Shown: positions 1 to 64,000 of the stretch, one piece after another
Layout: the number at the start of each line of letters is the position of its first letter
How positions within the stretch are numbered: the stretch's first letter is position 1
DNA from: Polyangium jinanense
Lineage (GTDB): Bacteria > Myxococcota > Polyangia > Polyangiales > Polyangiaceae
Reading direction: 5' to 3'
Assembly (NCBI RefSeq): GCF_028435365.1
Contig: NZ_JAGTJJ010000011.1
Coordinates: 62,001 to 126,000 of the forward strand
DNA length: 64,000 nt
The notes under the pieces: generated by a model
Databases searched by the model: none
What the model saw: the letters and a program-made list of their open reading frames with translations, nothing else
Told to the model about the DNA's origin: nothing
Position numbers and translations under genes: made by a program

Positions 1-2333
1 AGGTCCGGCAGCACGCTGAACTGATCCGACGTCGCGCCGAAGAAGACGAGCCGGTTCAGCGCGCTCGGCTCCGGCTTGAGCGTGAGGCCCGTGATCCCCG
101 AGGACTGCTCGAAGAGCGCGCCCTTGTCCGTGAAGACGCCGAGGAAGTTCAGGATGCCCTCGAGCGTGCCCGATTTGATCTTGAACTCGGCCCGCTTCGG
201 GTGATCGGCCGGCAGGACCGAGTCGAGGTAAAACACCGCGAGATTCTCGAACGAGAGCAGCTCGCATTCATCGTAGCTGCCGATGAGCGGCCACGTCACC
301 GTGAGGCTGCCGAGCGCCGCCTTCACCTTCGCGCCCTGCTTGTTACACGCCTTCACGTTGTTCGCGTGGTGAATGATGTCGAGCGTCCGCTCCCAGCACG
401 AGCGGTTTTCCCCCGCGAGCGACTTCGTCCGATCCACGGGCGTCGACGGATCGAGCGTGTTGTTCGTCGTGACGTTCCACGCCGGACCATTGAGATCGTC
501 GTCGTAATACGTCATTTCGTCGCGGTTCGTCATGAGCCGCATGAGCGACTCGCCCATGTGCGAGACGCCTCCGGTCGGCGTCACGAACGCCGGATCGCCA
601 AACGATCCGATGAGCTTCGCCGTGAGCCCCGGCCGCTGCGTGATCCGCCCCATCACCTGGGCAATCTCGTCCCAGATCGGCGCCTCGTACGGTATCTGCG
701 CGAATTTCTCTTTGCCCTGCGCCGCGAGTGCGTCGTGGTCGAGCGCGATCTTCCGGATCTTCAGCGCCGCGCCGAGCAGCCGCGCGAGTTCCTGCTCGTG
801 GTTCTCCACGAGATCGATGAGCCCGAGCACGAGCGCGTCCGACTCCGGATCCGCGAGGATCTGCCCGAGCGCATGCGCGAGATCCGGCAGCGGCGAGGTA
901 TCGGCCTTGAAGCGCCGATACGGGACACAGCTTGCACACTCGGTCCCCGCGGGTTTGACCTCCTCGGTCTCGAGATCGTAGACCGCGTCCTCGCGATCGC
1001 CGAGCAGCATCGTCGCCCCCGCGACCGCGTACATCAGGGTCTCGTGCTCGCTCTGCCACGCGTCCTCGCCCTCGCTCGGCGCGTACTCGGTCGCGTCCAC
1101 GAGCGGCGCGAGGTCCTGCGCGACCGCGCCGATGAGCGTGCGCGACGTGTCGACGTATTCGTACACCTGCGGCTCGGGCCGGCCAAACGCGTCCGTGCCC
1201 GGCGTCCCTTGCGGGCTGAACGGCGCGAGCGCGGAGACGGGCACGTTGATGTTCGTCACGAACTGCCCGAACTCGTCCGTGTCCGCGAGCCCATCGCCGT
1301 CCGTATCCGCGAACGGCGCGGGCACCGTGCCCGCTTGCCCCGGCACATTGCCGAACGGCACCACGAACCCGCGCCGATCACGCCGCGCGATCCACGTCGG
1401 CGCCGCGTCTTGATCCTTCGCGTACCGCACGTCTTGATCGAGCAGGATCCGCGAGAGCATCTCGAGCGTCTCCATCGGCCGGCTCGGCTGCGCCGTCGCC
1501 GCGTCCACCGTGAGTGGCGCGAGCGGCGCGAGCGTCGGCTTCGCGGTCGCGAGATCACGCTCCACGACGCGCAGGATCTGCGTGAGCTCGGGCGCCATCA
1601 CGCCCTCGGGCGCGAGCACGTCGAGCGCGCTCCCGAGCAGCGGGCGCAGGCGCGGATACGAGAGCAGCGGCCGCACCGCGCCGAGGGACGCGCCCGTCGG
1701 CCTGTAACCTTGCCGCCCCCATATCTTCGAGAAAGCCTGCCGCGCGGGTTCGCTGCTCATGAACGAGGCGAAGACCTCACCGAGCGCGCGCGTCGACGCG
1801 GGCACCGTCGGCGTTCCTTGGGGCTCAAATGGATTCGACTCGTAGAGGCGCGAGAGGTTCTGGCTGAACGAGAGGAGCGCGTCGTGCAGCCGCACCTTGT
1901 CGCCCTCGGCCTCGGTCGTGACGTCGTCGATCTCGACGTCGGGGAAGATCGCGTTGAAGGCCTGCACGAGGTCGCTGCGTCGCTTCGCCATGGCCTCGAC
2001 CTTGGCGATGCCGAGCGCGCGCGCCTTCTCCTGCTCGGCCCCCCTCGCGGGCGGCAGGAAACTCGTATCGACTTTGTCCGCGTAGATGCCCTGGTTCGAG
2101 TAGTGGCAGATCGCGTGGTACGAGCCGCCCGTGAGATCCTCGGTCAGCGAGCTCGCGCCGATACGATCGCAGAGCACACCGTACAGATCGTCGCCGAGCG
2201 TGGCCTTGGGCGGCGCAATCCGGGTGGTATCGATGCCTTCGTGGCACGACGCGGCCGCAGCGACCGTCGCGGCGAGGCCGAAAGAACGAAGAACGCGACG
2301 CAAGACAGGCGATCGAGTCAGACGAGCGCGCAT
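1..2333 (-). CDS. Large putative lipoprotein, truncated by window edge (C-terminus missing)
   Basis: Reading from an ATG at 2333 leftwards, the frame stays open to the window edge (about 777 codons), so the C-terminus is missing. The N-terminus is a lipoprotein signal: basic start, hydrophobic run LAATVAAAAS and a lipobox Cys at about residue 30. A calcium-binding-like Asp-rich motif, DTDGDGLADTDEFG, occurs near 1270-1310 and resembles thrombospondin type 3 or EF-hand loops. Cysteine pairs occur near 915-935 (CASC). The rest has no domain I recognise. It is probably an exported, surface-attached protein of myxobacterial type. A long rightward open frame over the same DNA is Arg-rich and is treated as an antisense artefact. 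The gene is divergent from the hotdog gene at 2444. Function unknown. Confidence 0.75.
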   Translation of the reverse strand, partial: MRARLTRSPVLRRVLRSFGLAATVAAAASCHEGIDTTRIAPPKATLGDDLYGVLCDRIGASSLTEDLTGGSYHAICHYSNQGIYADKVDTSFLPPARGAEQEKARALGIAKVEAMAKRRSDLVQAFNAIFPDVEIDDVTTEAEGDKVRLHDALLSFSQNLSRLYESNPFEPQGTPTVPASTRALGEVFASFMSSEPARQAFSKIWGRQGYRPTGASLGAVRPLLSYPRLRPLLGSALDVLAPEGVMAPELTQILRVVERDLATAKPTLAPLAPLTVDAATAQPSRPMETLEMLSRILLDQDVRYAKDQDAAPTWIARRDRRGFVVPFGNVPGQAGTVPAPFADTDGDGLADTDEFGQFVTNINVPVSALAPFSPQGTPGTDAFGRPEPQVYEYVDTSRTLIGAVAQDLAPLVDATEYAPSEGEDAWQSEHETLMYAVAGATMLLGDREDAVYDLETEEVKPAGTECASCVPYRRFKADTSPLPDLAHALGQILADPESDALVLGLIDLVENHEQELARLLGAALKIRKIALDHDALAAQGKEKFAQIPYEAPIWDEIAQVMGRITQRPGLTAKLIGSFGDPAFVTPTGGVSHMGESLMRLMTNRDEMTYYDDDLNGPAWNVTTNNTLDPSTPVDRTKSLAGENRSCWERTLDIIHHANNVKACNKQGAKVKAALGSLTVTWPLIGSYDECELLSFENLAVFYLDSVLPADHPKRAEFKIKSGTLEGILNFLGVFTDKGALFEQSSGITGLTLKPEPSALNRLVFFGATSDQFSVLPD

Positions 2334-2443
2334 GGCGACCCTCCCACGCAAGTGATTCTACATGAGCTCTGGCTCACCAGGAACGGCGTCGTTCGACAAT
2401 TGTCACGGGCGGGACGACCAAAGGTTGCTACATCTCGCCGCGC

Positions 2444-3361
2444 ATGACGTTCATCCCCGCGGAACCCGACGTCCCGGCCGCGCAAACCGCATCGGGGCCG
2501 CTGGTCATACGTTACGAAGACATTAACCAGAACGGAAAACTGCTGCTCGATGCGATGCCCGTGGTGCTCGGACCATCGGTATGGCGAGCGGTGTGGCAGC
2601 ACCGCGCGACGGCTGCACTCGCAGCGGAAGGGATCCTACCGATCCTGAGCCGCTTCGTGATCGAGGGTGGCGAGGGCCCGCTGTCGGTGATGTCGGCGAT
2701 CAAAGGGGAGGGAAAGTTCCAGCTTGCCCATACCGTGGGGGAGAATGGAGCGGTCGAGCGGCTGGTCCTCAACATGTGGTGCAACGTGTACGGCGAAGCG
2801 GGGCGCACGCACGGGCCTCCGCCGGCGAACGCGGGCGAGCGCCTGCTCGCGGGTCGCGTCTTCGCGGAGCACGTGATCACGCGCCCGTTCGGCCCGCCCG
2901 AGGCGCGCAAGGTCACGCGCATCTCGGTGCCGGGTTTGCCCGAGGTGCCGCCCGATCGTTACACGTGGCGACCGCCCGAGGCCTCGATCGAGCTGCCGCC
3001 GGGCGCGCGCTGGCTCGACGACACATTCACGCTCGACGCGACGCCGGTGATCTTCGGGCTCGACCATACGGACTCGAACCAGCACGTCAATTCGCTGGTC
3101 TATCCGCGCCTGTTCGTGGAAGCCGCGCTGCGCCGGTTATGGGACCTCGGCCGGAAAAACCCGCTCCTCGCGCGCGCCGCGGAGATCGCCTACCGCAAGC
3201 CGAGCTTCGCGGGCGAACGTGTGCGCGTCGCGCTTCGCGCGTTCGCACGGGACGACGCGGCCGGGGTGGCGGCGATCCTGGTGTCGGACGAGGAGGCAGA
3301 GGGGCCGATCGGGAAGGCGCGGCCGCGGGTGTTTGCGAGGATTTGGTTTGCGGAGGCGTGA
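2444..3361 (+). CDS. Double-hotdog acyl-thioesterase-like protein
   Basis: A 305-residue protein with the look of a tandem hotdog fold. The C-terminal half carries GLDHTDSNQHVNSLVY at residues 205-220, the Asp/Asn...HVN signature typical of acyl-CoA/acyl-ACP thioesterases and of enzymes handling thioester-linked acyl groups. The N-terminal half (about 20-160) would be the first hotdog and lacks this signature. No signal peptide, so it is expected to be cytoplasmic. It is monocistronic: divergent from the lipoprotein at 2333 and convergent with the zinc importer operon, whose last stop is 8 nt away. The substrate cannot be told from sequence; fatty acid or polyketide thioester hydrolysis is an inference from the family. 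Confidence 0.7.
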   Translation: MTFIPAEPDVPAAQTASGPLVIRYEDINQNGKLLLDAMPVVLGPSVWRAVWQHRATAALAAEGILPILSRFVIEGGEGPLSVMSAIKGEGKFQLAHTVGENGAVERLVLNMWCNVYGEAGRTHGPPPANAGERLLAGRVFAEHVITRPFGPPEARKVTRISVPGLPEVPPDRYTWRPPEASIELPPGARWLDDTFTLDATPVIFGLDHTDSNQHVNSLVYPRLFVEAALRRLWDLGRKNPLLARAAEIAYRKPSFAGERVRVALRAFARDDAAGVAAILVSDEEAEGPIGKARPRVFARIWFAEA

Positions 3362-3368
3362 GCGACGC

Positions 3369-4199
3369 TCACTTCTTCCTGAACAGAAGCGACAGCCCGA
3401 ACACCGCCCCCAGCGTCAGAATGATCGTCGCTCCGCTGGCCACGTCCGCGTGGTACGAAAGCATCAATCCAATCGACGACCCGATGACCCCGATGGCAAT
3501 CGCGAGCAGCGCCACCCGCCCGATGCTCCGGCCCACCATTTTCGCCGTCGCCGCCGGGATCACCACGAACGAGCTCACCAGCGCGATCCCCACCGTTTTC
3601 ACGGCCACCACGATCACCACCGCCGTCAGCGCGAGCAGCATGTAATCGAGCGCGGCCACCTTCACACCCGACAGCGCCGCGAGCTCCGGATCGAATGTCG
3701 CATAGGCGAGCTTCGTCCACGTGAATGCCATCAAAAGCGACGTCACCACGCCGACCACGCCCACCGTGATCAGATCGTCCGGGGATATCGCCAGAATGCT
3801 CCCGAAGAGCACCGTCTCCACGTTCACCTGTGGCCCGTCCGTGGATCGGAGCCCCAAGAGCAGCACGCCGAGCGCGAACGAAACCGCCGAAAACACGCCC
3901 GTCGCCACATCCCCGCGCAGGTTCCCGCGCCGCAATACGTAGCCGATTCCGAGCGCGATCAGCACCGTGAACGGCAGCGCCACCCACGTCATTCGCTCCA
4001 GCGACACGCCGAGCAAAAGACCGAGCGCGATGCCGCCGAACGCCGCGTGCGCCAGGCCGTCGCCGATGAACGACAACCCCCGCTGCACCACGAAGACGCC
4101 GATCATCGCGCAGAGACCACCCACCACCGCGCCGGCGATCATCGCCCGCTGCATGAAGGCCACCTGCAAGGGCTCGAGCAACGCGTTCACGACGTTCAC
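3369..4199 (-). CDS. znuB: Zinc/manganese ABC transporter permease (ABC-3 family)
   Basis: A 276-residue integral membrane protein with about eight hydrophobic segments. It matches the ABC-3 (ZnuB/MntB/TroB) permease family, with the early loop RGLSFIGDGLAHAAFGGIAL and a long hydrophobic C-terminus. It would form the inner-membrane channel for the ATPase encoded just upstream. The chosen GTG start at 4199 overlaps the ATPase stop (GTGA), implying translational coupling; another GTG lies three codons further in. Third gene of an operon znuA-znuC-znuB. Zinc rather than manganese is inferred from the His-rich partners. Confidence 0.9.
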   Translation of the reverse strand: MNVVNALLEPLQVAFMQRAMIAGAVVGGLCAMIGVFVVQRGLSFIGDGLAHAAFGGIALGLLLGVSLERMTWVALPFTVLIALGIGYVLRRGNLRGDVATGVFSAVSFALGVLLLGLRSTDGPQVNVETVLFGSILAISPDDLITVGVVGVVTSLLMAFTWTKLAYATFDPELAALSGVKVAALDYMLLALTAVVIVVAVKTVGIALVSSFVVIPAATAKMVGRSIGRVALLAIAIGVIGSSIGLMLSYHADVASGATIILTLGAVFGLSLLFRKK

Positions 4200-5023
4200 T
4201 CCTCGTCCGGCAATTGATGGTGATGCGAATGCGCCGCGTGATCGCCGCCCGCCACGGCCGAGATCGCCGAGAGCGACGCCTGGCCGAGCAGCTCGCTCGG
4301 CAATCCCCACGCCGAGACCCTCCCTGCGTCGAGGTACACCACCCGCTCGGCGCACCGCGCCACCGCCGCCAGGTTGTGCGTCACGAGGATCGCCGCGAGC
4401 TCGTCGCTCGCCGAGATCTCCGCCAGCAAATCGAGAAACTCCGCCCGGCCCTTCACGTCGACGCCCGCCGTCGGCTCGTCCAGGATCACGAGCGACGGCT
4501 TGTTCACGAGCGCGCGCGCCAAAAACACCCGCTGCGTCTCGCCGCCCGAGAGCCGCGCGATCTCCTTTTCGAGCAGCTTCTCCCCGCCCACGTGCCGCAG
4601 GATCTCGATCGCGCGGGCGCGCTCCTCCTCGCGGATGCGCAAGGGCCAGCTCCCACGCATGCTCGCCACGATGAGATCGATCGAGCGGGCCGGGAACGTC
4701 ATGTCGCTCGTCTTGCGCTGGGGCACGTAGCCCACTTCCCGCAGCGCTTTTTGTGCGGGTTTGCCCATGATCCGGATCGAGCCGCTCGTCGGCGGCATCA
4801 GGCCGAGCACCGTCTTCAGGAACGTGCTCTTGCCCGCGCCGTTCGGGCCGCAGAGGCACACGAACTCGCCCTTCGGCACCCAGAACGAGATCCCGTCGAG
4901 TAGCCTCCGCCCGGGCACGTCGACGATGAGATTCTCCACCTCCAGGACCCGCGGCAACGACGGATCGGGGAGCGTGAAATGGCCTTGCGGCATCCCATCC
5001 GCTTCGGCGTGTACGGCGCTCAT
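4196..5023 (-). CDS. znuC: Zinc/manganese ABC transporter ATP-binding protein
   Basis: A 275-residue ABC ATPase. Walker A is GPNGAGKS (59-66), Q-loop Gln about 102, signature LSGGE (158-162), Walker B LVILDEP (178-184) and switch His about 216, all intact. After the ATPase core there is a short His-rich tail (HAAHSHHH, about 262-270), as in several ZnuC/ZurA-type ATPases, which may sense or buffer zinc. Its ATG overlaps the stop of the binding-protein gene (ATGA at 5020-5023), and its own stop overlaps the permease start. It powers uptake through the permease at 3369-4199. Confidence 0.93.
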   Translation of the reverse strand: MSAVHAEADGMPQGHFTLPDPSLPRVLEVENLIVDVPGRRLLDGISFWVPKGEFVCLCGPNGAGKSTFLKTVLGLMPPTSGSIRIMGKPAQKALREVGYVPQRKTSDMTFPARSIDLIVASMRGSWPLRIREEERARAIEILRHVGGEKLLEKEIARLSGGETQRVFLARALVNKPSLVILDEPTAGVDVKGRAEFLDLLAEISASDELAAILVTHNLAAVARCAERVVYLDAGRVSAWGLPSELLGQASLSAISAVAGGDHAAHSHHHQLPDEE

Positions 5024-6114
5024 TTCAGGGCCTTGTCGAGGACGTCGGCGTTCTTGAGGAGCAGCTTCTCGTAGGTCTCGGCGCCGGCGCTGCCGCCGAC
5101 CGGATCGAGCTCGAAGAGCGGCAGCTTCGCCTGATCGGCGATCACCTGCGCGGGCCTGCGATCGAGCTGCGGCTCGGAGAAGAGCGCCGCGGCCTTGCTC
5201 TTCTCGACCGCGGCGAGGACGTCCTTCACGTACCGCGCCGTCGGCTCCTTGCCGGGGAACGGCTCGATCACGGCCGCGATCGAGAGGCCGTAACGCTCGG
5301 CGAAATACCCCATCGAGCCGTGGAACGTGACGATCGTCTTCTTCGTCCAGCCCTTCGAACGCGCCTCGAGCTCGGCGTGCAGCTTGTCGAGCTCCGCCTC
5401 GATCGCCTTGCCACGCGCCTTGTAGCCTTCGGCGCCCTTCGGATCGAGTTTCGAAAACGCCTCCACGAGCTCGGGCACGACCGACTTCATGCGCACCGGA
5501 TCCAGCCAGAAATGCGGGTCCTCGGCGCCGTGCGCGTGGTTGTGGCCGTGGTGGTCGTGCTCGCCCTTCGCCGCGCCCTTGGGCTCGGGCTTCGGCGCGT
5601 GATCGCCGTCGTCGTGCTCGCGACCGTCGGCGTGCTTGTCGTGCTCGTGCTCGTGCTTCGCCTTGTCGTCGGCATGATCGTCGTGCTCCTCGCCCTCCTC
5701 CGCGGCCTCGGCGCCGACCTCCTCGGCCGTCATGCGCCGCGGGTTCGCCTTCGGGCCGAGCTGCACGATCGGCACGTCCGTGCCCGCCGCGCCGCGCACG
5801 ATCTTCTCGAGCCAGCCATCCATCCCGAGGCCGACCGACACGCCGAGCTTGCTCTTCGCGACCTGCGCCATCTCCTTCGGCGTCGGGTCGTAGCTGTGCT
5901 CGGAGCGGCCCGGCGGAAGCACGAGCACGACGTCGAGGCCGTCGCCCGCGACGCGACGCGCGATGTCCCAGAGCGGGAAGATCGAGACCGCGACGCGGGG
6001 TTTGTCCGAGGAGGCGGCGGGCCCGTCCTTGCTGCGGCTACTGCAGGCCGCGGCGACGAGCACGACGAGGACGAGGACGATGGAGCGCAGAACCGTGGCG
6101 AGTCTCGGCGTCAT
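5020..6114 (-). CDS. znuA: Zinc-binding lipoprotein of ABC transporter (ZnuA-like)
   Basis: A 364-residue cluster A-I solute-binding protein. The start at 6114 gives a clean lipoprotein signal with lipobox VAAAC (Cys24); an in-frame start 22 codons upstream would bury the signal. Likely metal ligands are His73 (SEHSYDP), His201 (DPHFWLDP), His265 (FHGSMGYF) and Asp337 (ELDPVGG). Residues 143-196 form a long His/Asp/Glu-rich loop, the hallmark that separates zinc-binding ZnuA from manganese homologues. First gene of the operon; delivers metal to the ZnuB permease. I found no clear Zur box in the 128 bp upstream. Confidence 0.9.
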   Translation of the reverse strand: MTPRLATVLRSIVLVLVVLVAAACSSRSKDGPAASSDKPRVAVSIFPLWDIARRVAGDGLDVVLVLPPGRSEHSYDPTPKEMAQVAKSKLGVSVGLGMDGWLEKIVRGAAGTDVPIVQLGPKANPRRMTAEEVGAEAAEEGEEHDDHADDKAKHEHEHDKHADGREHDDGDHAPKPEPKGAAKGEHDHHGHNHAHGAEDPHFWLDPVRMKSVVPELVEAFSKLDPKGAEGYKARGKAIEAELDKLHAELEARSKGWTKKTIVTFHGSMGYFAERYGLSIAAVIEPFPGKEPTARYVKDVLAAVEKSKAAALFSEPQLDRRPAQVIADQAKLPLFELDPVGGSAGAETYEKLLLKNADVLDKALK

Positions 6115-6242
6115 GAACAAGGCTTCCCCCCGGGCGAGGGCCGGGGCGGCAGGATCGAAGCGAGGGGGGATTCGTGTCAAGCAGGCTCGGATGCTGCTCC
6201 GGCGATGCCTCGACGAGGCCTCGTAGTACGATGCGCCTCTCG

Positions 6243-7211
6243 ATGTCGTCCACGTCCCTCACCGTCTCCAAAGCGAACCAGACGTCGATCACCCCACGCG
6301 CCGCATTCCCCCGCGCCCGCGTGTGCGTCGACTGTCGCACGCTCCTCGGCCCCAAGGAGGCTTGTGACGGCGGGCCCAAGCACCGCGTCGTTTCGATCGA
6401 AACCCCCACGGGACGCAACGCGCTGCGCACGGAGGTGTGGGGCCCGCCCTCCGTACGCAGGCGCGCCAAGCAGCTCGCGAAGGCCGGCGGCACGAGCCTC
6501 GGTGCAGGCTCGATCTTCGAGGGGTGTACCGGCTGTAGCGACTGCGGCACGGCCGCGCTCGAAGGCGAGTTCGTCGTCATCGTCGCCGTGATCGCGCTCA
6601 TCGCGGCGGCCGGCGTCGCGCTCTACTGGATCATCGCCAAGATCGTCGAGGCCATCCGCGCCTACCAGAACCGGCCTCGGCCGAACGGCGGGATCACGAA
6701 GCCCCCGTCGCTCGGGCGCAGGGCGGGGCCGAGTGGGGTCGTGATGGGACAAACCGGCATGCTCGCGCCGGCGACGGGCACGTCGTGCGTCGCCTGGTCC
6801 CTCGATCTGCGCAACAAGCGGTTCCTCGGGACCGACCTCATGCTGCACGACGCCGAGACCTCGGGCTTCGAGGTGAAGCTCGACGACGGCACCACCCTGC
6901 GCGTCCCCGGCGGCCGCATTCGCATCGAGGGCCCGCGAGAGCGGGTCGATCGATCGGACGCCTCCCCCGTCGATGAGTTCGTCCAGACAATCTCGCACGA
7001 GGACGACCCCGAGGACGCCGGGCTCGACCCCTTCCCATTCGATACGGTCGACGAGATCGTGGTTCGTCCGGGCGATCGGGTGCGTGTCTTCGGCGAGCTC
7101 GAACGCGAGGCGGACCCGGCGGCGCCCGGCGGTTATCGCGCGTCGAACGTGCTCCTCGTGCCGAAGGGCGTGCCCGCCCTCCGCGTGGAGCGGCAAGAGG
7201 ACCGGAAATAG
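6243..7211 (+). CDS. Membrane protein with N-terminal Cys clusters, GIDE-like C-terminal region
   Basis: A 322-residue protein that I do not recognise by name. It has possible zinc ligands at Cys28, Cys31, Cys41 and His47, a second group at Cys95/98/101, one strong membrane segment at about 110-135, and a C-terminal cytosolic part. The C-terminal part (sequences such as TGMLAPATGTSCVAW, then GDRVRVFGELER) resembles the GIDE-type domain of bacterial proteins related to mitochondrial MUL1; that resemblance is by eye and weak. Start chosen at ATG 6243; ATG 6231 and 6174 are alternatives. The next gene follows after 10 nt, so they are probably cotranscribed. Confidence 0.6.
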   Translation: MSSTSLTVSKANQTSITPRAAFPRARVCVDCRTLLGPKEACDGGPKHRVVSIETPTGRNALRTEVWGPPSVRRRAKQLAKAGGTSLGAGSIFEGCTGCSDCGTAALEGEFVVIVAVIALIAAAGVALYWIIAKIVEAIRAYQNRPRPNGGITKPPSLGRRAGPSGVVMGQTGMLAPATGTSCVAWSLDLRNKRFLGTDLMLHDAETSGFEVKLDDGTTLRVPGGRIRIEGPRERVDRSDASPVDEFVQTISHEDDPEDAGLDPFPFDTVDEIVVRPGDRVRVFGELEREADPAAPGGYRASNVLLVPKGVPALRVERQEDRK

Positions 7212-7221
7212 GAGGCCCGAG

Positions 7222-8274
7222 ATGCCCCAGAAGGTCGAGCTCGCAGCCTGTCAGGTCCACGTCACGCCCGACGATTACGCGTCCGCCGAGACATTCGAGG
7301 CGATGCTCGGTCGCATCGGCGACAAACTCGCGAAAGCCCGCGCGCGCCTCGCGAACGGCGCCTACGAGCACCCTTGCCTCGCCGTCTTCCCCGAGATGAT
7401 CGGCGGCTTCTTGCCGCTCGCCGGCCGGCTCGACGCCGTCCGCGACGCGCGCACCATCGACGAGGCGCTCACGAAGGTCGCGATCCGCTCGCCGTTTCGC
7501 ATGGCGTCCGCGATGCTCCGCGGCAAGACGACCCGCACGAGCGTGGGCTTCCTCCTCGCGGTCGCTCCGGAGGTACGGCGTATCTATCGCGAGGCCTTCT
7601 CCCGCTTCGCGCGCCGCTACGAGGTTTGGACCGTGGCCGGCAGCGCGCTCTTGCCTCGCAATGCCCACGGAAACCTCTCCGATTCCTTTTCGCCGGCCGA
7701 GGGACGCGTCTACAACACCTCCTACACCTTTCATCCCTCGGGCCGACACATCGGCGTCTCGCGCAAGGTGAACCTCGTCCCCACCGTCGAGGACACGCTC
7801 GGCCTCTCGCCGGGTCGACGCGGCGAGCTCATGCCGTTCTCCACGCCGTTCGGCCAGGTCGGCACGCTCATCTGTTACGACGGCTTCGCCGTCCCGCACA
7901 CCGCGCGCGAGCCCGACTTCTGCCCGCTCCTCTCCCATTACGACGATCACGGCTGCAGCGTCGTCGCCCAGCCCGCCGCGAATTTCTGGCCTTGGGAGAC
8001 GCCGTGGACCTTTGGCGGAATGGACGGACGTTCGAGCCGCAAACAACAATGGCTCGACGAGGGACTCTTCTCGCAAATGGAAAGCACCCCGCTCCGTGCC
8101 GTGCGCTACGGCGTGACCGCGCAGCTCCTCGGCCGGGTCTTCGACAGCCACTTCGACGGCCGCTCGCAGATCCTCGCGAAGGACGGCTCCTCCGTGCGCA
8201 TCCTCGCCGAGGCGGCGCGCGGCGACGCGTCTCCCGAGGCCGAGGAAGTGCTCCTCCGCGTGGTCGAGGTGTAG
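7222..8274 (+). CDS. Carbon-nitrogen hydrolase (nitrilase superfamily)
   Basis: A 350-residue nitrilase-superfamily enzyme. The catalytic Glu-Lys-Cys triad is visible as FPEM (Glu58), SRKVNLVP (Lys182) and LICYDG (Cys218). Such enzymes hydrolyse amides or nitriles, or transfer acyl groups, in the cytoplasm. It is longer than the usual 260-300 residues, with an extra segment at about 60-135 between the Glu and Lys motifs. The start at 7222 follows a perfect GGAGG (7211-7215) that overlaps the stop of the preceding gene, indicating an operon. Substrate unknown. Confidence 0.85.
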   Translation: MPQKVELAACQVHVTPDDYASAETFEAMLGRIGDKLAKARARLANGAYEHPCLAVFPEMIGGFLPLAGRLDAVRDARTIDEALTKVAIRSPFRMASAMLRGKTTRTSVGFLLAVAPEVRRIYREAFSRFARRYEVWTVAGSALLPRNAHGNLSDSFSPAEGRVYNTSYTFHPSGRHIGVSRKVNLVPTVEDTLGLSPGRRGELMPFSTPFGQVGTLICYDGFAVPHTAREPDFCPLLSHYDDHGCSVVAQPAANFWPWETPWTFGGMDGRSSRKQQWLDEGLFSQMESTPLRAVRYGVTAQLLGRVFDSHFDGRSQILAKDGSSVRILAEAARGDASPEAEEVLLRVVEV

Positions 8275-8338
8275 ACATTCCAGCGTCGGGGTCTTACCTT
8301 CGGGCGCCGGCGACGAGCCTCCGAGGACCTACCGCGAC

Positions 8339-8614
8339 ATGAATCAACCGAACCCGTGGATCCTGCTCATGGGAGGCTTCGCGCTCTTCAACGTCGCCGG
8401 CATGGCGTACGGGATCAAGGCGCCGGAGTGGGCGCGGATCGCCGCGGCGCTCGCCTGCGGGCTGCTCGGCGTCGTCTGCATCGTGCTCGCGTTCAAGCGG
8501 CAATTCGGCAAGAAGCCGGTCCCGCCGCCGAAGGTCGAAAAGCGCGCCACGCGCGCGCAGAAGCCCGCGTCCCCGCGCCCCACGCGGGCGAGCGACGCGG
8601 GTGACGTCTCGTAG
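8339..8614 (+). CDS. Small two-helix membrane protein
   Basis: A 91-residue protein with two hydrophobic helices (about 7-24 and 32-50) followed by a basic, Pro/Lys/Arg-rich cytosolic tail. No known family recognised. It sits between the nitrilase and methyltransferase genes on the same strand, and its stop lies just before the next gene. Codon use (GC-rich third positions) supports it being real. Confidence 0.55.
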   Translation: MNQPNPWILLMGGFALFNVAGMAYGIKAPEWARIAAALACGLLGVVCIVLAFKRQFGKKPVPPPKVEKRATRAQKPASPRPTRASDAGDVS

Positions 8615-8627
8615 AGAAGGCCGCTCG

Positions 8628-9275
8628 GTGTCGCGCGCGGCCGGCTCGATCTTCCGCAACGAAGCGCGCAGGGCCCTGCTCGCGGACCTCGCTGCGGGCC
8701 GCGTCGTCTCCGACCTCGCTTTCGACCGGCTCTACCCTGAGCGCATTCGCAAACTCTCGAATCGATACTGGACCCCGGTCCACGTGGCCCGCCACGCCGC
8801 GGGCCTGTTCGCGAAACACGGCGCGCGCCGCGTCCTCGACATCGGCGCCGGCATGGGGAAGTTCTGCGTGGTTGGTGCAATCACGACGGAGCTCGAGTTC
8901 TCGGGCGTCGAGCAACGGGAAACCCTCGTCGCCGCCGGCCGGGAGGTCCTCAAGGCGTACGCCATTCCGCGCGTCACCTTGATCCACGGCATGCTCGACG
9001 ACGTCGATTTCGACGCGTACGACGGGTTTTACCTGTTCAACCCCTTCGAAGAGAGCACGTTTTCGCCCTCGCAATGGGTCGACCGAACGGTCCCGCTCTC
9101 CGAGGAGCGCGCCACGGAGGATGTCGCCCGGGTCGAGGCCGCGTTCGCGCGGGCCCGGCGCGGCACGTGTATCGTGACCTTTCACGGATTCGGCGGAGCG
9201 ATCCCCAAGGGATTCGTGTACCTGCCCGAGGAGACGCGCGGCGTTCCGTTCCTGCGGCTCTGGGTGAAGGATTGA
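8628..9275 (+). CDS. Class I SAM-dependent methyltransferase
   Basis: About 215 residues. The SAM-binding motif I is VLDIGAGMGKF (about 69-79), followed by an acidic residue at the end of the next strand (FSGVEQ). A FNPFEE motif sits where the catalytic or motif IV region is expected. The GTG at 8628 is preferred because AGAAGG lies 8 nt upstream; an in-frame GTG at 8601 overlapping the previous gene is the alternative. The methyl acceptor is unknown. Likely cotranscribed with the small membrane protein upstream. Confidence 0.7.
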   Translation: MSRAAGSIFRNEARRALLADLAAGRVVSDLAFDRLYPERIRKLSNRYWTPVHVARHAAGLFAKHGARRVLDIGAGMGKFCVVGAITTELEFSGVEQRETLVAAGREVLKAYAIPRVTLIHGMLDDVDFDAYDGFYLFNPFEESTFSPSQWVDRTVPLSEERATEDVARVEAAFARARRGTCIVTFHGFGGAIPKGFVYLPEETRGVPFLRLWVKD

Positions 9276-9325
9276 GCCTGCGACGAGGGTGGCGCGGGCT
9301 CGCTTTCCGCTGGTAAGCTCGCGTC

Positions 9326-10543
9326 GTGCAAGGCGATCTCGATTTCGGCACGCGCTCCCGGGTGCTCGGCGCGATCTGCGCCTTCGCGCTCGCGCTCTTT
9401 TTGCTCGCGCTCGCGTTCGGCATCGTCTCGGCGCCGTTCCACATGCATCCCGTCCTCGCCGCGCTGCTCAAGGGGTTCATCGTGCTCCTCTTCGGCTCGA
9501 TCGGCGCATTCCTCGTGTCCATCGCCACGCAGACCCTCACGGGCACGCGCGCAAAGACCCGGGACGTGCCCGACGAGGCGCTCGCCCATTGCCTCACGTG
9601 TGGCGAGCGCACCCCGAACGACGCCGTTTGCCCCGTCTGCGGCGAACCGCCTTGCGACCGGTCCCACGCGTTCAGCGTCAACAAGGAAGGCTGGGCAGGC
9701 TCGGCTTTCGGGATCGCGCTCTTCGGAGCCCTCCTGTGCCTCGGGCTCTTTGTCCTCATCGGGCCTTATCACGACGGCGAGCGCCGCGTCTGGGTGCTGC
9801 TCGCTTGTGGCGCGCTCGGATTGCTCCTGCTCGCCGTGGGCGGCGCGGGCGTCGTCGGCGCGATCCTCGTGCTCTGGGGCGCACTCGGGGGCGAGTCGAC
9901 CCTCCAGTACACGGTCACCAGCACGGAGTGGCGTGCGAGCGGATCGGGCGCAGCCTCGTGGGGCAAGCTCATTTGGCTCTCGGGCCATGCGCGCGTGGTC
10001 TCGCCGCTCTCGCCCTCTCCGAGGAGCGAGGGCGGGTATCGGGTATCGCCGGGCGACATCGAATTTGCGGAAATGGTCGCGACCCTCGACGCCGCGGGCA
10101 TCGTGCATCTCGCGGACGTGACGACCTATGACTTTCTCCTCGGCGACAAACCCGCGAACGGGGCCCGCCCGCGCGCCCGACGAAACGTCCCGCTCCCGTT
10201 CACCCGCACGAAAAACCGATCCCTCCGCATCCGGCTCGCGCCAGTCTTTCGCACGGTAACGCCGGAAGGCGAGTACGACGATGGCCTCTCGGACGTGTAC
10301 GTCAAGGATGAGCTCCTCGCCTCCGAGCCTCGGAACACCGTGAGCCATTTCTTCGCGCAATACCTGCTCGAGGAGGCGGACGTCCGAAAACTCCGCCACA
10401 GGCTCGACGAAGACCCGGTGCACCGCGCCCAGGCCATCACCCACGCCCACGCCTTGCGCGAAAGCGGGATTGTCGTCGCGCAAGAGCTCGTCGATGCCGT
10501 GCTCGGCGCCCTGGGCGACGCGAACGCGAACCCGAAGGCTTAA
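9326..10543 (+). CDS. Membrane protein with zinc-ribbon
   Basis: A 405-residue protein. Two hydrophobic helices (about 12-34 and 46-68) precede a zinc-ribbon with Cys89, Cys92, Cys102 and Cys105 (CLTCGERTPNDAVCPVC). Two or three further helices follow (about 128-185), then a soluble C-terminal half with no recognised domain. Starts with GTG at 9326. Its stop codon shares the TTAA at 10540-10543 with the stop of the convergent gloB gene. The architecture recalls the Cys-cluster membrane protein at 6243, but I see no direct similarity. Function unknown. Confidence 0.65.
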   Translation: MQGDLDFGTRSRVLGAICAFALALFLLALAFGIVSAPFHMHPVLAALLKGFIVLLFGSIGAFLVSIATQTLTGTRAKTRDVPDEALAHCLTCGERTPNDAVCPVCGEPPCDRSHAFSVNKEGWAGSAFGIALFGALLCLGLFVLIGPYHDGERRVWVLLACGALGLLLLAVGGAGVVGAILVLWGALGGESTLQYTVTSTEWRASGSGAASWGKLIWLSGHARVVSPLSPSPRSEGGYRVSPGDIEFAEMVATLDAAGIVHLADVTTYDFLLGDKPANGARPRARRNVPLPFTRTKNRSLRIRLAPVFRTVTPEGEYDDGLSDVYVKDELLASEPRNTVSHFFAQYLLEEADVRKLRHRLDEDPVHRAQAITHAHALRESGIVVAQELVDAVLGALGDANANPKA

Positions 10544-11304
10544 CGGAACCCGTCCTTCGCCGCCCGCACCTTCCCGAGCGTCTCGGCCCCGTTCGCCCCG
10601 CCAAACTTCGCCCGCAGGCTCGGCTCGTCCACGCGCAAGAACGGATTCGTCCGGTGCTCCTCCGCCATCGTGGAGGGAACCGTGGGCTCGCCGCGGCTGC
10701 GTTTGTCCTGGGCCACTTCGAGCGCGCGCTTCACGTCCTCGTTCTCGGGCTCCGCGAACGCGGCGAACCGCAGGTTGCTCACGGTATACTCGTGCCCGCA
10801 ATAAAGCTTCGTCTCGTCCGGAAGGCGGCCCAGCTTCTGGCACAAAGAGGCATACATCATCGCGGGTGTGCCCTCGAAGAGCCGCCCGCAGCCCGCGACG
10901 AACATCGTGTCCCCGGTGAACACCGCGTCGTTCACGACGTACGCCACCGCGCCGAGCGTGTGTCCGGGCACGTGAAGCGGCCGGAACGTCAGACCCGCCA
11001 CCTCGAACGGCGTCCCCTCCTCCACCCCAACCGTCTGCGCCGGAATCCGCCCCTGTGCCAAATCGCTCGCGTGTCCATACACGGGCACATCTCCAAAACG
11101 GCCACGCAGCGCCTCGTTCGCGCCCACGTGGTCCCAGTGGTGGTGCGTGTTCAGGATGGCCACGAGCTCGAGCCCCTCGCGTGCGAGGGCCGCGAGCACG
11201 GGCTCCGCCTCCGAGGGGTCCACGACCACCGCCTCGCGCCGCCCCTCGTCGGCCACGAGATACGCATAGTTATCGCTCAAACAGGGAACCGTCACGACGC
11301 GCAT
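10540..11304 (-). CDS. gloB: Hydroxyacylglutathione hydrolase (glyoxalase II)
   Basis: A 254-residue metallo-beta-lactamase-fold hydrolase. The metal-binding signature THHHWDH (53-59) is intact, followed by the later ligands in VPGHTLGAVAY, FTGDTMFVAGCGRLFEG and YCGHEYT. The C-terminal helices (SNLRFA, then TNPFLR) match the glutathione-binding region of glyoxalase II, and the length fits the family. It hydrolyses S-D-lactoylglutathione in methylglyoxal detoxification. Monocistronic, convergent with the zinc-ribbon gene, divergent from the beta-propeller lipoprotein. Confidence 0.92.
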   Translation of the reverse strand: MRVVTVPCLSDNYAYLVADEGRREAVVVDPSEAEPVLAALAREGLELVAILNTHHHWDHVGANEALRGRFGDVPVYGHASDLAQGRIPAQTVGVEEGTPFEVAGLTFRPLHVPGHTLGAVAYVVNDAVFTGDTMFVAGCGRLFEGTPAMMYASLCQKLGRLPDETKLYCGHEYTVSNLRFAAFAEPENEDVKRALEVAQDKRSRGEPTVPSTMAEEHRTNPFLRVDEPSLRAKFGGANGAETLGKVRAAKDGFR

Positions 11305-11493
11305 GCGGGACACCCTACTGCGCCCGCCGTCGCTCCTCAATAGATGCCACCTGTGCCATCCGCCCGCCGCCCCTCCTGGCAGCAGCGCCTCCGATGGCAC
11401 ACTCCGGCACCCCGGCACAGTCCCTTTTCGTGAGGAAATTCGAGGGGCGGGGTCCGAGCGCTCGGTGGCCCGGCGCTTGCTCAATGGCGGGGC

Positions 11494-13728
11494 ATGATGA
11501 AACACGCTCGCTCCGCCTGGTGGCTCTTCGCTTCGCTTCTCCCCCTCACCGCGGCCGGTTATGGCTGCAGCGGCTCGATCGACGCGCCCACACCGCCGAC
11601 GGCCGAGGCGCGCGGCACGCTGACGCAGGCCCAGAGCTGCGCCGATCTCGAGCAGATGCTCAAGCAGGACGCGGTCGCGAAGATGAACGCGCAGATCGAC
11701 GCGATCATCGCCGAGATCGAGGCCAACGGCGGTTACTGGGGCTACCCCGATTACGGCTGGGAAGACGGCGGCGACGTCGGCACCTCCACGGGCAACGGCG
11801 GCGTGCCTTCCCCGCCCCCCGGCGGCGGCGTGGGCGGCTCGGGCGGCGCCAGCGGCGGCACGGGCGGCTCCAGCGGCGAGCCGAGCAACGGCGGCGACGG
11901 GAGCGGCGAGCCCCCGGCGCATTCCGAAACGAACACGCAGGTCGCGGGCGTCGACGAGGCCGACCTCCTCAAGACGGACGGCAATTACATCTACCTGCTC
12001 CACGGCCAGAGCCTCGAGATCCTGAAGTCCTTCCCGGCCTCGGATCTCGCGATCAACACGACCACGGCGGTCGAGGGCAACCCGATCGAGATGTTCGTGA
12101 CCGACGACCAGCTCGTCATCTACTCGCAGGTCGACGGCACGCAGCTCTACAAGGACGCGGGCGTCGATCCGCGCTCGCCCTACTACGATTATTATGGCGG
12201 CGGCGTGGCCTACGACGGGTATTACAACCCGTACTACGCGCCGCTCACGAAGATCACGGTCCTCGGCCTCGACGCCGGACAGACGACGGGCGTGCAGAAG
12301 GAGGTCTATTTCGAGGGCAACTACGCCTCCTCGCGCCGCGTGGGCCAGCACGTGCGCACGGTGCTCTCCGGCGGCCAGCATGGCCCGGTGCTGAGCTACT
12401 ACCCCGAGTTCGCGAACGAGTCCGATTACCCGCAGACGGTCGAGCAGTGGACGACGGCGTTCGAGGATCTGCGCTTCAAGAACGCGCTCGCCATTTACGC
12501 CTCGACGCTCAATGACTGGCTGCCCTACCGCTTCGAGAAGAGCAACGGCACGGTCTCGCTCGTCCCGCCGAGCTGCAGCTCGTATTACGTGCCCACCGAG
12601 GGCTCGACGGTGTACGGCATCACGCAGGTGGAATCGTTCGCCCTCGACAACCTCCACGCGCCCCTCGTCGAGACGAGCATCGTCGGCGGCGTGGACACCG
12701 TATATTCGAACGCCGATTCGCTCTACCTGGCGGCGCGGGCCTGGAAGGACCCGGGGCTCAACTGGAACCTGCCCGTCGAGGCGGTCGACACCACCGAGAC
12801 GTTCGTCCACAAGTTCGACCTCGCGGCGAATCCGGCGCAGCCGGCCTACGTCGCGTCGGGCAAGGTGCCCGGCCAGGTGAAGAATCAGTTCTCGCTCGAC
12901 GAGAAGGACGGCCAGCTCCGCATCGCGACGACGCGGCAGCTCGCCTCGCAGACGGACTGGACGACCTCGAACGACGTGTACGTCCTCGGCCAGAACGATG
13001 ACGAGCTCGTGCAGGTCGGCGCCGTCACGGGCCTCGCCCTCGGCGAGCAGATTTATTCGACGCGGTTCATCGGCAACCGTGGTTATGTCGTGACGTTCCG
13101 CCAGGTCGACCCGCTCTTCGTGATCGACCTCTCGACGCCCACGGCCCCGGCCGTCCTCGCCGAGCTCAAGATCCCGGGCTTCAGCGAGTACATGCACCCG
13201 ATCGACGACAATCACCTGCTCACGATCGGCCAGGACGCCACGAATGACGGCCAGATCATCGGCCTCGCGCTTCAGGTCTTCGACGTGACGGATCCGACGG
13301 CGCCGGCGCTGATGCACAAGTACACGTTCTCGGGCGCGGATACGGGTTATACCGAGGCGGCGTACAACCACAAGGCGTTCAACTATTATGCCCCGAAGAA
13401 CCTGCTCGCGTTCCCCTTCAGCGGCTGGAACCCGAACACGGGCAACCTGAAGAGCTCGCTCGAGCTCTTCGACGTGACGCTCGACGGCGGCATCCAGAAG
13501 CGCGGCTCGATCGACCACACGAGCTTCTTCCAGGCCGATCCGTACGGCTACTGCGGTGGCTACTACGGCGTCGACGTTCGCCGCGGCGTGTTCATCGACG
13601 ATTACGTCTACGCGATCTCGTACGGCGGCGTGACCGCGAGCGACGTGACCAGCCCTGAGACGATCGTCTCCTCCGTCGCCCTGCCCCAGCCGGTCCAGCC
13701 CTACGACTCCTGCGGCGGCGATCTCTGA
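11494..13728 (+). CDS. Secreted beta-propeller lipoprotein (Beta_propel family)
   Basis: A 744-residue exported protein. The signal ends in a lipobox-like AGYGC (Cys25). Residues 100-140 are a Gly/Ser/Pro-rich stalk. From about residue 146 the motif TNTQVAGVDEADLLKTDG marks the start of the beta-propeller family typified by PF09826, followed by repeated blades to the C-terminus. It is likely anchored to an outer membrane or surface with the propeller exposed. Role unknown; family members are extracytoplasmic and mostly uncharacterised. Preceded by a 189-bp divergent intergenic region shared with gloB. Confidence 0.8.
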   Translation: MMKHARSAWWLFASLLPLTAAGYGCSGSIDAPTPPTAEARGTLTQAQSCADLEQMLKQDAVAKMNAQIDAIIAEIEANGGYWGYPDYGWEDGGDVGTSTGNGGVPSPPPGGGVGGSGGASGGTGGSSGEPSNGGDGSGEPPAHSETNTQVAGVDEADLLKTDGNYIYLLHGQSLEILKSFPASDLAINTTTAVEGNPIEMFVTDDQLVIYSQVDGTQLYKDAGVDPRSPYYDYYGGGVAYDGYYNPYYAPLTKITVLGLDAGQTTGVQKEVYFEGNYASSRRVGQHVRTVLSGGQHGPVLSYYPEFANESDYPQTVEQWTTAFEDLRFKNALAIYASTLNDWLPYRFEKSNGTVSLVPPSCSSYYVPTEGSTVYGITQVESFALDNLHAPLVETSIVGGVDTVYSNADSLYLAARAWKDPGLNWNLPVEAVDTTETFVHKFDLAANPAQPAYVASGKVPGQVKNQFSLDEKDGQLRIATTRQLASQTDWTTSNDVYVLGQNDDELVQVGAVTGLALGEQIYSTRFIGNRGYVVTFRQVDPLFVIDLSTPTAPAVLAELKIPGFSEYMHPIDDNHLLTIGQDATNDGQIIGLALQVFDVTDPTAPALMHKYTFSGADTGYTEAAYNHKAFNYYAPKNLLAFPFSGWNPNTGNLKSSLELFDVTLDGGIQKRGSIDHTSFFQADPYGYCGGYYGVDVRRGVFIDDYVYAISYGGVTASDVTSPETIVSSVALPQPVQPYDSCGGDL

Positions 13729-13781
13729 AAAAAACCCGCCGCGCCCCGAGGCCCTCTCCTCCCCAGCCTCGGGGCGCGGCG
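13728..13781 (-). terminator. Intrinsic terminator of the acyl-CoA dehydrogenase/GNAT cluster
   Basis: A perfect 15-bp inverted repeat: 13737-13751 pairs with 13767-13781 across a 15-nt loop. On the minus strand the stem is followed by seven Us (the A-run at 13728-13734). It lies 6 nt beyond the GNAT stop and ends the leftward transcript. On the plus strand no T-run follows, so it may only weakly stop the beta-propeller transcript. Confidence 0.85.
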
Positions 13782-13786
13782 ATTCC

Positions 13787-14290
13787 TCAAGACGAACGCT
13801 CCCGCGTCATCTCGGTCATCGTCGCGCGAAACCCGAGCGACGCAAAAAGCCTCTGCGCCGCTTCGTTCTTCGAAGCCGTCGAGAGCACGACGCGCGGGGC
13901 GCCGAGCTCCGAAAGCCTCTGAATCATCCCCTCGCAAAGCGCGCGCCCCGCGCCGAGCCTCCGCCCCTCCGGCTCGACGTAAAGGTCGTGCAGGGCGCCG
14001 TACGCGTCGAGCAGAAGCGCCCAGTCGCGACCTTCGAGGCGACCCCAGGCATACCCGACGACCCGCCCCGCGCCGTCCTCACCCCGGGCCTCGGCCACGA
14101 GCACGATCGAGCCCTGCCGGCGCATCTCGCTCGCGAGAAAGGCCCCGTATCCCCGCTCGTCGCTCACCAGGCAAAATCGGAGCGGATCGAGCGAATGATG
14201 ATACTGGACGAGCGCCGTGCCCATGCGGCCGAGCGCGACGACGTCTTCGGGCTTGGCCGGACGAACGAGAACGGGAGGGGAAAGCGTCAT
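13787..14290 (-). CDS. GNAT family N-acetyltransferase
   Basis: A 167-residue single-domain GNAT. The acetyl-CoA pyrophosphate loop is GRRLGAGRA (about 109-117), preceded by LHDLYVEPE and followed by the family-typical NEAAQRLFASLGF near the C-terminus. Acceptor unknown. It is the last gene of the leftward cluster, 95 nt after the acyl-CoA dehydrogenase gene and directly before the terminator. Confidence 0.85.
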   Translation of the reverse strand: MTLSPPVLVRPAKPEDVVALGRMGTALVQYHHSLDPLRFCLVSDERGYGAFLASEMRRQGSIVLVAEARGEDGAGRVVGYAWGRLEGRDWALLLDAYGALHDLYVEPEGRRLGAGRALCEGMIQRLSELGAPRVVLSTASKNEAAQRLFASLGFRATMTEMTRERSS

Positions 14291-14385
14291 GGGAAGTCCT
14301 TAGGAGCGTGCATGCCGAAAAAGAAGGCGGACGGCTTCGAGCGTCACCAATCGCGGAACCGCTGCCGGAGTTTTTCCACGCGCGC

Positions 14386-15531
14386 CTAGCCGTCGATCAC
14401 CATCTCCGCGATGCGCCTCCGGTGATGCGCCGCGTCCCCGAACGCCGCGCGGCTCCACTGCGCGCGCTTGAAATAAAGCTGCACGTCGCACTCCCAGGTA
14501 AAACCAATGCCGCCGTGGAGCTGCACGGACTTCGCCGCCGCGAACGCGTACGTATCCGACGCGTGCGCCTTCGCCATACGCGCGAGCTTCTCGGCCTGCG
14601 CGGGCGCGTGGTCGATCGCCACGGCCGCGCGATACACGAGCGAACGCGAGAGCTCGATCTTGGCGAGCAGATCCACGAGCGGGAACTTCACGGCCTGGAA
14701 GGCGCCGATCGGCCGGCCGAATTGCTGCCGGATCTTCGCGTATTCGGTGGTCGTGCCGAGCAGCCGATCCGCGCCGCCCACCATCTCCGCCGCGAGCGCC
14801 GTCCAGATTCGCGGCATCACCCGGCCGAGGATCGACACGGCCGCGCCTTTTTCACCGATCCGATCGGCGTCGCTCACCACCACATTCTCGAACCGCACGG
14901 CCCCGCTCCGCCGCGTGGCATCCACCAGTTTGTCCGGCGACACCGTCACGCCCGGCGACGCGGCCGGCAGGGCGAACAGACTCGGCCCCTCGGGCTCGGT
15001 CGCCGTCACGAGCAGGAGAGCCGCGCTCGGCGCGTCCACGACGAGCTCCTTCTCGCCGGAAAGCAGAATACGCTCTCCCTCGCGGCGCGCCGTCGCCTCG
15101 ACGTGCCCGACGTTCCAGCCCCCGCGCCGCTCCTCCAACCCCACGGCCGCGCGGACCTTGCCCTCCGCGATCTGCGGCAGCCAACGTGCCTTCTCCGCCT
15201 CGCTCGCCGCCTCCCGGAGGACGAGCGTCGCGAAGAGCGTCCCGACAAACGGCAGCGGCGAAAGCACGCGGCCCATTTCTTCCATCAGGACCGCGAGACT
15301 CGTCATCGACATCTCGCTCCCGCCGTGCGCCGCGGGCACCACGAGGCCGAGCCAGCCTGCCTCGGCGGCCCGCGCCCACAGACCCTCGTCGAAGCCCGCG
15401 GGCGTCTCCATCCATCGCCGCACGTCCTCCGTCTTGCAGGAGGATTCGAGCAGCTTCCGCGCTTCGCGCCGGAGGAGCGCCTGCTCCTCGCCATAACCGA
15501 AATCGTCGGGGATCCGAGCGTTCGTTTGCAT
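14386..15531 (-). CDS. Acyl-CoA dehydrogenase, small-type subunit of pair 2
   Basis: A 381-residue acyl-CoA dehydrogenase (FAD flavoprotein, beta-oxidation-type desaturation). The C-terminal LHGGIGFTWECDVQLYFKR is the FAD-contacting signature. The N-terminal and central domains are compressed (the usual C.A.TEP segment is replaced by AVGLEERRG), as in the partner subunits of heteromeric FadE pairs such as ChsE1-ChsE2 or ChsE4-ChsE5. It starts 11 nt after the stop of the larger dehydrogenase, so a two-subunit enzyme is likely. Substrate class (steroid side chain, branched or long-chain acyl-CoA) is not determinable here. Confidence 0.85.
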   Translation of the reverse strand: MQTNARIPDDFGYGEEQALLRREARKLLESSCKTEDVRRWMETPAGFDEGLWARAAEAGWLGLVVPAAHGGSEMSMTSLAVLMEEMGRVLSPLPFVGTLFATLVLREAASEAEKARWLPQIAEGKVRAAVGLEERRGGWNVGHVEATARREGERILLSGEKELVVDAPSAALLLVTATEPEGPSLFALPAASPGVTVSPDKLVDATRRSGAVRFENVVVSDADRIGEKGAAVSILGRVMPRIWTALAAEMVGGADRLLGTTTEYAKIRQQFGRPIGAFQAVKFPLVDLLAKIELSRSLVYRAAVAIDHAPAQAEKLARMAKAHASDTYAFAAAKSVQLHGGIGFTWECDVQLYFKRAQWSRAAFGDAAHHRRRIAEMVIDG

Positions 15532-15542
15532 GGTCCCTCTCC

Positions 15543-16769
15543 TCAGGTGCTCTTCGGCAGGCCGAGGATCCGCTCGCCCACCAGGTTACGCTGAATCTCG
15601 CTCGTCCCGCCGCCGATGGTGAAGCCGAAGCTGTTCATGTAGGCCCGCTGGAAATGGCCCCCGTCCGCCGCGCGCTCGGCGCCGAACGCGTATTGCGCGA
15701 GCGGCCCTTCGAGCTCCTGGCCAACCGCCGCGAGCTTTTGCCCGAACTCGGTCGACACCAATTTGCTCAAAAACGGAAGCGCGAGCGGGCGCTCCTCGAC
15801 GAGCCCGGGGACACGCGCCCGGAGCGCCGACGCGAGCAGCGCTTCCTCTTCGATCGCGAGCTCCGCTATGCGATCCCGCATCACGGGATCCTCACTCGCG
15901 GGACGACCATCACGAGACACTTCTTTCGCGAGCGCGACGAGCCGCGCGACCTCACCGCCCGACGCGAGCGCCCCGCCCGTGGCGCTGCCCTCGGACGCGC
16001 CGCGCTCGAATGCGAGCGTCATGACCGCGAGGCGCCAGCCGTCCCCTTCCCCGGCGAGCAGGCACGACGCCGGGACCTCGACGTCCTCGAAGAGCACCTG
16101 ATTGAACCCGCCCTCGCCCGTCATCTTCACGAGCGGCCGCACCGACACGCCCTTCGATTTCATGGGGAACAGGAAATAACTGATCCCCGCGTGCTTGGGC
16201 GCGTTCAGGTCCGTGCGCGCGAGGAGGATCATGAAATCGGCCCAGAGCGCCTGCGTCGTCCACACCTTGTGGCCATTGACGATGTAATGGTCGCCCTTCC
16301 GAACGGCGCTCGTGCGCAGGCTCGCGAGATCACTGCCCGCGCCGGGCTCGCTGAAGCCCTGGCACCAGACCTCGTCGCAGGAAAGGATGTTCCGCAGGTA
16401 TCGTTGCTTCTGCTCCTCCGTGCCCACCGCGAGGATCGTCGGGCCCGCCCAGTCGAGGCCGATGCGGTTCACGAGGAACGGGACGCCGGCGAGCCCCATC
16501 TCCTCCGCCACGACACGCTGCGACCCGGGCGGCAAACCCTTTCCGCCATACGCCTCGGGCCACTCGACGCCGAGCAGCCCCGCGTCATACACCTGCTTTT
16601 GCCAGGCCTTGAGCCAGAGGAATTGCTCTTCGGACTCGACCTCCAGAAATGTCTGCGGGAGCTTGAAGCCCGGATCGGACGGGCGGTTGTCACGGAAAAA
16701 CGCTCGCGCCCGCTCGCGCAGGTCACGCTTCTCGGCGGTGTCTCGGCTCGGGTCCATGCTGAAACGCAT
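15543..16769 (-). CDS. Acyl-CoA dehydrogenase, large-type subunit of pair 2
   Basis: A 408-residue acyl-CoA dehydrogenase with the classic signature VWCQGFSEPGAGSDLAS and C-terminal GGGTSEIQRN. The Glu that serves as base in medium-chain enzymes (YEGT context) is Gly here, so any catalytic Glu must lie elsewhere, perhaps in TLAFERG on helix G as in other FadE types; that placement is inferred. Start is ATG 16769, with ATG 16757 as alternative. The upstream STAS gene ends only 14 nt before and the partner subunit follows after 11 nt. Confidence 0.88.
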   Translation of the reverse strand: MRFSMDPSRDTAEKRDLRERARAFFRDNRPSDPGFKLPQTFLEVESEEQFLWLKAWQKQVYDAGLLGVEWPEAYGGKGLPPGSQRVVAEEMGLAGVPFLVNRIGLDWAGPTILAVGTEEQKQRYLRNILSCDEVWCQGFSEPGAGSDLASLRTSAVRKGDHYIVNGHKVWTTQALWADFMILLARTDLNAPKHAGISYFLFPMKSKGVSVRPLVKMTGEGGFNQVLFEDVEVPASCLLAGEGDGWRLAVMTLAFERGASEGSATGGALASGGEVARLVALAKEVSRDGRPASEDPVMRDRIAELAIEEEALLASALRARVPGLVEERPLALPFLSKLVSTEFGQKLAAVGQELEGPLAQYAFGAERAADGGHFQRAYMNSFGFTIGGGTSEIQRNLVGERILGLPKST

Positions 16770-16783
16770 GGTACCACGAGGTT

Positions 16784-17938
16784 TTACCGCTGCGAAGAGC
16801 TCACGCTCGGCTTCGGCGCGCGTACGCCCATCGAACGAAGCGCGCCCTTGAGGCCCTCTTCGAGGTCCGCGACCGTCGTGAGCCCCGAGAGATCGACGCC
16901 AAGCTCCACCATGGTCTGCGCGACCTTCGGCCGGATGCCGCTCACGATCGCGCGCGCCCCGAGCAGCTCCGCGGCGCGCACGATACGCAGGAGGTGGTCG
17001 GCCGTCTCGGCGTCGAGTGTATCGACGCCCGTCAGATCGAGGATCGCATAGTGCGCGCCGCGCTGGACGATCTCCTGGAGCAAGGCCTGCATGATGGTCG
17101 TCGCGCGCGCCGCGCTCACTTGCCCGACGATGGGCAACGTCAAGATGCCCTCCCATATCTGGATGATGGGGGTCGAGAGCGCCGCGATGGTCCTCGCTTG
17201 CTGCTCGATCAGGAAGGCATTCTCTTTTTCGGTGCGGCGAAGCGCGTCCTCGGTGACGCGGCGCTCCTCGACCTCCTGCCGGAGCCGCTCCAGCGCGACC
17301 GCGAGGTCCGCGCGCGTGGCCGCGTCCGCGGCGAGGAGGCGCTCGAGATCGCCCTCGATCGTGCGATCCGAGGGGCGCACGATGAACTCGTCCGCCTCAT
17401 CGCCCCGGGCCTGGAACATGACCTGCTGCGCCCAGCAATTCTTGCCGAAGAGGCGCGCGCAAAGCCCGGCGAACTTGCCGCCCATCATGCCCGAGCCCCA
17501 GCACGCGGAGAGAGTGCGCTGGTAACTGGCCTCCCAGCCGTTCTTGCAGCGGAATCGGCCCACCTCGGCCTCGCGGTCGAGCGAGACGATCTCCCAGATC
17601 CCCCAGCCCGCCGCCGCCGCGATGCGCGCGAGCGAGGCAAACCCCTCCTCGAAGCTCGCGAACGTCTCGATGTGCGCCCAGTCTCCGTCGACGCTGTCGC
17701 GCCCGCCACTCTGCAACGCGAGGTTGAATCGCTCGACGCCCACCATGCGTGAAAGGCCGAGCATGAGGCCGGCGACGGTCGTCTCGGTCCACATGATCAC
17801 GGACGGATTGCCGCCACATGACAACATGCCTTTCCGCATATCGAAGGACACGGACACGTCGCCGACCTCGCAGGCGACGATGGAATCGTGCTTCTGTTGA
17901 TCAGGGACTTGGCTCCCCGAGAAAAGAACGCCGGTCAT
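16784..17938 (-). CDS. RsbR-like STAS regulator with N-terminal sensor domain
   Basis: A 384-residue cytoplasmic regulator. Residues 90-190 resemble the V4R/XylR_N small-ligand-binding fold, with GWGIWEIVSLD and Cys-rich CWGSGMMGGKFAGLC. A coiled coil follows (about 205-250), then a STAS domain (about 255-365) of the RsbR type, including AILDLTGVDTLDAETADHL. RsbR co-antagonists sit in stressosomes and pass signals to a partner-switching kinase. No kinase or phosphatase partner is encoded nearby, which makes its role between the two acyl-CoA dehydrogenase pairs unclear. ATG at 17938 follows GGGGGGTG. Confidence 0.8.
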   Translation of the reverse strand: MTGVLFSGSQVPDQQKHDSIVACEVGDVSVSFDMRKGMLSCGGNPSVIMWTETTVAGLMLGLSRMVGVERFNLALQSGGRDSVDGDWAHIETFASFEEGFASLARIAAAAGWGIWEIVSLDREAEVGRFRCKNGWEASYQRTLSACWGSGMMGGKFAGLCARLFGKNCWAQQVMFQARGDEADEFIVRPSDRTIEGDLERLLAADAATRADLAVALERLRQEVEERRVTEDALRRTEKENAFLIEQQARTIAALSTPIIQIWEGILTLPIVGQVSAARATTIMQALLQEIVQRGAHYAILDLTGVDTLDAETADHLLRIVRAAELLGARAIVSGIRPKVAQTMVELGVDLSGLTTVADLEEGLKGALRSMGVRAPKPSVSSSQR

Positions 17939-18057
17939 GATCACCCCCCGGTGAATGCCGCACGATACGCGTCCGGAACGCGTTCGTATGCTCGGGCCAA
18001 TCCTGAATGAGGGGACCGGGACGTGCCCCAAGCGCGCCGGGGCGCGGGCGTATGGGA

Positions 18058-19197
18058 TCAGAACGCAGGTTGCGCGGCGAATCGGACGAGGTGATGCTCC
18101 TCGTCGCCGAAAAGGGCGTTCAGGACGTGCATGCGCTTGAAATACAAGCCGATATCGTGCTCGTCTGTAATCCCGATTCCGCCGTGGAGCTGGATGGCTT
18201 GTTGCGTGACGTAACGTCCGCAAATGGCAAGCTCGACCTTCGCCGCGCTGACGGCGAAACGGCGCGCGGCCGGATCGGGGTCCGAGATCTTGATACTCGC
18301 GAGGATCGAGGTGCCCTTCGCGAGCTCCATGCGGACGAACATGTCGACCGCGCGGTGTTGCAAGGCCTGGAACGTGCCGATCTTCACGCCGAATTGCTCA
18401 CGCGTCTTCAGGTAGTCGACGGTCATGGCGACGGCCGCGCGCATGACGCCGAGCCCCTCCGCGCACGCGGCCGCGGCGCAAAGATCCATGATTTCATCGA
18501 GCACGGGCGCCGCCGCGCCCTCGGGCCCGAGGCGGTTCGCGCCCGGGACGATCGCGCCGTCGAGCTTGATCGTCGCGGCCCTTTGCCCATCCATCGTCTT
18601 CACCGGCGTGATGCAGAGGCCCTTGGTCTCCCGCGGGAGCACGAAGAGTGAGATGCCGTCGCTATCGCCCGGAGCGCCCGCGGTGCGGGCCGAGACGACG
18701 ATCACATCCGCGGCGTGGCCATTCTGGACGAAAATTTTCTCGCCCTGGAGCACGTAATCGTCGCCCTTTTTCGTGGCCGTCGTCTCGACCCATGTCGAAT
18801 CATAACGACCGCCGCGCTCGGCCCAGGCGAGCGCGAGGCTCGTGTCGCCGGCGAGGAGCGGCGCGAGGAAGGCCTCGTGTTGCTCGGCGCTTCCCGCGCG
18901 CAGGATGGCCGTGCCCGCCGAGAGCACGGACGCGACATACGGCTCGGGGAGGAGCCCCGCGCCGAATTGCTCGAGGAGGATCGCGACGTCCACGAACGAG
19001 CCGCCGAGGCCGCCCGCGGATTCGGGGAAGGCGAGACCGATCCAGCCGAGCTCGGCCATCGTTTTCCAGAGCGATTTGCTCCAGCCGATGGAGTCTTCGC
19101 GGAGGGCGCGGAATCGCGTGACGGGAGATTCCTTCTTGACGAAGGAGGCCACGGTGCTTTCGAGGAGCTTCTGATCGGGAGTGAGGTCGAAATTCAT
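18058..19197 (-). CDS. Acyl-CoA dehydrogenase, small-type subunit of pair 1
   Basis: A 379-residue acyl-CoA dehydrogenase. N-terminus MNFDLTPDQKLLES is typical. LHGGIGITDEHDIGLYFKR near the C-terminus is the FAD-site signature. Like the gene at 14386 it has a modified central segment (SLALAWAERGGR) in place of the usual C.A.TEP, and it lies 12 nt after a larger acyl-CoA dehydrogenase, so it is probably the second subunit of a heteromer. Followed by a 119-nt gap before the STAS gene. Confidence 0.87.
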   Translation of the reverse strand: MNFDLTPDQKLLESTVASFVKKESPVTRFRALREDSIGWSKSLWKTMAELGWIGLAFPESAGGLGGSFVDVAILLEQFGAGLLPEPYVASVLSAGTAILRAGSAEQHEAFLAPLLAGDTSLALAWAERGGRYDSTWVETTATKKGDDYVLQGEKIFVQNGHAADVIVVSARTAGAPGDSDGISLFVLPRETKGLCITPVKTMDGQRAATIKLDGAIVPGANRLGPEGAAAPVLDEIMDLCAAAACAEGLGVMRAAVAMTVDYLKTREQFGVKIGTFQALQHRAVDMFVRMELAKGTSILASIKISDPDPAARRFAVSAAKVELAICGRYVTQQAIQLHGGIGITDEHDIGLYFKRMHVLNALFGDEEHHLVRFAAQPAF

Positions 19198-19209
19198 GGC
19201 GAGTCCCCG

Positions 19210-20391
19210 TCAGCTCGGCAGGCCGAGGATGGCTTTGGCGATGACGTTCTTCTGGATCTCGTTGCTGCCGCCGTAGATGCTGGCCGCGCGCGTGTAATTG
19301 AACTGCGGGGGAATCGAGGCACAGCCCTCGGGGACCGTGCCCGGCTCGTTGTGCCAGGAGAGCGAATCGTGCCCCATCAGGTCCATCGCGAGCTCGTACA
19401 TCTGCTGCATGATCTCGCTGCCGCGAATCTTCAGGATACTCGACTCGGCCCCCGGCGCGTGTCCGAGCTCGGCCGAGGCGATCGCCCGGTAATTCGCCAT
19501 CTTGAGCGCCCAGAGCTCGATCTCCATCCGGGCAATCCGCGCGCGCCACGACGGCACCTCGATGAGCGGCACGCCCTTCTCCTTCGTCGCCGCCGCGATG
19601 CATTTGACGCGCCGGAGCATGCGCGTCGACAACCCCACGGCCGCGATGTACGTGCGCTCGTGGCCGAGCAGCGCCTTCGCCAGCGTCCAGCCACCATGCA
19701 GCGGGCCGACGAGGTTTTCCGCGGGCACGACGACGTTCTCGAAGAACGTGTCGCAGAACGCGAGCGTCCCGGCGATCGTGAGCGTCGGCCGCGCCGTGAC
19801 GCCAGGCGCCTTCATGTCGACGAGGAAAAAGCTGATGCCCGATTGCTTCTTCGCGGTCTTGTCGGTCCGCGCAAGCACGAAGATCCAGTCAGCGTACTGC
19901 GCGTACGTCGTCCAGGTCTTTTGCCCATTGAGGACATAATTGCCTTTGCCGTCGGGCTCGGCCGAGAGCTTGAGCGAGGCGAGGTCGCTGCCGGCGTTCG
20001 GCTCCGAATACCCCTGGCACCAGACCTCCTCGCCCGCGAGGATCTTCGGCAAGAAGCGCCTGCGCTGCGCGTCGCTCCCGAACTGGAGGATTAGGGGCCC
20101 GACCATCGTGAGGCCGAACGGAGAGAGCCCCGGGGCGCCGGCGAGCTCGAGCTCCTCGGTCAGGATGAAGCGGCGCGTGACGTCGAGCCCAGCGCCGCCC
20201 CATTCCGCGGGCCAATGGGGAGCAACCCAGCCCTTCGCGTAAAGGATCCGGTGCCACTCCATGATTTCGTCGTGATCGAAATGCCCGTCGACGTCCGCTT
20301 TCTCGCGGATGCGCGGAGGCATGGCCTCCCGGATCCACGCGCGGACCTCGTCGCGGAAGGCGATCTGTTCAGGGGTGAAGGACAGGTCCAT
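19210..20391 (-). CDS. Acyl-CoA dehydrogenase, large-type subunit of pair 1
   Basis: A 393-residue acyl-CoA dehydrogenase. Signatures: WGGAGLDVTRRFILTEEL, VWCQGYSEPNAGSDLAS and C-terminal YGGSNEIQKNVIAKAILG. As in its paralogue at 15543, the medium-chain-type catalytic Glu position (before the GS/GT) is Gly; helix G carries LLGHERTYIA, a plausible site for the base. The start at 20391 gives the standard MDLSFTPEQ N-terminus. It heads pair 1, 72 nt after the AraC-type regulator gene. Confidence 0.9.
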   Translation of the reverse strand: MDLSFTPEQIAFRDEVRAWIREAMPPRIREKADVDGHFDHDEIMEWHRILYAKGWVAPHWPAEWGGAGLDVTRRFILTEELELAGAPGLSPFGLTMVGPLILQFGSDAQRRRFLPKILAGEEVWCQGYSEPNAGSDLASLKLSAEPDGKGNYVLNGQKTWTTYAQYADWIFVLARTDKTAKKQSGISFFLVDMKAPGVTARPTLTIAGTLAFCDTFFENVVVPAENLVGPLHGGWTLAKALLGHERTYIAAVGLSTRMLRRVKCIAAATKEKGVPLIEVPSWRARIARMEIELWALKMANYRAIASAELGHAPGAESSILKIRGSEIMQQMYELAMDLMGHDSLSWHNEPGTVPEGCASIPPQFNYTRAASIYGGSNEIQKNVIAKAILGLPS

Positions 20392-20463
20392 CAGGCTCTC
20401 CGGGGTCGGTCCATAGTGCGAACGGGCGCCGGAGGGAAGCCCCCTCGTGTCCTTCACGGGGCC

Positions 20464-21567
20464 TCAGAGGCTTCTCCCGGTTTCGTCCCGGTCCACTTTG
20501 CGCAGCTCCAGCGGGGTGCCCCCCGTCCAGCGGCGGAAGGCGCGATAGAAGCTGCTGCGCTCCGTGTAGCCGAGGAGGAAGGCGATCTCCTGAATCGAGA
20601 GGGATCGATCCTGCAGATAGCGGTCGCAGAGAGCGCGGCGCTGCTCGTCGAGGAGGTCGTTGAAGACGACGCCCTCGTCCTTGAGGCGGCGCTGCAAGGT
20701 GCGCGGGCTGAGCGCGAGGCGCCGGGCGATGTGATCTTGCGAGGGAGCGCCGCCGCGCAGCTCCTCGACGAGGAGGCGGCGCACGCGATCGGCGAGCCCG
20801 TTCTCGTGCGGGAGGCTATCGAGCTGGATCCGGGCCTGCTCCTCGAGATAGGCGCGGAGGCGTGGATTGGCGAGGCGAAGCGGCCGCTCGAGCTCTTCGC
20901 GATCGGTGATCATCCGGGTCTCGGGCATCTCGAAGCGCACGGGGCAGCCGAACGCCTCGTCGTAGGGGCGGAGATCACGCGGGGCCGGATGCTGGAACCA
21001 GATTTCGCGCGGCCGAAAGGCCTCGCCGACGTAGATGCTGAGGCTCTTCACCCAGGTCGCTGCGATCGACTCCGCCATCGCGCCGATCCGGCCGATGGAT
21101 GGGTGCAGCACTCGGCGGAGACAGGCGTCGCCGCCCTCCAGGTCGAGGGCAGGGAGCAGCATCTCATGAACGAGATGCCGATAGCGGTCGGCTTGCAGCA
21201 CGGCCTCGCCGAGCGTGGCGGCGTGCGCCGCCATGTACGTGAGCAAATTGCCGTGATCGAGCTCGAAGCTGGCGCCAAAGGTCAGGCCGAGCGAGCCCTT
21301 CGGGAAGCGTGGCGCCGCGATTCGCCACAAGGCCACGTACCGAGCCATGGGGACGCGCAGATCGGGATCCACGAGATCGGTCTCGGAGGCGCCCGCCGCG
21401 GCGAGGAGCGGCCGTGGGTCGAGGCCGGCGCCCTCGAGGACGCTCACGACGTGCCGGAAGGCGCCCGCGTGCACCGTGCTCGTCACCTCCGGCGCGCGGA
21501 GCGATCGGGCGCGCTCGCGCGGCTCTGTCTGGCTGGGCGCCTCTTCCGCGGTCGTATACGTATCCAT
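20464..21567 (-). CDS. AraC family transcriptional regulator
   Basis: About 367 residues (31 more if a GTG at 21660 is used). The N-terminal two thirds match the arabinose-binding-like domain of OruR/ArgR-type AraC proteins (HAGAFRHVVSVLEGAGLDP start, later SPRTLQRRLKDEG linking to the DNA-binding domain). The C-terminal double helix-turn-helix ends in SIQEIAFLLGYTERSSFYRAF and GTPLELR. Being first in the leftward cluster, it probably controls the acyl-CoA dehydrogenase genes downstream in response to an acyl or aromatic effector; the effector is unknown. Confidence 0.88.
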   Translation of the reverse strand: MDTYTTAEEAPSQTEPRERARSLRAPEVTSTVHAGAFRHVVSVLEGAGLDPRPLLAAAGASETDLVDPDLRVPMARYVALWRIAAPRFPKGSLGLTFGASFELDHGNLLTYMAAHAATLGEAVLQADRYRHLVHEMLLPALDLEGGDACLRRVLHPSIGRIGAMAESIAATWVKSLSIYVGEAFRPREIWFQHPAPRDLRPYDEAFGCPVRFEMPETRMITDREELERPLRLANPRLRAYLEEQARIQLDSLPHENGLADRVRRLLVEELRGGAPSQDHIARRLALSPRTLQRRLKDEGVVFNDLLDEQRRALCDRYLQDRSLSIQEIAFLLGYTERSSFYRAFRRWTGGTPLELRKVDRDETGRSL

Positions 21568-21806
21568 CACGTCTGTCCATGACACCGGCGCGACGGGTGT
21601 CGGCGTTGGTTTCTTGCCGCGCGTGTCGGTGGACGCAACAACATTGTCGCAGGCGGACACTGGCGGGATTCCGGGAGAGCAGGCATCCTCGATTGCATCG
21701 ATGAGCGCAAACAGCGCGGGGCGCGCCGGATCGGCTGCCTCTCATGCCTGCGTTCGCCACTCGTATCCCACCCGACCGCGTGTCGGGTGACGGAAGGAGG
21801 ATTGTC

Positions 21807-22157
21807 ATGCTCAAGAAAATTCTCGCTGGCCTGGGTCTCTCGCTTTCTCTCATGGCCTGTCTGGGCGCGCCCGAGGAAGGTGTGACCGTGGACGAAGGCC
21901 CCGTCGCCACCGCAGAGCAGGCGCTGCGGCCTTCGGGTCGCTATCGGACCTACTACAGCGACAACACGTACACGGTGGCGGTGGGCTGGGAAAACCGCGA
22001 ATGCGATTGGCGGTACGACTCTTCCGACGGCGACTTCTCCGCTTACTACAAGGAGTTCCGTTACGATTGCCCCGAATACAACGATCCCTTCCTGCCGTCG
22101 ACGAAGTGCTGGGACTGTACGACGGCGACGTCGTGCACGCTCCAGCCGTGCCCGTAA
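21807..22157 (+). CDS. Small lipoprotein, DUF6289-like
   Basis: A 116-residue exported protein with signal MLKKILAGLGLSLSLMAC and lipobox Cys19. The mature part contains YRTYYSDNTYTVAVGWENRE followed by paired cysteines near the C-terminus (CPEY, CWDC, SCTLQPC), the pattern of small secreted DUF6289-type proteins common in myxobacteria and actinobacteria. A strong ribosome site GGAAGGAGG (21792-21800) fixes the start. Function unknown. Confidence 0.7.
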   Translation: MLKKILAGLGLSLSLMACLGAPEEGVTVDEGPVATAEQALRPSGRYRTYYSDNTYTVAVGWENRECDWRYDSSDGDFSAYYKEFRYDCPEYNDPFLPSTKCWDCTTATSCTLQPCP

Positions 22158-22165
22158 AAGGCCTG

Positions 22166-22310
22166 TCAGGGGCACGCCGGCGGGACGAACGCCGGATCGA
22201 CGAGATCCACCGCCACATTGCCCGCGCCGCCAAAGTCGTTCTCCGGCTCCCACGGGTCGACGTCGAAGAAAGCGGGCTCGGTCCAGCCGTTTGACGCATT
22301 GATGAGGTTT
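22166..22310 (-). pseudogene. C-terminal remnant of a lost protein gene
   Basis: On the minus strand, a frame ending with TGA at 22166-22168 has near-perfect GC at third positions. It encodes a protein-like C-terminus (WTEPAFFDVDPWEPENDFGG, then NVAVDLVDPAFVPPACP). Upstream the frame continues without a start codon and hits a stop near 22450, inside the four-helix-bundle gene on the other strand. I read it as the tail of a once longer gene cut off by rearrangement. The parent family is not recognised. Confidence 0.4.
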
Positions 22311-22357
22311 CTGTCTGTCGTTGCTTCCTCCTCACCCAGGCTTCGCCTGGCGCACTG

Positions 22358-22678
22358 GTGCTCAGGATCTACAGCGTCACGATCGAATTGCTGCGGCGGC
22401 TGCGGCCCATCATCGAGAAGATCGGCGGGAAGGATGCGAACCTGGCGGATCAGCTACGGCGCGCCGCCACAAGCGTGCCGCTGAATCTGCACGAGGGCGC
22501 GTATTCGCAGGGGCGGAACGAAAGGGCGCGGTGGCACACGGCCATGGGTTCGGCGGCGGAGGTGCGGGCATGCCTCGATGTGGCGGAAGCACTCGGATAC
22601 GTGGATAGAGTGGACGAGGAGCTGCGCAACAAGCTGGACCATCTCGTCGGTACCCTGCATCGGCTCACGCGGCGATAA
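22358..22678 (+). CDS. Four helix bundle protein (S23/IVP family)
   Basis: A 106-residue helical protein matching the small four-helix-bundle family first found in 23S rRNA intervening sequences. Typical features: LADQLRRAATSVPLNLHEGA near residues 29-48 and a C-terminal helix. In most bacteria these are free-standing genes of unknown function. Begins with GTG at 22358. It lies next to a gene remnant and a repeat array, a rearranged-looking neighbourhood. Confidence 0.8.
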   Translation: MLRIYSVTIELLRRLRPIIEKIGGKDANLADQLRRAATSVPLNLHEGAYSQGRNERARWHTAMGSAAEVRACLDVAEALGYVDRVDEELRNKLDHLVGTLHRLTRR

Positions 22679-22686
22679 TGGTTCGT

Positions 22687-22715
22687 GCGGGCCGTCCTCC
22701 CCCAGGGCGGCCCGC
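22687..22715 (+). terminator. GC-rich hairpin after four-helix-bundle gene
   Basis: Eleven-base arms, 22687-22697 and 22705-22715, pair with one mismatch across a 7-nt loop, starting 9 nt after the stop codon. No T-run follows, so it is only a candidate terminator or 3' stabiliser. Confidence 0.35.
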
Positions 22716-22912
22716 TCGCACGGCCTGGATCTCAGCGCCCATGACACCGCACATCGCGCCATTCACGGTGGATCCTGGCGATCCTTGTGCACGGCGAGGG
22801 CGGAGCCGCGCAAGAGAATTCACAGGCTGGTGGGACACACAATGTCTGTGCGCGACGGGTCCCGCGTCGTATCCGACCACCGACCGGCGCGTCGAAGACC
22901 TCCACGATCTAT

Positions 22913-23127
22913 GTCGACGAAGACCCCGGCCGTTGCCGACAACCGCAGCGAGCCCGTCGACGAAGCCCCCAGCCGTTGCCGACGAGCACGGCGAGCATCT
23001 CGACAACCACCCCAGCCGTTGCCGACGAGCGCAGCGAGCATGTCGACAACCACCCCGGCCGTTGTCGGCGACCACGGCGAGCCGGTCGACGAAGCCCCCA
23101 GCCGTTGCCGACGAGCCCGGCGCCCTC
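22913..23127. repeat. Five-copy 43-bp tandem repeat
   Basis: Five head-to-tail units begin at 22913, 22956, 22999, 23042 and 23085. Each starts with GTCGAC (CTCGAC in the third) and contains a core close to CAGCCGTTGCCGACGAGC. Units differ at several positions, mainly after GTCGAC (GAAGCC versus AACCAC). The period of 43 is not divisible by three, so translation frame changes in every unit. Confidence 0.85.
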
Positions 23128-23228
23128 ACGGCGACGGGAACCAAACGCTCGCTTCTCCCGATCGCCCGAACGACCTCCGCGCGCGGCGCCCCATCCCTGT
23201 TTCGCCCCCGCGCGGTCGCGGAAATCGT

Positions 23229-24533
23229 CTACGCTTCGTCGGTCACGGCTCCGACGACACCATCGAAAAACTCCACGCAGCTCGTGTCGTCGAGCAGCCG
23301 ATTCCATCCGCGCTCGTCGAAAGGCACCGGCAGCCCGTGGTTCGTGAGCAGGACGGCAACGAGCTGCCGCGACGGATCGATCCACATGTACGTGCCCGCG
23401 CCGCCCGACTTGCCATACGAGCCCGGCGACAGGCGTGTCCCGCCGTTCGAGAATCGCGGCGTGATGAGCTCCCAGCCATACCCCTTCGGCGTCGACACGA
23501 GGTTTTCGAGCGGCGACGTGTCCGTCTTCCGCGCGTCGACGAACGGCGTCTGATTCGCGACCATCGCGGCGACAAGCTCCGGCCCGAGGATACGCTTTCC
23601 ATCGTACGTGCCGCCGCCGAGCACCATCTGGCAGAACGTGGCCACGTCCTTCACCGTGGAAAACACGCCGTCACAGCCGCACACCCCGCCAAGTAAAAAA
23701 TCCTGGTCGTCCTGCACCGTGCCCCGCACGACCGCGGTGCGCCGCTGCGTGGCGCCCGTCGCCGCGATGCGCGGGTGCAGCGCCGCCGCGGGATTGTACG
23801 TCGTGTCGACCATTCCGAGCGGCCTCCACACGGCGTCGCGGGCGAACGCGTCGAGCGTCATGCCCGAGGCCGCCTCCACGACCTTGCCGAGCAGGCGATA
23901 CGTGAGGTCGCTGTATCCCACCTTCGTCCCCGGGGGATACTCGAGCGGTGTCGCCGCCATTTTCCGCCATATCTCGATCGGCTTCTCGTCGAAAAAATGG
24001 TTGTCGAGCGGCAGGCCCGACGAATACCGGAGCATGTCCCGTACGGTCACCCGCTCCTTGCCCGCCCCCTGGAACGCCGTCAGGTACTTGACGACCGGAT
24101 CGTCGAGGCCGAGCTTGCCCCGGTCGACGAGGATGAGTGTCGAAATGGCCGTCGACACGACCTTCGTCATTGATTCGAGGTCAAACAGAGTGTCGAGCGT
24201 CACGGGCTCGACGCCCCCGCGGACCTTCTTGCCATAGGCGTGCTGCGCGACGACCTTGCCGTGCCGCGCCACGAGGGCCGCAAAGCCTGGAAAGCCCTCG
24301 TCGTTGACGCGGCGCTCGAGGCGCGCGAACACGTCTTCGAGCCGATCGAACGACATGCCGACGTTCTCGGGCGCATCCGGCACGAGCGGACCCGTGGAAG
24401 ACGAAGACACGAGCGGTTTCGGCGTGTCCGCGCCGCGCGACATAGGCTCCGGGCAGCAAGCCGATGCGAGCAGCAGAGACCCGACACCTTGAAGAAGTCG
24501 GCGGCGATCGAGGGAGGACGTGAACTTGCCCAT
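23229..24533 (-). CDS. Tat-exported serine hydrolase lipoprotein (beta-lactamase class C family)
   Basis: A 434-residue serine hydrolase of the class C beta-lactamase/D-Ala-D-Ala carboxypeptidase family. The N-terminus has a twin-Arg-like DRRRLLQG motif and a lipobox LASAC (Cys26). Catalytic motifs: SMTK (121-124, nucleophile Ser121), YSD (207-209, in place of YxN) and a late KSGGAG in the position of KTG/HTG. Family members act as esterases, peptidases or beta-lactamases in the envelope; which one applies is not clear. Monocistronic. Confidence 0.85.
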   Translation of the reverse strand: MGKFTSSLDRRRLLQGVGSLLLASACCPEPMSRGADTPKPLVSSSSTGPLVPDAPENVGMSFDRLEDVFARLERRVNDEGFPGFAALVARHGKVVAQHAYGKKVRGGVEPVTLDTLFDLESMTKVVSTAISTLILVDRGKLGLDDPVVKYLTAFQGAGKERVTVRDMLRYSSGLPLDNHFFDEKPIEIWRKMAATPLEYPPGTKVGYSDLTYRLLGKVVEAASGMTLDAFARDAVWRPLGMVDTTYNPAAALHPRIAATGATQRRTAVVRGTVQDDQDFLLGGVCGCDGVFSTVKDVATFCQMVLGGGTYDGKRILGPELVAAMVANQTPFVDARKTDTSPLENLVSTPKGYGWELITPRFSNGGTRLSPGSYGKSGGAGTYMWIDPSRQLVAVLLTNHGLPVPFDERGWNRLLDDTSCVEFFDGVVGAVTDEA

Positions 24534-24677
24534 AAGAAGGGAGATTCTTCGTCAGCGGAGGGGATGGAAGCGTCACGCGGGCACACAGGGAACGCCCGCG
24601 CGCAAGCGCAACATTTTGCCGACCTTTACGTGGGCAGCAAGTTCCACGTCAGGGGGGTGCGCGGTTTTGACGGGGGT

Positions 24678-24715
24678 TTGGGGGCAGAGCCCGGCGCGCC
24701 CGGGCGAGCCCCCAA
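24678..24715 (-). terminator. Compound GC-rich hairpin downstream of small gene
   Basis: TTGGGGGC (24678-24685) pairs with GCCCCCAA (24708-24715), and an inner GCCGGG-type stem pairs inside it. It lies 20 nt beyond the stop of the minus-strand 80-residue gene. No U-run follows, so it is a candidate terminator only. Confidence 0.4.
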
Positions 24716-24734
24716 GCGCCCGAAGCATGGTCGC

Positions 24735-24977
24735 TCACTTCGAGCCCACGGATTTCCTTGGCGTCCAGGCGGGCGGATCACTGGCGGGAAAAGATTCCTC
24801 GGATGCCTCGTCCACGAGCTCGTCGGCGACCGTTTTGGGTTCGAGCACCCGGGTCTCCCCTTCCCATGCGACCGGCGGCCTGCCGTGCTCGGGCTCGTCG
24901 GCCGGCGTGCAGCCGCTCGGTTTCTCGGGCTGGGACGTTCGATCGTTGCGTTCCCCGGGGTTCCACGTCTGGGCCAT
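24735..24977 (-). CDS. Small conserved-motif protein (80 residues)
   Basis: An 80-residue hydrophilic protein. Residues 55-71, VDEASEESFPASDPPAW, form a motif I recognise from many small uncharacterised proteobacterial proteins, usually near the C-terminus. The rest is Pro/Glu-rich and likely disordered. The start at 24977 follows GGAGGAA. It is divergent from the DUF2795 gene. Function unknown. Confidence 0.65.
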   Translation of the reverse strand: MAQTWNPGERNDRTSQPEKPSGCTPADEPEHGRPPVAWEGETRVLEPKTVADELVDEASEESFPASDPPAWTPRKSVGSK

Positions 24978-25187
24978 GAGGTTCCTCCACGGGTCTCATG
25001 CCCGCCTCGGGGCGGACCGCAAGAGGGGCACGGACCGAACCGGGCCGCCGTCATGCGGGGCGCCGAGCGCATCCTCAATGGATGACTCGGCCAAACCCTG
25101 GACGTGGGTCTTTTCGTGCCCAACGAAAGCGGCGAGTCCGAGCCACGCGGCATCCGGCTGGCCGAACGCCACGCGAGGAGACAGATC

Positions 25188-25598
25188 ATGGCCGAAAAAA
25201 ATAAGGACGAGGGCAAGGGCACGATGACCGTCCAGGAGGCGGGGCACCTCGGCGGCAAGGAGGTTCAACATCAGCGTGATCTCCGCGATCGGAAGGAGGT
25301 CCGCGGGCAGGCGTACGACAAGCCAGGACCGCCCGAGGGGACGGCGTTCGGCATCGGCGCGATCACGCAGGCGCTCGCCGGGATGGAATTTCCCGTGACG
25401 AAGCAAGACCTGCTCGAACGGGCGGGCGATCAGGAGATCGAATATCGCAAGGGGCAGCCCGTCTCGCTCCGTCAGATCATCGAGGACCTCGAAGACGAGG
25501 AGTTCCCCTCGATGGCGAACGTCGTGCAGGCGGTGAGCGGCGCCCTCAAGGAAGAGGGGCTCAGCGGCGGCGGCGAAAAAGAGGAGAAGGCGGCCTAG
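25188..25598 (+). CDS. DUF2795 protein with KGG-type N-terminal motif
   Basis: A 136-residue cytoplasmic protein. Residues 57-116 (ITQALAGMEFPVTKQDLLER onward to NVVQAV) match DUF2795, a small helical domain of unknown function in stress-associated proteins. The N-terminus GKGTMTVQEAGHLGGKE closely resembles the [12 protein letters not shown](K/L)GG start of the two KGG-repeat proteins at 52898 and 53176. The ATG at 25188 follows GAGGAG; an upstream ATG at 25104 is less likely. Probably stress-linked, by family association only. Confidence 0.75.
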   Translation: MAEKNKDEGKGTMTVQEAGHLGGKEVQHQRDLRDRKEVRGQAYDKPGPPEGTAFGIGAITQALAGMEFPVTKQDLLERAGDQEIEYRKGQPVSLRQIIEDLEDEEFPSMANVVQAVSGALKEEGLSGGGEKEEKAA

Positions 25599-25610
25599 CG
25601 CCACACCCCC

Positions 25611-25641
25611 GGGCCCCTCTCCATGCCGTGGAGAGGGGCCC
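25611..25641. terminator. Bidirectional hairpin between DUF2795 gene and glmS
   Basis: A perfect 13-bp stem (25611-25623 with 25629-25641, loop TGCCG) lies between two convergent genes. No strong T-run on either side; position suggests a shared terminator. Confidence 0.55.
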
Positions 25642-25652
25642 TTCAGGGTTCG

Positions 25653-27485
<1,833 letters not shown>

Positions 27486-27588
27486 CGGATGCCTCGCTTC
27501 GGAAAGCGGCACGCGCGCCGCTGCCGAGGTGTAACCCGAGCGGTGGCTCCGAGCGAAAAAACTTCGACACCGGCCGCGGTGCGGTGCG

Positions 27589-28752
27589 TCAGGAATCCTC
27601 GTTCCGCCCCGCACGCGTACGGCGCGCGAAGGCGATCGCGATCCCGCAAGCGAGCGCGGACACGAGCGCGGCGCCCCCGAACGCGAGGGCCCCGCCCCCG
27701 CGGCGATAGACGTGGATCCAGCCGAGCATGCCGGTGACGGACCCCAACGAGATGGTGGCCACGAACACCCCCTGCGCCGTTCCGAGAAGGTGCTTGGGCG
27801 CACGATCTTTCACGTAAGCGAGGGCCGAGACCCACGGGAGGCCGAAGGTGATCGCGTGGAGGGGCTGGAGCACGAGGAGCGGCCAAAAGCCCGGGACGAA
27901 CCCGATGAGGATCCAGCGGAGCACGGCGACCCCGTACGCGATGGCGAGCAGGACCGGGGCGCGGACACGCGCGGCGAGGGCGCTCGCGTTCGCCATGAGC
28001 ACGACCTCGGCGGAGACGCCGACGGCCCAGGTCGCGCCGAGGATCCGCGGCGAGGCGCCCCGCGCGAGCAGGTGCAGCGAGAAGCACTGGTCGTAACAAG
28101 CGAAGGCGACCTGCGCGAAAAACGCCGAGGCGAGGAAGAGGCGCACGTCGGCGCTCGTGAGCAGGGCGCGGATCTGCGCGGCCGAGGGCCTCGCAGGGAC
28201 GGGCACGCGGGAAGGGAGCGCGAAGCTTATGCCGAGCGTGACGAGGAGGAGCGCGGCGATGGCGAGCGGGATCTGCACAGCAGACGTCGGCTCGAGCCCG
28301 CCGGCGAGGATCGCGGCGACGAGAAACCCCATCGAACCGAAGAGGCGCGTCATGCCGTAGGGCACGTGCCCCTCGCGGGCCGCTTCGAGGGCCACGACGT
28401 CGCCCAGCATGGTCATGGGCGTGCGGAAAAACGCGAAGACGACGACCGGCAGGAGCAGCGCGGCGAAGGTCCCGCCCCCGGCCCCCGCGAGCGCCGCGAC
28501 GCCGGCAAACCCGACGAACGCCCCTGCGCACGCGACGCGGAGGAGATGGCCCCGCAGGCCGAGCGCGTCGGCCACGAGCCCGAACACGGGCGGGCCGATC
28601 ACGCCCATCGCGGGGTACGTGGCCATGAGCAGGCCGAAGTGCACGCCCTCGATGCCACGCGCGGCGAGCCAGGGCGGAAAAAACGGCAAATACACGCCGA
28701 GCACCGCGAAGCTCGCGAGGTAGTAGAGGCGGAGCGCGACGACGCCGGGCAC
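27589..28752 (-). CDS. MFS transporter (MFS_1-like)
   Basis: A 387-residue, 12-helix major facilitator. The start LRLYYLASFAVLGVYLPFF and the segment GVIGPPVFGLVADALGLR (loop 2-3 motif region) match the MFS_1-like/LacY-type subgroup that includes nucleoside and sugar-proton symporters. GTG 28752 is taken as start because it places the first helix near the N-terminus; a longer form to 28809 is possible. Substrate unknown. It lies upstream of glmS by 103 nt on the same strand. Confidence 0.8.
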   Translation of the reverse strand: MPGVVALRLYYLASFAVLGVYLPFFPPWLAARGIEGVHFGLLMATYPAMGVIGPPVFGLVADALGLRGHLLRVACAGAFVGFAGVAALAGAGGGTFAALLLPVVVFAFFRTPMTMLGDVVALEAAREGHVPYGMTRLFGSMGFLVAAILAGGLEPTSAVQIPLAIAALLLVTLGISFALPSRVPVPARPSAAQIRALLTSADVRLFLASAFFAQVAFACYDQCFSLHLLARGASPRILGATWAVGVSAEVVLMANASALAARVRAPVLLAIAYGVAVLRWILIGFVPGFWPLLVLQPLHAITFGLPWVSALAYVKDRAPKHLLGTAQGVFVATISLGSVTGMLGWIHVYRRGGGALAFGGAALVSALACGIAIAFARRTRAGRNEDS

Positions 28753-28915
28753 GTGCGGCGCGCACTTTGCACGACGAAACGGGCCACCGCAATAGGGCCT
28801 GGACACCAATGGTCGCGCCCGACCGAGCGCAGGAAATTCCCTCGGTGGGGCCTCGGCGAACCCGGGGGTACCGTCGTCCGATCGAAAGCGCCAGGCAGTG
28901 TGAAGGAGGAAAGCG

Positions 28916-29263
28916 ATGCACGATCACGCCACGCACGGCAGCCACGCGCACGAACATGGAGAGGGCTGCGGCCACACGGCGATCCGGCACCAGGGGCACA
29001 CCGATTACCTGCACGATGGGCACCTGCACCACGCGCACGGCGATCACACGGACGAGCACGTCATTGCAGTGGACCAGGCGAACCGCGCCGAATGCACGCC
29101 CTCGCACGCCTGCGGCGAGCACCAGCAGAGCCACGTGCACGGGCCTGCATGCGGGCACGAGGGGGTCCCGCACGGAGATCACCTCGATTACCTCGTCGGC
29201 GGGCACCTGCATCATCCGCACGGCGGGCATTGCGACGATCACGGCAAGCTCGAGCTCGCCTGA
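28916..29263 (+). CDS. His-rich metal-binding protein with internal duplication
   Basis: A 115-residue soluble protein in which about a quarter of residues are His. Two copies of one unit are visible: CGHTAIRHQGHTDYLHDGHL (from residue 18) and CGHEGVPHGDHLDYLVGGHL (from residue 79), each followed by a HH(A/P)HG(D/G)H tail. The central ECTPSHACGEH adds cysteines. Similar proteins are often annotated as zinc-related. It may store or chaperone zinc or nickel in the cytoplasm, and could work with the znu importer encoded 23 kb away. Start fixed by AAGGAGGAAAG just upstream. Confidence 0.75.
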   Translation: MHDHATHGSHAHEHGEGCGHTAIRHQGHTDYLHDGHLHHAHGDHTDEHVIAVDQANRAECTPSHACGEHQQSHVHGPACGHEGVPHGDHLDYLVGGHLHHPHGGHCDDHGKLELA

Positions 29264-29337
29264 TCCAGGGCTCCCGACACGCGTCTTGCGGCCCGACCTG
29301 GCCGGCTGGTAGCCTCCCCCGGCTGGAGGGTCTTTTC

Positions 29338-30501
29338 ATGAAATCGAAGGATGATCGGCAATCGATCGAGCGCCCGCTCGGGCGCGTGGTTCTCTCGTGC
29401 CTCGGCATCGCGCTCGCCTCGCTTGCCGTGGCCTGCGCGGGCGGCTCGAACAACAACCCGACCGGCGGAGGCGGCGAGGGCGGCGACGGCTCCGGCGCGG
29501 CGGGAGGAGGAGGCTCGGGCGGCGCGGGCGGCGAGGGCGGCGAGGGCGGCGGCGCGATCGTCTACCCCGTGGCCCCGGAAGAGGTCGTGAAGTTCAACCC
29601 CGCGCTCGGCGAGCTGCCGGAGGGCATCGCGATCGACGGGACCACGGCGTACGTGAGTTACTCGGTGAACCCCAAGGTCGTGAAGCTCGACCTCGAGACC
29701 GGCGCCGTCACCGATTACGGCACGATTCCGGGGCCGGTCGGCCTCGCGTTCCCGCAGGGCGTCGGCATCGACGCGAACAAGAACGTGTACGTCGTGGTGA
29801 AGAGCGAAAGTCCGCAGCAGTTCCAGGCGGGGGTCTACAAGTTCCCGCCGGGCGGCGGCGAGGCCACGTGGGTCCCGGGGACCGAGACGTTGACCTACCC
29901 GCGCGCGATCACGTTCGCGAGCTTCGGTTCGGGCTTCGTGTCGAACCCCGTCGCCGCGTCGTTCACCGAGATCCAACCGGGGGACGCCGTGGGCTCGGAG
30001 ATTGGACCCAGCAAGGAGTTCTCGGGCGACCAGATGTCGGCTTGCGCGTACGGCGAGATGATACCGAGGGGAATCACGAGCGTCGTCGCCTCGGGCACCA
30101 GCATGGCCGATGCCTCGTTCTTCTGGACCAACGCCGACCGGGCGACGATTTACCAGGGCGGATTCGTCCCCGCCGGGGGCGGCGCGGTCACGTTCCAGCT
30201 CGGCGGCGCGATCGCGGGCCCCGATTGCGCGCTGCTCGGCGGCGTCGAGAGCCTGATCGAGGATCCGGTGGACGTGAGCCTGCTCGTCGTCGCGCGCGCC
30301 GCGCACAAGATCGTCCGCGTGCAGTTCACCGGAGAAACCCAGGTCCTCTCCGAGGGGGAGGGCTTCTACGAGCCCTCCGCCATTGCGATTGGCAAGACGA
30401 GCAAGGGCCGCTTCCTCTACATCACGAACTCGGCGCACACGACGTACAACAAGGGCGGCATCCCCGGCGTCGTGCGTATTCCGCTCCCCGACGCCAAGTA
30501 A
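29338..30501 (+). CDS. Stalked lipoprotein with SMP-30/NHL-like beta-propeller
   Basis: A 387-residue exported protein. Signal ends at lipobox LAVAC (Cys33), followed by a Gly-rich stalk (about 35-75). The rest resembles SMP-30/NHL-type six-bladed propellers, with repeated blade starts such as LPEGIAIDGTTAYVSY and FPQGVGIDANKNVYVV. No catalytic residues can be assigned. Probably displayed on the cell surface. GGAGGG at 29325 supports the ATG at 29338. Same strand as the stalked lipase that follows after 162 nt. Confidence 0.7.
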   Translation: MKSKDDRQSIERPLGRVVLSCLGIALASLAVACAGGSNNNPTGGGGEGGDGSGAAGGGGSGGAGGEGGEGGGAIVYPVAPEEVVKFNPALGELPEGIAIDGTTAYVSYSVNPKVVKLDLETGAVTDYGTIPGPVGLAFPQGVGIDANKNVYVVVKSESPQQFQAGVYKFPPGGGEATWVPGTETLTYPRAITFASFGSGFVSNPVAASFTEIQPGDAVGSEIGPSKEFSGDQMSACAYGEMIPRGITSVVASGTSMADASFFWTNADRATIYQGGFVPAGGGAVTFQLGGAIAGPDCALLGGVESLIEDPVDVSLLVVARAAHKIVRVQFTGETQVLSEGEGFYEPSAIAIGKTSKGRFLYITNSAHTTYNKGGIPGVVRIPLPDAK

Positions 30502-30663
30502 ACGCCCGCCCGGCGACCTTGCTGCACCGCAGCAATCCTCTCCATCCTCTCACATCGTAACCTTCATTTCCGTGCCTGCGGCGCGTGTTGCACCGCCGCA
30601 GACGACGCTTGCCTTCCTGCACCCGCGCGCCTACCCTCGATCCGATTACGGTGGAGGTTTGCC

Positions 30664-32769
30664 ATGGCATTGCGTGAGGTTTCCGTAGGCGTGCTTGTTT
30701 TGCTTCTGGCGGCGGCCTGCGGCCCGACTCCGGATCCCGAGGCGACCGGTGGCCAGGGAGGCCAGGGCGCATCGGGCGGGAATGGGCCCGGCGGCTCGGG
30801 CGCGGGCGGCGCGGGCGGCGCGGGCGGAGAAGGCGGCAGCGTGCCGTATCCCTCTGCGGATGCATTCGACCCGGCGTACGACGCTTATTTCGATCCGCCC
30901 GCGGCCGGCGCGTACGTCGACGATTACCGCGTCGTCGGCGAGATCACCCCGCCGTCCTGGTCCTGGGGCAAGATCGAGCTCGTCGAGGGGCTTCAGCGTT
31001 ACCGCACGGAGGGTTACAACGTCCGCACGCAGAAGCTCCGCTGGGAGGACACGTTCGAGGACGACACGTACAAGCTGAAGACGTATTTCGGCGCGCTCAA
31101 TCAACAGCTCGTCGACGGCTTCAACATCCATTACAAGGACGCGTGCGCCGGCGAGGTGGGGAAATCGGGCGCGCCGGCCTGCGGCAAGAAGGGGCCGATG
31201 CGCCCCGAGGCGCGGTTCGTCCTTTTGCACCACGGTCCGAAGACGGCGTCGCTCTCCTGTGACAAGACGAAGACGCCCGTCTTGCTCGTGCACGGCGCCA
31301 TGCAAAACGGCAACGTCTGGCTCCTGCCCGGCGGCGACGACGGCGCGGGGAGCGCGTACCCGGGCACGGCGCAGAAGACGGGCTTCGTGCAATGGCTCGA
31401 GGAGCGCGGGCATTGCACGTACGCGCTCACGTTCGGCACGTTCCACGGCGACAACTTCAACCAGGCGACGAACCTGGCGAACGTGATCCGCCGCGTCTCC
31501 GCGCTCGTGGGCCAGCCCAAGGTCGACATCGTGGCCTGGAGCAAAGGCGTCCTCTCGGCCGACCTCTACCTCTCGAATGTTTCGAGCTGGAAGGATTGGG
31601 GCTCAAAACATTTCGAGCGCGTCGCCGCGGACTCTGCGAAGAACGTGCCCGCCTTCCGCAAGGACGTGCGCACGTACGTCGCGCTCTCCGGCCCGCACCT
31701 CGGCATCGACCTGAACTTCCGCCACCCGTTCAACAACCTCATCATCTACAGCACGCCCGACGCCGCGCCGATCGGCCAGGGCCCGGTGACCTGGGGATGG
31801 ATGAGCGCCGTGCAATGCGTGACGTTCGGATATGCCTCGGGGCCGAACTCGATCTTCCCGAACCCCTACGCCTACTCGGCCTGCGAGAACCGCGGCGCGA
31901 CGTGGCCCGATTTCTGGACGCGCATCTACACCTCGAACATCACGGGCCTCGACGCCGAGGGCAAACCCGTCTCCGCGATGAGCCTCGAAGCCCTGAACGC
32001 AGCCGAAGGCGTGAGCGGCGCGGACTTCGATTTCGATCAGTACAACCACGCGATGTGGGGCTCGCTCGACGAGTCCGGCGCGTATGTCTCGGCCTACCTC
32101 GGGCAGCTCCAGACGGCCTACGACCTGCGCAGTTTCTACCCCTTGCCGAACCGCCAGGATGATCCGGTCTCGTACGATTGGTCCGAGCTCGACACCGACG
32201 AGTCGAAGTGGCGCGACTGGGTGAGCGTCTACAAGCTCGGCTACAACCCGGCCGGGGCGTGGGGCACCGGTGGGTGGATCGAGGACGACGACGCGCACAT
32301 CACCTGCCGCGCCACCGCCTACGAGCCGCAAACCTCGCCCTGCAAGGCGAAGCACGCGTATTACGATACGACGCACGCCGAGGATTATTCGTTCGGGTAC
32401 GCGACGTACACGCTCATGGACGGCGTCGGTATCGAGGCCGTCATGGAAATGGGCGGCAACTTCATCGAGCGATTGAAGAACCACGGTCTGAGCCCCGACC
32501 TCGATTCCCTCTACGTGGTGCACGGCCAGAAGCCCGGCGCGCCCGGCACGATCTTCGAGATCGACGGCATGGAGTGCCCCACCTGCGATCCGAAAGGCGA
32601 CGGCGTGCTCTTCGACGTGAGCATCGCCGCGCAGGATCAGCTCACGCAAGGCTGGTCGGCCGATGCGAAGGCCTCCCGCTCGAAGCAGGAAGGTGTTCCG
32701 TTTGGGCACCTCGAGGTCGGCGTCGCGCCGGCCGTCTGGGAGAAGATCGGGGCCGTCTTCGACAAGTGA
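30664..32769 (+). CDS. Stalked lipase-like alpha/beta-hydrolase lipoprotein
   Basis: A 701-residue exported hydrolase. Lipobox LAAAC (Cys19), Gly-rich stalk (28-58), then a large alpha/beta-hydrolase. The oxyanion region is VLLVHGAMQNGNVW (about 207-220). The nucleophile elbow is AWSKG (291-295, Ser293), with Ala replacing the first Gly of GxSxG. A late GDGVLFD and FGHLEVG near the C-terminus fit the acid and His of lipase families such as LipA/EstA. Many Cys pairs suggest disulfides. Likely degrades lipids or polyesters outside the cell. Confidence 0.75.
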   Translation: MALREVSVGVLVLLLAAACGPTPDPEATGGQGGQGASGGNGPGGSGAGGAGGAGGEGGSVPYPSADAFDPAYDAYFDPPAAGAYVDDYRVVGEITPPSWSWGKIELVEGLQRYRTEGYNVRTQKLRWEDTFEDDTYKLKTYFGALNQQLVDGFNIHYKDACAGEVGKSGAPACGKKGPMRPEARFVLLHHGPKTASLSCDKTKTPVLLVHGAMQNGNVWLLPGGDDGAGSAYPGTAQKTGFVQWLEERGHCTYALTFGTFHGDNFNQATNLANVIRRVSALVGQPKVDIVAWSKGVLSADLYLSNVSSWKDWGSKHFERVAADSAKNVPAFRKDVRTYVALSGPHLGIDLNFRHPFNNLIIYSTPDAAPIGQGPVTWGWMSAVQCVTFGYASGPNSIFPNPYAYSACENRGATWPDFWTRIYTSNITGLDAEGKPVSAMSLEALNAAEGVSGADFDFDQYNHAMWGSLDESGAYVSAYLGQLQTAYDLRSFYPLPNRQDDPVSYDWSELDTDESKWRDWVSVYKLGYNPAGAWGTGGWIEDDDAHITCRATAYEPQTSPCKAKHAYYDTTHAEDYSFGYATYTLMDGVGIEAVMEMGGNFIERLKNHGLSPDLDSLYVVHGQKPGAPGTIFEIDGMECPTCDPKGDGVLFDVSIAAQDQLTQGWSADAKASRSKQEGVPFGHLEVGVAPAVWEKIGAVFDK

Positions 32770-32780
32770 TCCCGACGCAC

Positions 32781-32824
32781 GCGGCGCGGGCCCGCGCGGG
32801 GCTTTCCCCCGAGGCCCGCGCCGC
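32781..32824. terminator. GC-rich nested hairpin between lipase and MAPEG genes
   Basis: GCGGCGCGGGCC (32781-32792) pairs perfectly with GGCCCGCGCCGC (32813-32824), with an inner GGGG-CTTT-CCCC stem. It begins 12 nt after the lipase stop. No T-run, so termination is only possible, not shown. Confidence 0.4.
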
Positions 32825-32837
32825 GGTACAACGCGCC

Positions 32838-33233
32838 ATGTCCAAAGACCTCGCCCTGCCCGCATTGGTGACGATTGTCGCCCTCGTGACGTATTTCGTG
32901 CTCACGATCAACGTCGGCCGCGCCCGCACGAAATTCAACGTCCCGGCGCCCCAGACCTCCGGGAACGCCGATTTCGAGCGCGTGCTGCGGGTGCAGCAGA
33001 ACACCGTCGAGCAGATCATCCTGTTTCTCCCGAGCCTGTGGATGTGTGCCCTGATCACGAGCCCCAAGATCGCCGCGGGGCTCGGCGCCGTGTGGATCCT
33101 CGGCCGGATCGTCTTCGCGTGGGGCTACTACCAGGCCGCGGAGAAGCGCGGGCCTGGCTTCGGGATCACGATGCTCGGCAACATGGGCCTGCTCATCGGA
33201 TCGATCTACGGCGTGATCACGACCCTCCTGTGA
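32838..33233 (+). CDS. MAPEG family membrane protein
   Basis: A 131-residue protein with four hydrophobic helices, matching the MAPEG family (microsomal glutathione transferase-like). Family features: RVQQNTVEQIILFLPSLWM, where Glu-Gln after the first helix is conserved, and GRIVFAWGYYQAAEKRGPGF in the second half. Bacterial members are thought to conjugate glutathione to lipophilic electrophiles or handle lipid peroxides in the inner membrane. Length is typical. Confidence 0.88.
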   Translation: MSKDLALPALVTIVALVTYFVLTINVGRARTKFNVPAPQTSGNADFERVLRVQQNTVEQIILFLPSLWMCALITSPKIAAGLGAVWILGRIVFAWGYYQAAEKRGPGFGITMLGNMGLLIGSIYGVITTLL

Positions 33234-33275
33234 TAGGCTCCGGCGGAGCCGCGTCGAGGAGGGCCGGAGAGTTCG

Positions 33276-35267
33276 ATGCTACTTGCGCCGGGGACCGTGA
33301 TCGCGGGCCGATACCGCCTAGAGCGGCCGCTCGCGTCCGGGGGCATGGGCTCGGTGTGGGTCGGGCGGCACGTCACGCTGCAGACCGACGTCGCGATCAA
33401 GTTCATCTCCACCGAGTCGACCGCGTCCCAGGCCGCGCGCGCGCGCTTCGAACGTGAGGCGCGCTCGGCGGCGCACCTCCGCCACCCGAACGTCGTCGCG
33501 GTCCAGGACTACGGCATCGAGAACGAGACGCCGTACCTCGTGATGGAGCTCCTCCGCGGCGAGAGCCTGGAGGAGCGCATCCACTCGCACGGCCGGCTCT
33601 CGCTCGCGGCGCTCGCGCAGATCGTGCAGCAGATGAGCCGCGGCCTGCGCAAGGCACACGAGGCGGGCATCGTCCATCGCGATCTCAAGCCGGGCAACGT
33701 CTTCCTCGCGCGGGACGACGACGACGAGGTCGAGGTCGTGAAGATCCTCGACTTCGGCATCGCCAAGGAGACGGACATGTCCCTCGGCGAGGCCACGAAG
33801 ACCAGCGAGCTCATGGGCTCGCCGCATTACATGAGCCCCGAGCAGCTCCGGAGCTCGAAGAAGACCGACGTGCGCAGCGATCTCTGGTCCGTCGGCGTCG
33901 TGCTCTACCGCGCGCTGACGGGCAAGATCCCCTTCCCCGGCGACACGCTCGCCGAGGTGATGGTGCAGGTCTTTTCCGCGCGCCTGCCACCGGCGACCTC
34001 GATCGTGCCGGAGCTGCCGCCCGCGATCGACGCGTTCTTCCAGCGGGCGCTGGCGAGAAATCCCGACGATCGGTTCCAGTCGATACGCGAGCTCGCCGAG
34101 GCGTTCCAGTCGGTCGCGAGTGGTCGCGGCATGCCAGCGGCGCCCGCGCCCCCGAGCCCGCCGGAGGGCGCGCGCGGCTCGCTTCCGAGCGTGAACGCGC
34201 TGGGTACGCCGCTGCCCGTGGCACCGCCGATGGGCGGCGTGCCACCTGCGCCGTCTTCGTCACCGGGTCTGTCGGCGCCGCAGTTCACGTCCCCTGCCCC
34301 GGCGTCCTCGCGAGGTTTTGGGGGGCTCACGCAGCCGGAGGCTGCACTGCGCTCCCCACACCCCCCAGGGGTGCCGGCTGCACCGAACTCCTCGCGAAGT
34401 CCTTCGGCGCCGCAGTTCGCGCCGGCTGCGCCGACGTCCTCCCCCGGTTTGTCGGCGCCGCCGATCTCTTCGCCAGGTTTGTCCGCACCGCAGACCTTGG
34501 CCTCCACGACGACGCCGCCCGTGCCCGTGGTTGGTCCGGACGCACCTCCGCCGCTCGTGCCGGGAGGCCCCACCGCGCCGCCCGTCTCGATGCCGACGTT
34601 CCCGGAGGCGGCCACGCCGCAGCCGCCCGCGGACGCCTCGGCCGCGCCGCTCGGCGCCCCGTTCCAGGAGCCGCCCGCGGCCGCGCCCTTCCCTGCGCCG
34701 CCGGGCGCCGCCGCGCCGGAGCGCGAGCCCCCGAACCCGCTCGACCCGCGTGCGTCCCGACGAACCCGGCAGGTGCAAGCGGCCGTGATCGGCGTGCTCG
34801 TCGTGGGTCTCTTGGTCGCGATCGTGCTCATCGCGTCGCGCCGCTCGCCCGATCCCGAGGCGGCCGCGTCTCCGCCCGAGGCGACATCGCCCGATTCGGC
34901 GGGAGCGGCCACGGCGGCGGGCACGGCGCTCACGCCGGACGAGATGGCCGCTGCAGTCCCGGACGAAACGCCGATCGAAATCCTCGCGGACGAAGCGGCG
35001 GCCGCCCCGAGCGCAACGCAGGCGCCGCGCCCCTCGGGGTGGAAGCCGATCCCGAAGGGCCACGGGCGACTCCTGATCCGTGCCAAGGGAGGTATCTGCA
35101 AGGTCACCGTCAATGGCGTGTACTACGGTGTGACGCCGGTCGACGCGATCGTGGAGACGGGAAAGCAACGCATCTTCTGCCGCATGCCCACGGGCTCCAC
35201 GCGATCCAAGGAGCTACGCGCGCCCGAGTTCAAGGTGACCAAGGTCGAGTTCGAAGTGAAGCAATGA
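33276..35267 (+). CDS. Membrane Ser/Thr protein kinase with Pro-rich linker and PEGA-like domain
   Basis: A 663-residue Hanks-type kinase. Glycine loop ASGGMGSV (20-27), Lys42, catalytic HRDLKPGN (134-141) and DFG (159-161) are intact, so it should be active. Residues 285-495 are a Pro/Ala/Ser linker with repeated SSPGLSAP units. One membrane helix follows (about 500-522), then an extracytoplasmic C-terminus (about 593-663, LLIRAKGGICKVTVNGVYYG) resembling a PEGA domain. This layout is common in myxobacteria and suggests sensing of an envelope signal. Its substrates are unknown. The diguanylate cyclase-type gene follows 74 nt downstream. Confidence 0.9.
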   Translation: MLLAPGTVIAGRYRLERPLASGGMGSVWVGRHVTLQTDVAIKFISTESTASQAARARFEREARSAAHLRHPNVVAVQDYGIENETPYLVMELLRGESLEERIHSHGRLSLAALAQIVQQMSRGLRKAHEAGIVHRDLKPGNVFLARDDDDEVEVVKILDFGIAKETDMSLGEATKTSELMGSPHYMSPEQLRSSKKTDVRSDLWSVGVVLYRALTGKIPFPGDTLAEVMVQVFSARLPPATSIVPELPPAIDAFFQRALARNPDDRFQSIRELAEAFQSVASGRGMPAAPAPPSPPEGARGSLPSVNALGTPLPVAPPMGGVPPAPSSSPGLSAPQFTSPAPASSRGFGGLTQPEAALRSPHPPGVPAAPNSSRSPSAPQFAPAAPTSSPGLSAPPISSPGLSAPQTLASTTTPPVPVVGPDAPPPLVPGGPTAPPVSMPTFPEAATPQPPADASAAPLGAPFQEPPAAAPFPAPPGAAAPEREPPNPLDPRASRRTRQVQAAVIGVLVVGLLVAIVLIASRRSPDPEAAASPPEATSPDSAGAATAAGTALTPDEMAAAVPDETPIEILADEAAAAPSATQAPRPSGWKPIPKGHGRLLIRAKGGICKVTVNGVYYGVTPVDAIVETGKQRIFCRMPTGSTRSKELRAPEFKVTKVEFEVKQ

Positions 35268-35341
35268 CGGCGGCCACGGGCGGCCTGCCACGCTCGGAAT
35301 TTGGCGGGCGACGAAACGCTAGGCTTTCGCTATAGGTAGTA

Positions 35342-37177
35342 TTGGCCAACGTGACGAGCTCAGATACGAAAGACGATCTGCCCGAGGAGATCGAGGCAGA
35401 CCTCGTAGAGGACGACGAGGAGGAGCGCCGGGACACGCGCGAGTGGCGTACCCGCTCGTGGCTGCCGAAAGCGCCGCTCTTCGGGCTCGACGCGAGCTTG
35501 TCGGAGCTCGGCGTGGCGATCCTGGAAGCCGACGCCGAGGGCCGCCTCGTGCGCATGAACGCGACCGCCGAGCGCCTCACGGGCGAGAGCTTCGAGGAGA
35601 GGCGCGGCGCGCAGCTCGACGAAGTCTTCCGCGTGCGGCCCGCATCGCCCCCGACGCCGTTCCCGTCCGAGGGCTCGTCGGTCGGCCCGCTCCCGACGGG
35701 CATGCTCGGGCAAACCGCGTTGCTCGAGCGGAAAGACGGGCAGATCGTGGCCATCCGCCACGCGACGGGCATCTCGACCGCGAGCGAGGGCGCGACCGGG
35801 CGCGCGGGCAAACTCGTGGTCTTCCGCGACGCGAACGTCGAGCAGCTCCTCTCGCTCCAGATCGCGCGGCAAGCGCGCTACGACGCGCTGACGGGTCTCT
35901 TGAACCGCCACGCCTTCGCCGAGCGCATCGAGCAAGCGCTCGCGCAGAGCCGTGAGCGCGGCGTGCGGCACGCGCTCGTGTACTTCGACCTCGATCGGTT
36001 CCGGCTGGTCAACACGACGTGCGGCCACGACGCGGGCGACGACCTCCTCCAGTGGGTGGCGACGCGCCTGCACGAGATCATGGGGCCGCAGGACGCGGCG
36101 GGTCGGATCGGCGGCGACGAGTTCGTGGTGCTGCTCCATGGGCGGGACACGCTCGAAGCCGAGCAGGTCGTGCGCAAGCTCCAGCGGACGCTGCACGAGT
36201 TCCGCTTCGGCTGGCAGAAGAAGACGTTCCCGGTCGAGGCGAGCATGGGCCTCGTGCCGTTCGGCGCCGAGTTCCACCGCGCGGCCGAGGTGCTCGGGGC
36301 CGCGGATCAGGCCTGCCGCTTGGCGAAGGACAGCGGCCGCGGGCGCCTGCAGATCTACATGAACGACGACCAGGACATGGCGCGGAGCCGGCGCGCCATG
36401 CAGTGGGTCGCCAGCATCCAGCGCCACCTCGCGGACGGGCGGCTGCGCCTCTTCGCGCAGGAGATCCACGCGCTGCCGCCGACGAAGCGAAGGGGCCTGC
36501 ATTTCGAGGTCCTCGTGCGCGTGGTCGGCGACGAAGGGCAGCTCGAATCGCCGGTCGGGATCATCCAGGCGGCCGAGGACAGCCGCATGATGGACGAGAT
36601 CGATCGGTACGTCGTGTCGAGGACGCTGGCGACGCTCGGCTCGCTGCCGAAGGAGCACCTGAAGCACCTGCACACGTGCGCGATCAACCTCTCGGCGCTC
36701 TCGCTCCTGCGCGAGGGGCTGCTCGATTTCCTCGTCGAGCAGCTCGGCAAGTACAAGGTGCCGGCGACGAAGATCTGCTTCGAGATCACGGAGACGGCGG
36801 CGTTCGCGAACCTGCAGGAGGTGCTCTGGATGATGCAGGAGCTCGGGGCGATGGGCTGCCGGTTCGCGATCGACGATTTCGGCAGCGGGCACGCGTCGTA
36901 CGGGTACCTGGAGAGCTTGCCGGTCGATTACGTGAAGATCGACGGCATGTTCGTGCGGAGCATGCTGGACAGCCCGCTCCACCGGGCGATCGTGGAGAGC
37001 GTGCAGCGCATCGGCGGGATGCTGGGGATCGAGACCGTGGCCGAATCGGTCGAGACGCAGCCGATGGCGGAGATGCTCTCGAACATGGGCATTCATTATG
37101 CCCAGGGCTGGCTCTACGGAAAACCGAAGCCGATCGGCGACGTCCTGGCGACGCTGGCCTTGCCGGACGGGAAATGA
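35342..37177 (+). CDS. PAS-GGDEF-EAL cyclic-di-GMP protein
   Basis: A 611-residue cytoplasmic protein. A PAS-like segment (about 50-170) precedes a GGDEF domain with intact RIGGDEFVV (about 255-263), so cyclase activity is possible. The RxxD inhibitory site before it is altered (GPQD), so product inhibition is probably lost. The EAL domain starts with FEVLVRV (EVL for EAL) and keeps EITETA, IDDFGSG, VKIDG and ETVAESVET, so phosphodiesterase activity is likely retained. Starts at TTG 35342; GTG 35351 is an alternative. Net effect on cyclic-di-GMP cannot be told. Ends 1 nt before the convergent lipoprotein stop. Confidence 0.9.
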   Translation: MANVTSSDTKDDLPEEIEADLVEDDEEERRDTREWRTRSWLPKAPLFGLDASLSELGVAILEADAEGRLVRMNATAERLTGESFEERRGAQLDEVFRVRPASPPTPFPSEGSSVGPLPTGMLGQTALLERKDGQIVAIRHATGISTASEGATGRAGKLVVFRDANVEQLLSLQIARQARYDALTGLLNRHAFAERIEQALAQSRERGVRHALVYFDLDRFRLVNTTCGHDAGDDLLQWVATRLHEIMGPQDAAGRIGGDEFVVLLHGRDTLEAEQVVRKLQRTLHEFRFGWQKKTFPVEASMGLVPFGAEFHRAAEVLGAADQACRLAKDSGRGRLQIYMNDDQDMARSRRAMQWVASIQRHLADGRLRLFAQEIHALPPTKRRGLHFEVLVRVVGDEGQLESPVGIIQAAEDSRMMDEIDRYVVSRTLATLGSLPKEHLKHLHTCAINLSALSLLREGLLDFLVEQLGKYKVPATKICFEITETAAFANLQEVLWMMQELGAMGCRFAIDDFGSGHASYGYLESLPVDYVKIDGMFVRSMLDSPLHRAIVESVQRIGGMLGIETVAESVETQPMAEMLSNMGIHYAQGWLYGKPKPIGDVLATLALPDGK

Positions 37178-37178
37178 T

Positions 37179-37616
37179 CTACGGGCACTCGCCCGTGACC
37201 GACTCGGTCATTCCCGTCCCCAGGTTGCACATGACCTCGTAGTTGCACGTGGCGCTCGCGAAGGAGCACGACGAGGCGAGGTTGTTGTCCTGGCAATACG
37301 AATCGACGCATTCGATCCCGGGATCCGTGGGCGGCGCGGCGGGCGGGCCGGCGGCGCTGGCCCAGGAATCGCAGACGAGCTTGCCAGCCTCGCAGGAGCA
37401 TTCGTAGCCCCATTCGATGAAGTTGAGCTTGCACGTCTCGCCGGGCTGACACCCCACGTCCTGCCCACAGCGCTTCTTCGCGCCCGCGAGCGAGCCGCCC
37501 GTGCCGCCGCCACCATCCGAAGCGCTCCCGCCCTCGTCGCTGCAGGCCACGAACAGAAGCAGGCCGGCTGTCATGGCCATGAGGCCGCGCAGAGGAATCT
37601 TCGTAAGAAAAGCCAT
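37179..37616 (-). CDS. Cys-rich small lipoprotein
   Basis: A 145-residue exported protein. Signal with lipobox FVAC (Cys25), short Gly-rich stalk (GGGGTGG), then a Cys-rich region with pairs such as CGQDVGCQPGETC and YECSCEAGKLVC. The CG...C..GETC pattern recurs in the lipoprotein at 59131. ATG 37616 has AAGGTGAG upstream; ATG 37634 instead would overlap the glycosylase stop (ATGA). Function unknown; disulfide-stabilised surface protein likely. Confidence 0.65.
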   Translation of the reverse strand: MAFLTKIPLRGLMAMTAGLLLFVACSDEGGSASDGGGGTGGSLAGAKKRCGQDVGCQPGETCKLNFIEWGYECSCEAGKLVCDSWASAAGPPAAPPTDPGIECVDSYCQDNNLASSCSFASATCNYEVMCNLGTGMTESVTGECP

Positions 37617-37630
37617 GGTGGGTCTCACCT

Positions 37631-38281
37631 TCATTTTTTGGTCTCGTGAAGTCTCCAGAGGTACCAGCAAGCAACCGAACGATAAGGCCTCCAGGGCCGC
37701 GCGAGCTTGATCATTCGCTCGGGCGTCGGATCCTTCCGGAGTCCGTGGAGCTTTTTCATTCCCTTCTGGATACCGAGATCCGCGACGGGGAGCACGTCGG
37801 GCCGGCCGAGGCGGAAGATCAAGAACATCTCCGCGGTCCAGCGCCCGATGCCTTTGACGCGCCGCAGGTGCTCGATCACGGCCTCGTCGTCGAGCGCGGG
37901 CAGCTCGTCGAGCACGAGCGTGCCATCGAGGAGTTTTTCGCAAAGGTCCCGGATGAACTTGACCTTGGACCCCGACAAACCGCAGGTCCGGAGCGCCTGC
38001 TCCTCCACGCGGAGGAGCTCGGCGGGCGGGAGGAGTTTTCCTCCGCCGAGGGCGAGGACGCGGCCGAAAATGGTATCGGAAGCCTTCACGGAGAGCTGCT
38101 GGCTGACGATCGACTCGACGATGGCCTCGAAAAACCCGGGCGTATGAAAAGGCCCGCTCGTCTGGGCGGCGGAGCCGAGACGACACGGGCCAACGGAATG
38201 GATGAGCTCGGCGAGGCGAGGATCGGCGGCGGAGAGGAAGCGGAGGGCCTCGGCGTGGGGGTCGGGGGCGGTCGGGGTCAT
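37631..38281 (-). CDS. DNA-3-methyladenine glycosylase (AlkA-like, HhH-GPD)
   Basis: A 216-residue DNA repair enzyme that excises alkylated bases such as 3-methyladenine. The helix-hairpin-helix is RVKGIGRWTAEMF (about 141-153) and the catalytic Asp is in LPVADLGIQKG (Asp168). SIVSQQLSVKASDT in the N-terminal part is also conserved. It lacks the N-terminal extra domain of E. coli AlkA, like many bacterial short forms. In a leftward gene run, 62 nt after the solute-binding protein gene; its stop may overlap the next start. Confidence 0.9.
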   Translation of the reverse strand: MTPTAPDPHAEALRFLSAADPRLAELIHSVGPCRLGSAAQTSGPFHTPGFFEAIVESIVSQQLSVKASDTIFGRVLALGGGKLLPPAELLRVEEQALRTCGLSGSKVKFIRDLCEKLLDGTLVLDELPALDDEAVIEHLRRVKGIGRWTAEMFLIFRLGRPDVLPVADLGIQKGMKKLHGLRKDPTPERMIKLARPWRPYRSVACWYLWRLHETKK

Positions 38282-38343
38282 GGAGCGGTGATCTTACCGA
38301 GGAAGAGGTTGTTTGTCGTGGTGTGTCGCGGAAGATCCGTTCT

Positions 38344-39714
38344 TCATTTCCCTCGCCTCCGAAAACTCGCCCCCAGATCCCACCCATCCCCGCCCCTCGC
38401 GAGCACGAGCTCCGGCATCAATCCTCCCGCCACCCGAAGCTCCCCGAGCACGCCCACCCGCAGGCTATGCGTCAGCGCCCGCGCAGATGCATTCGGCGCA
38501 AGCTTCGGCGGCTTCATCGCGAGCTCCTTCGCCCGCGCCGCGTCGTCCGCCGTCGCCAGCGATAACAATGCACCGAGCGGCCCCGGCTGCGACGGTCGTA
38601 CGATATCGATCGAAAGCGCCACCTGCCCCCGCGCGCGGCGCCGGCCGAGCTCCACGCGCGGGAGCGTCGTGGCCGTCACCTCGTGCCCGGGCCTCGACAA
38701 GATCGGCGCGAGCGTTCGCGCCACCTCGACGAGATGCGCCGATGCTTCGTCCACCAACAGCTCCGAAGGCGGCCCGCCCCAACCCGGATCCCCATGGGCC
38801 GGCGGCAACGGCCCGAGCCCGAGATGCGACAAACGCTCCGGCGGAACCGCGTCCACGAGCCGCTGCGCGACCGACGGCGCGCCGTAGCTTCCGGCCTGGG
38901 GGCCGATCTGCAAGACGATCCACGCAGCACGGCCGAGGTCGAATCGGACTGCGCCTTTGCGCTCGCCGTGCAAGCCGAGCCCGAGCCAGCCCACGTCGTC
39001 CCGCTCCGCCTCGAATCGTCGTAACGACGTCGCGAGGTCGTCCGCGCGCGCGACCTCGATCCCGTCGAGGAACGCCGAGCCACGCGCCGCGAATCCATTC
39101 TTGGAGAGCACGAGCCCACGGTCGCCGCATTCCGCGCGGAATGCCCCCGTCCCGTCCGGCGCGCTCGGATCGAATTTTTGCGGCACCACCGAGACGAGCG
39201 GGGAAGCAAGCGCGCGGGCGAGCTTGTGCGGGTCGGTCGTGCCAAACACCACCGCAAGCGGATCCTTCGGGTAAGGCGTGGGCTTCGGGACCTCCGCGAG
39301 CACCGCCGCCGCGCCCCGGCCGCGGGCGCGCTCGATCGAGAAGATCACGTCCGCCGCGCCGAGCGTCTCCTTGCGCGCCGTGCGCAGGCCCTCGCGCAAG
39401 CGCACGACCGTGCCGAGCGCCTCCTTCGAAGGGAGCGATTGCGCGAGCGCCGGGACCGGGTGGCCCGCGGTGTCGAGGGCGAAAAGCGGATCGGCGATCG
39501 CCGCGCCGAAGAGGGCCGCAGTCGGGTCGCGTAGGTCGTGCGGGTCGATCGTGCGCGTGGGCCAGGGCAGGTGCAGCGAGAAGCGGCCGCCGTGCGGGGT
39601 GCGGCCGAGCGCAGCGGCGGGGGGCGTCGCGGCCACGAGCGCGCTCGCCAAGGAGGCGCCGAGGAACGTGCGCCTGGACAAACGATTGTCCGAGCCGAAC
39701 ATTTCGTCGCTCAT
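38344..39714 (-). CDS. Tat-dependent ABC-type solute-binding protein (SBP_bac_5-like)
   Basis: A 456-residue protein with a twin-Arg signal SRRTFLGASLASALVAA (13-29). The mature part follows the peptide/nickel/opine-binding family order: TIDPHDL, ADPLFALDTAGHPVPALAQS, then RLREGLRTA and AADVIFSIERA. No ABC permease or ATPase gene is nearby. ATG 39714 overlaps the upstream stop (ATGA at 39711-39714), so it is translated with the VCBS protein. Ligand unknown; it could be a scaffold or sensor instead of an importer subunit. Confidence 0.7.
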   Translation of the reverse strand: MSDEMFGSDNRLSRRTFLGASLASALVAATPPAAALGRTPHGGRFSLHLPWPTRTIDPHDLRDPTAALFGAAIADPLFALDTAGHPVPALAQSLPSKEALGTVVRLREGLRTARKETLGAADVIFSIERARGRGAAAVLAEVPKPTPYPKDPLAVVFGTTDPHKLARALASPLVSVVPQKFDPSAPDGTGAFRAECGDRGLVLSKNGFAARGSAFLDGIEVARADDLATSLRRFEAERDDVGWLGLGLHGERKGAVRFDLGRAAWIVLQIGPQAGSYGAPSVAQRLVDAVPPERLSHLGLGPLPPAHGDPGWGGPPSELLVDEASAHLVEVARTLAPILSRPGHEVTATTLPRVELGRRRARGQVALSIDIVRPSQPGPLGALLSLATADDAARAKELAMKPPKLAPNASARALTHSLRVGVLGELRVAGGLMPELVLARGGDGWDLGASFRRRGK

Positions 39715-41216
39715 CGCACCACCCAGATCTCGTCCGCGGTCGCGACCACGAACGGCGCGCGTCCCGGGCCATCGGGAGGGCACACCGCGAGCGCGCGCAC
39801 GCCCGCCGCCGCCGGCAAGCGCATGATCTCGCGCGCGCGCCCCGCCTCCCGCGCCGCCGCGCGCGCCCAGGTGCGCACGACGACCGCATCGTCGAGAGCA
39901 TTCGCCACGTCGAGCCCGCTCAAGATCTCCGGATCGCCGTCCTGATCGAGATCCCCCACCGCGAGCTGCGCGCCCGCGCCGGTGATCGTCTCGACGTGCC
40001 CCGCGTCGTCGCGCACCTCGACCGCGCCGCGATCGCTCCGCGCCGCGATCACGGTGAAACGCTGGCCCCGCGGCGTCACGAGCGAGGCCGCGGCGAGCAC
40101 GTCGAAGTTGCCGGCCGTGACCGGCGTGATCGCAGTTTCTCCCGGCAAACAAGGCACGAGCGGGCCCGTGAGCCACCCCGACGCGATACGCGCGCAGCCG
40201 CTCGCCTCACCCGCCGAGACGGGCAAACCCGCGAGGGGCGCGACGACCGCGAGCTCCGCGTCGAGGCGTAGTGCCTTCGCGCGATCCGTCACGCCGACGT
40301 CCGCGAACCGTTTGACGCCGCCCGCTTCGTCCTTTTGCTCGACGAGCCCTGCGAGGCCGATCGGCTCGCGCAGCGGCGACGGGTGCAGCGGCGAGAGATC
40401 CGACCAGGAGCGCGAGCGCAGCGGTAAAACCTTGCCGTCACGGATCCGCAGCGTGGTCACGCGGCGGCGGCTCGTGCTCAGGATCTCGAGCGCGCCGTCG
40501 CCGTCGAGGTCGCCACACGCGAGAGCCACGACGTCGGACTCGAAGTTCTGGCCACGCGTGACGTTTGCTTTCGCGAGCGGCACGGGTTCGAGGAAGCTAC
40601 GAATCTCGGCGTCGATCGGCGCCTCGGCGAAGGCGTGCGCGAGCGGGCCCGGCTCGGGATCCCGAATGCGCGCCCAGACGGTGCGCGGGACGGGGAAGAC
40701 GTCAGCGGTGACGCGCAGTTTGCCGCCGCGGATCTCGACGACGAGGTGGACGAACGATCGCTCGCCGCGCGCCGCCACGCGTGCATCCGCGAGCGAGAGC
40801 GGGCTCGGGTGCGCGGAGCTGCCCGCGCCGAGGCGACCCGCGAGGAGCGAGGCGATGCGCGCCGTGAGCTCGGCCCCGCGCGGCGCCGGCGTATCGGAGA
40901 CGAGCGGCGCGGCGACGACGAGGGCGCGAATGGGAGCGGACGCGAGCTCCGCGGCGAGGGATTCGGCCACACGGGCGACGGAAGCACGCGGCGGGCGCGG
41001 CGCGGCCGGCGGAGGGTTCGTCGGGGCCGGGTTCGTCTGCGCGGGGTTCGTCGGGGCCGGCGCGGCGGGCTTTTTTGGCTGGGCGCCGCCGTTTCGCGGG
41101 ACGAACAGGGCGAGGGCGATCGCCGAGACAAACGCCCCGCGCGCGAGCCTTCCGCGCGAAATTCCCCCGAGCTCGCGCGGGCGCGTCCCCTCGGTGCGTA
41201 GCGGCAGGGCGGCCAC
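39711..41216 (-). CDS. Exported VCBS/FG-GAP-like repeat protein
   Basis: About 501 residues from GTG 41216. A hydrophobic signal (FVSAIALALFVPRNGGAQ) is followed by a Pro/Ala/Thr-rich linker. Two calcium-loop motifs, ALACGDLDGDGALEIL and LAVGDLDQDGDPEILSG, mark FG-GAP/VCBS blades, suggesting a partial beta-propeller that binds calcium. Cotranslated with the solute-binding protein gene by a 4-nt overlap. A longer open frame upstream is antisense-like and not used. Function unknown. Confidence 0.65.
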   Translation of the reverse strand: MAALPLRTEGTRPRELGGISRGRLARGAFVSAIALALFVPRNGGAQPKKPAAPAPTNPAQTNPAPTNPPPAAPRPPRASVARVAESLAAELASAPIRALVVAAPLVSDTPAPRGAELTARIASLLAGRLGAGSSAHPSPLSLADARVAARGERSFVHLVVEIRGGKLRVTADVFPVPRTVWARIRDPEPGPLAHAFAEAPIDAEIRSFLEPVPLAKANVTRGQNFESDVVALACGDLDGDGALEILSTSRRRVTTLRIRDGKVLPLRSRSWSDLSPLHPSPLREPIGLAGLVEQKDEAGGVKRFADVGVTDRAKALRLDAELAVVAPLAGLPVSAGEASGCARIASGWLTGPLVPCLPGETAITPVTAGNFDVLAAASLVTPRGQRFTVIAARSDRGAVEVRDDAGHVETITGAGAQLAVGDLDQDGDPEILSGLDVANALDDAVVVRTWARAAAREAGRAREIMRLPAAAGVRALAVCPPDGPGRAPFVVATADEIWVVR

Positions 41217-41259
41217 GCGAGCAGAATAAGCGACCGGGGGGCGCGTGGCTACTCTGCGA

Positions 41260-42018
41260 TCAGCGCGACCGTTCGGTCGAGGGCGCGGCGTCTTCCTCCT
41301 CGGGCAAACCCGCGAGCCTGCGCGCCGTCGGACGGATCCCCTCGGCGAGCGCGGCTTGCCCCGCGAGCGCGTACAGGCCGCAGGCCGCCTCGGTGACGCC
41401 CTGGTACGTCGAGAGCCACCGGGCCATCGCCAGGTTCTTCGTGCTCTGCGAGAGGATGGCCTCGCGTCGCTCGCGGTCGACGTCGACGAGCGCGCGCCGG
41501 AGGTCCGCAATGGCGAGCCCGAGGTCTTCCGCGACGGCGAGCGGCGCGATGGCGAGGCTCTTGATCTTCGGCGGCTCGACGAGCGGGCGCTCGCGAAGGA
41601 GGCGCTCGACGGTGCTCGCCACGCGAAGAAGAACCTCGGGATCGTCGGGGATCTGCGAGGGGATGCCGTACGCGGCGGCGACGGGCACGCCATAGGTGCT
41701 CGCGAGCGTGGTGCGGAGCGAGAGGAGCAGGGCTTTGAGGCCCTCGACGCGCTCTTCGGCGAGCGCGCGCGGAGCGTCGTCGTCCGCGAGCTCGCGCGCG
41801 TGGGCGAGGTCGGCGGCGAACATCGTCTCGGTCGAGCGCGCGAGCAGGTCACGCAGCGCGTGGAGGAAGCTGGCGACGGTGATTTCGCGTGGCAGGCCCT
41901 CCGGGAACAGCGCGATTTCGAGCTCCGTGGCGATCTCGGAGGTGTGCTCGTTCAAGGAGCCGAGCACGGTGCGGCTGATGGAGACGCGATCCGCGACGAG
42001 CTTGGAGGGTTGCGACAT
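41260..42018 (-). CDS. Unrecognised soluble helical protein
   Basis: A 252-residue, mostly helical, acidic soluble protein with no signal and no motif I recognise. It sits between the MMPL exporter (45 nt upstream) and the VCBS protein (43 nt downstream) and is probably cotranscribed with both. Good coding bias supports it being real. No function can be assigned. Confidence 0.65.
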   Translation of the reverse strand: MSQPSKLVADRVSISRTVLGSLNEHTSEIATELEIALFPEGLPREITVASFLHALRDLLARSTETMFAADLAHARELADDDAPRALAEERVEGLKALLLSLRTTLASTYGVPVAAAYGIPSQIPDDPEVLLRVASTVERLLRERPLVEPPKIKSLAIAPLAVAEDLGLAIADLRRALVDVDRERREAILSQSTKNLAMARWLSTYQGVTEAACGLYALAGQAALAEGIRPTARRLAGLPEEEDAAPSTERSR

Positions 42019-42063
42019 GGGAGGGGACTATGGATACCGCCCCGCGGGCATGCTGAGAAGACC

Positions 42064-44529
42064 TCACGCCTTCCAGAGCCGGAGTCCCGCGGGCACGACG
42101 ACGAGCGCGACCACGAGCCCCGCCACGCTGCCGAGCGCGCCCACGAGGCCGAGATCCCGCAGGCCGTCGAAGCGGCAAAGCGCGAGCGCCGCGAAGCCCG
42201 TGGCCGTCGTGAGCGCCGTGGCCGCGACCGGAGGACCCTCGTCTCGCAAGGTCTCGCGAATCACATCGTGCTTGACGTCCGGGGCTCCGGTGAGCCCTGA
42301 GGGCCGGCCTGTGCCCTCGATCCCCCCGTCGACTTCGCGGGCCCGGTACAGCAAGAACATGCCCTCGTCGACGGTGATCCCGAGCAGCACGGGCAGGACG
42401 AGCGCGTCGTAGGCGTGCAGCGGGATGCCGAAGATCCGCACGAGGAGGAGCACCGCCGCGATCTCGCAGAGGACGACGATCGCCGCAATCACCACGTCCC
42501 GCGCGCGCCGGAGCGACATCGCGAGCGCGGCGACCACGAGCACCGCGGCGACGCCGCCGATCTTCGGCAGGTCTTGCGCGAGGCTCTGCCGCAGCACGAC
42601 TTCGAGCCGCGCATACCCTGTCAACATGGCTTGCGGATCGGTCTGCCGCAGCGCTTGCTCGACCCGCGCCGTCGCGCCGGGCACCTCGCGCGGCCGCACG
42701 TAGAGCGCCACGAGGTGATCGCCGTCGTCGGTGCCGAGGTAACGCGACAGGAGGATCGAGGCCGTGGTTTTGCGGAGGTCCTCGATCTGGACGAGGTCAC
42801 GCGAGGGCGCGCGCATCGCATCGAGCGCGCCCGAGAAGCGCGCCGGGGCAAACCCCGTCTCCACGAGCGCTTTTTCGAGCTCGTTCGCCTTCGCCGGGAG
42901 ATCGAGCGCGTCGCGCGCCGAAAAGCGCGCCTCCTGCGTCTCCTTCGCGGGCGCGAGGGCCGTGAGCGCATCAACCGCCTCGACGTCGTCCTTCATCGCG
43001 GAGAGCGTCTCCGCGAGTCGGTCCCCGCGCGCCCGCGCGCGCTCGAGATCCCGATCCGCGACGAGCACGACCCATTGCCCGCGTTTGCCCCCGAACGCGT
43101 CGAACACCGCCTGCTGCACCTTCAGCGGCTCGAGCTCCTTCGGCCGCACGGCCACGATCGATTCCGACAAACCCGGCGCCGCGCCCAGGAAAACGGCCCC
43201 GACGGGCAGGAGGGCGACGAAGGCGAGGAGCGCCGCGCGCCTGCGCGTGCCCGAGAGCCAGGCGAATGCATCGGTCCAGCGCACGGGCGCCGGTGGAGGC
43301 GGAGGCTTTCGTTCGAGGAGCGCGCCGACCTCCGGCGTCACGAGCACGATCGCCACCGCCGTGAGGAGCTCGCCCGCGGCGCAAAGGAGGCCGAGCTGCT
43401 GCATGGCCTCGATGCTCGAAAACGCGAGCGCGCCGAACGCCGCAGCCGCCGTCCCGGCCGCGAACAAGACGCCGCGCGCCGTCTTCGCCCGCGCCACGCG
43501 CGCGGCCTCGCGAGGTTCGAGCCCGGCCCGCCGCGCTTCGAGCAGCGCCGCATAAACGTGCACGCCCGTGTCGACCCCCACGCCCACGACGACCGACATG
43601 AACGCGATCGCGATCGCGGACAAACCACGCGGGAGCGCCGCCGCCACGGCCGCGGTCCATACTGTGCCGAGCAGGAGCGGCGGCATCACCGCGACGAGCG
43701 CGCGCACGCGCCGGAAGATCAAGGCAAAGACGAGCGACGCGAGCCCCATGGCGATGGTGCTGGAGATCGAGAGATCACGCGTCAGCATGGCCTCGGTCGC
43801 CGCTGCAATCGCATGACCACCCGTGAGGCCGAACCGCATCTCGGGGTGGGCCGAGCGAAGCGGCGCGAGGACAGACTCCGCGTCCTCGACGAAGCGCCGC
43901 GCGTCCTCGCCACGCAAAGCTTGTCCACGCGGCTCGGCGAGCACGAGGTGCGCCGTGCCGTCGTCGGTGGCGAACGCGCCGTCCGGCTGCGTGCGCACGC
44001 CGGAGCCGATGTCCGCGCCCTCGTAGGCGAGTTGCCCGAGCCGGAGCGGATCGGCCGCGAGGAGGTCGGCGACGGCACCGCTGCCCGGCGCGAGGAGCAT
44101 GGCCCGGCTCTCCGCGAGCCGCGCGCGCATGCCCTCGGGCGTGAGCGCGCCGCGCAGGCGCTCCATCGCGCGTGGATCCGCGTGGCGAAACACGAGCATC
44201 GGATCGAGGGCGCGCGAGGTGTCGACCCGATCGGCGGCGCGGGCCACGCTCGGGCGCTTTCCGAGCTCGGCCGCAACCTCGGCCGAAACCCTTGCGTTCG
44301 TCTCCGGATCCGGCCCCTCGACGAGCACGACGGCGAGGTCGCCGCCGCCGAAGCCACGCACGTACCGTCGGAGCGCCGCGGCCTCGCCCTGATCGGGCAG
44401 GAGCGAGGCTACGTTCGGGTCGAGCCGGAGCCGGAACGTGACCGCGAACAGCGCGAGGAGCGTCATCCCGACGAGCGCGAGCGTGACGGCGCGCCTCGCC
44501 GGACGCCCTTTCGACTCGGGAGCAGACAT
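42064..44529 (-). CDS. MMPL/RND family lipid-type exporter
   Basis: An 821-residue membrane transporter with about 12 helices in the RND/MMPL pattern: one N-terminal helix (about 15-30), a large periplasmic loop, a block of helices (from AIAMGLASLVFALIFRR), then the repeat of the same layout. Key family motifs: VGVGVDTGVHVYAALLEARR in the first half and LGITVDEGMFLLYRAR in the second, holding charged residues of the proton relay. Relatives move hopanoids or other lipids. First gene of a six-gene leftward run; divergent from the VIT/VWA gene. Substrate unknown. Confidence 0.85.
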   Translation of the reverse strand: MSAPESKGRPARRAVTLALVGMTLLALFAVTFRLRLDPNVASLLPDQGEAAALRRYVRGFGGGDLAVVLVEGPDPETNARVSAEVAAELGKRPSVARAADRVDTSRALDPMLVFRHADPRAMERLRGALTPEGMRARLAESRAMLLAPGSGAVADLLAADPLRLGQLAYEGADIGSGVRTQPDGAFATDDGTAHLVLAEPRGQALRGEDARRFVEDAESVLAPLRSAHPEMRFGLTGGHAIAAATEAMLTRDLSISSTIAMGLASLVFALIFRRVRALVAVMPPLLLGTVWTAAVAAALPRGLSAIAIAFMSVVVGVGVDTGVHVYAALLEARRAGLEPREAARVARAKTARGVLFAAGTAAAAFGALAFSSIEAMQQLGLLCAAGELLTAVAIVLVTPEVGALLERKPPPPPAPVRWTDAFAWLSGTRRRAALLAFVALLPVGAVFLGAAPGLSESIVAVRPKELEPLKVQQAVFDAFGGKRGQWVVLVADRDLERARARGDRLAETLSAMKDDVEAVDALTALAPAKETQEARFSARDALDLPAKANELEKALVETGFAPARFSGALDAMRAPSRDLVQIEDLRKTTASILLSRYLGTDDGDHLVALYVRPREVPGATARVEQALRQTDPQAMLTGYARLEVVLRQSLAQDLPKIGGVAAVLVVAALAMSLRRARDVVIAAIVVLCEIAAVLLLVRIFGIPLHAYDALVLPVLLGITVDEGMFLLYRAREVDGGIEGTGRPSGLTGAPDVKHDVIRETLRDEGPPVAATALTTATGFAALALCRFDGLRDLGLVGALGSVAGLVVALVVVPAGLRLWKA

Positions 44530-44658
44530 CGGCGCTTCGATACGCCGAGCGCCCTCGCCCGGCAAGCCGTACGTACGCCGGAGCAAGAACGATCCGCTCG
44601 ATGAAGAATTCAACAAAGTCGGGAACGATGCGGCCCTGTCGATGTCGGGTCCATCGCC

Positions 44659-46665
44659 ATGCGGACCTCCTTCATTTCGTACACGCGCGCGGCTTCCATC
44701 CTCGCCTCGATCCTCCTCTCCGCAAACGCCGCTTCGGCCGATGACGTGCGGGGGTTGCGATCGGACAAACTCGTGGAAAAGACGCACGTGGTCGATCTCC
44801 GCATCGGCCACGGTCACGCGGACCTGGTCGTGCGGCGCACGGTACACAATGGCGGTCCGCGCCACGATCAGGCGACGTTTTACATCGACATGCCGTCCGG
44901 CGCCGTGGCCGTCGGGCTACGCACGCTGGGGACCTTGGACGGCAAGCCGCACTGGTTCGACGGCGAATTGCTCGAGGCGGAGAAAGCGGCGGCGCGGTAT
45001 CGGGAGCTGACGGGCGTCGGCGGGTATTACCCGAAGGATCCGGCTTTGCTGTCGTGGCGGAGCCAGAACCTGCTCGCGCTGCAGGTCTTCCCCTGCCCGC
45101 CCGGCGAGGACAAGACGATCGAATACACGCTGCGGTTGCCCACGCAATACCGCGACGGGCGGCATCACCTCGATCTCACGGCCGCCCTGGGCACCGAGGA
45201 GCTGCCCGCCGCAGCCACGGTATCGCCGATGATCGCGGGCGAGGCGCTCTTCGTCGGCGATACGCGGCAAAAAGCGCCGGCACAGATCAGCCTGAAGGAG
45301 GCGGTGGACCTGTCGGTCGCGCCCGCGAGCGAAAAACCCGTCGAAGGCGCGCTCGCGTCGGTGGGGTTCGGCAAGCAGAAGAACGTCGTCCATTTCCACG
45401 TCGCCGCGGCGCCCGCACTCTCGCGTGTGCCCCGCGGCGCGCACGTCGTGGTGCTGATCGACGCCTCCCGATCGCTCGATCAGGAGCAGGTCGAGGCGGA
45501 GGTCGCCATGACGCGGGCGTATCTCTCCCACTTCCCGGACGCCCGCGCGGCGGTATTCACGTTCGATCGCGCGGTGCACGCCTCGAAAAAAGGGTTCGTC
45601 TCGGTACGCGAAGCGCTCGCCGGGCTCGACGGATCGCAGATTGTCCTGCGAAACGGGAGCCACATCGACGAGGCGCTCTCCCGCGCGGACGCGCTGCTCG
45701 CGGCCTTGCCGGAGAACACGCCGAAGCGGATCCTGGCCTTGACGGACACGCGCACGCGGCAGGAGCTCACGCCGGAGCGTCTGCGGGGTCAGCTCTCGAA
45801 GAGCGGCGCGCTCCTGCACGTCGGCGTGGTGGACAGCGCGTTCTCGACCACGCTCACGCGCGACGACACGCACGCCTGGGCGGCGATGACACGGCCCACG
45901 GGCGGGCTCGTGTGGCAAGCTTCGATGGATACGGCCGACCAGAGCGACGAGCCCCGAAAGGTGTACGAAGAGCTCGCGCGTCCCAAGCGGATCGATCATT
46001 TCCAGGTGCACGCGCAGGGCATTGCCCAGGAGGCGCTCGTGGCTCCCGAGGCGCTGGCGGAGGGCGAGTCGTTCGAGGACCTGCGTTTGTCGGACAAGCA
46101 GGTTCCCTTCGTGGAGGTGACCGGCGAGCTCTGGGCGACGCCCGTGCGCCGGGTGCTCGTCGCGGACGAGGCCGAAAATCGAAGGTGGGCGGGGCTCGTG
46201 TTCGGCTCGAACCTGCTGCATTCGATCGAAGAGGCGGACATGATGTCGCTCGCGGTGATGGGGCGGGCCGTGTCGCCGGTGACGAGTTATCTCGCGATCG
46301 AGCCGGGCGTGCGTCCTTCGACGGAAGGCATCGAGGAGTTCTCGGCAAGCGGCTGGGGCTTCGGGTCCAGCAATTGCCGGCTCTACGGCAGTCACCGCGC
46401 GAAGCCGCCGCAGATCAGCATGTTCGACAAGCAGGCGTTCCTGAAGGACGAGCTTTCGCGTGGGCTCGCTGCGTGCGGCGGCGCAGGGAAAAAGGCGACC
46501 GTAGGGCTTGAATCGACGCTCGAGGAGATCGTCTCGGTGCGGGCGACGATCGACGGGGAAAAGGCGGGGGCGAAGCTCGTCACGTGCCTGGAAGAGGCGG
46601 CGTGGGGGATCGAGCTGCCGGGGGCGTTCGCCTCAGTTTGGCAGGGTTTTACGGTCGTGCTTTGA
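44659..46665 (+). CDS. Exported VIT and VWA domain protein
   Basis: A 668-residue exported protein. Signal peptide ends near SANAASA (about 26). A VIT domain (about 40-170) includes FYIDMPSGAVAVGL and GELLEAEKAAARYREL. A von Willebrand A domain follows (about 260-430) with the MIDAS DASRS near residue 268 intact, so metal-dependent protein binding is likely. The C-terminus has Cys-bearing segments. This VIT-VWA pairing resembles inter-alpha-trypsin inhibitor heavy chains. Function in bacteria is unknown; surface adhesion is an inference. Confidence 0.85.
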   Translation: MRTSFISYTRAASILASILLSANAASADDVRGLRSDKLVEKTHVVDLRIGHGHADLVVRRTVHNGGPRHDQATFYIDMPSGAVAVGLRTLGTLDGKPHWFDGELLEAEKAAARYRELTGVGGYYPKDPALLSWRSQNLLALQVFPCPPGEDKTIEYTLRLPTQYRDGRHHLDLTAALGTEELPAAATVSPMIAGEALFVGDTRQKAPAQISLKEAVDLSVAPASEKPVEGALASVGFGKQKNVVHFHVAAAPALSRVPRGAHVVVLIDASRSLDQEQVEAEVAMTRAYLSHFPDARAAVFTFDRAVHASKKGFVSVREALAGLDGSQIVLRNGSHIDEALSRADALLAALPENTPKRILALTDTRTRQELTPERLRGQLSKSGALLHVGVVDSAFSTTLTRDDTHAWAAMTRPTGGLVWQASMDTADQSDEPRKVYEELARPKRIDHFQVHAQGIAQEALVAPEALAEGESFEDLRLSDKQVPFVEVTGELWATPVRRVLVADEAENRRWAGLVFGSNLLHSIEEADMMSLAVMGRAVSPVTSYLAIEPGVRPSTEGIEEFSASGWGFGSSNCRLYGSHRAKPPQISMFDKQAFLKDELSRGLAACGGAGKKATVGLESTLEEIVSVRATIDGEKAGAKLVTCLEEAAWGIELPGAFASVWQGFTVVL

Positions 46666-46677
46666 GCGGCACGTGGT

Positions 46678-48021
46678 TCATTGCAGCGCGGCGTTCCACA
46701 TCGCCTGCCAGAGCTCGGGGTACGCGCTCGCGACGCGCGCCGGGGCGTGGTCGCAAAGCGCGCGCGCCGCGAGGTCGAATGCGAGCGCGCCTTCCGTGCG
46801 GGGCGTGAGCGAGCGCTTGCATTTGCGGCCCGGTCGCTCGGGCGGGCTCGGCGGGACGGGCAAGGACGCGCGCGCGGCGCCGCGGTTCAGGACCGCGGAG
46901 ACGCTGCCGATCCCCTGCGCGGCACGGCGCGCGACGGCCTCGGAATAGGCGCCGTCCCCGAATTTCTCGGCGACGAGCTGCAGGATCGAGGTGTGGTCGA
47001 GCAGGCCGCCGTGGACCGTGCCGCGCTCGACGAGCGGCGAGACGACGATCGCAGGGACACGCACGCCCGCCGTCTTGAACGGTCCATCGTGGATCGGCGG
47101 CGGCGAGACGTGGTCGTAAAAACCTCCGTGCGAGGCATACGTGACGATGAAGAGCGTGCGGCCGAAGCGCTCGGCGTTCGACGTGAGCGCCTGGTAGACC
47201 TGGAGCAAGAATCGCTCGCCGGGCGCCATGGGCAGGGGCGGGCGGTTGTCGTTCGGCGGTCGGCCGAGGTGGAAGGGCGCGTCGAAATAAGAGGGTTCGA
47301 TGTAAATGACCTGGGGGAACGTGGCGTCGGGCTCGTTCCGGACGTCGTCCGCGAGCCGGACCGCCGAGCGGAAGCGATCGCTCGTGACCTCACCGTGCAT
47401 CCAGGGGCAAAGGGTGAAAAAGGACAAACCGTCGTGATACACACGATATCGGATGCCACGCTGCTTCATCCAGTCGAAGACCGTCTCGTGCAACGGCAAG
47501 AGCCGGGGCGTGGTGTCCGCGAGTAGAGAATAGCCGCACGTCGCCATGAGCCGGTTCGGCGCCATACCCGTAGGCAGCGGAGCGAACCAGCGGTCACAGA
47601 CGGCATAACTCTTCGCCAGGAAGTTCGTGACGGGCGCGCCCGAGCACCGCAGAAAGCCCATCGGCAAGGTTCGCGACGCGCGGTGCGCCGAAAGCGCATG
47701 CGCCCGCACGAAGCCATCCATCGCGCGCTCGCCCGAGGAGGTTCTGCGGCCGAGGGAGAGATGGACGGAATGGCTATCCTCGGGCAGCTCCGCGGACATT
47801 GCGCCGTCGCGCATCTCTTGCGGATGGTGCACGCGTCCCTCGCAGGTGTTCTCGTAGCGCGTGTCGAGGAGCTTCCCGTCGACCGGCGTGCCCACGAGCC
47901 CGTCGAGCTGCCCCTCGTACGGTCCGCCGTCGAGGCTCAGATGGCCGAGGACGTGATCGAACGACCTGCTCTGCATCATCAGGACAACGATGGTGTCGAT
48001 GTCCTCGAGTTTGTCGGGCAC
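46678..48021 (-). CDS. Phosphoesterase (phospholipase C/AcpA) family protein with altered active site
   Basis: A 447-residue protein of the phosphoesterase family (PF04185-type). The fold motifs are present but changed: MMQSRSFDHVLG (15-26) where ENRSFDH is expected, TGMAPNR (151-157) where the nucleophilic Ser/Thr two residues before PNR is now Met, and YASHGGFYDH (295-304) where DE(H/N)GGFYDH is expected. These are metal-binding and nucleophile positions in the family, so classical activity looks lost. IEPSYFD (241-247) is kept. No signal peptide. Starts with GTG after GGAGGTAGG. It has its own sigma-54 promoter and an adjacent divergent activator gene. Confidence 0.8.
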   Translation of the reverse strand: MPDKLEDIDTIVVLMMQSRSFDHVLGHLSLDGGPYEGQLDGLVGTPVDGKLLDTRYENTCEGRVHHPQEMRDGAMSAELPEDSHSVHLSLGRRTSSGERAMDGFVRAHALSAHRASRTLPMGFLRCSGAPVTNFLAKSYAVCDRWFAPLPTGMAPNRLMATCGYSLLADTTPRLLPLHETVFDWMKQRGIRYRVYHDGLSFFTLCPWMHGEVTSDRFRSAVRLADDVRNEPDATFPQVIYIEPSYFDAPFHLGRPPNDNRPPLPMAPGERFLLQVYQALTSNAERFGRTLFIVTYASHGGFYDHVSPPPIHDGPFKTAGVRVPAIVVSPLVERGTVHGGLLDHTSILQLVAEKFGDGAYSEAVARRAAQGIGSVSAVLNRGAARASLPVPPSPPERPGRKCKRSLTPRTEGALAFDLAARALCDHAPARVASAYPELWQAMWNAALQ

Positions 48022-48066
48022 GGCCTACCTCCAACTGGTTACCCGTCGAAATGCGAAAATAGGGTT

Positions 48067-48082
48067 TGCACGCGGCGTGCCA
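48067..48082 (-). promoter_or_regulatory. Sigma-54 (-24/-12) promoter for phosphoesterase gene
   Basis: On the minus strand TGGCACGCCGCGTGCA has the required GG and GC doublets exactly 10 nt apart and matches TGGCAC(G)N4-5TTGC(A) with one change. Transcription is expected to start near 48056, leaving a leader of about 35 nt that contains GGAGGT before GTG 48021. Confidence 0.75.
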
Positions 48083-48161
48083 GCGTGGAACGATGCACTC
48101 GTGAGCTTGAATAGGGGCTCGACACACCGCGGCGACACCCCGCGCATCACGGCCCACACCG

Positions 48162-48204
48162 GACGTATCTCCGACGTGTCGGCGGACGTGTCCGTCGACA
48201 TGTC
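48162..48204. promoter_or_regulatory. Four-site direct-repeat operator (likely activator binding sites)
   Basis: GACGTATC (48162), GACGTGTC (48173), GACGTGTC (48185) and GACATGTC (48197) are spaced 11, 12 and 12 bp; the last is a perfect palindrome. They lie 105-148 bp upstream of the inferred sigma-54 start site and about 50-95 bp upstream of the activator gene, fitting an enhancer shared by both. Confidence 0.6.
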
Positions 48205-48219
48205 GAACGCGTCGTAGGC

Positions 48220-48249
48220 TTGTCGAACGCCCCCTTTTCGTGATATCAA
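48220..48249 (+). promoter_or_regulatory. Possible sigma-70-type promoter of the activator gene
   Basis: TTGTCG (48220-48225) and TATCAA (48244-48249) are 18 bp apart. The start site would fall almost on GTG 48256, implying a leaderless mRNA; weak evidence. Confidence 0.3.
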
Positions 48250-48255
48250 GAGTAC

Positions 48256-49875
48256 GTGTCCTCACAAGACGCGGAGCTCTCGACGCTCGATGGGCTCAAC
48301 CCGCCGACACACGCAGACGGCCCCGAGGCGGGGTTCGGGAGTTCCCGCGTCCCCACGTTGACGATTGTCTGGCACCCGACGGTGGAGCGGGTCGGCGATC
48401 GGGCACTCTTGCCGCTGCCAGCAGGCGGCGCGGGCACGGAGCTGTCACGCCTCGATCCCGAGTTCTCGCGCCCGGGTTCGAGCCGGCGCGAGCCGCTCGG
48501 CGATGCGCACGTGAGCCGCAAAGCCATACGCCTGCTCCGGCTCGAAAACGAATGCATTCGTATCGATACGCAAGGCAGCCCCACGCGTATCGTCGCGAAC
48601 GGAAGTTTGCTTCAAGGCTGCCGCGATTTCTCGACGGATGATTTGAAGGCCGGGATCGTACTGGAGCTCGCGAGCCGCATCGTGCTCCTCTTGCATCTCG
48701 ACGAGCTGCGCCAGGAGTCGGAGGATAACCTCGGCCTCGTGGGCGCGAGCCTGGGAATCGAGCGCGTTCGCCGTGAGATCCGGCAGCTCACGAACCTCGA
48801 CGTGCCCGTTTTGGTGCGCGGTGAAACCGGGACGGGTAAAGAGCTCGTCGCGCGTGCTCTCCATAACACGGGAGAGCGGCGGAGTCGGCCTTTCGTGGCC
48901 GTGAACATGGGCGCCATCCCACCCGCGCTCGCCGCCTCCGAGCTGTTCGGGTCCGACAAGGGCGCCTTCACAGGCGCGCGCGCCCACTCCGGTTACTTCG
49001 GCGCCGCGGAAGATGGGACGCTATTTCTCGATGAAGTGGGCGAGATGCCGCTCGACGTGCAGGCGTCCTTGCTCCGCGCCCTCGACGTGGGTGAGGTGCA
49101 GACGCTCGGGGCCTCGCGTATGCGAGAGACGCGGGCGCGTATCGTCGCCGCGACCGACGCGAATCTCGAAGTGAAGGTGCAAACGGGGGCCTTCCGCGCG
49201 CCGCTCTTGCATCGGCTCTCCAGCTACGAGCTCGTGATTCCGCCCCTGCGCCAGCGGCGGGACGATATCGGGCGTCTGTTCGTACATTTTCTCCGCACCG
49301 AGCTCGATCGCTTCGGAAAGGCGGACCGGATCCCATTGAACCAGGTGGGGCTCCCCGCGTCGTTCATGGCGGCGCTCGTCCGGCACGATTGGCCCGGAAA
49401 CGTGAGACAGCTCCGGAATGTCGTGCGGCAGCTCGTCCTCGGAAGCCACAACACAGGCCCGCTGGATCCGGGTCCGGCGCTTGCGGTGCTGCTTTCGATG
49501 AACCCGCCGCCCGCGGGCGGAGGCTTCGGGAACGCCGGCGGAACCGAGACGGGGGCCTCGCCGACCAAGGAGCCCATGACGCCGCGACGCAGCCGCAAGC
49601 CGAGCGACGTGACCGTGGAGGAGCTGCACGAGGCGCTGCGCGCGTGCGACTTCGACATGAAGGCCACGGCCGAGCGGCTGAGGATTCCGCGGAGCTCGAT
49701 CTACAACCTCGTCGATCAACACAAGGTGCGGCGCGCGAGCGACCTCGGACGGGACGAGATCCTGCGCTGCTCCCGGGAATGCGACGGGAACGTCGAGCTG
49801 ATGGCGAGGCACCTCGGCGTCTCGAAGGTGGCGCTGCAGCGGCGCATGCGCGAGCTCAAAATCAGCATCGGCTGA
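48256..49875 (+). CDS. Sigma-54-dependent activator with FHA-like N-terminus and tandem HTH
   Basis: A 539-residue bacterial enhancer-binding protein. Residues 30-125 look FHA-like (LGDAHVSRKAIRL, with Ala where His is usual), so regulation by phosphothreonine binding is plausible. The AAA+ core has Walker A GETGTGKE (189-196), GAFTGA (236-241, sigma-54 contact loop) and Walker B TLFLDE (255-260), all intact. The C-terminus has two helix-turn-helix units, KATAERLRIPRSSIYNLV and ELMARHLGVSKVALQRRM, where one Fis-type unit is usual. Starts with GTG. It probably activates the divergent phosphoesterase gene. Confidence 0.88.
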   Translation: MSSQDAELSTLDGLNPPTHADGPEAGFGSSRVPTLTIVWHPTVERVGDRALLPLPAGGAGTELSRLDPEFSRPGSSRREPLGDAHVSRKAIRLLRLENECIRIDTQGSPTRIVANGSLLQGCRDFSTDDLKAGIVLELASRIVLLLHLDELRQESEDNLGLVGASLGIERVRREIRQLTNLDVPVLVRGETGTGKELVARALHNTGERRSRPFVAVNMGAIPPALAASELFGSDKGAFTGARAHSGYFGAAEDGTLFLDEVGEMPLDVQASLLRALDVGEVQTLGASRMRETRARIVAATDANLEVKVQTGAFRAPLLHRLSSYELVIPPLRQRRDDIGRLFVHFLRTELDRFGKADRIPLNQVGLPASFMAALVRHDWPGNVRQLRNVVRQLVLGSHNTGPLDPGPALAVLLSMNPPPAGGGFGNAGGTETGASPTKEPMTPRRSRKPSDVTVEELHEALRACDFDMKATAERLRIPRSSIYNLVDQHKVRRASDLGRDEILRCSRECDGNVELMARHLGVSKVALQRRMRELKISIG

Positions 49876-49932
49876 ACGCCCGATCGGCGCGCCCAGGGCG
49901 CATGTTTCGGCTAGGATGCGCCTCCGCCTGCC

Positions 49933-50739
49933 ATGTCGTCCGCCTCGACCGCCCCCCACGCCTCCGTTCGTCCCACCCCCACGCTGCGGGAGTGGCTCCG
50001 CGAAGGTCCCTTTTCCATGGGCCTTTCGTCAGGGTTCTTCGGGTTTTTCGCGCACGCGGGGGTGATGACCGTGCTCGAAGACGAAGGGCTCTTGCCCACG
50101 CGGGTCTCGGGCTCGAGCGCGGGCGCGCTCGTGGGCGGGATCTGGGCGGCGGGCGCGAGCGCGGTGACGATCCGCGACGAGCTTTTGCGGCTCAAGCGTG
50201 AGGATTTTTGGGACGTGCGGCTCGGGCCGGGGCTGCTCGCGGGCAAACTCTTCCGCGCACGGCTCGAAGCGCTCTTGCCGGTGCGCTCGTTCGATCGGTG
50301 CCGCGTGCCGCTCGCGGTGAGCGTGTACGATGTGTTCGCCCGCGGGACGCGTGTGCTCGCGGAAGGGCCGCTCGCGCCGGCAATCCAGGCGTCGTGCACG
50401 GTGCCGGGGCTGTTTCATCCCGTCTGGCACGAGGGGCGGCCGCTGCTCGACGGCGGGATCCTCGACCGGCACGGGCTCGCCGGAATGCCCGCAGGTGAGC
50501 GGCTTTTTTATCACCACCTCGCGTCGCGCTCGCCGTGGCGAAAGGTGGACAGCCCATCGCTAAAGGTGCCGGAGCGCGCGGGGATGAGCGCGCTCGTCAT
50601 CGAGTCGCTTCCGCGCGTGGGTCCGTTCCGTCTGCCCGAAGGCGCGCGCGCCTTCGACATCGCGGCGCGGGCGACGCGAGAGGCACTTTCCCGGCCCACG
50701 AAGGGCTCCGAAATCCGCGTGCAGGGAGGTTTGGCATGA
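49933..50739 (+). CDS. Patatin-like phospholipase
   Basis: A 268-residue patatin-family acyl hydrolase. The oxyanion region GFFGFFAHAGV (34-44) precedes the nucleophile elbow GSSAG (60-64, Ser62). The second catalytic residue is in LLDGGILD (Asp about 171). Usually hydrolyses phospholipid or other lipid esters. No signal peptide, so intracellular unless exported otherwise. Its stop overlaps the cupin ATG (ATGA at 50736-50739), so the two are translated together. Confidence 0.88.
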   Translation: MSSASTAPHASVRPTPTLREWLREGPFSMGLSSGFFGFFAHAGVMTVLEDEGLLPTRVSGSSAGALVGGIWAAGASAVTIRDELLRLKREDFWDVRLGPGLLAGKLFRARLEALLPVRSFDRCRVPLAVSVYDVFARGTRVLAEGPLAPAIQASCTVPGLFHPVWHEGRPLLDGGILDRHGLAGMPAGERLFYHHLASRSPWRKVDSPSLKVPERAGMSALVIESLPRVGPFRLPEGARAFDIAARATREALSRPTKGSEIRVQGGLA

Positions 50740-51230
50740 CCGACGAATCCACGAAAAAACCGTGTCTCATCCGGGCCCGCGACCGCGGACCCGAGGCCTC
50801 GATGTCGCATCCGTTCAACCCGAATTCGCTGATCCACGGGCACCTCCTGGGAATGGCGACCGGGCTCGAACGAATCGGGGTCAATTTGATCCGGGTGCCG
50901 CCGGGGAAAGAGTCGTTCATTTATCATCGCCATCACGGCGAGGAGGAGTTCCTCTACATCCTGAGCGGCCGGGGCATCGCCGAGATCGGGGACGAGGAAT
51001 TCGAGGTGGGGCCGGGTGATTTCATGGGTTTTCCCGTGCCGTCGGTGGCCCATCACCTCAAAAACCCGTTCGAGGAAGACCTCGTGTACCTCTCGTGCGG
51101 CGAGAAGAAGCCGACCGAGATCGCCGAGTTCCCGCGGCTCGGCAAGACGATGATCCGCTCGGGCAACCAGGTCTCGCTCTTCGAGACGAGCGCGGCCGAG
51201 GCGTTTCCCGGGCTCGAAAAGGTGAAATGA
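50736..51230 (+). CDS. Cupin domain protein
   Basis: A 164-residue single-domain cupin. Metal-site motif 1 is FIYHRHHGEEEFLYILSGRG (61-80) giving His64, His66 and Glu70 or Glu71; motif 2 is GPGDFMGFPVPSVAHHL with a late His. It may be a small isomerase, dioxygenase or sensor. Translationally coupled to the patatin gene, so a role in processing the released lipid product is a reasonable guess, no more. Confidence 0.8.
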   Translation: MTDESTKKPCLIRARDRGPEASMSHPFNPNSLIHGHLLGMATGLERIGVNLIRVPPGKESFIYHRHHGEEEFLYILSGRGIAEIGDEEFEVGPGDFMGFPVPSVAHHLKNPFEEDLVYLSCGEKKPTEIAEFPRLGKTMIRSGNQVSLFETSAAEAFPGLEKVK

Positions 51231-51246
51231 AGGGGGGCGGGGCCGA

Positions 51247-51834
51247 TCAGGGGCCGCCCGAGAGCACCACGTAGGCGATCGGCACCGCCGCGCCGACGAG
51301 CACGAAGATGCCGCCCCGGCCGATCAAACCCTTCCGGCCGGGCAGCATGAACATCCCCGAGAACGCGAGCAAAAGGAGCAGGACCGCGTAGCCGTCGGCC
51401 ACGAAGGTCCACGCCTTCTTGCCGCGGTTCAGGTGCAGCCAGTTCGCGAGCCGCAGGAAAAACCGCGGCTGTTCGCCCTCGTCGAGCACCTTGCCGGTCT
51501 GCGTGTCCACATGGAGCGTGCGCCGGTCGAGCGTGATTTCGAGCTGGTTCGGCGCGGCGCGGTAGACGTCGCTCGGTTTGGCCGGGATGTGGAGCGTTTG
51601 AAGGACCCGCTCGGCGACGGCCTGGTCTTCGCCTTCGAGAGGGCCGCCGAGCTCGTGCGTGGATTGGTAGCTCTTGAAATTCGGGTCCCAGTCCGCGATG
51701 TGGTTCACCGCGAGGCCGGACGCGGCATACACGAGAGTGAGCCCGACCGCGAGGTTTCCCGCGTCCCGGTGGACCGTGCGCAAGAGGCCTCGCAGGGACA
51801 AACGCCGCCGGGGCTCGGGCGCGCCCTCAGCCAT
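51247..51834 (-). CDS. PepSY-associated membrane protein
   Basis: A 195-residue protein of the PepSY-associated TM helix family. It begins with a basic cytosolic end (RRRLSLRGLLRTVHRDAGNL), has one helix (about 28-46, ending GLAVNH), a periplasmic PepSY part (about 70-125), and two closing helices (about 145-163 and 175-193). The layout suggests an inner-membrane electron-transfer or heme partner. Start overlaps the 3' end of the molybdopterin oxidoreductase gene by 8 nt, indicating a two-protein system. Confidence 0.8.
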   Translation of the reverse strand: MAEGAPEPRRRLSLRGLLRTVHRDAGNLAVGLTLVYAASGLAVNHIADWDPNFKSYQSTHELGGPLEGEDQAVAERVLQTLHIPAKPSDVYRAAPNQLEITLDRRTLHVDTQTGKVLDEGEQPRFFLRLANWLHLNRGKKAWTFVADGYAVLLLLLAFSGMFMLPGRKGLIGRGGIFVLVGAAVPIAYVVLSGGP

Positions 51835-52543
51835 GTCGCTCCTCGGCCCACGGGTCGGCGTGGTTGTGGTAGCCGCGCGTCTCCCAGTAGCCGGGCCGGT
51901 CGGTCCGGACGAACCGGACGCCCGTCACCCATTTCGCGCTCTTCCAGAAATAAAGGTCGGGCACGAGCGCGCGCGCAGGCGGGCCATGCGGGCGCGTGAG
52001 CGGATTTCCCTCGTGCTTGTGCGCGATGAGCACGTTCGGCGCGGTCGCCTCGGCGAGCCGGACGTTGGCCGTGTATCCGTTCGCCGCCTCGAAGATCACG
52101 TGGCGCACGGTGTCGCGCACCTTCGCCATCTTCGCGAGCTCGGCGACCTTGACGCCGGTGAAACGCGCGCCGAGCACGCTCCAGCCCGTGACGCAGTGGA
52201 CGTCGCACGTCTGCTCGGTTTGCGGCAGGGCGAGGAGGCCCGCGAAATCGAGCTCGAAGGGATTGTCGACGTCGCCATGGACGCGCAGCTTGAAGGCTGA
52301 GGGGCTCGGGTCGCCCGGCTCGCCGCCCATGGGCTTGAGCGCGTCGAGGATGCGCTGGCCGGGCGGCAGGCGCGGGCGGCCGTCGGGGCGGAGCTGCTTG
52401 CCGCGCGGATCGCTGTCGGCGGCGAGGACGTAGGTGCCGCCGCCGAGCGCGAGGAAGGTGGTGCCGGCCGCGGCGGCGCGCAGGAAGGCGCGGCGGCGGA
52501 TGACGTTTTCGAGCTCGGGGAACTCATCCTTGGGCTTGGACAC
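51827..52543 (-). CDS. Tat-exported molybdopterin oxidoreductase (sulfite oxidase/MsrP-like)
   Basis: A 238-residue sulfite-oxidase-fold protein. Twin-Arg signal RRRAFLRAAAAGTTFLALGG (16-35). Cys117 in CDVHCVTGWS is the expected Mo ligand, and NPLTRPHGPPARALVPDLYF fits the cofactor-binding loops. The heme-free size and the partner membrane protein resemble MsrPQ-type or other two-component oxidoreductases, with the PepSY protein in the electron-donor role; that pairing is inferred. GTG at 52543 follows GAGGAGG with correct spacing. Confidence 0.85.
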   Translation of the reverse strand: MSKPKDEFPELENVIRRRAFLRAAAAGTTFLALGGGTYVLAADSDPRGKQLRPDGRPRLPPGQRILDALKPMGGEPGDPSPSAFKLRVHGDVDNPFELDFAGLLALPQTEQTCDVHCVTGWSVLGARFTGVKVAELAKMAKVRDTVRHVIFEAANGYTANVRLAEATAPNVLIAHKHEGNPLTRPHGPPARALVPDLYFWKSAKWVTGVRFVRTDRPGYWETRGYHNHADPWAEERHG

Positions 52544-52897
52544 GGGAGCCTCCTCGATCGAGCGCACTCATCCTAGAGCATCGACCGGTTCGATGCTCGG
52601 AAGATCGCGAAGCGAGCTTCCCTCGGGGGGTGAATCGTCCGGGCTTTGCCCGGACGAGAGGGGGACGCGAGGCGTCCCCCTCGGGACAAAAGAGCTAGAA
52701 CATCGAGCGGTTGCAAACCGATCGATGTTCTAGCGTCCTACGCGCGAGCGTCGAGACGGTTTCAGCGGCGGCTTCGATCTCGATCCGTCGCACGGCGATG
52801 GCGGGCCCGGAGCGCGGGAGGAGCCCTCCTCCCGGGGTCCCCCCATTGACGTCCCGGTCTGCCGGAGAATGTTCGGCGGGAGCTGGGAGGGAACTAC
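52544..52897. other. 354-bp intergenic region with palindromic element
   Basis: No coding frame of note. It holds the 161-bp multi-hairpin element at 52573-52733 and a Gly/Pro-codon-rich GC stretch before the first KGG gene, with GGGAGG about 11 nt before ATG 52898. Confidence 0.6.
52573..52733. repeat. 161-bp palindromic element with inverted-repeat ends
   Basis: Four perfect or near-perfect hairpins follow one another: 52576-52598 (9-bp stem), 52636-52656 (9-bp), 52658-52682 (11-bp) and 52695-52733 (18-bp stem, one mismatch, 3-nt loop). The outer ends mirror each other: CTAGAGCATCGACCGGTT at the left and AACCGATCGATGTTCTAG at the right. This resembles a REP/MITE-type element; no transposase or clear target duplication is seen. 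Confidence 0.7.
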
Positions 52898-53119
52898 ATG
52901 GCAGAGCAGCGCAAAGACGAACCAGGCAAAGGTCAGATGACCGTCGAAGAGGCCGGCCGGAAGGGCGGGCACATCGGCGGCGAACACACGCGGGACAAGT
53001 ACGGACCCGAGTTCTACTCCGAAATAGGCCACAAGGGCGGCCAGCGCGTCCGCGAGCTCATCGAGGAAGGCAAACAGAGCGAGGGCGAGGGCGGCGGCGG
53101 CCAAGGCCAGAAACGCTGA
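52898..53119 (+). CDS. KGG-repeat stress protein 1
   Basis: A 73-residue, highly hydrophilic protein of the KGG-repeat (general stress/YciG-like) family. It starts with [15 protein letters not shown], holds one full repeat ([20 protein letters not shown]) and ends in a Gly/Glu-rich tail. Likely soluble, disordered and stress-induced by family association. Followed 56 nt later by a longer paralogue. Confidence 0.85.
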   Translation: MAEQRKDEPGKGQMTVEEAGRKGGHIGGEHTRDKYGPEFYSEIGHKGGQRVRELIEEGKQSEGEGGGGQGQKR

Positions 53120-53175
53120 GCCAGTAGCGACGAGCGCGGGCTCGCCGCGCGTTGCCAAAAGAAGAGGAGACGACC

Positions 53176-53505
53176 ATGGCGGAGAAAAAAGAGCAATCCG
53201 GTAAGGGTCAGATGACCGTCGAGGAGGCCGGACGGCTGGGCGGTGAGGCCCGCAAGGAAGAGCTCGGCTCCGAAGGTTACGCCGAGATCGGGCGCAAGGG
53301 CGGCGAGACCGTGCGCGAGAAGTACGGCCCCGAGTTCTACTCCGAGATCGGACACAAGGGCGGGCAGAAGGGCGGCGAGACCGTTCGCGACAAGTACGGC
53401 CCCGAGTTCTACTCCGAGATCGGACACAAGGGCGGTCAGCGCGTGAAGGAGCTGATCGAGGAAGGCAAGCAGTCCGAGGGCGAGGGCGGAGGCGAGAAGA
53501 AGTAA
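53176..53505 (+). CDS. KGG-repeat stress protein 2 (three repeats)
   Basis: A 109-residue paralogue of the preceding gene. After [15 protein letters not shown] it holds a variant repeat ([13 protein letters not shown]) and two near-identical 24-residue repeats ([18 protein letters not shown] and [18 protein letters not shown]), then the same [15 protein letters not shown] tail. ATG 53176 follows GAGGAGA. Expansion by tandem duplication of a 72-bp unit is visible in the DNA. Confidence 0.85.
53302..53445 (+). repeat. 72-bp tandem duplication inside KGG gene 2
   Basis: Two head-to-tail 72-bp units (53302-53373 and 53374-53445) are almost identical at DNA level, including silent positions, so the duplication is recent. 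They encode 24 residues each and keep frame. Confidence 0.85.
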
Positions 53506-53590
53506 ATCTTCGTGCGTCGCGGTGCGGCGCATCGAAACATGAATGCCCGAGGGCCGGGGCGGATAAAGGAACTTCCCCCCGGTCCTCTTT

Positions 53591-55135
53591 TCATTTTGTG
53601 TAGCGTTTGTCTCGACGAGCGGCATCGCTCGGGCTGCCGAACTCGACGAGGTAACGCTCGAGGTCGATCTTCTTCAGCGTGTTCGCCGAGCTCATGTAGC
53701 GGACCGTGCCGTAAACAGGCCTTTCGGGGGCCCAGGGGCGGTCGTAGCGGCCGAACGTCCAGAGGATGCCCGAGTACGAGTTCGGGTCGCGGCCGTCGAG
53801 CGCGTATTTGTCGTTGAGATGGATCAGGACGGAAAGGGCCTCGCGCGGGGAGCGAGACCATTCGAGGACACGTTTGCCCCAGAGCATGCGGAGGTAGTTG
53901 TGGATGCGGCCGTCGCGGAGGAGCTCGCGTTGCGCCGCGTTCCAGAGGGGATCGGCCGTGCGTGCGCCCTCGAGCTCGGCGAGGGTGTAGAGGGCCGGGC
54001 GAGGATCGGATTCGTGATCGGCGAGGGTTTTCAGGGCCCAGTCCGGGAGGGAATCGAAGCTTTGCGCGTCGTCGGGCCGAAGGGCGCAGAGGTTCAGGCC
54101 GATCTCGCGCCAGGTGACGAGCTCGTCGAGGAAGGACTCGACGGGCGCGCTCATGCCCCAGAAGCCCTCGCGCTTGCCGCCCGCGGGTTTGGTTTTCTTT
54201 TCGGACCAGTGTTCGAGGCGCTCGAGCTCGGCGAAGATTTCGTGCGTGGAGATGTGACCGAAATGCAGATAAGGCGAGAGGCCGCTCGTGGCGCGGGCGT
54301 CGGGGTCGTTTCGCTCGGTCTCGTAGCGGATGAGGTTCGATTGCAGGAAACGCGCGAGCGCGGCGCGGGCGGCCTCGGGGCCACCCGGAATGCGGGTGAC
54401 GATGGGGACCGTGTGGTCGATCGGGAGCGCGGCGAGCGCCGCGGGTGAGGCGGCGAGGAGATCGGGCGAGGCGGCGGGCCAGCGCGAGAGGAGATCCGGC
54501 GCGAGGAGGTTTTTCGGAGGAACCGGCAAACCCGCGGCGAGGGGATCGGCGAGTGGCCTTCGGCGGAGGTGCGGGAGGAGGTTTTTCTGGAGATACCCGC
54601 GGAACGAGAACGCCGTGGTGAAGACGCGTTCGGGCGCGTGGATCGGGAGGAGGCCATTGGAGTCGACCTGCTCGAAGCGGACGGGAACTTGTTTCGCGGC
54701 CGCGGCGATCATGCGCGGGAGGAAAAATGTGGGGTCATCGTCGGTGACGACGACACACGCGCGGCCGGCGAGCGCAGCGACGAGGCCCTTGCCCGCCCCG
54801 GGGCGCGGTTCGACGTAGGCGTGATGCGTGACGCGGGCCTCCGCGAGGCGGCGGGCATTGTCGGCCATGCCGCGGAGGACGAAGGCGTGAAGGCGATCAC
54901 TCGCGTAGAGATAACCGGCGCGGAGAGCTTCGAGGACGACGAGGGGCCGGCCGAGGGCGCGCGCCCATTCGGCGGCACGTTCGAGGCCGAAGTTGAAATG
55001 GGTGCGCCGCGACGCCGTCATCCAGTAGAGGACGAAGGCCCCGTCCGGCCGGAGTTCCCGGTCGTTCGCCAGGCGCACGCGGTCCGAGGGGACGCGGCTG
55101 TCGGGGAGGAGCGTGTCAGGGTTCGTCATGGCCAT
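53591..55135 (-). CDS. Deoxyribodipyrimidine photolyase, class II
   Basis: A 514-residue FAD enzyme that repairs UV-induced cyclobutane pyrimidine dimers using blue light. N-terminal FVLYWMTASRRTHFNFGLER and the C-terminal segments IHLNDKYALDGRDPNSYSGI and ERPVYGTVRYMSS match class II photolyases, including the FAD pocket. Length is normal. Start is one of two close ATGs (55135 or 55129). Monocistronic, divergent from the S9 peptidase, downstream of the stress-protein pair but on the other strand. Confidence 0.92.
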   Translation of the reverse strand: MAMTNPDTLLPDSRVPSDRVRLANDRELRPDGAFVLYWMTASRRTHFNFGLERAAEWARALGRPLVVLEALRAGYLYASDRLHAFVLRGMADNARRLAEARVTHHAYVEPRPGAGKGLVAALAGRACVVVTDDDPTFFLPRMIAAAAKQVPVRFEQVDSNGLLPIHAPERVFTTAFSFRGYLQKNLLPHLRRRPLADPLAAGLPVPPKNLLAPDLLSRWPAASPDLLAASPAALAALPIDHTVPIVTRIPGGPEAARAALARFLQSNLIRYETERNDPDARATSGLSPYLHFGHISTHEIFAELERLEHWSEKKTKPAGGKREGFWGMSAPVESFLDELVTWREIGLNLCALRPDDAQSFDSLPDWALKTLADHESDPRPALYTLAELEGARTADPLWNAAQRELLRDGRIHNYLRMLWGKRVLEWSRSPREALSVLIHLNDKYALDGRDPNSYSGILWTFGRYDRPWAPERPVYGTVRYMSSANTLKKIDLERYLVEFGSPSDAARRDKRYTK

Positions 55136-55358
55136 GTCCGGACGCGGTTCCCCTAAGCCAGGGACACCCACCCGCAAGGGGCGAGGTTCGGAAGAGGGTC
55201 GCAAAAGCGCCGGACGGTGAAATATACAACATGTGCGGACTACACTTTTTTCGCACGACGCTCGGGACGCCCGGCCGACTCTTGGAGTATGAAGGCGTCC
55301 GTCACACGCACCGGTGGGGAGCGTCCACCTCCGGGTACGCATGAGGGAGGTTTGCCCG

Positions 55359-57506
55359 ATGGCACTCGCGAAGAAGATCGGCCTGTCATTCGTCCTGTCG
55401 CTGCTCGTCGGCGTCGCAGCTTGCGCCGAGACGACGGAATTTCCGCCGCCCGTGACGCCGCCGCCCCCGCCGCCCGCGCGCACGGCCGACGCGACGCCGC
55501 CGCCCGCCGCCGCCGCCGTGAAGGGCCCGGCCGCGCCGCGGGTCGATTCGTCGCTCATCGCGCGCGACGTGCTCTTCGGCAACCCCGACCGCTCGAGCCC
55601 GATGCTCAGCCACGACGGCAAGCAGATCTCGTTCCTCGCGCCCATGGACGGGGTGATGAACGTGTGGGTCGGCCCCGCGGAGGATCCGTCGAAGGCCAAG
55701 CCCGTGACGTCCGAGAAGGTGCGCGCGATCCGCCAATACTTCTGGGCCTACACGAACGACCACGCGCTCTACGTGCAGGACAAGGGCGGCGACGAGAACT
55801 GGCACCTCTACGCGGTCGATCTGAAGAAGGGCGAGACGAAGGATCTCACGCCGATCGACGGGATCGCGGCGCGGCTCGAGGGTACGTCGCAGAAGATCCC
55901 CGGCGAGGTGCTGGTCGGGATCAACGACCGCGACAAGAAGGTGCACGACCTCTACCGGATCGACATCAAGACCGGCGAGAGGAAGCTCGTCTTCAAGAAC
56001 GAGGGCAACTACGCGGGCTTCGTGACGGACGACGATTTCAAGGTCCGTCTCGCGATGCGAAAGGGTCCCGACGGCGGCGACGTGTTCATCGACCCGACGG
56101 CGAAGCCGAAGGAGAAGGGCAAGGAGCCCGAGCCGTACATGACGGTGCCCTTCGAGGACGCCGAGACGACGAACCCCGTGGGCTTCGACGCGGCCGGCAA
56201 GACGCTCTACATGCTCGACAGCCGCGGCCGGAACACGGCGGCGCTCTTCGAGCTCGATTTCGCGACGAAGAAGGCGAAGCTGCTCGTCGAGGACGCGAAG
56301 GCCGACGTGCAGCGCTTCATCGGTCACCCGAAGACCGGCAAGGTGCAGGCGGCGGCGGCGGTGTTCGACAAGCCGACGTGGCAGACGATCGACAAGTCGA
56401 TCCAGCCGGACCTGGAGCTGCTCTCGAAGCTGGGCGAGGGTGACGTGATTATCCGGAGCCGGTCTCTCGACGACAAGCGCTGGCTCGTGGCGCTCGTGCC
56501 CTCGGACGGGCCGGTGAAGTATTACCGGTACGATCGCGACAAGAAGAAGACGGAATTCCTGTTCACGAATCTGAAGGCGCTCGAAGGCAAGCCGCTCGCG
56601 AAGATGCACCCGGTGGTGATCAAGTCGCGCGATGGGCTCGATCTGGTCAGCTATTTGACGCTGCCGAAGGCGTCGGATCCGGAGGTCGATGGTCGTCCGG
56701 ACAAGCCGCTTCCGATGGTGCTCCTGGTGCACGGCGGGCCGTGGGCGCGCGATAGCTGGGGGCTGAACTCGACGCACCAGTGGCTGGCGAACCGCGGGTA
56801 TGCGGTGCTTTCGGTGAACTACCGCGGCTCGACCGGGTTCGGGAAGAAGTTCCTGAACGCGGGGAACAACGAGTGGGCCGGCAAGATGCACGACGACCTG
56901 ATCGACGCGGTGAAATGGGCCGTGGACACGAAGGTCGCGGACGGCGCGAAGGTGGCGATCATGGGCGGGAGCTACGGCGGGTACGCGACGCTCGTGGGGC
57001 TGACGTTCACGCCGGATCAGTTCGCGTGCGGCGTCGATATCGTGGGGCCGTCGAACCTGAAGACGCTGCTCGCGACGATTCCGCCGTACTGGGCGCCGAT
57101 GGTGGCGACGTTCCACAAGCGAATGGGTGATCCCGGGACGCCCGAGGGGTCGAAGCTTTTGGAGGATCGGAGCCCGCTGTCGCACGTGGACAAGATCAAG
57201 AAGCCGCTGCTCATCGGGCAGGGCGCGAACGATCCGCGCGTGAAGCAGGCCGAGAGTGATCAGATCGTGAAGGCGATGCAGGCGAAGAACATCCCGGTGA
57301 CGTACGTGCTGTACCCGGACGAGGGGCACGGGTTCGCGCGGCCGGAGAACCGGATGAGCTTCAATGCCGTGGCGGAGACGTTCCTGGCGCAATGCCTGGG
57401 CGGGCCGGTCGAGCCGGTGGGCGATGACTTCAAGGGGTCGAGCCTGCAGGTGCCGGCAGGTGTGGAGCAGGTGTATGGGATCAGTGAGGCGTTGCCGAAG
57501 AAGTAG
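55359..57506 (+). CDS. S9 family prolyl oligopeptidase-like lipoprotein
   Basis: A 715-residue exported peptidase. Lipobox VAAC, then a Pro/Ala linker. A beta-propeller (about 70-420) precedes the alpha/beta-hydrolase domain (from LPMVLLVHGGPWARDSWG). The catalytic Ser is in GGSYGGYA (about 538), the Asp in GANDPRV (about 623), and the His in DEGHGFARPENR (about 655). This family cleaves peptides, often as dipeptidyl or acylaminoacyl peptidases. ATG 55359 has GAGGGAGG upstream. Ends at a clear terminator. Confidence 0.9.
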   Translation: MALAKKIGLSFVLSLLVGVAACAETTEFPPPVTPPPPPPARTADATPPPAAAAVKGPAAPRVDSSLIARDVLFGNPDRSSPMLSHDGKQISFLAPMDGVMNVWVGPAEDPSKAKPVTSEKVRAIRQYFWAYTNDHALYVQDKGGDENWHLYAVDLKKGETKDLTPIDGIAARLEGTSQKIPGEVLVGINDRDKKVHDLYRIDIKTGERKLVFKNEGNYAGFVTDDDFKVRLAMRKGPDGGDVFIDPTAKPKEKGKEPEPYMTVPFEDAETTNPVGFDAAGKTLYMLDSRGRNTAALFELDFATKKAKLLVEDAKADVQRFIGHPKTGKVQAAAAVFDKPTWQTIDKSIQPDLELLSKLGEGDVIIRSRSLDDKRWLVALVPSDGPVKYYRYDRDKKKTEFLFTNLKALEGKPLAKMHPVVIKSRDGLDLVSYLTLPKASDPEVDGRPDKPLPMVLLVHGGPWARDSWGLNSTHQWLANRGYAVLSVNYRGSTGFGKKFLNAGNNEWAGKMHDDLIDAVKWAVDTKVADGAKVAIMGGSYGGYATLVGLTFTPDQFACGVDIVGPSNLKTLLATIPPYWAPMVATFHKRMGDPGTPEGSKLLEDRSPLSHVDKIKKPLLIGQGANDPRVKQAESDQIVKAMQAKNIPVTYVLYPDEGHGFARPENRMSFNAVAETFLAQCLGGPVEPVGDDFKGSSLQVPAGVEQVYGISEALPKK

Positions 57507-57549
57507 AACGGCCTCAGTCTCTCCCACCTGAAAGACCCTCACCCCCAAG

Positions 57550-57586
57550 CCCCCTCTCCCGCCCGCGGGAGAGGGGGTTTTGTTTT
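57550..57586 (+). terminator. Intrinsic terminator of S9 peptidase gene
   Basis: An 11-bp perfect stem (57550-57560 with 57567-57577, loop GCCCGC) is followed by TTTTGTTTT (57578-57586). Located 43 nt after the stop codon; the T-run abuts the stop of the convergent GH5 gene. Confidence 0.9.
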
Positions 57587-59046
57587 CAGCGAGGGACGAC
57601 CGAGATTTCGACGCGCTCCTGGCCCGCGGTGGGGCGGACGAGCAAGAGGCCCGGGTGCGTGGCGTCGACGCAGCCGTTCGAGAGCTCGACGCGATATCCA
57701 GTCGGGTAATTTCGCTCCGGGACGACGATCTCGGTGACGCCGTTTTCGGCGGGCGCATCGTAGGTGAGGGCGAATCTGCGGGCGGCGGCGTCGTAACGGA
57801 ATGCGGGAGCTTCGCCGGCGACGGCGCGTGCGTAGGGGCGGGCGACGGCGGAGGTGATCGCCGTCGCTTCCTGGCCCTCGTAATCGATGAGGGAGAGGTC
57901 CTCGAAGTTCCAGGTCTCCTTCGAATCGCTGTACTCCCAGTAGGTGAAATGGAGAGCATTGTCGTCCATGGCGTCGTAGACGGCCGTGACGTACTCGCCG
58001 GCGGTCTCGAGGTCCCGCGGGACGCCCGATTCGCCGATGAGGACGGGTATGTTCCATTCGCGGCCCTTGTCCGCCCACCTCGAGAGGTACGTGGACGCAT
58101 TCGAAGGAGCCGGGGTGCCGCCGAAAAGAGCGAGGGAGTCGTACCAGTGGGGCGCGAAGACGAGGCCCTCGCCCTCGGGTTTGTCGAGGTACGTGAACGC
58201 GCCGATCCCGTCGGTGCCGGTGGCGTCGAAGAAGACGAGCGCCGTGGGATCCTTCGCGTGGATGAGGGCCGCCATTTCGGTGTAGAAGGGCGTGAGGACG
58301 GTTTGCTCCCACGTCTTCAGGTCGGCCGTTCCCTGGTGCGGTTCGTTGATGGGCTCGTAGCCGAGGACGCCGGGGCGATTGGCGTGGCGGGCCGCGATGC
58401 GCTCCCAGAGGGCGCGGAACGCGGTGCGAGCGCCGTGTTCGTCGGACCAGAATTTGTCGAAGGCGGCGCGGACGTCCTCGTCCTGGGAGTAGCGGACGAA
58501 CCAGTTGTGGCAATCGTGGTGCGGCTCGGGCGTCGGGAATGGGAGGGTCCAGGCAGGAAAACCGTCGCCGCAATAGACGTCGGAATAGATGTCCTGGTGG
58601 AAGTCGACGATCGTCCAGATGCGGCGCTTCCAGGCTCCGTCGAGGAGGGCGTCGTATCGAGCGAGGAAGGTTTCGTCGTCCATGCCCTGCGAAGGCTCGA
58701 CGGCGGCCCAGACGAACGGGACGCGGAGCGCGGAGACACCCCAGGAAGCGGCACGATCGAGGTATCGATCGAGCGCGTCCTGGAAGTCAGCCTCGGACGC
58801 GAAATCGAAGGGGACGAAGGGCGCGAACTTGCTGCGGCCACCGGCGTTGACGCCGCGGAGGAAGACGATGCGGCCGAGGGCGTCGCGAAGCGTGGTGCCA
58901 GAGGCCACGAGGCGGTGATCCGGAGGCGCAGGGAGCGCGATTTCGCAGCGCGGTGCGTCCGGGAGGGCGGCCGGTTCATCGGTGGGGCCACACGCGAGGA
59001 GAGGGAGGGAAGTGGTGAGGGCGAGGAGAAGGCGAAGACGTTGCAC
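57586..59046 (-). CDS. GH5-family glycoside hydrolase lipoprotein (endoglycoceramidase-like)
   Basis: A 486-residue exported glycosidase. Lipobox LLAC (Cys19). The TIM-barrel has the acid/base Glu in YEPINEPHQG (about 234) and the nucleophile Glu in VLIGESGVPRD (about 337), with IVDFHQDIYSDVYCGDG earlier. The C-terminal domain (about 395-486) is a beta-sandwich-like part. The sequence pattern fits GH5 members such as endoglycoceramidases and cellulases; exact substrate is uncertain. Divergent from the lipoprotein gene at 59131. Confidence 0.85.
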   Translation of the reverse strand: MQRLRLLLALTTSLPLLACGPTDEPAALPDAPRCEIALPAPPDHRLVASGTTLRDALGRIVFLRGVNAGGRSKFAPFVPFDFASEADFQDALDRYLDRAASWGVSALRVPFVWAAVEPSQGMDDETFLARYDALLDGAWKRRIWTIVDFHQDIYSDVYCGDGFPAWTLPFPTPEPHHDCHNWFVRYSQDEDVRAAFDKFWSDEHGARTAFRALWERIAARHANRPGVLGYEPINEPHQGTADLKTWEQTVLTPFYTEMAALIHAKDPTALVFFDATGTDGIGAFTYLDKPEGEGLVFAPHWYDSLALFGGTPAPSNASTYLSRWADKGREWNIPVLIGESGVPRDLETAGEYVTAVYDAMDDNALHFTYWEYSDSKETWNFEDLSLIDYEGQEATAITSAVARPYARAVAGEAPAFRYDAAARRFALTYDAPAENGVTEIVVPERNYPTGYRVELSNGCVDATHPGLLLVRPTAGQERVEISVVPR

Positions 59047-59130
59047 GCGGCGGATGGTAACGGCACCGCGTGGGCGCTGTCACGGCGCGTGATGGGCAGA
59101 GATAGGGTGGCTCTGCTAAGCTCGCGGGGT

Positions 59131-59577
59131 ATGCGTCTCCTCGGTTCGATCGCGGCGGTCCTGCTTCTCTCGGCCTGCAATGGCGGCGCGCAGCCACCCG
59201 GTTCTCCAGAGGCGACGGGCAGCGCGCCGACGGAGACGGCGCCAGGCGGTTCGACGACGGCCGTCCCGCCGATCGCTCCGACCCCGACGACGACCGTGGT
59301 GGTGCCGGTCCCGGACAACACCACGGGAAGCACCCCGATGCCGACGGTCAGCGCGACGAGCACGCCGGACGCGGCCGCGCCGACGAACGGGTCGTGCGGG
59401 GGAAGGACGTGCGGAGCCGGCGAGACGTGCGCGTCGTATTACGGGATCGCCGGGCCGCGCGGGCCGATGTTCCACGAGTGCGTCATCCGCTGCCGGCGCG
59501 GCGCGCCGAACGACGGGTGCCCGTCGGGCAGGAGGTGTTACACGGTCGCGGATGGTCCAGGCGACGTTTGTCGCTGA
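59131..59577 (+). CDS. Cys-rich lipoprotein with Thr/Pro stalk
   Basis: A 148-residue exported protein. Lipobox LLSAC (Cys16), a Thr/Pro/Ser-rich stalk (about 20-85), then a Cys-rich module: CGGRTCGAGETC, HECVIRC, GCPSGRRC and a final Cys. The C..GETC pattern matches the lipoprotein at 37179. Likely surface-anchored with disulfides; function unknown. Confidence 0.7.
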   Translation: MRLLGSIAAVLLLSACNGGAQPPGSPEATGSAPTETAPGGSTTAVPPIAPTPTTTVVVPVPDNTTGSTPMPTVSATSTPDAAAPTNGSCGGRTCGAGETCASYYGIAGPRGPMFHECVIRCRRGAPNDGCPSGRRCYTVADGPGDVCR

Positions 59578-59603
59578 ATACCATTACGTCGAGGTGAATG
59601 CGG

Positions 59604-61091
59604 TCAATCCTCGATCGCGCCGAGGAGCGTGCGGAGTACCTCGGCCTGCGTGCTGAGCGCGGGGTCGTGGTTCGTGCGGGAGAGCGCGGCGAGCGAGTCG
59701 GCCTGGAGCGTGACGACGGGGCGGAGGCCGCCGAGGTCGTCGAAGCGGCTGCCCTGGAAGATGCGGCCGAGGCGCCGGACCATGGCAAGCGCGGAGGCAT
59801 ACGCGATGACGTCGCCGTGCCGAGCGCTGGCGATGCGCTCGACGTTGTCGTCGTACCGGGCGTCGATGGTGCGCGTGGCCGTGTGCCAGGTGCCGGTGGC
59901 GGCGTCGCGATACCGCGCCGAGACGGTGATCTCGCAGGGTTCGCCCGGTACCCACACGGGCATGGCGATGCGGGCAATCTCGGTGCGCGCTTCGCCCGCG
60001 TAGAGGTCGCCGAGGAGGAGGCGGTCGTGGTCCAGCGAAAGCGCGGCGAGGCCGCCCGAGACCTCGAGCACGCGGACGGGCGCAGGGACGGAGTGCACCG
60101 TGAGCTCGACGTCTTCGAGGACGACGTCCCCAGGCGGAGGGACGATCCGAGCGACGGCGTCCTCGCGATCGGCGAAGGATCCGCCAGCGAAGACATCGTC
60201 GCCGAGGGGCGCGAGGTGCGCGACGTCGAGGCGATCGGGCGTGCCGACAGCGGAGATCTGCACGCTGTCGCGGCGCAGGGAGGCGACCTCGTTCGCGAGC
60301 CGGAGGCCGGCCTGCGCGATGCCGATGCCGTCACTGAGGACGAGGACCTGTCCCGCGGAAGGGAGCGCCCCGCCGTCGGCGACCTTCACCCCGACGAACC
60401 CTCGCGCGAGGGCGAGGGCGCCCGCGAGGTCGCGCGTGCTCGCGACGGCAGCGCCGCCGCGCGGTCGTTCGAGGACACGCGTGATCGCGCCGTCGAGCAA
60501 GGTGCGATGCGAGCCCGGCAAGGCAGGGACGACGACACGCGGGCCCGAGGCGTCGATGATGGCGACGCGGTCGCGATCGCCGAGGTCGTCGAGGGCGATG
60601 CGAGCGAGGGGCGCGGTGTTCGGGTTGCGACCGTCGAGCACGATGGCAAGGCGGCGCGGCTCGCGGACGGAGGGTTTGGCGGCGGGGAACGCGTCGGCCG
60701 GGGCGATGGCGTCGATGCGGAGGAGGACCTCGCCGCCCCAGCTCGGGATGAGGGCGTCGCTCGATCGAACGACGACGGCGAGGCCACGGCCCGAGAGCGC
60801 GACGGGGCTCGAGGTCTTGCGCCAGATGCCGTCCTTGGGGACGAGGAAGCCGGTGGGCGGGGTCCAAGGGTCGTTCGGGCTGCGGCGAACGACGGGCTTG
60901 GGGATGTCCGTGACGTCCATGAACTCGACGCCGTTCGCGGTGATGACAGAGGCGCCGCTGCGGCCGCCGGAAGGCGCGAAGACGACCTTGCCGTCGCGGG
61001 TGAGCGCCGGCGGCGCGCAAGCCGACAAACCCACCGTGGAGGCCACCACGAAGGCACCCAGGAACCGGCCCGCTCGCCCGCCCGTGCTCAT
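59604..61091 (-). CDS. Lipoprotein with degenerate VWA domain
   Basis: A 495-residue exported protein with lipobox GLSAC (Cys25). Residues about 150-340 follow the VWA order (LAIVLDGRNPN, then VASTRDLAGALALARGF and VLVLSDGIGIAQAGL) but the first MIDAS Asp-x-Ser-x-Ser is replaced by DGRNPN, so metal binding is doubtful. The C-terminal part (RIAMPVWVPGEPCEITV) is beta-rich, like the gene family of bacterial VWA secreted proteins. Function unknown. Ends 27 nt from the lipoprotein at 59131. Confidence 0.7.
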   Translation of the reverse strand: MSTGGRAGRFLGAFVVASTVGLSACAPPALTRDGKVVFAPSGGRSGASVITANGVEFMDVTDIPKPVVRRSPNDPWTPPTGFLVPKDGIWRKTSSPVALSGRGLAVVVRSSDALIPSWGGEVLLRIDAIAPADAFPAAKPSVREPRRLAIVLDGRNPNTAPLARIALDDLGDRDRVAIIDASGPRVVVPALPGSHRTLLDGAITRVLERPRGGAAVASTRDLAGALALARGFVGVKVADGGALPSAGQVLVLSDGIGIAQAGLRLANEVASLRRDSVQISAVGTPDRLDVAHLAPLGDDVFAGGSFADREDAVARIVPPPGDVVLEDVELTVHSVPAPVRVLEVSGGLAALSLDHDRLLLGDLYAGEARTEIARIAMPVWVPGEPCEITVSARYRDAATGTWHTATRTIDARYDDNVERIASARHGDVIAYASALAMVRRLGRIFQGSRFDDLGGLRPVVTLQADSLAALSRTNHDPALSTQAEVLRTLLGAIED

Positions 61092-61192
61092 CAGGGTTCC
61101 CGTAGGATACGCCAATCGCGTCGGAAAGGGGCGATCGAGCGCGTCGTGACCGCGATGACGCGGGCGTCCGTTCATGGCACAAGCTCGACGCG

Positions 61193-62152
61193 ATGGAGAA
61201 GGCGACGGCGGGCTTCCGCATCGGCGCGGATGAAAACGGCCTGGGACCTCGGCTCGGGCCGATGCTGGTGACGGCGGTGATGGCGCGCGTGACCGAGGAG
61301 GGCGCGGCGCTCGTGGGGCGAAAGCCACGCGGAGGCCTGGCCGAGCGGCTCGGGGACTCGAAGGCGATGGTGGCCTACGGGGACGTGGGTCTCGCGGAGG
61401 CGTGGGCACGCGCGCTGGTGGAGCGAGGCGGAGGGCGCGCAGCGGCGGCACGGACGCCAGACGAGCTCGCGCACGCGATCGCGAGCGAGGATCGAGCGGA
61501 GCTGCGCGCGGCGTGTCCGCCCCACGTGGAGGCGCAGTGCTGGGGCGCGGAGGGGGAGGCGTTCACGGCGCCCGCGGAGCTGGTTCGGACGATCCACGGG
61601 GATCTCGATCGGCTGGAGAAGAAGGGCGTGACGATCGTGGCGGTGCGGAGCGAGGTGCTCTGCGCGAAGCGGCTGAACGAGGGGCTCGCGGCGGGGAAGA
61701 ATCGGTTTCAGATGGATCTGCACGCGATGGAGCGGCTGATCCTGTCGATGCGGAAGGACGCAGGGCAGGACGTGCAAGCGGTCTGCGGGAAGGTGGGCGG
61801 GTTCGGGAAGTACGGCAGCGCGTTCGGGCCGCTCGGCGGGCGGATGCACATGGTGCTGGAGGAGACGCGGGCGCGGAGCGCGTACATGTTCCCGGGGGTC
61901 GGCGAGATCGCGTTCGTGCGGGATGGGGACGCGACGGATCTTTTGGTCGCGCTTTCGTCGATGGTGGGCAAGTGGATGCGCGAGATCCTGATGGGGAGGA
62001 TCGTGCGGCACTACCAGGCGATCGTGCCGGATCTGCGCGGGGCGAGTGGGTACCACGATCCGGTGACGGCGGCGTTCGTGGAGGCGACGCGCGTCACGCG
62101 GAAGAAGCAGCGCGTGCCGGAGGAGTGCTTCGAGCGGAAGGGGGCGGAGTGA
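61193..62152 (+). CDS. RNase HII-like divergent nuclease-fold protein
   Basis: A 319-residue cytoplasmic protein. The N-terminus IGADENGLGPRLGPMLVTAV parallels the RNase HII start G(I/V)DEAGRGPLAGP, with Asp13-Glu14 kept. LGDSKAM (53-59) matches the RNase HII DSK motif. Later DGDATDLLVALSSMVGKWMR (about 244-263) aligns by eye with the conserved GDA...SIVAKVTRD region. At the expected second Asp (IDG) this protein has VCGKVGGFGKYG (197-208), so activity may be altered. It is much longer than RNase HII (about 200). RNA-DNA hybrid processing is an inference. Confidence 0.6.
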   Translation: MEKATAGFRIGADENGLGPRLGPMLVTAVMARVTEEGAALVGRKPRGGLAERLGDSKAMVAYGDVGLAEAWARALVERGGGRAAAARTPDELAHAIASEDRAELRAACPPHVEAQCWGAEGEAFTAPAELVRTIHGDLDRLEKKGVTIVAVRSEVLCAKRLNEGLAAGKNRFQMDLHAMERLILSMRKDAGQDVQAVCGKVGGFGKYGSAFGPLGGRMHMVLEETRARSAYMFPGVGEIAFVRDGDATDLLVALSSMVGKWMREILMGRIVRHYQAIVPDLRGASGYHDPVTAAFVEATRVTRKKQRVPEECFERKGAE

Positions 62153-62155
62153 GGA

Positions 62156-62905
62156 TCAGGAAAGGGCCGCGCTCGCGTCGGGCGCGGTGACGGCGGCGCG
62201 GTGCCAGCGGCGGAGGACGGCGGGGTCGCTGCACTGATCGATCTGCGCTTCGTGGTCGGGGCTGAGCCGGAGGCCACGCGCGGAGAAGACTTCCCGCACG
62301 GAGGCGCGGAGCGTGTGGAGCTCGCCTTCTTCGCGCGCCTTTCGCTGGAGGAGGTTCTTGAGCGTCACGCGGTGGGCGACATTGCGGTCGTAGAGCGCCT
62401 CGACCGGGATCGGATTCGCCAGGATGTTTGACGCGGAGAGCATCTCGCCCGGCAGCAAGGTGCGTGCGCGCGCGCCGGGTTCGTAGACCTCCACCCTGCG
62501 TGGACTGAATAGCCGTACGACCCAGATGATCTTCGTGCCGGCTTCGAGCAGCTCGGCGACCTTCATCTGAAGCTCGTCTTCGTCGTGACCCGTGTCCACG
62601 TACTCGACAGCGAGCAGAGGCGCGCTCTTCAACCAGCCGGGCGCGTCCGGAATGTCGCCGACTGCGATGTCGAGGGCGCGCATCGTACCCGGGTCGGGCG
62701 AGAAGCCGGTGTCCACGCTCGCAGATCGGACAGCAGGGTCGCTGTTGAGCACGGCCGCACCAACGAGTTTGGCCCGTCCACCCCGACCGCCGGCAGGGAG
62801 GCGCTCGATGATGTGTCCGCGCGAGAGCTCGTAGGGATCTCCCGCGCGGACCTGCTCGGCCTTGAACGGCCCGCTCTCCGTAACCTGAGGGGCCATGCGC
62901 TTCAT
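62156..62905 (-). CDS. Uma2 family putative endonuclease
   Basis: A 249-residue protein of the Uma2 (DUF820) restriction-endonuclease-like fold. PD-(D/E)xK-type residues: ALDIAVG (Asp79), LLAVEYVDTG (Glu101) and ELQMKVAELLEAGTKIIWVV (Lys115). Residues 175-249 form a helical C-terminal extension common in myxobacterial members. Biological role of the family is unclear; several were linked to mobile DNA. Ends 4 nt from the RNase HII-like gene stop (convergent). Start at ATG 62905; ATG four codons in is possible. Confidence 0.8.
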   Translation of the reverse strand: MKRMAPQVTESGPFKAEQVRAGDPYELSRGHIIERLPAGGRGGRAKLVGAAVLNSDPAVRSASVDTGFSPDPGTMRALDIAVGDIPDAPGWLKSAPLLAVEYVDTGHDEDELQMKVAELLEAGTKIIWVVRLFSPRRVEVYEPGARARTLLPGEMLSASNILANPIPVEALYDRNVAHRVTLKNLLQRKAREEGELHTLRASVREVFSARGLRLSPDHEAQIDQCSDPAVLRRWHRAAVTAPDASAALS

Positions 62906-62968
62906 GGCTATGATCGTACCACGAGCGCGACGTGCGTTCGGTCAGGAAAAACCCCGACCAAGGCTCGC

Positions 62969-64000
62969 TCAGCGATTCACGATGTGAACCGCCGCGCCCA
63001 TCGCGTGCGCCGCGGCTTCCATGAACGCCTCGCCGAGCGTCGGGTGCGGGTGGATCGTCAGCGCGATGTCCTCGGCGAACGCGGCCATCTCGAGCGCGAG
63101 CGCGCCTTCGCTGATCATCGTGCTCGCCTCGGGGCCGACGATGTGCACGCCGAGCACCTGCTTCGTCTTCTTGTCGGTCACGATCTTCACGAAGCCGTCG
63201 GTCTCCATCATCGCCATCGCCTTGCCGAGCGCCGCGAACGGGAACTTGCCGACCGCGACCTCGATGCCCTTCGCCTGCGCCTCCTCGGCCGTCAGGCCCG
63301 CCGTCGCGATCTCCGGATCCGTGAAGATCGCGCCCGGGATGCACGCCCAGTCCTTCGCCGCCTTGTGGCCCGCGATGACCTCCGCGATGATCTCGCCTTC
63401 CTTCGAGGCCTTGTGCGCGAGCATGGGCGGGCCCGAGACGTCACCGATCGAGTAGATCGTCGGGACGTTCGTCCGGCCGAACTCGTCCGCAGGCACGAAC
63501 CCGCGCTTGTCGATGTTCACGCCCACGTTCTCGAGGCCGATGCCGCGCGAGTTCGGGCGCATGCCGACCGCGACGAGGACCACGTCCGTGACGACCGTCT
63601 CGGGCTTGCCCTCGACGTCGAGCTTCACGGCGACCGAGCCGTCGGCCTGCTTCTCGTAGCCCATGGCCTTGGCGTTCTTGAAGATCTTGCCGCCGCGCTT
63701 CTGGATGCGGCGCTCGACGACCTTCACGCAGTCCTGGTCGACGCCCGTGAGCAGCGTGGGCAGCGCCTCGACGACCACGAGCTCGGCACCGAAGGCCTGG
63801 TAGACCATGCCGAGCTCGAGCCCGATCACGCCGCCGCCGATGACGAGCAGACGCTTCGGGACCTCGCGCAGGCTGACCGCTTCCTTCGCGCCGATGATCT
63901 GCTTGCCGTCGAACTTGAAGCTCGGGATCTCGATGGTCGACGAGCCCGTCGCCAGGACGATGCCCTTCGTCGCCTCGATCGTCTCGACCGAGCCGTCCGC
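62969..64000 (-). CDS. lpdA: Dihydrolipoyl dehydrogenase, N-terminus cut by window edge
   Basis: The last 344 codons of a FAD/NAD disulfide oxidoreductase. Visible parts: LATGSS and LLVIGGGVIGLELGMVYQ (NAD-binding Rossmann), VAVGMRPNS, TIYSIGDVSGPPMLAHKASK (FAD-contacting), and the dimerisation domain with IHPHPTLGEAFMEAA, where the catalytic His-Glu base pair lies. The redox CxxxxC and FAD-binding start lie beyond the window. This is E3 of 2-oxoacid dehydrogenase complexes, regenerating lipoamide with NAD+. Confidence 0.95.
   Translation of the reverse strand, partial: ADGSVETIEATKGIVLATGSSTIEIPSFKFDGKQIIGAKEAVSLREVPKRLLVIGGGVIGLELGMVYQAFGAELVVVEALPTLLTGVDQDCVKVVERRIQKRGGKIFKNAKAMGYEKQADGSVAVKLDVEGKPETVVTDVVLVAVGMRPNSRGIGLENVGVNIDKRGFVPADEFGRTNVPTIYSIGDVSGPPMLAHKASKEGEIIAEVIAGHKAAKDWACIPGAIFTDPEIATAGLTAEEAQAKGIEVAVGKFPFAALGKAMAMMETDGFVKIVTDKKTKQVLGVHIVGPEASTMISEGALALEMAAFAEDIALTIHPHPTLGEAFMEAAAHAMGAAVHIVNR

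What the first reader, a model, noticed from the sequence alone, without database searches (positions are those of the whole stretch)
48021..48256. Dedicated sigma-54 activator, enhancer array and target promoter in one divergent unit
The minus-strand TGGCACGCCGCGTGCA (48067-48082) keeps GG and GC exactly 10 nt apart and lies about 35 nt before the phosphoesterase GTG. Four direct GAC(G/A)T(G/A)TC sites spaced 11-12 bp lie 105-148 bp upstream, the normal zone for enhancer-binding proteins. The divergent neighbour encodes such a protein with intact GAFTGA. This is a self-contained switch: FHA-like input, looping activator, single target. I do not know of this pairing being described.
Basis: partly seen in the sequence, partly recalled or inferred. 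Interest (0 to 1): 0.75.

Follow-up and report, generated by a model that had tools for sequence, protein, structure and literature searches.

The report
Sigma-54 switch driving a dead phosphoesterase
In the soil bacterium Polyangium, an activator protein, its tandem DNA-binding sites and the promoter it most likely switches on sit together between two diverging genes, an arrangement already known elsewhere, but the gene being switched appears to encode an enzyme that has lost its catalytic site while being kept intact by selection.

Summary
The -24/-12 element (48067-48082, minus) and four octamers (48162-48204) are unlikely by chance and kept in 6 of 6 held Polyangium genomes; one relative has duplicated the array. 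The octamer is better written as the palindrome GACRYGTC. In three other genomes holding the nearest activator homologues, 5 of 5 places with paired sites have a -24/-12 element pointing away 67-140 bp off, but the targets differ: regulator and site travel together while the target changes. The layout is a known kind (Desulfovibrio, PMC4641369).

The stranger part is the target. This PF04185 phospholipase C/acid phosphatase homologue has all eight active-site positions that matter in plant NPC4 replaced. Its clade lacks both acidic ligands in 36 of 36 rows; 190 of 190 other homologues compared keep them. dN/dS is 0.12-0.17: a maintained pseudoenzyme rather than a decaying gene. FHA-like input is plausible but not established. 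'Single target' is unproven. Binding, transcription and enzyme activity are unmeasured.

The parts
48067..48082 (-). sigma-54 type -24/-12 promoter TGGCACGCCGCGTGCA for the 46678-48021 gene; predicted start near 48056 (inferred)
   Evidence: GG and GC kept in 7 of 7 Polyangium rows
48162..48204 (.). array of four octamers (GACGTATC, GACGTGTC, GACGTGTC, GACATGTC), consensus GACRYGTC, 11-12 bp apart: proposed binding sites of the divergent activator, about 105-148 bp upstream of the predicted start
   Evidence: whole array duplicated in tandem in L006 (genome G002)
48099..48131 (.). third conserved block CGTGAGCTTnnAnAGGGGCTCGACA(C/T)ACC between promoter and array (contains GAGC-N10-GCTC); role unknown: DNA bending or a second regulator
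   Evidence: 24/33 invariant; boundaries chosen after seeing the alignment; found once per genome in 6 of 6 genomes with up to 3 mismatches (the reversed control pattern hit once, in G003)
46678..48021 (-). target gene, PF04185 fold, 447 aa, all eight NPC4 active-site positions replaced: proposed pseudoenzyme
48256..49875 (+). sigma-54 activator, 539 aa: beta-rich, possibly FHA-like N-terminus (about 31-150), AAA+ domain with GAFTGA (162-397), two C-terminal three-helix HTH bundles (454-488, 499-533)
48218..48255 (+). putative promoter of the activator gene itself (partly conserved GGCTTGT...TATC), almost no leader before GTG 48256
   Evidence: alignment; only 22/38 invariant; no sigma-70 consensus hit, so weak
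48028..48034 (-). Shine-Dalgarno-like GGAGG upstream of GTG 48021
   Evidence: CCTCC (plus strand) readable in all seven rows, shifted by gaps

Best explanation
A sigma-54 switch in Polyangium. The activator (48256-49875), probably controlled through its N-terminal domain (possibly a divergent FHA domain that reads a phosphorylated partner), assembles on the GACRYGTC array, loops over about 80-150 bp and drives open-complex formation by sigma-54 RNA polymerase at 48067-48082, expressing one gene. That gene product keeps the phospholipase C/acid phosphatase fold but has lost the nucleophile, metal ligands and acid/base histidines, so it most likely works by binding (a lipid, phosphoester or partner protein), not by catalysis. 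Shown here: the sequence elements, their conservation, the same site-promoter grammar in genomes with related activators, the predicted fold, the loss of catalytic residues and purifying selection. Inferred: binding, looping, rpoN dependence, the phospho-signal and the non-catalytic role.
For: Promoter and array above chance and conserved in 7 of 7 rows; array duplicated as a unit in one relative. GACRYGTC-N4-GACRYGTC occurs at this locus in six of six Polyangium genomes and at five other places in all (the reversed control pattern hit nothing in five genomes and 2+2 times in G005). The GACATGTC-anchored pattern is found only at this locus in those six (control 0). In three other genomes with activators on the same side of the tree (50-55% identity), all five places with GACATGTC-anchored pairs have a -24/-12 element of at least 9/12 pointing away 67-140 bp off (at random places in the same loci 0.088 for >=9 and 0.022 for >=10). 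Of the five off-locus pairs in Polyangium, four lie in long open frames and have no such element. One rpoN-type gene in 9 of 9 genomes. Target: 8 of 8 NPC4 active-site positions replaced; A at D299 in 36 of 36 clade rows against D in 190 of 190 others; dN/dS 0.12-0.17 in six comparisons; AF2 pLDDT 91.7, best PDB match NPC4 (8haw, E 3.8e-28), AcpA also found.
Against: No transcript, footprint or assay. Conservation within the genus comes from a syntenic 20 kb, so six relatives are not six independent events; against four-fold sites the excess is marginal. The chance figures for the five foreign arrays use random places in the fetched loci, genes included, and were computed after the elements had been seen. 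G130's array lies on another contig than its activator and no plus-strand gene was called right after its -24/-12 element. A possible second target exists in G006. Three of 36 clade rows keep T and 21 keep S at the nucleophile position, and P0005 keeps D, H and H at the D76, H79 and H264 positions, so not every clade member is as thoroughly altered as the Polyangium proteins; the Polyangium protein could also support another chemistry.
Confidence: 0.72

Rival explanations
1. The array belongs to the activator but serves chiefly to control the activator's own promoter (array about 50-94 bp before its GTG), while the divergent gene is under sigma-54 but answers to another activator.
For: The array lies nearer the activator's gene; the third conserved block 48099-48131, nearer the sigma-54 promoter, could be another activator's site; each Polyangium genome holds 61-73 matches to this activator family at E<=1e-3.
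Against: In G123 and G126 the same sites lie about 2.2-2.5 kb from the activator's start and upstream of -24/-12 elements in front of other genes.
Confidence: 0.15
2. The 16-mer is a palindromic operator (GCACGC-G-GCGTGC) of an ordinary repressor, not a sigma-54 promoter.
For: The window sequence holds a 13-nt palindrome inside the element.
Against: The palindrome is broken in 5 of 6 relatives (GCACGCGGCATGC or GCACGGGACATGC), whereas TGG and GC at -24/-12 are kept in 7 of 7 rows; no sigma-70-type consensus in 48000-48300.
Confidence: 0.05
3. The target protein is still an enzyme, with an active site rebuilt from other residues, rather than a binding protein.
For: In the wider clade 25 of 36 rows keep E at the E23 position, 21 of 36 have S and 3 have T at the nucleophile position; strong purifying selection.
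Against: Neither acidic ligand (D299, E300) is present in any of the 36 clade rows, and in Polyangium the nucleophile position is M or V in all seven genomes.
Confidence: 0.15
4. The target gene is a decaying pseudogene.
For: Loss of the whole catalytic set.
Against: Open frame in 7 of 7 genomes and dN/dS 0.12-0.17, near that of the neighbouring patatin gene, 0.08-0.15.
Confidence: 0.02

Closest known systems
Divergent one-component sigma-54 activators of Desulfovibrio vulgaris, such as DVU3142/ohc and DVU2956/DVU2957 (PMC4641369, passages seen)
   Same: Activator gene divergent from a sigma-54 promoter, with predicted sites upstream of the target; found by comparative logic; for DVU2957 the regulator was assigned by EMSA there. 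Six of thirteen one-component activator genes there are divergent from sigma-54 promoters.
   Different: Other regulators, sites and targets; no pseudoenzyme mentioned in the passages seen.
NorR/norVW, PspF/pspA, PrpR/prpBCDE (recalled)
   Same: Activator divergent from, and largely dedicated to, one sigma-54 operon.
   Different: Other sensory domains; none of the 25 NCBIfam models listed for this protein reaches its cut-off.
FHA-containing enhancer-binding proteins of Myxococcus xanthus (Jelsbak 2005; only the title seen, in a reference list)
   Same: Myxobacterial sigma-54 activators with an FHA domain.
   Different: Here FHA is not found by Pfam and rests on a profile comparison.
Plant non-specific phospholipase C NPC4 / Francisella acid phosphatase AcpA fold
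   Same: Fold and motif framework (RSFDH, PNR, GGFYDH).
   Different: All eight active-site positions replaced in the window protein.
YejM/PbgA, a periplasmic hydrolase-like domain (its regulatory role recalled; search listing and abstracts only; one listed title calls it a metalloenzyme)
   Same: A hydrolase fold of the alkaline phosphatase superfamily used in regulation; appears among weaker fold matches (6vat, E 2.7e-6).
   Different: Membrane-anchored, other branch of the superfamily; its lack of activity is itself disputed by that title.

Membership tests
sigma-54 (RpoN) promoter | GG and GC at -24/-12, exact 10-nt gap, conserved | tested here: met
sigma-54 (RpoN) promoter | transcription depends on rpoN and starts about 12 nt downstream | not testable with these tools
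   one PF04552 match in each of 9 genomes; dependence untested
Bacterial enhancer-binding protein | AAA+ sigma-54 interaction domain with GAFTGA and Walker motifs | tested here: met
Bacterial enhancer-binding protein | Fis-type HTH for DNA binding | tested here: met
   HTH_8, two stretches; two three-helix bundles in the model
Bacterial enhancer-binding protein | binds the upstream array and activates by looping | not testable with these tools
   only comparative support
FHA-domain enhancer-binding protein | FHA domain | tested here: inconclusive
   Not among Pfam matches of the window protein nor the 25 of 38 families shown for 48 members; G006 orthologue not reported at E<=10; hhalign to a profile from 23 of the 30 fetched G006 FHA loci: 85.9% local, 56.5% global, controls 0.2% and 0.5%; beta-rich N-terminus; no hit among solved chains
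PF04185 phosphoesterase / NPC-AcpA enzymes | fold | tested here: met
   PF04185 E 3.1e-45; Foldseek 8haw, 8hav, 8k3g, 2d1g
PF04185 phosphoesterase / NPC-AcpA enzymes | active-site set E23, N24, D76, H79, T158, H264, D299, E300 (NPC4 numbering, PMC9837106, passages) | tested here: not met
   Q17, S18, E78, E81, M153, R260, A296, S297 in the window protein; the D76/H79 positions are less securely aligned

The most novel reading that the evidence does not exclude
A clade of bacterial pseudo-phospholipases C, catalytically dead but under purifying selection, has become a ligand-binding or regulatory protein; in Polyangium its synthesis was captured by a phosphorylation-responsive sigma-54 switch whose regulator and binding site also exist, in Sorangium-type relatives, in front of other operons.
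Probability: 0.4. Interest if true: 0.68.

Novelty: new variant of a known kind. Interest (0 to 1): 0.5.

Why it matters
It proposes a DNA site (GACRYGTC) and a target for one of the many sigma-54 activators of large myxobacterial genomes (61-73 matches per Polyangium genome), and a case where regulator and site stay while the target is exchanged. It also uncovers an apparently dead branch of a much-studied phospholipase/phosphatase family that source annotations call 'phospholipase C' or 'alkaline phosphatase family protein' (names shown), so that annotation and function would part ways.

Tried and rejected
Searching the window's own genome: not held; relatives round G001 used. Paralogous activators (49-51% identity) as further pairs: 10 neighbourhoods were gene-called and read by eye; none of the PF04185-type matches lies inside any of the ten stretches, so the pairing is not a habit of the family. 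Pseudo-clade outside Polyangium: at E<=1e-70 nothing further in 108 family or 183 order genomes; in 377 sampled phylum genomes one 41% match (G245), whose active site I did not inspect. P0005-P0029 come mostly from unnamed metagenome contigs (two list ncbi as a source), so their neighbours are unknown; none of their longest-contig lengths recurs in the 120 activators listed of 2077 (compared by eye), which says little. The nearest activators outside the genus, P0129 (60%) and P0130 (57%, a Sorangium strain), could not be seen in context. Palindromic operator: rejected. Known RNA in 47900-48400: none at E<=0.1. FHA among solved chains by sequence: no hit. The whole-model fold search for the activator was filled by the AAA+ domain, so its N-terminus was not tested by fold. 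Papers: (no paper), 27, 59, 60, 67, 68, 71, 81, 82 were listings with the start of abstracts; passages were read in PMC9837106, PMC12288465 (reference list only) and PMC4641369; PMC7643160 held none of the terms. I saw neither this pairing nor a dead PF04185 clade in those listings; that does not prove absence from print.
Full report
WHAT IS THERE. The window is Polyangium-type DNA: the nearest held genome, G001, shares 24% of sampled 31-mers, and its contig has the same length and match region as a record of Polyangium sp. 15x6. The spacer 48022-48255 separates a minus-strand PF04185 gene (46678-48021) from a plus-strand sigma-54 activator gene (48256-49875). The element matches 11 of 12 specified consensus positions (consensus recalled); by shuffling, about 5e-4 such matches are expected in this spacer on that strand; a second 11/12 match lies elsewhere in the window, at 11466.

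CONSERVATION. All six held Polyangium genomes keep both genes and the order around them over about 20 kb, except that the small gene 50736-51230 gave no match in G002. The aligned spacer shows TGGCA(C/T)G-N4-GTGCA in 7 of 7 rows, and octamers GACGTATC, GACGTGTC, GACATGTC or GACACGTC; in L006 (G002) the first is GCCGTATC and the array is duplicated in tandem, giving eight sites. Against four-fold degenerate sites of nine genes of the neighbourhood (1218/2116 invariant) the excess is marginal (p=0.089 for the promoter core, 0.061 for the array); those sites are probably constrained by high-GC codon use, but this is the weaker result and is told as such. A third block, 48099-48131, is 24/33 invariant and its core occurs once per genome; its limits were drawn after seeing the alignment.

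SITE AND REGULATOR GO TOGETHER. Pairs GACRYGTC-N4-GACRYGTC occur at this locus in six of six genomes and at five other places in all; the reversed control pattern hit only in G005, 2+2 times. Of those five places, four lie in long open frames and have no -24/-12 match of 9 or more; one, in G006, has an 11/12 match 126 bp away, upstream of a gene for a repeat-rich, lipoprotein-like product (by eye), and is a possible second target. The best activator homologues outside the genus among 108 family genomes are in G123, G126 and G130 (52-55% identity, 51-52% by tblastn). In the tree of 69 rows they and the Polyangium orthologues lie on one side of a branch with support 100/98, and the ten Polyangium paralogues on the other; the three do not form one group among themselves. 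A search of nine genomes for GACATGTC-N(2-5)-GACRYGTC gave, outside Polyangium, five distinct places, none dropped; all five have a -24/-12 element pointing away from the array at 67-140 bp, scores 9, 9, 10, 10, 10. Random places in the same loci reach 9 in 8.8% and 10 in 2.2% of 20000 trials. The genes behind them differ: in G123 a small protein, then a PF12902 ferritin-like protein, with a protein kinase gene between array and activator; in G126 a similar gene order by eye; in G123 also a 206-aa lipoprotein-like gene behind four GACATGTC copies; for the third G123 place and for G130 no gene was called directly behind the element. I take this as the strongest evidence that GACRYGTC is the activator's site and that the -24/-12 elements are used, and also as evidence that the phosphoesterase gene is only one of the targets that this regulator clade serves.

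THE ACTIVATOR. PF00158 E 1.2e-55, GAFTGA intact, Fis-type HTH in two stretches. The predicted structure (pLDDT 86.8) has a beta-rich N-terminus, an AAA+ domain and two separate three-helix bundles at the C-terminus. Tandem HTHs reading an array of closely spaced sites is an attractive but untested idea. FHA: it is not among the 25 of 38 Pfam families shown for 48 members, and a PF00498 search of G006 listed 78 matches, none at the orthologue. A profile from 23 of the 30 fetched G006 FHA loci (seven left out) aligns to the N-terminal profile with 85.9% probability locally (P 5e-6) and 56.5% globally, against 0.2% and 0.5% for two controls. A divergent FHA domain is therefore plausible, not established.

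THE TARGET. The 447-aa protein has the NPC/AcpA fold: AF2 pLDDT 91.7, Foldseek best 8haw E 3.8e-28, AcpA 2d1g at 9.6e-18. In NPC4, alanine replacement of E23, N24, H79, T158, H264, D299 or E300 dramatically reduced or abolished activity, and D76A reduced it (PMC9837106, passages). In an alignment of 227 rows, NPC4 included, the window protein has Q, S, E, E, M, R, A, S at E23, N24, D76, H79, T158, H264, D299, E300 (D76 and H79 less securely aligned). The rows were the best 120 of 1938 proteins, the best 80 of 423 loci and the 30 loci; five duplicate loci (L061-L064, L134) were dropped before the count. Among 36 clade rows (the window, P0001-P0029, L001-L006; some rows are the same protein) D299 is A in 36, E300 is S in 35 and A in 1, N24 is S in 31 and G in 5, H264 is R in 33, Q in 2 and H in 1, T158 is S in 21, M in 6, V in 5, T in 3 and A in 1, E23 is E in 25 and Q in 11. 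Among 190 other homologues D299 and E300 are kept in 190, E23 and N24 in 189 (one gap), T158 in 189 (one S), H264 in 187, H79 in 186, D76 in 177. So the acidic ligands were lost by the whole clade, the rest most thoroughly in Polyangium. dN/dS of the window against six relatives is 0.12-0.17, near the neighbouring patatin gene (0.08-0.15) and lower than the activator itself (0.23-0.36). The simplest reading is a maintained pseudoenzyme. What it binds is unknown.

MECHANISM. Most likely: a signal read by the N-terminal domain lets the activator oligomerise on the array, contact sigma-54 polymerase at 48067-48082 by looping and remodel it with ATP, producing a one-gene message (the next gene downstream, 44659-46665, is convergent; no terminator was sought there). 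The array may also control the activator's own promoter. Every step after the DNA sequence is inference.

KNOWN OR NEW. The layout is a known kind: in D. [quoted passage not shown] FHA activators of myxobacteria are known (title only). In the listed searches I did not see this pairing, this site, or a dead PF04185 clade. I score the switch as a well-supported new case of a known kind and the dead target as what makes it worth attention.

Facts mended on re-reading the calls: the FHA statement now names the capped list and the weaker global score; the kinase note no longer includes L185; control hits are told; the clade rows that keep single catalytic residues are told; the list caps behind the 190 homologues are told.

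Noticed in passing
49933-51230: A patatin-type phospholipase gene (PF01734) and a small gene (164 aa, cupin-like by eye, not scanned by Pfam) follow the activator on the same strand, after 57 bp and overlapping by 4 bp; the patatin gene is kept in 6 of 6 relatives, the small gene found in 5 of 6. A lipid theme with the target is possible.
   Followed up: partly
48099-48131: A conserved block, found once per genome in six genomes, lies between promoter and array.
   Followed up: partly
48240-48260: The activator's GTG follows a conserved TATC with almost no leader and no clear ribosome site: possibly a leaderless message.
   Followed up: no
L006 (G002), spacer: The complete four-site array is duplicated in tandem (offset 52 bp), giving eight sites.
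   Followed up: yes
L193 3659-4473 (G123): Four GACATGTC copies upstream of a -24/-12 element and a 206-aa lipoprotein-like gene: likely another member of the related regulon.
   Followed up: partly
L226 1765-1925 (G006): GACGCGTC repeats 126 bp from an 11/12 sigma-54 element before a repeat-rich lipoprotein-like gene: possible second target or a sister activator's site.
   Followed up: partly
L165, L166, L186: Some related activator genes have a eukaryotic-type protein kinase gene next door (L186 confirmed by Pfam; L165 and L166 by eye); none was seen next to the window's activator.
   Followed up: partly
window 11466-11481: A second 11/12 sigma-54-like element, TGGCCCGGCGCTTGCT, plus strand.
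   Followed up: no
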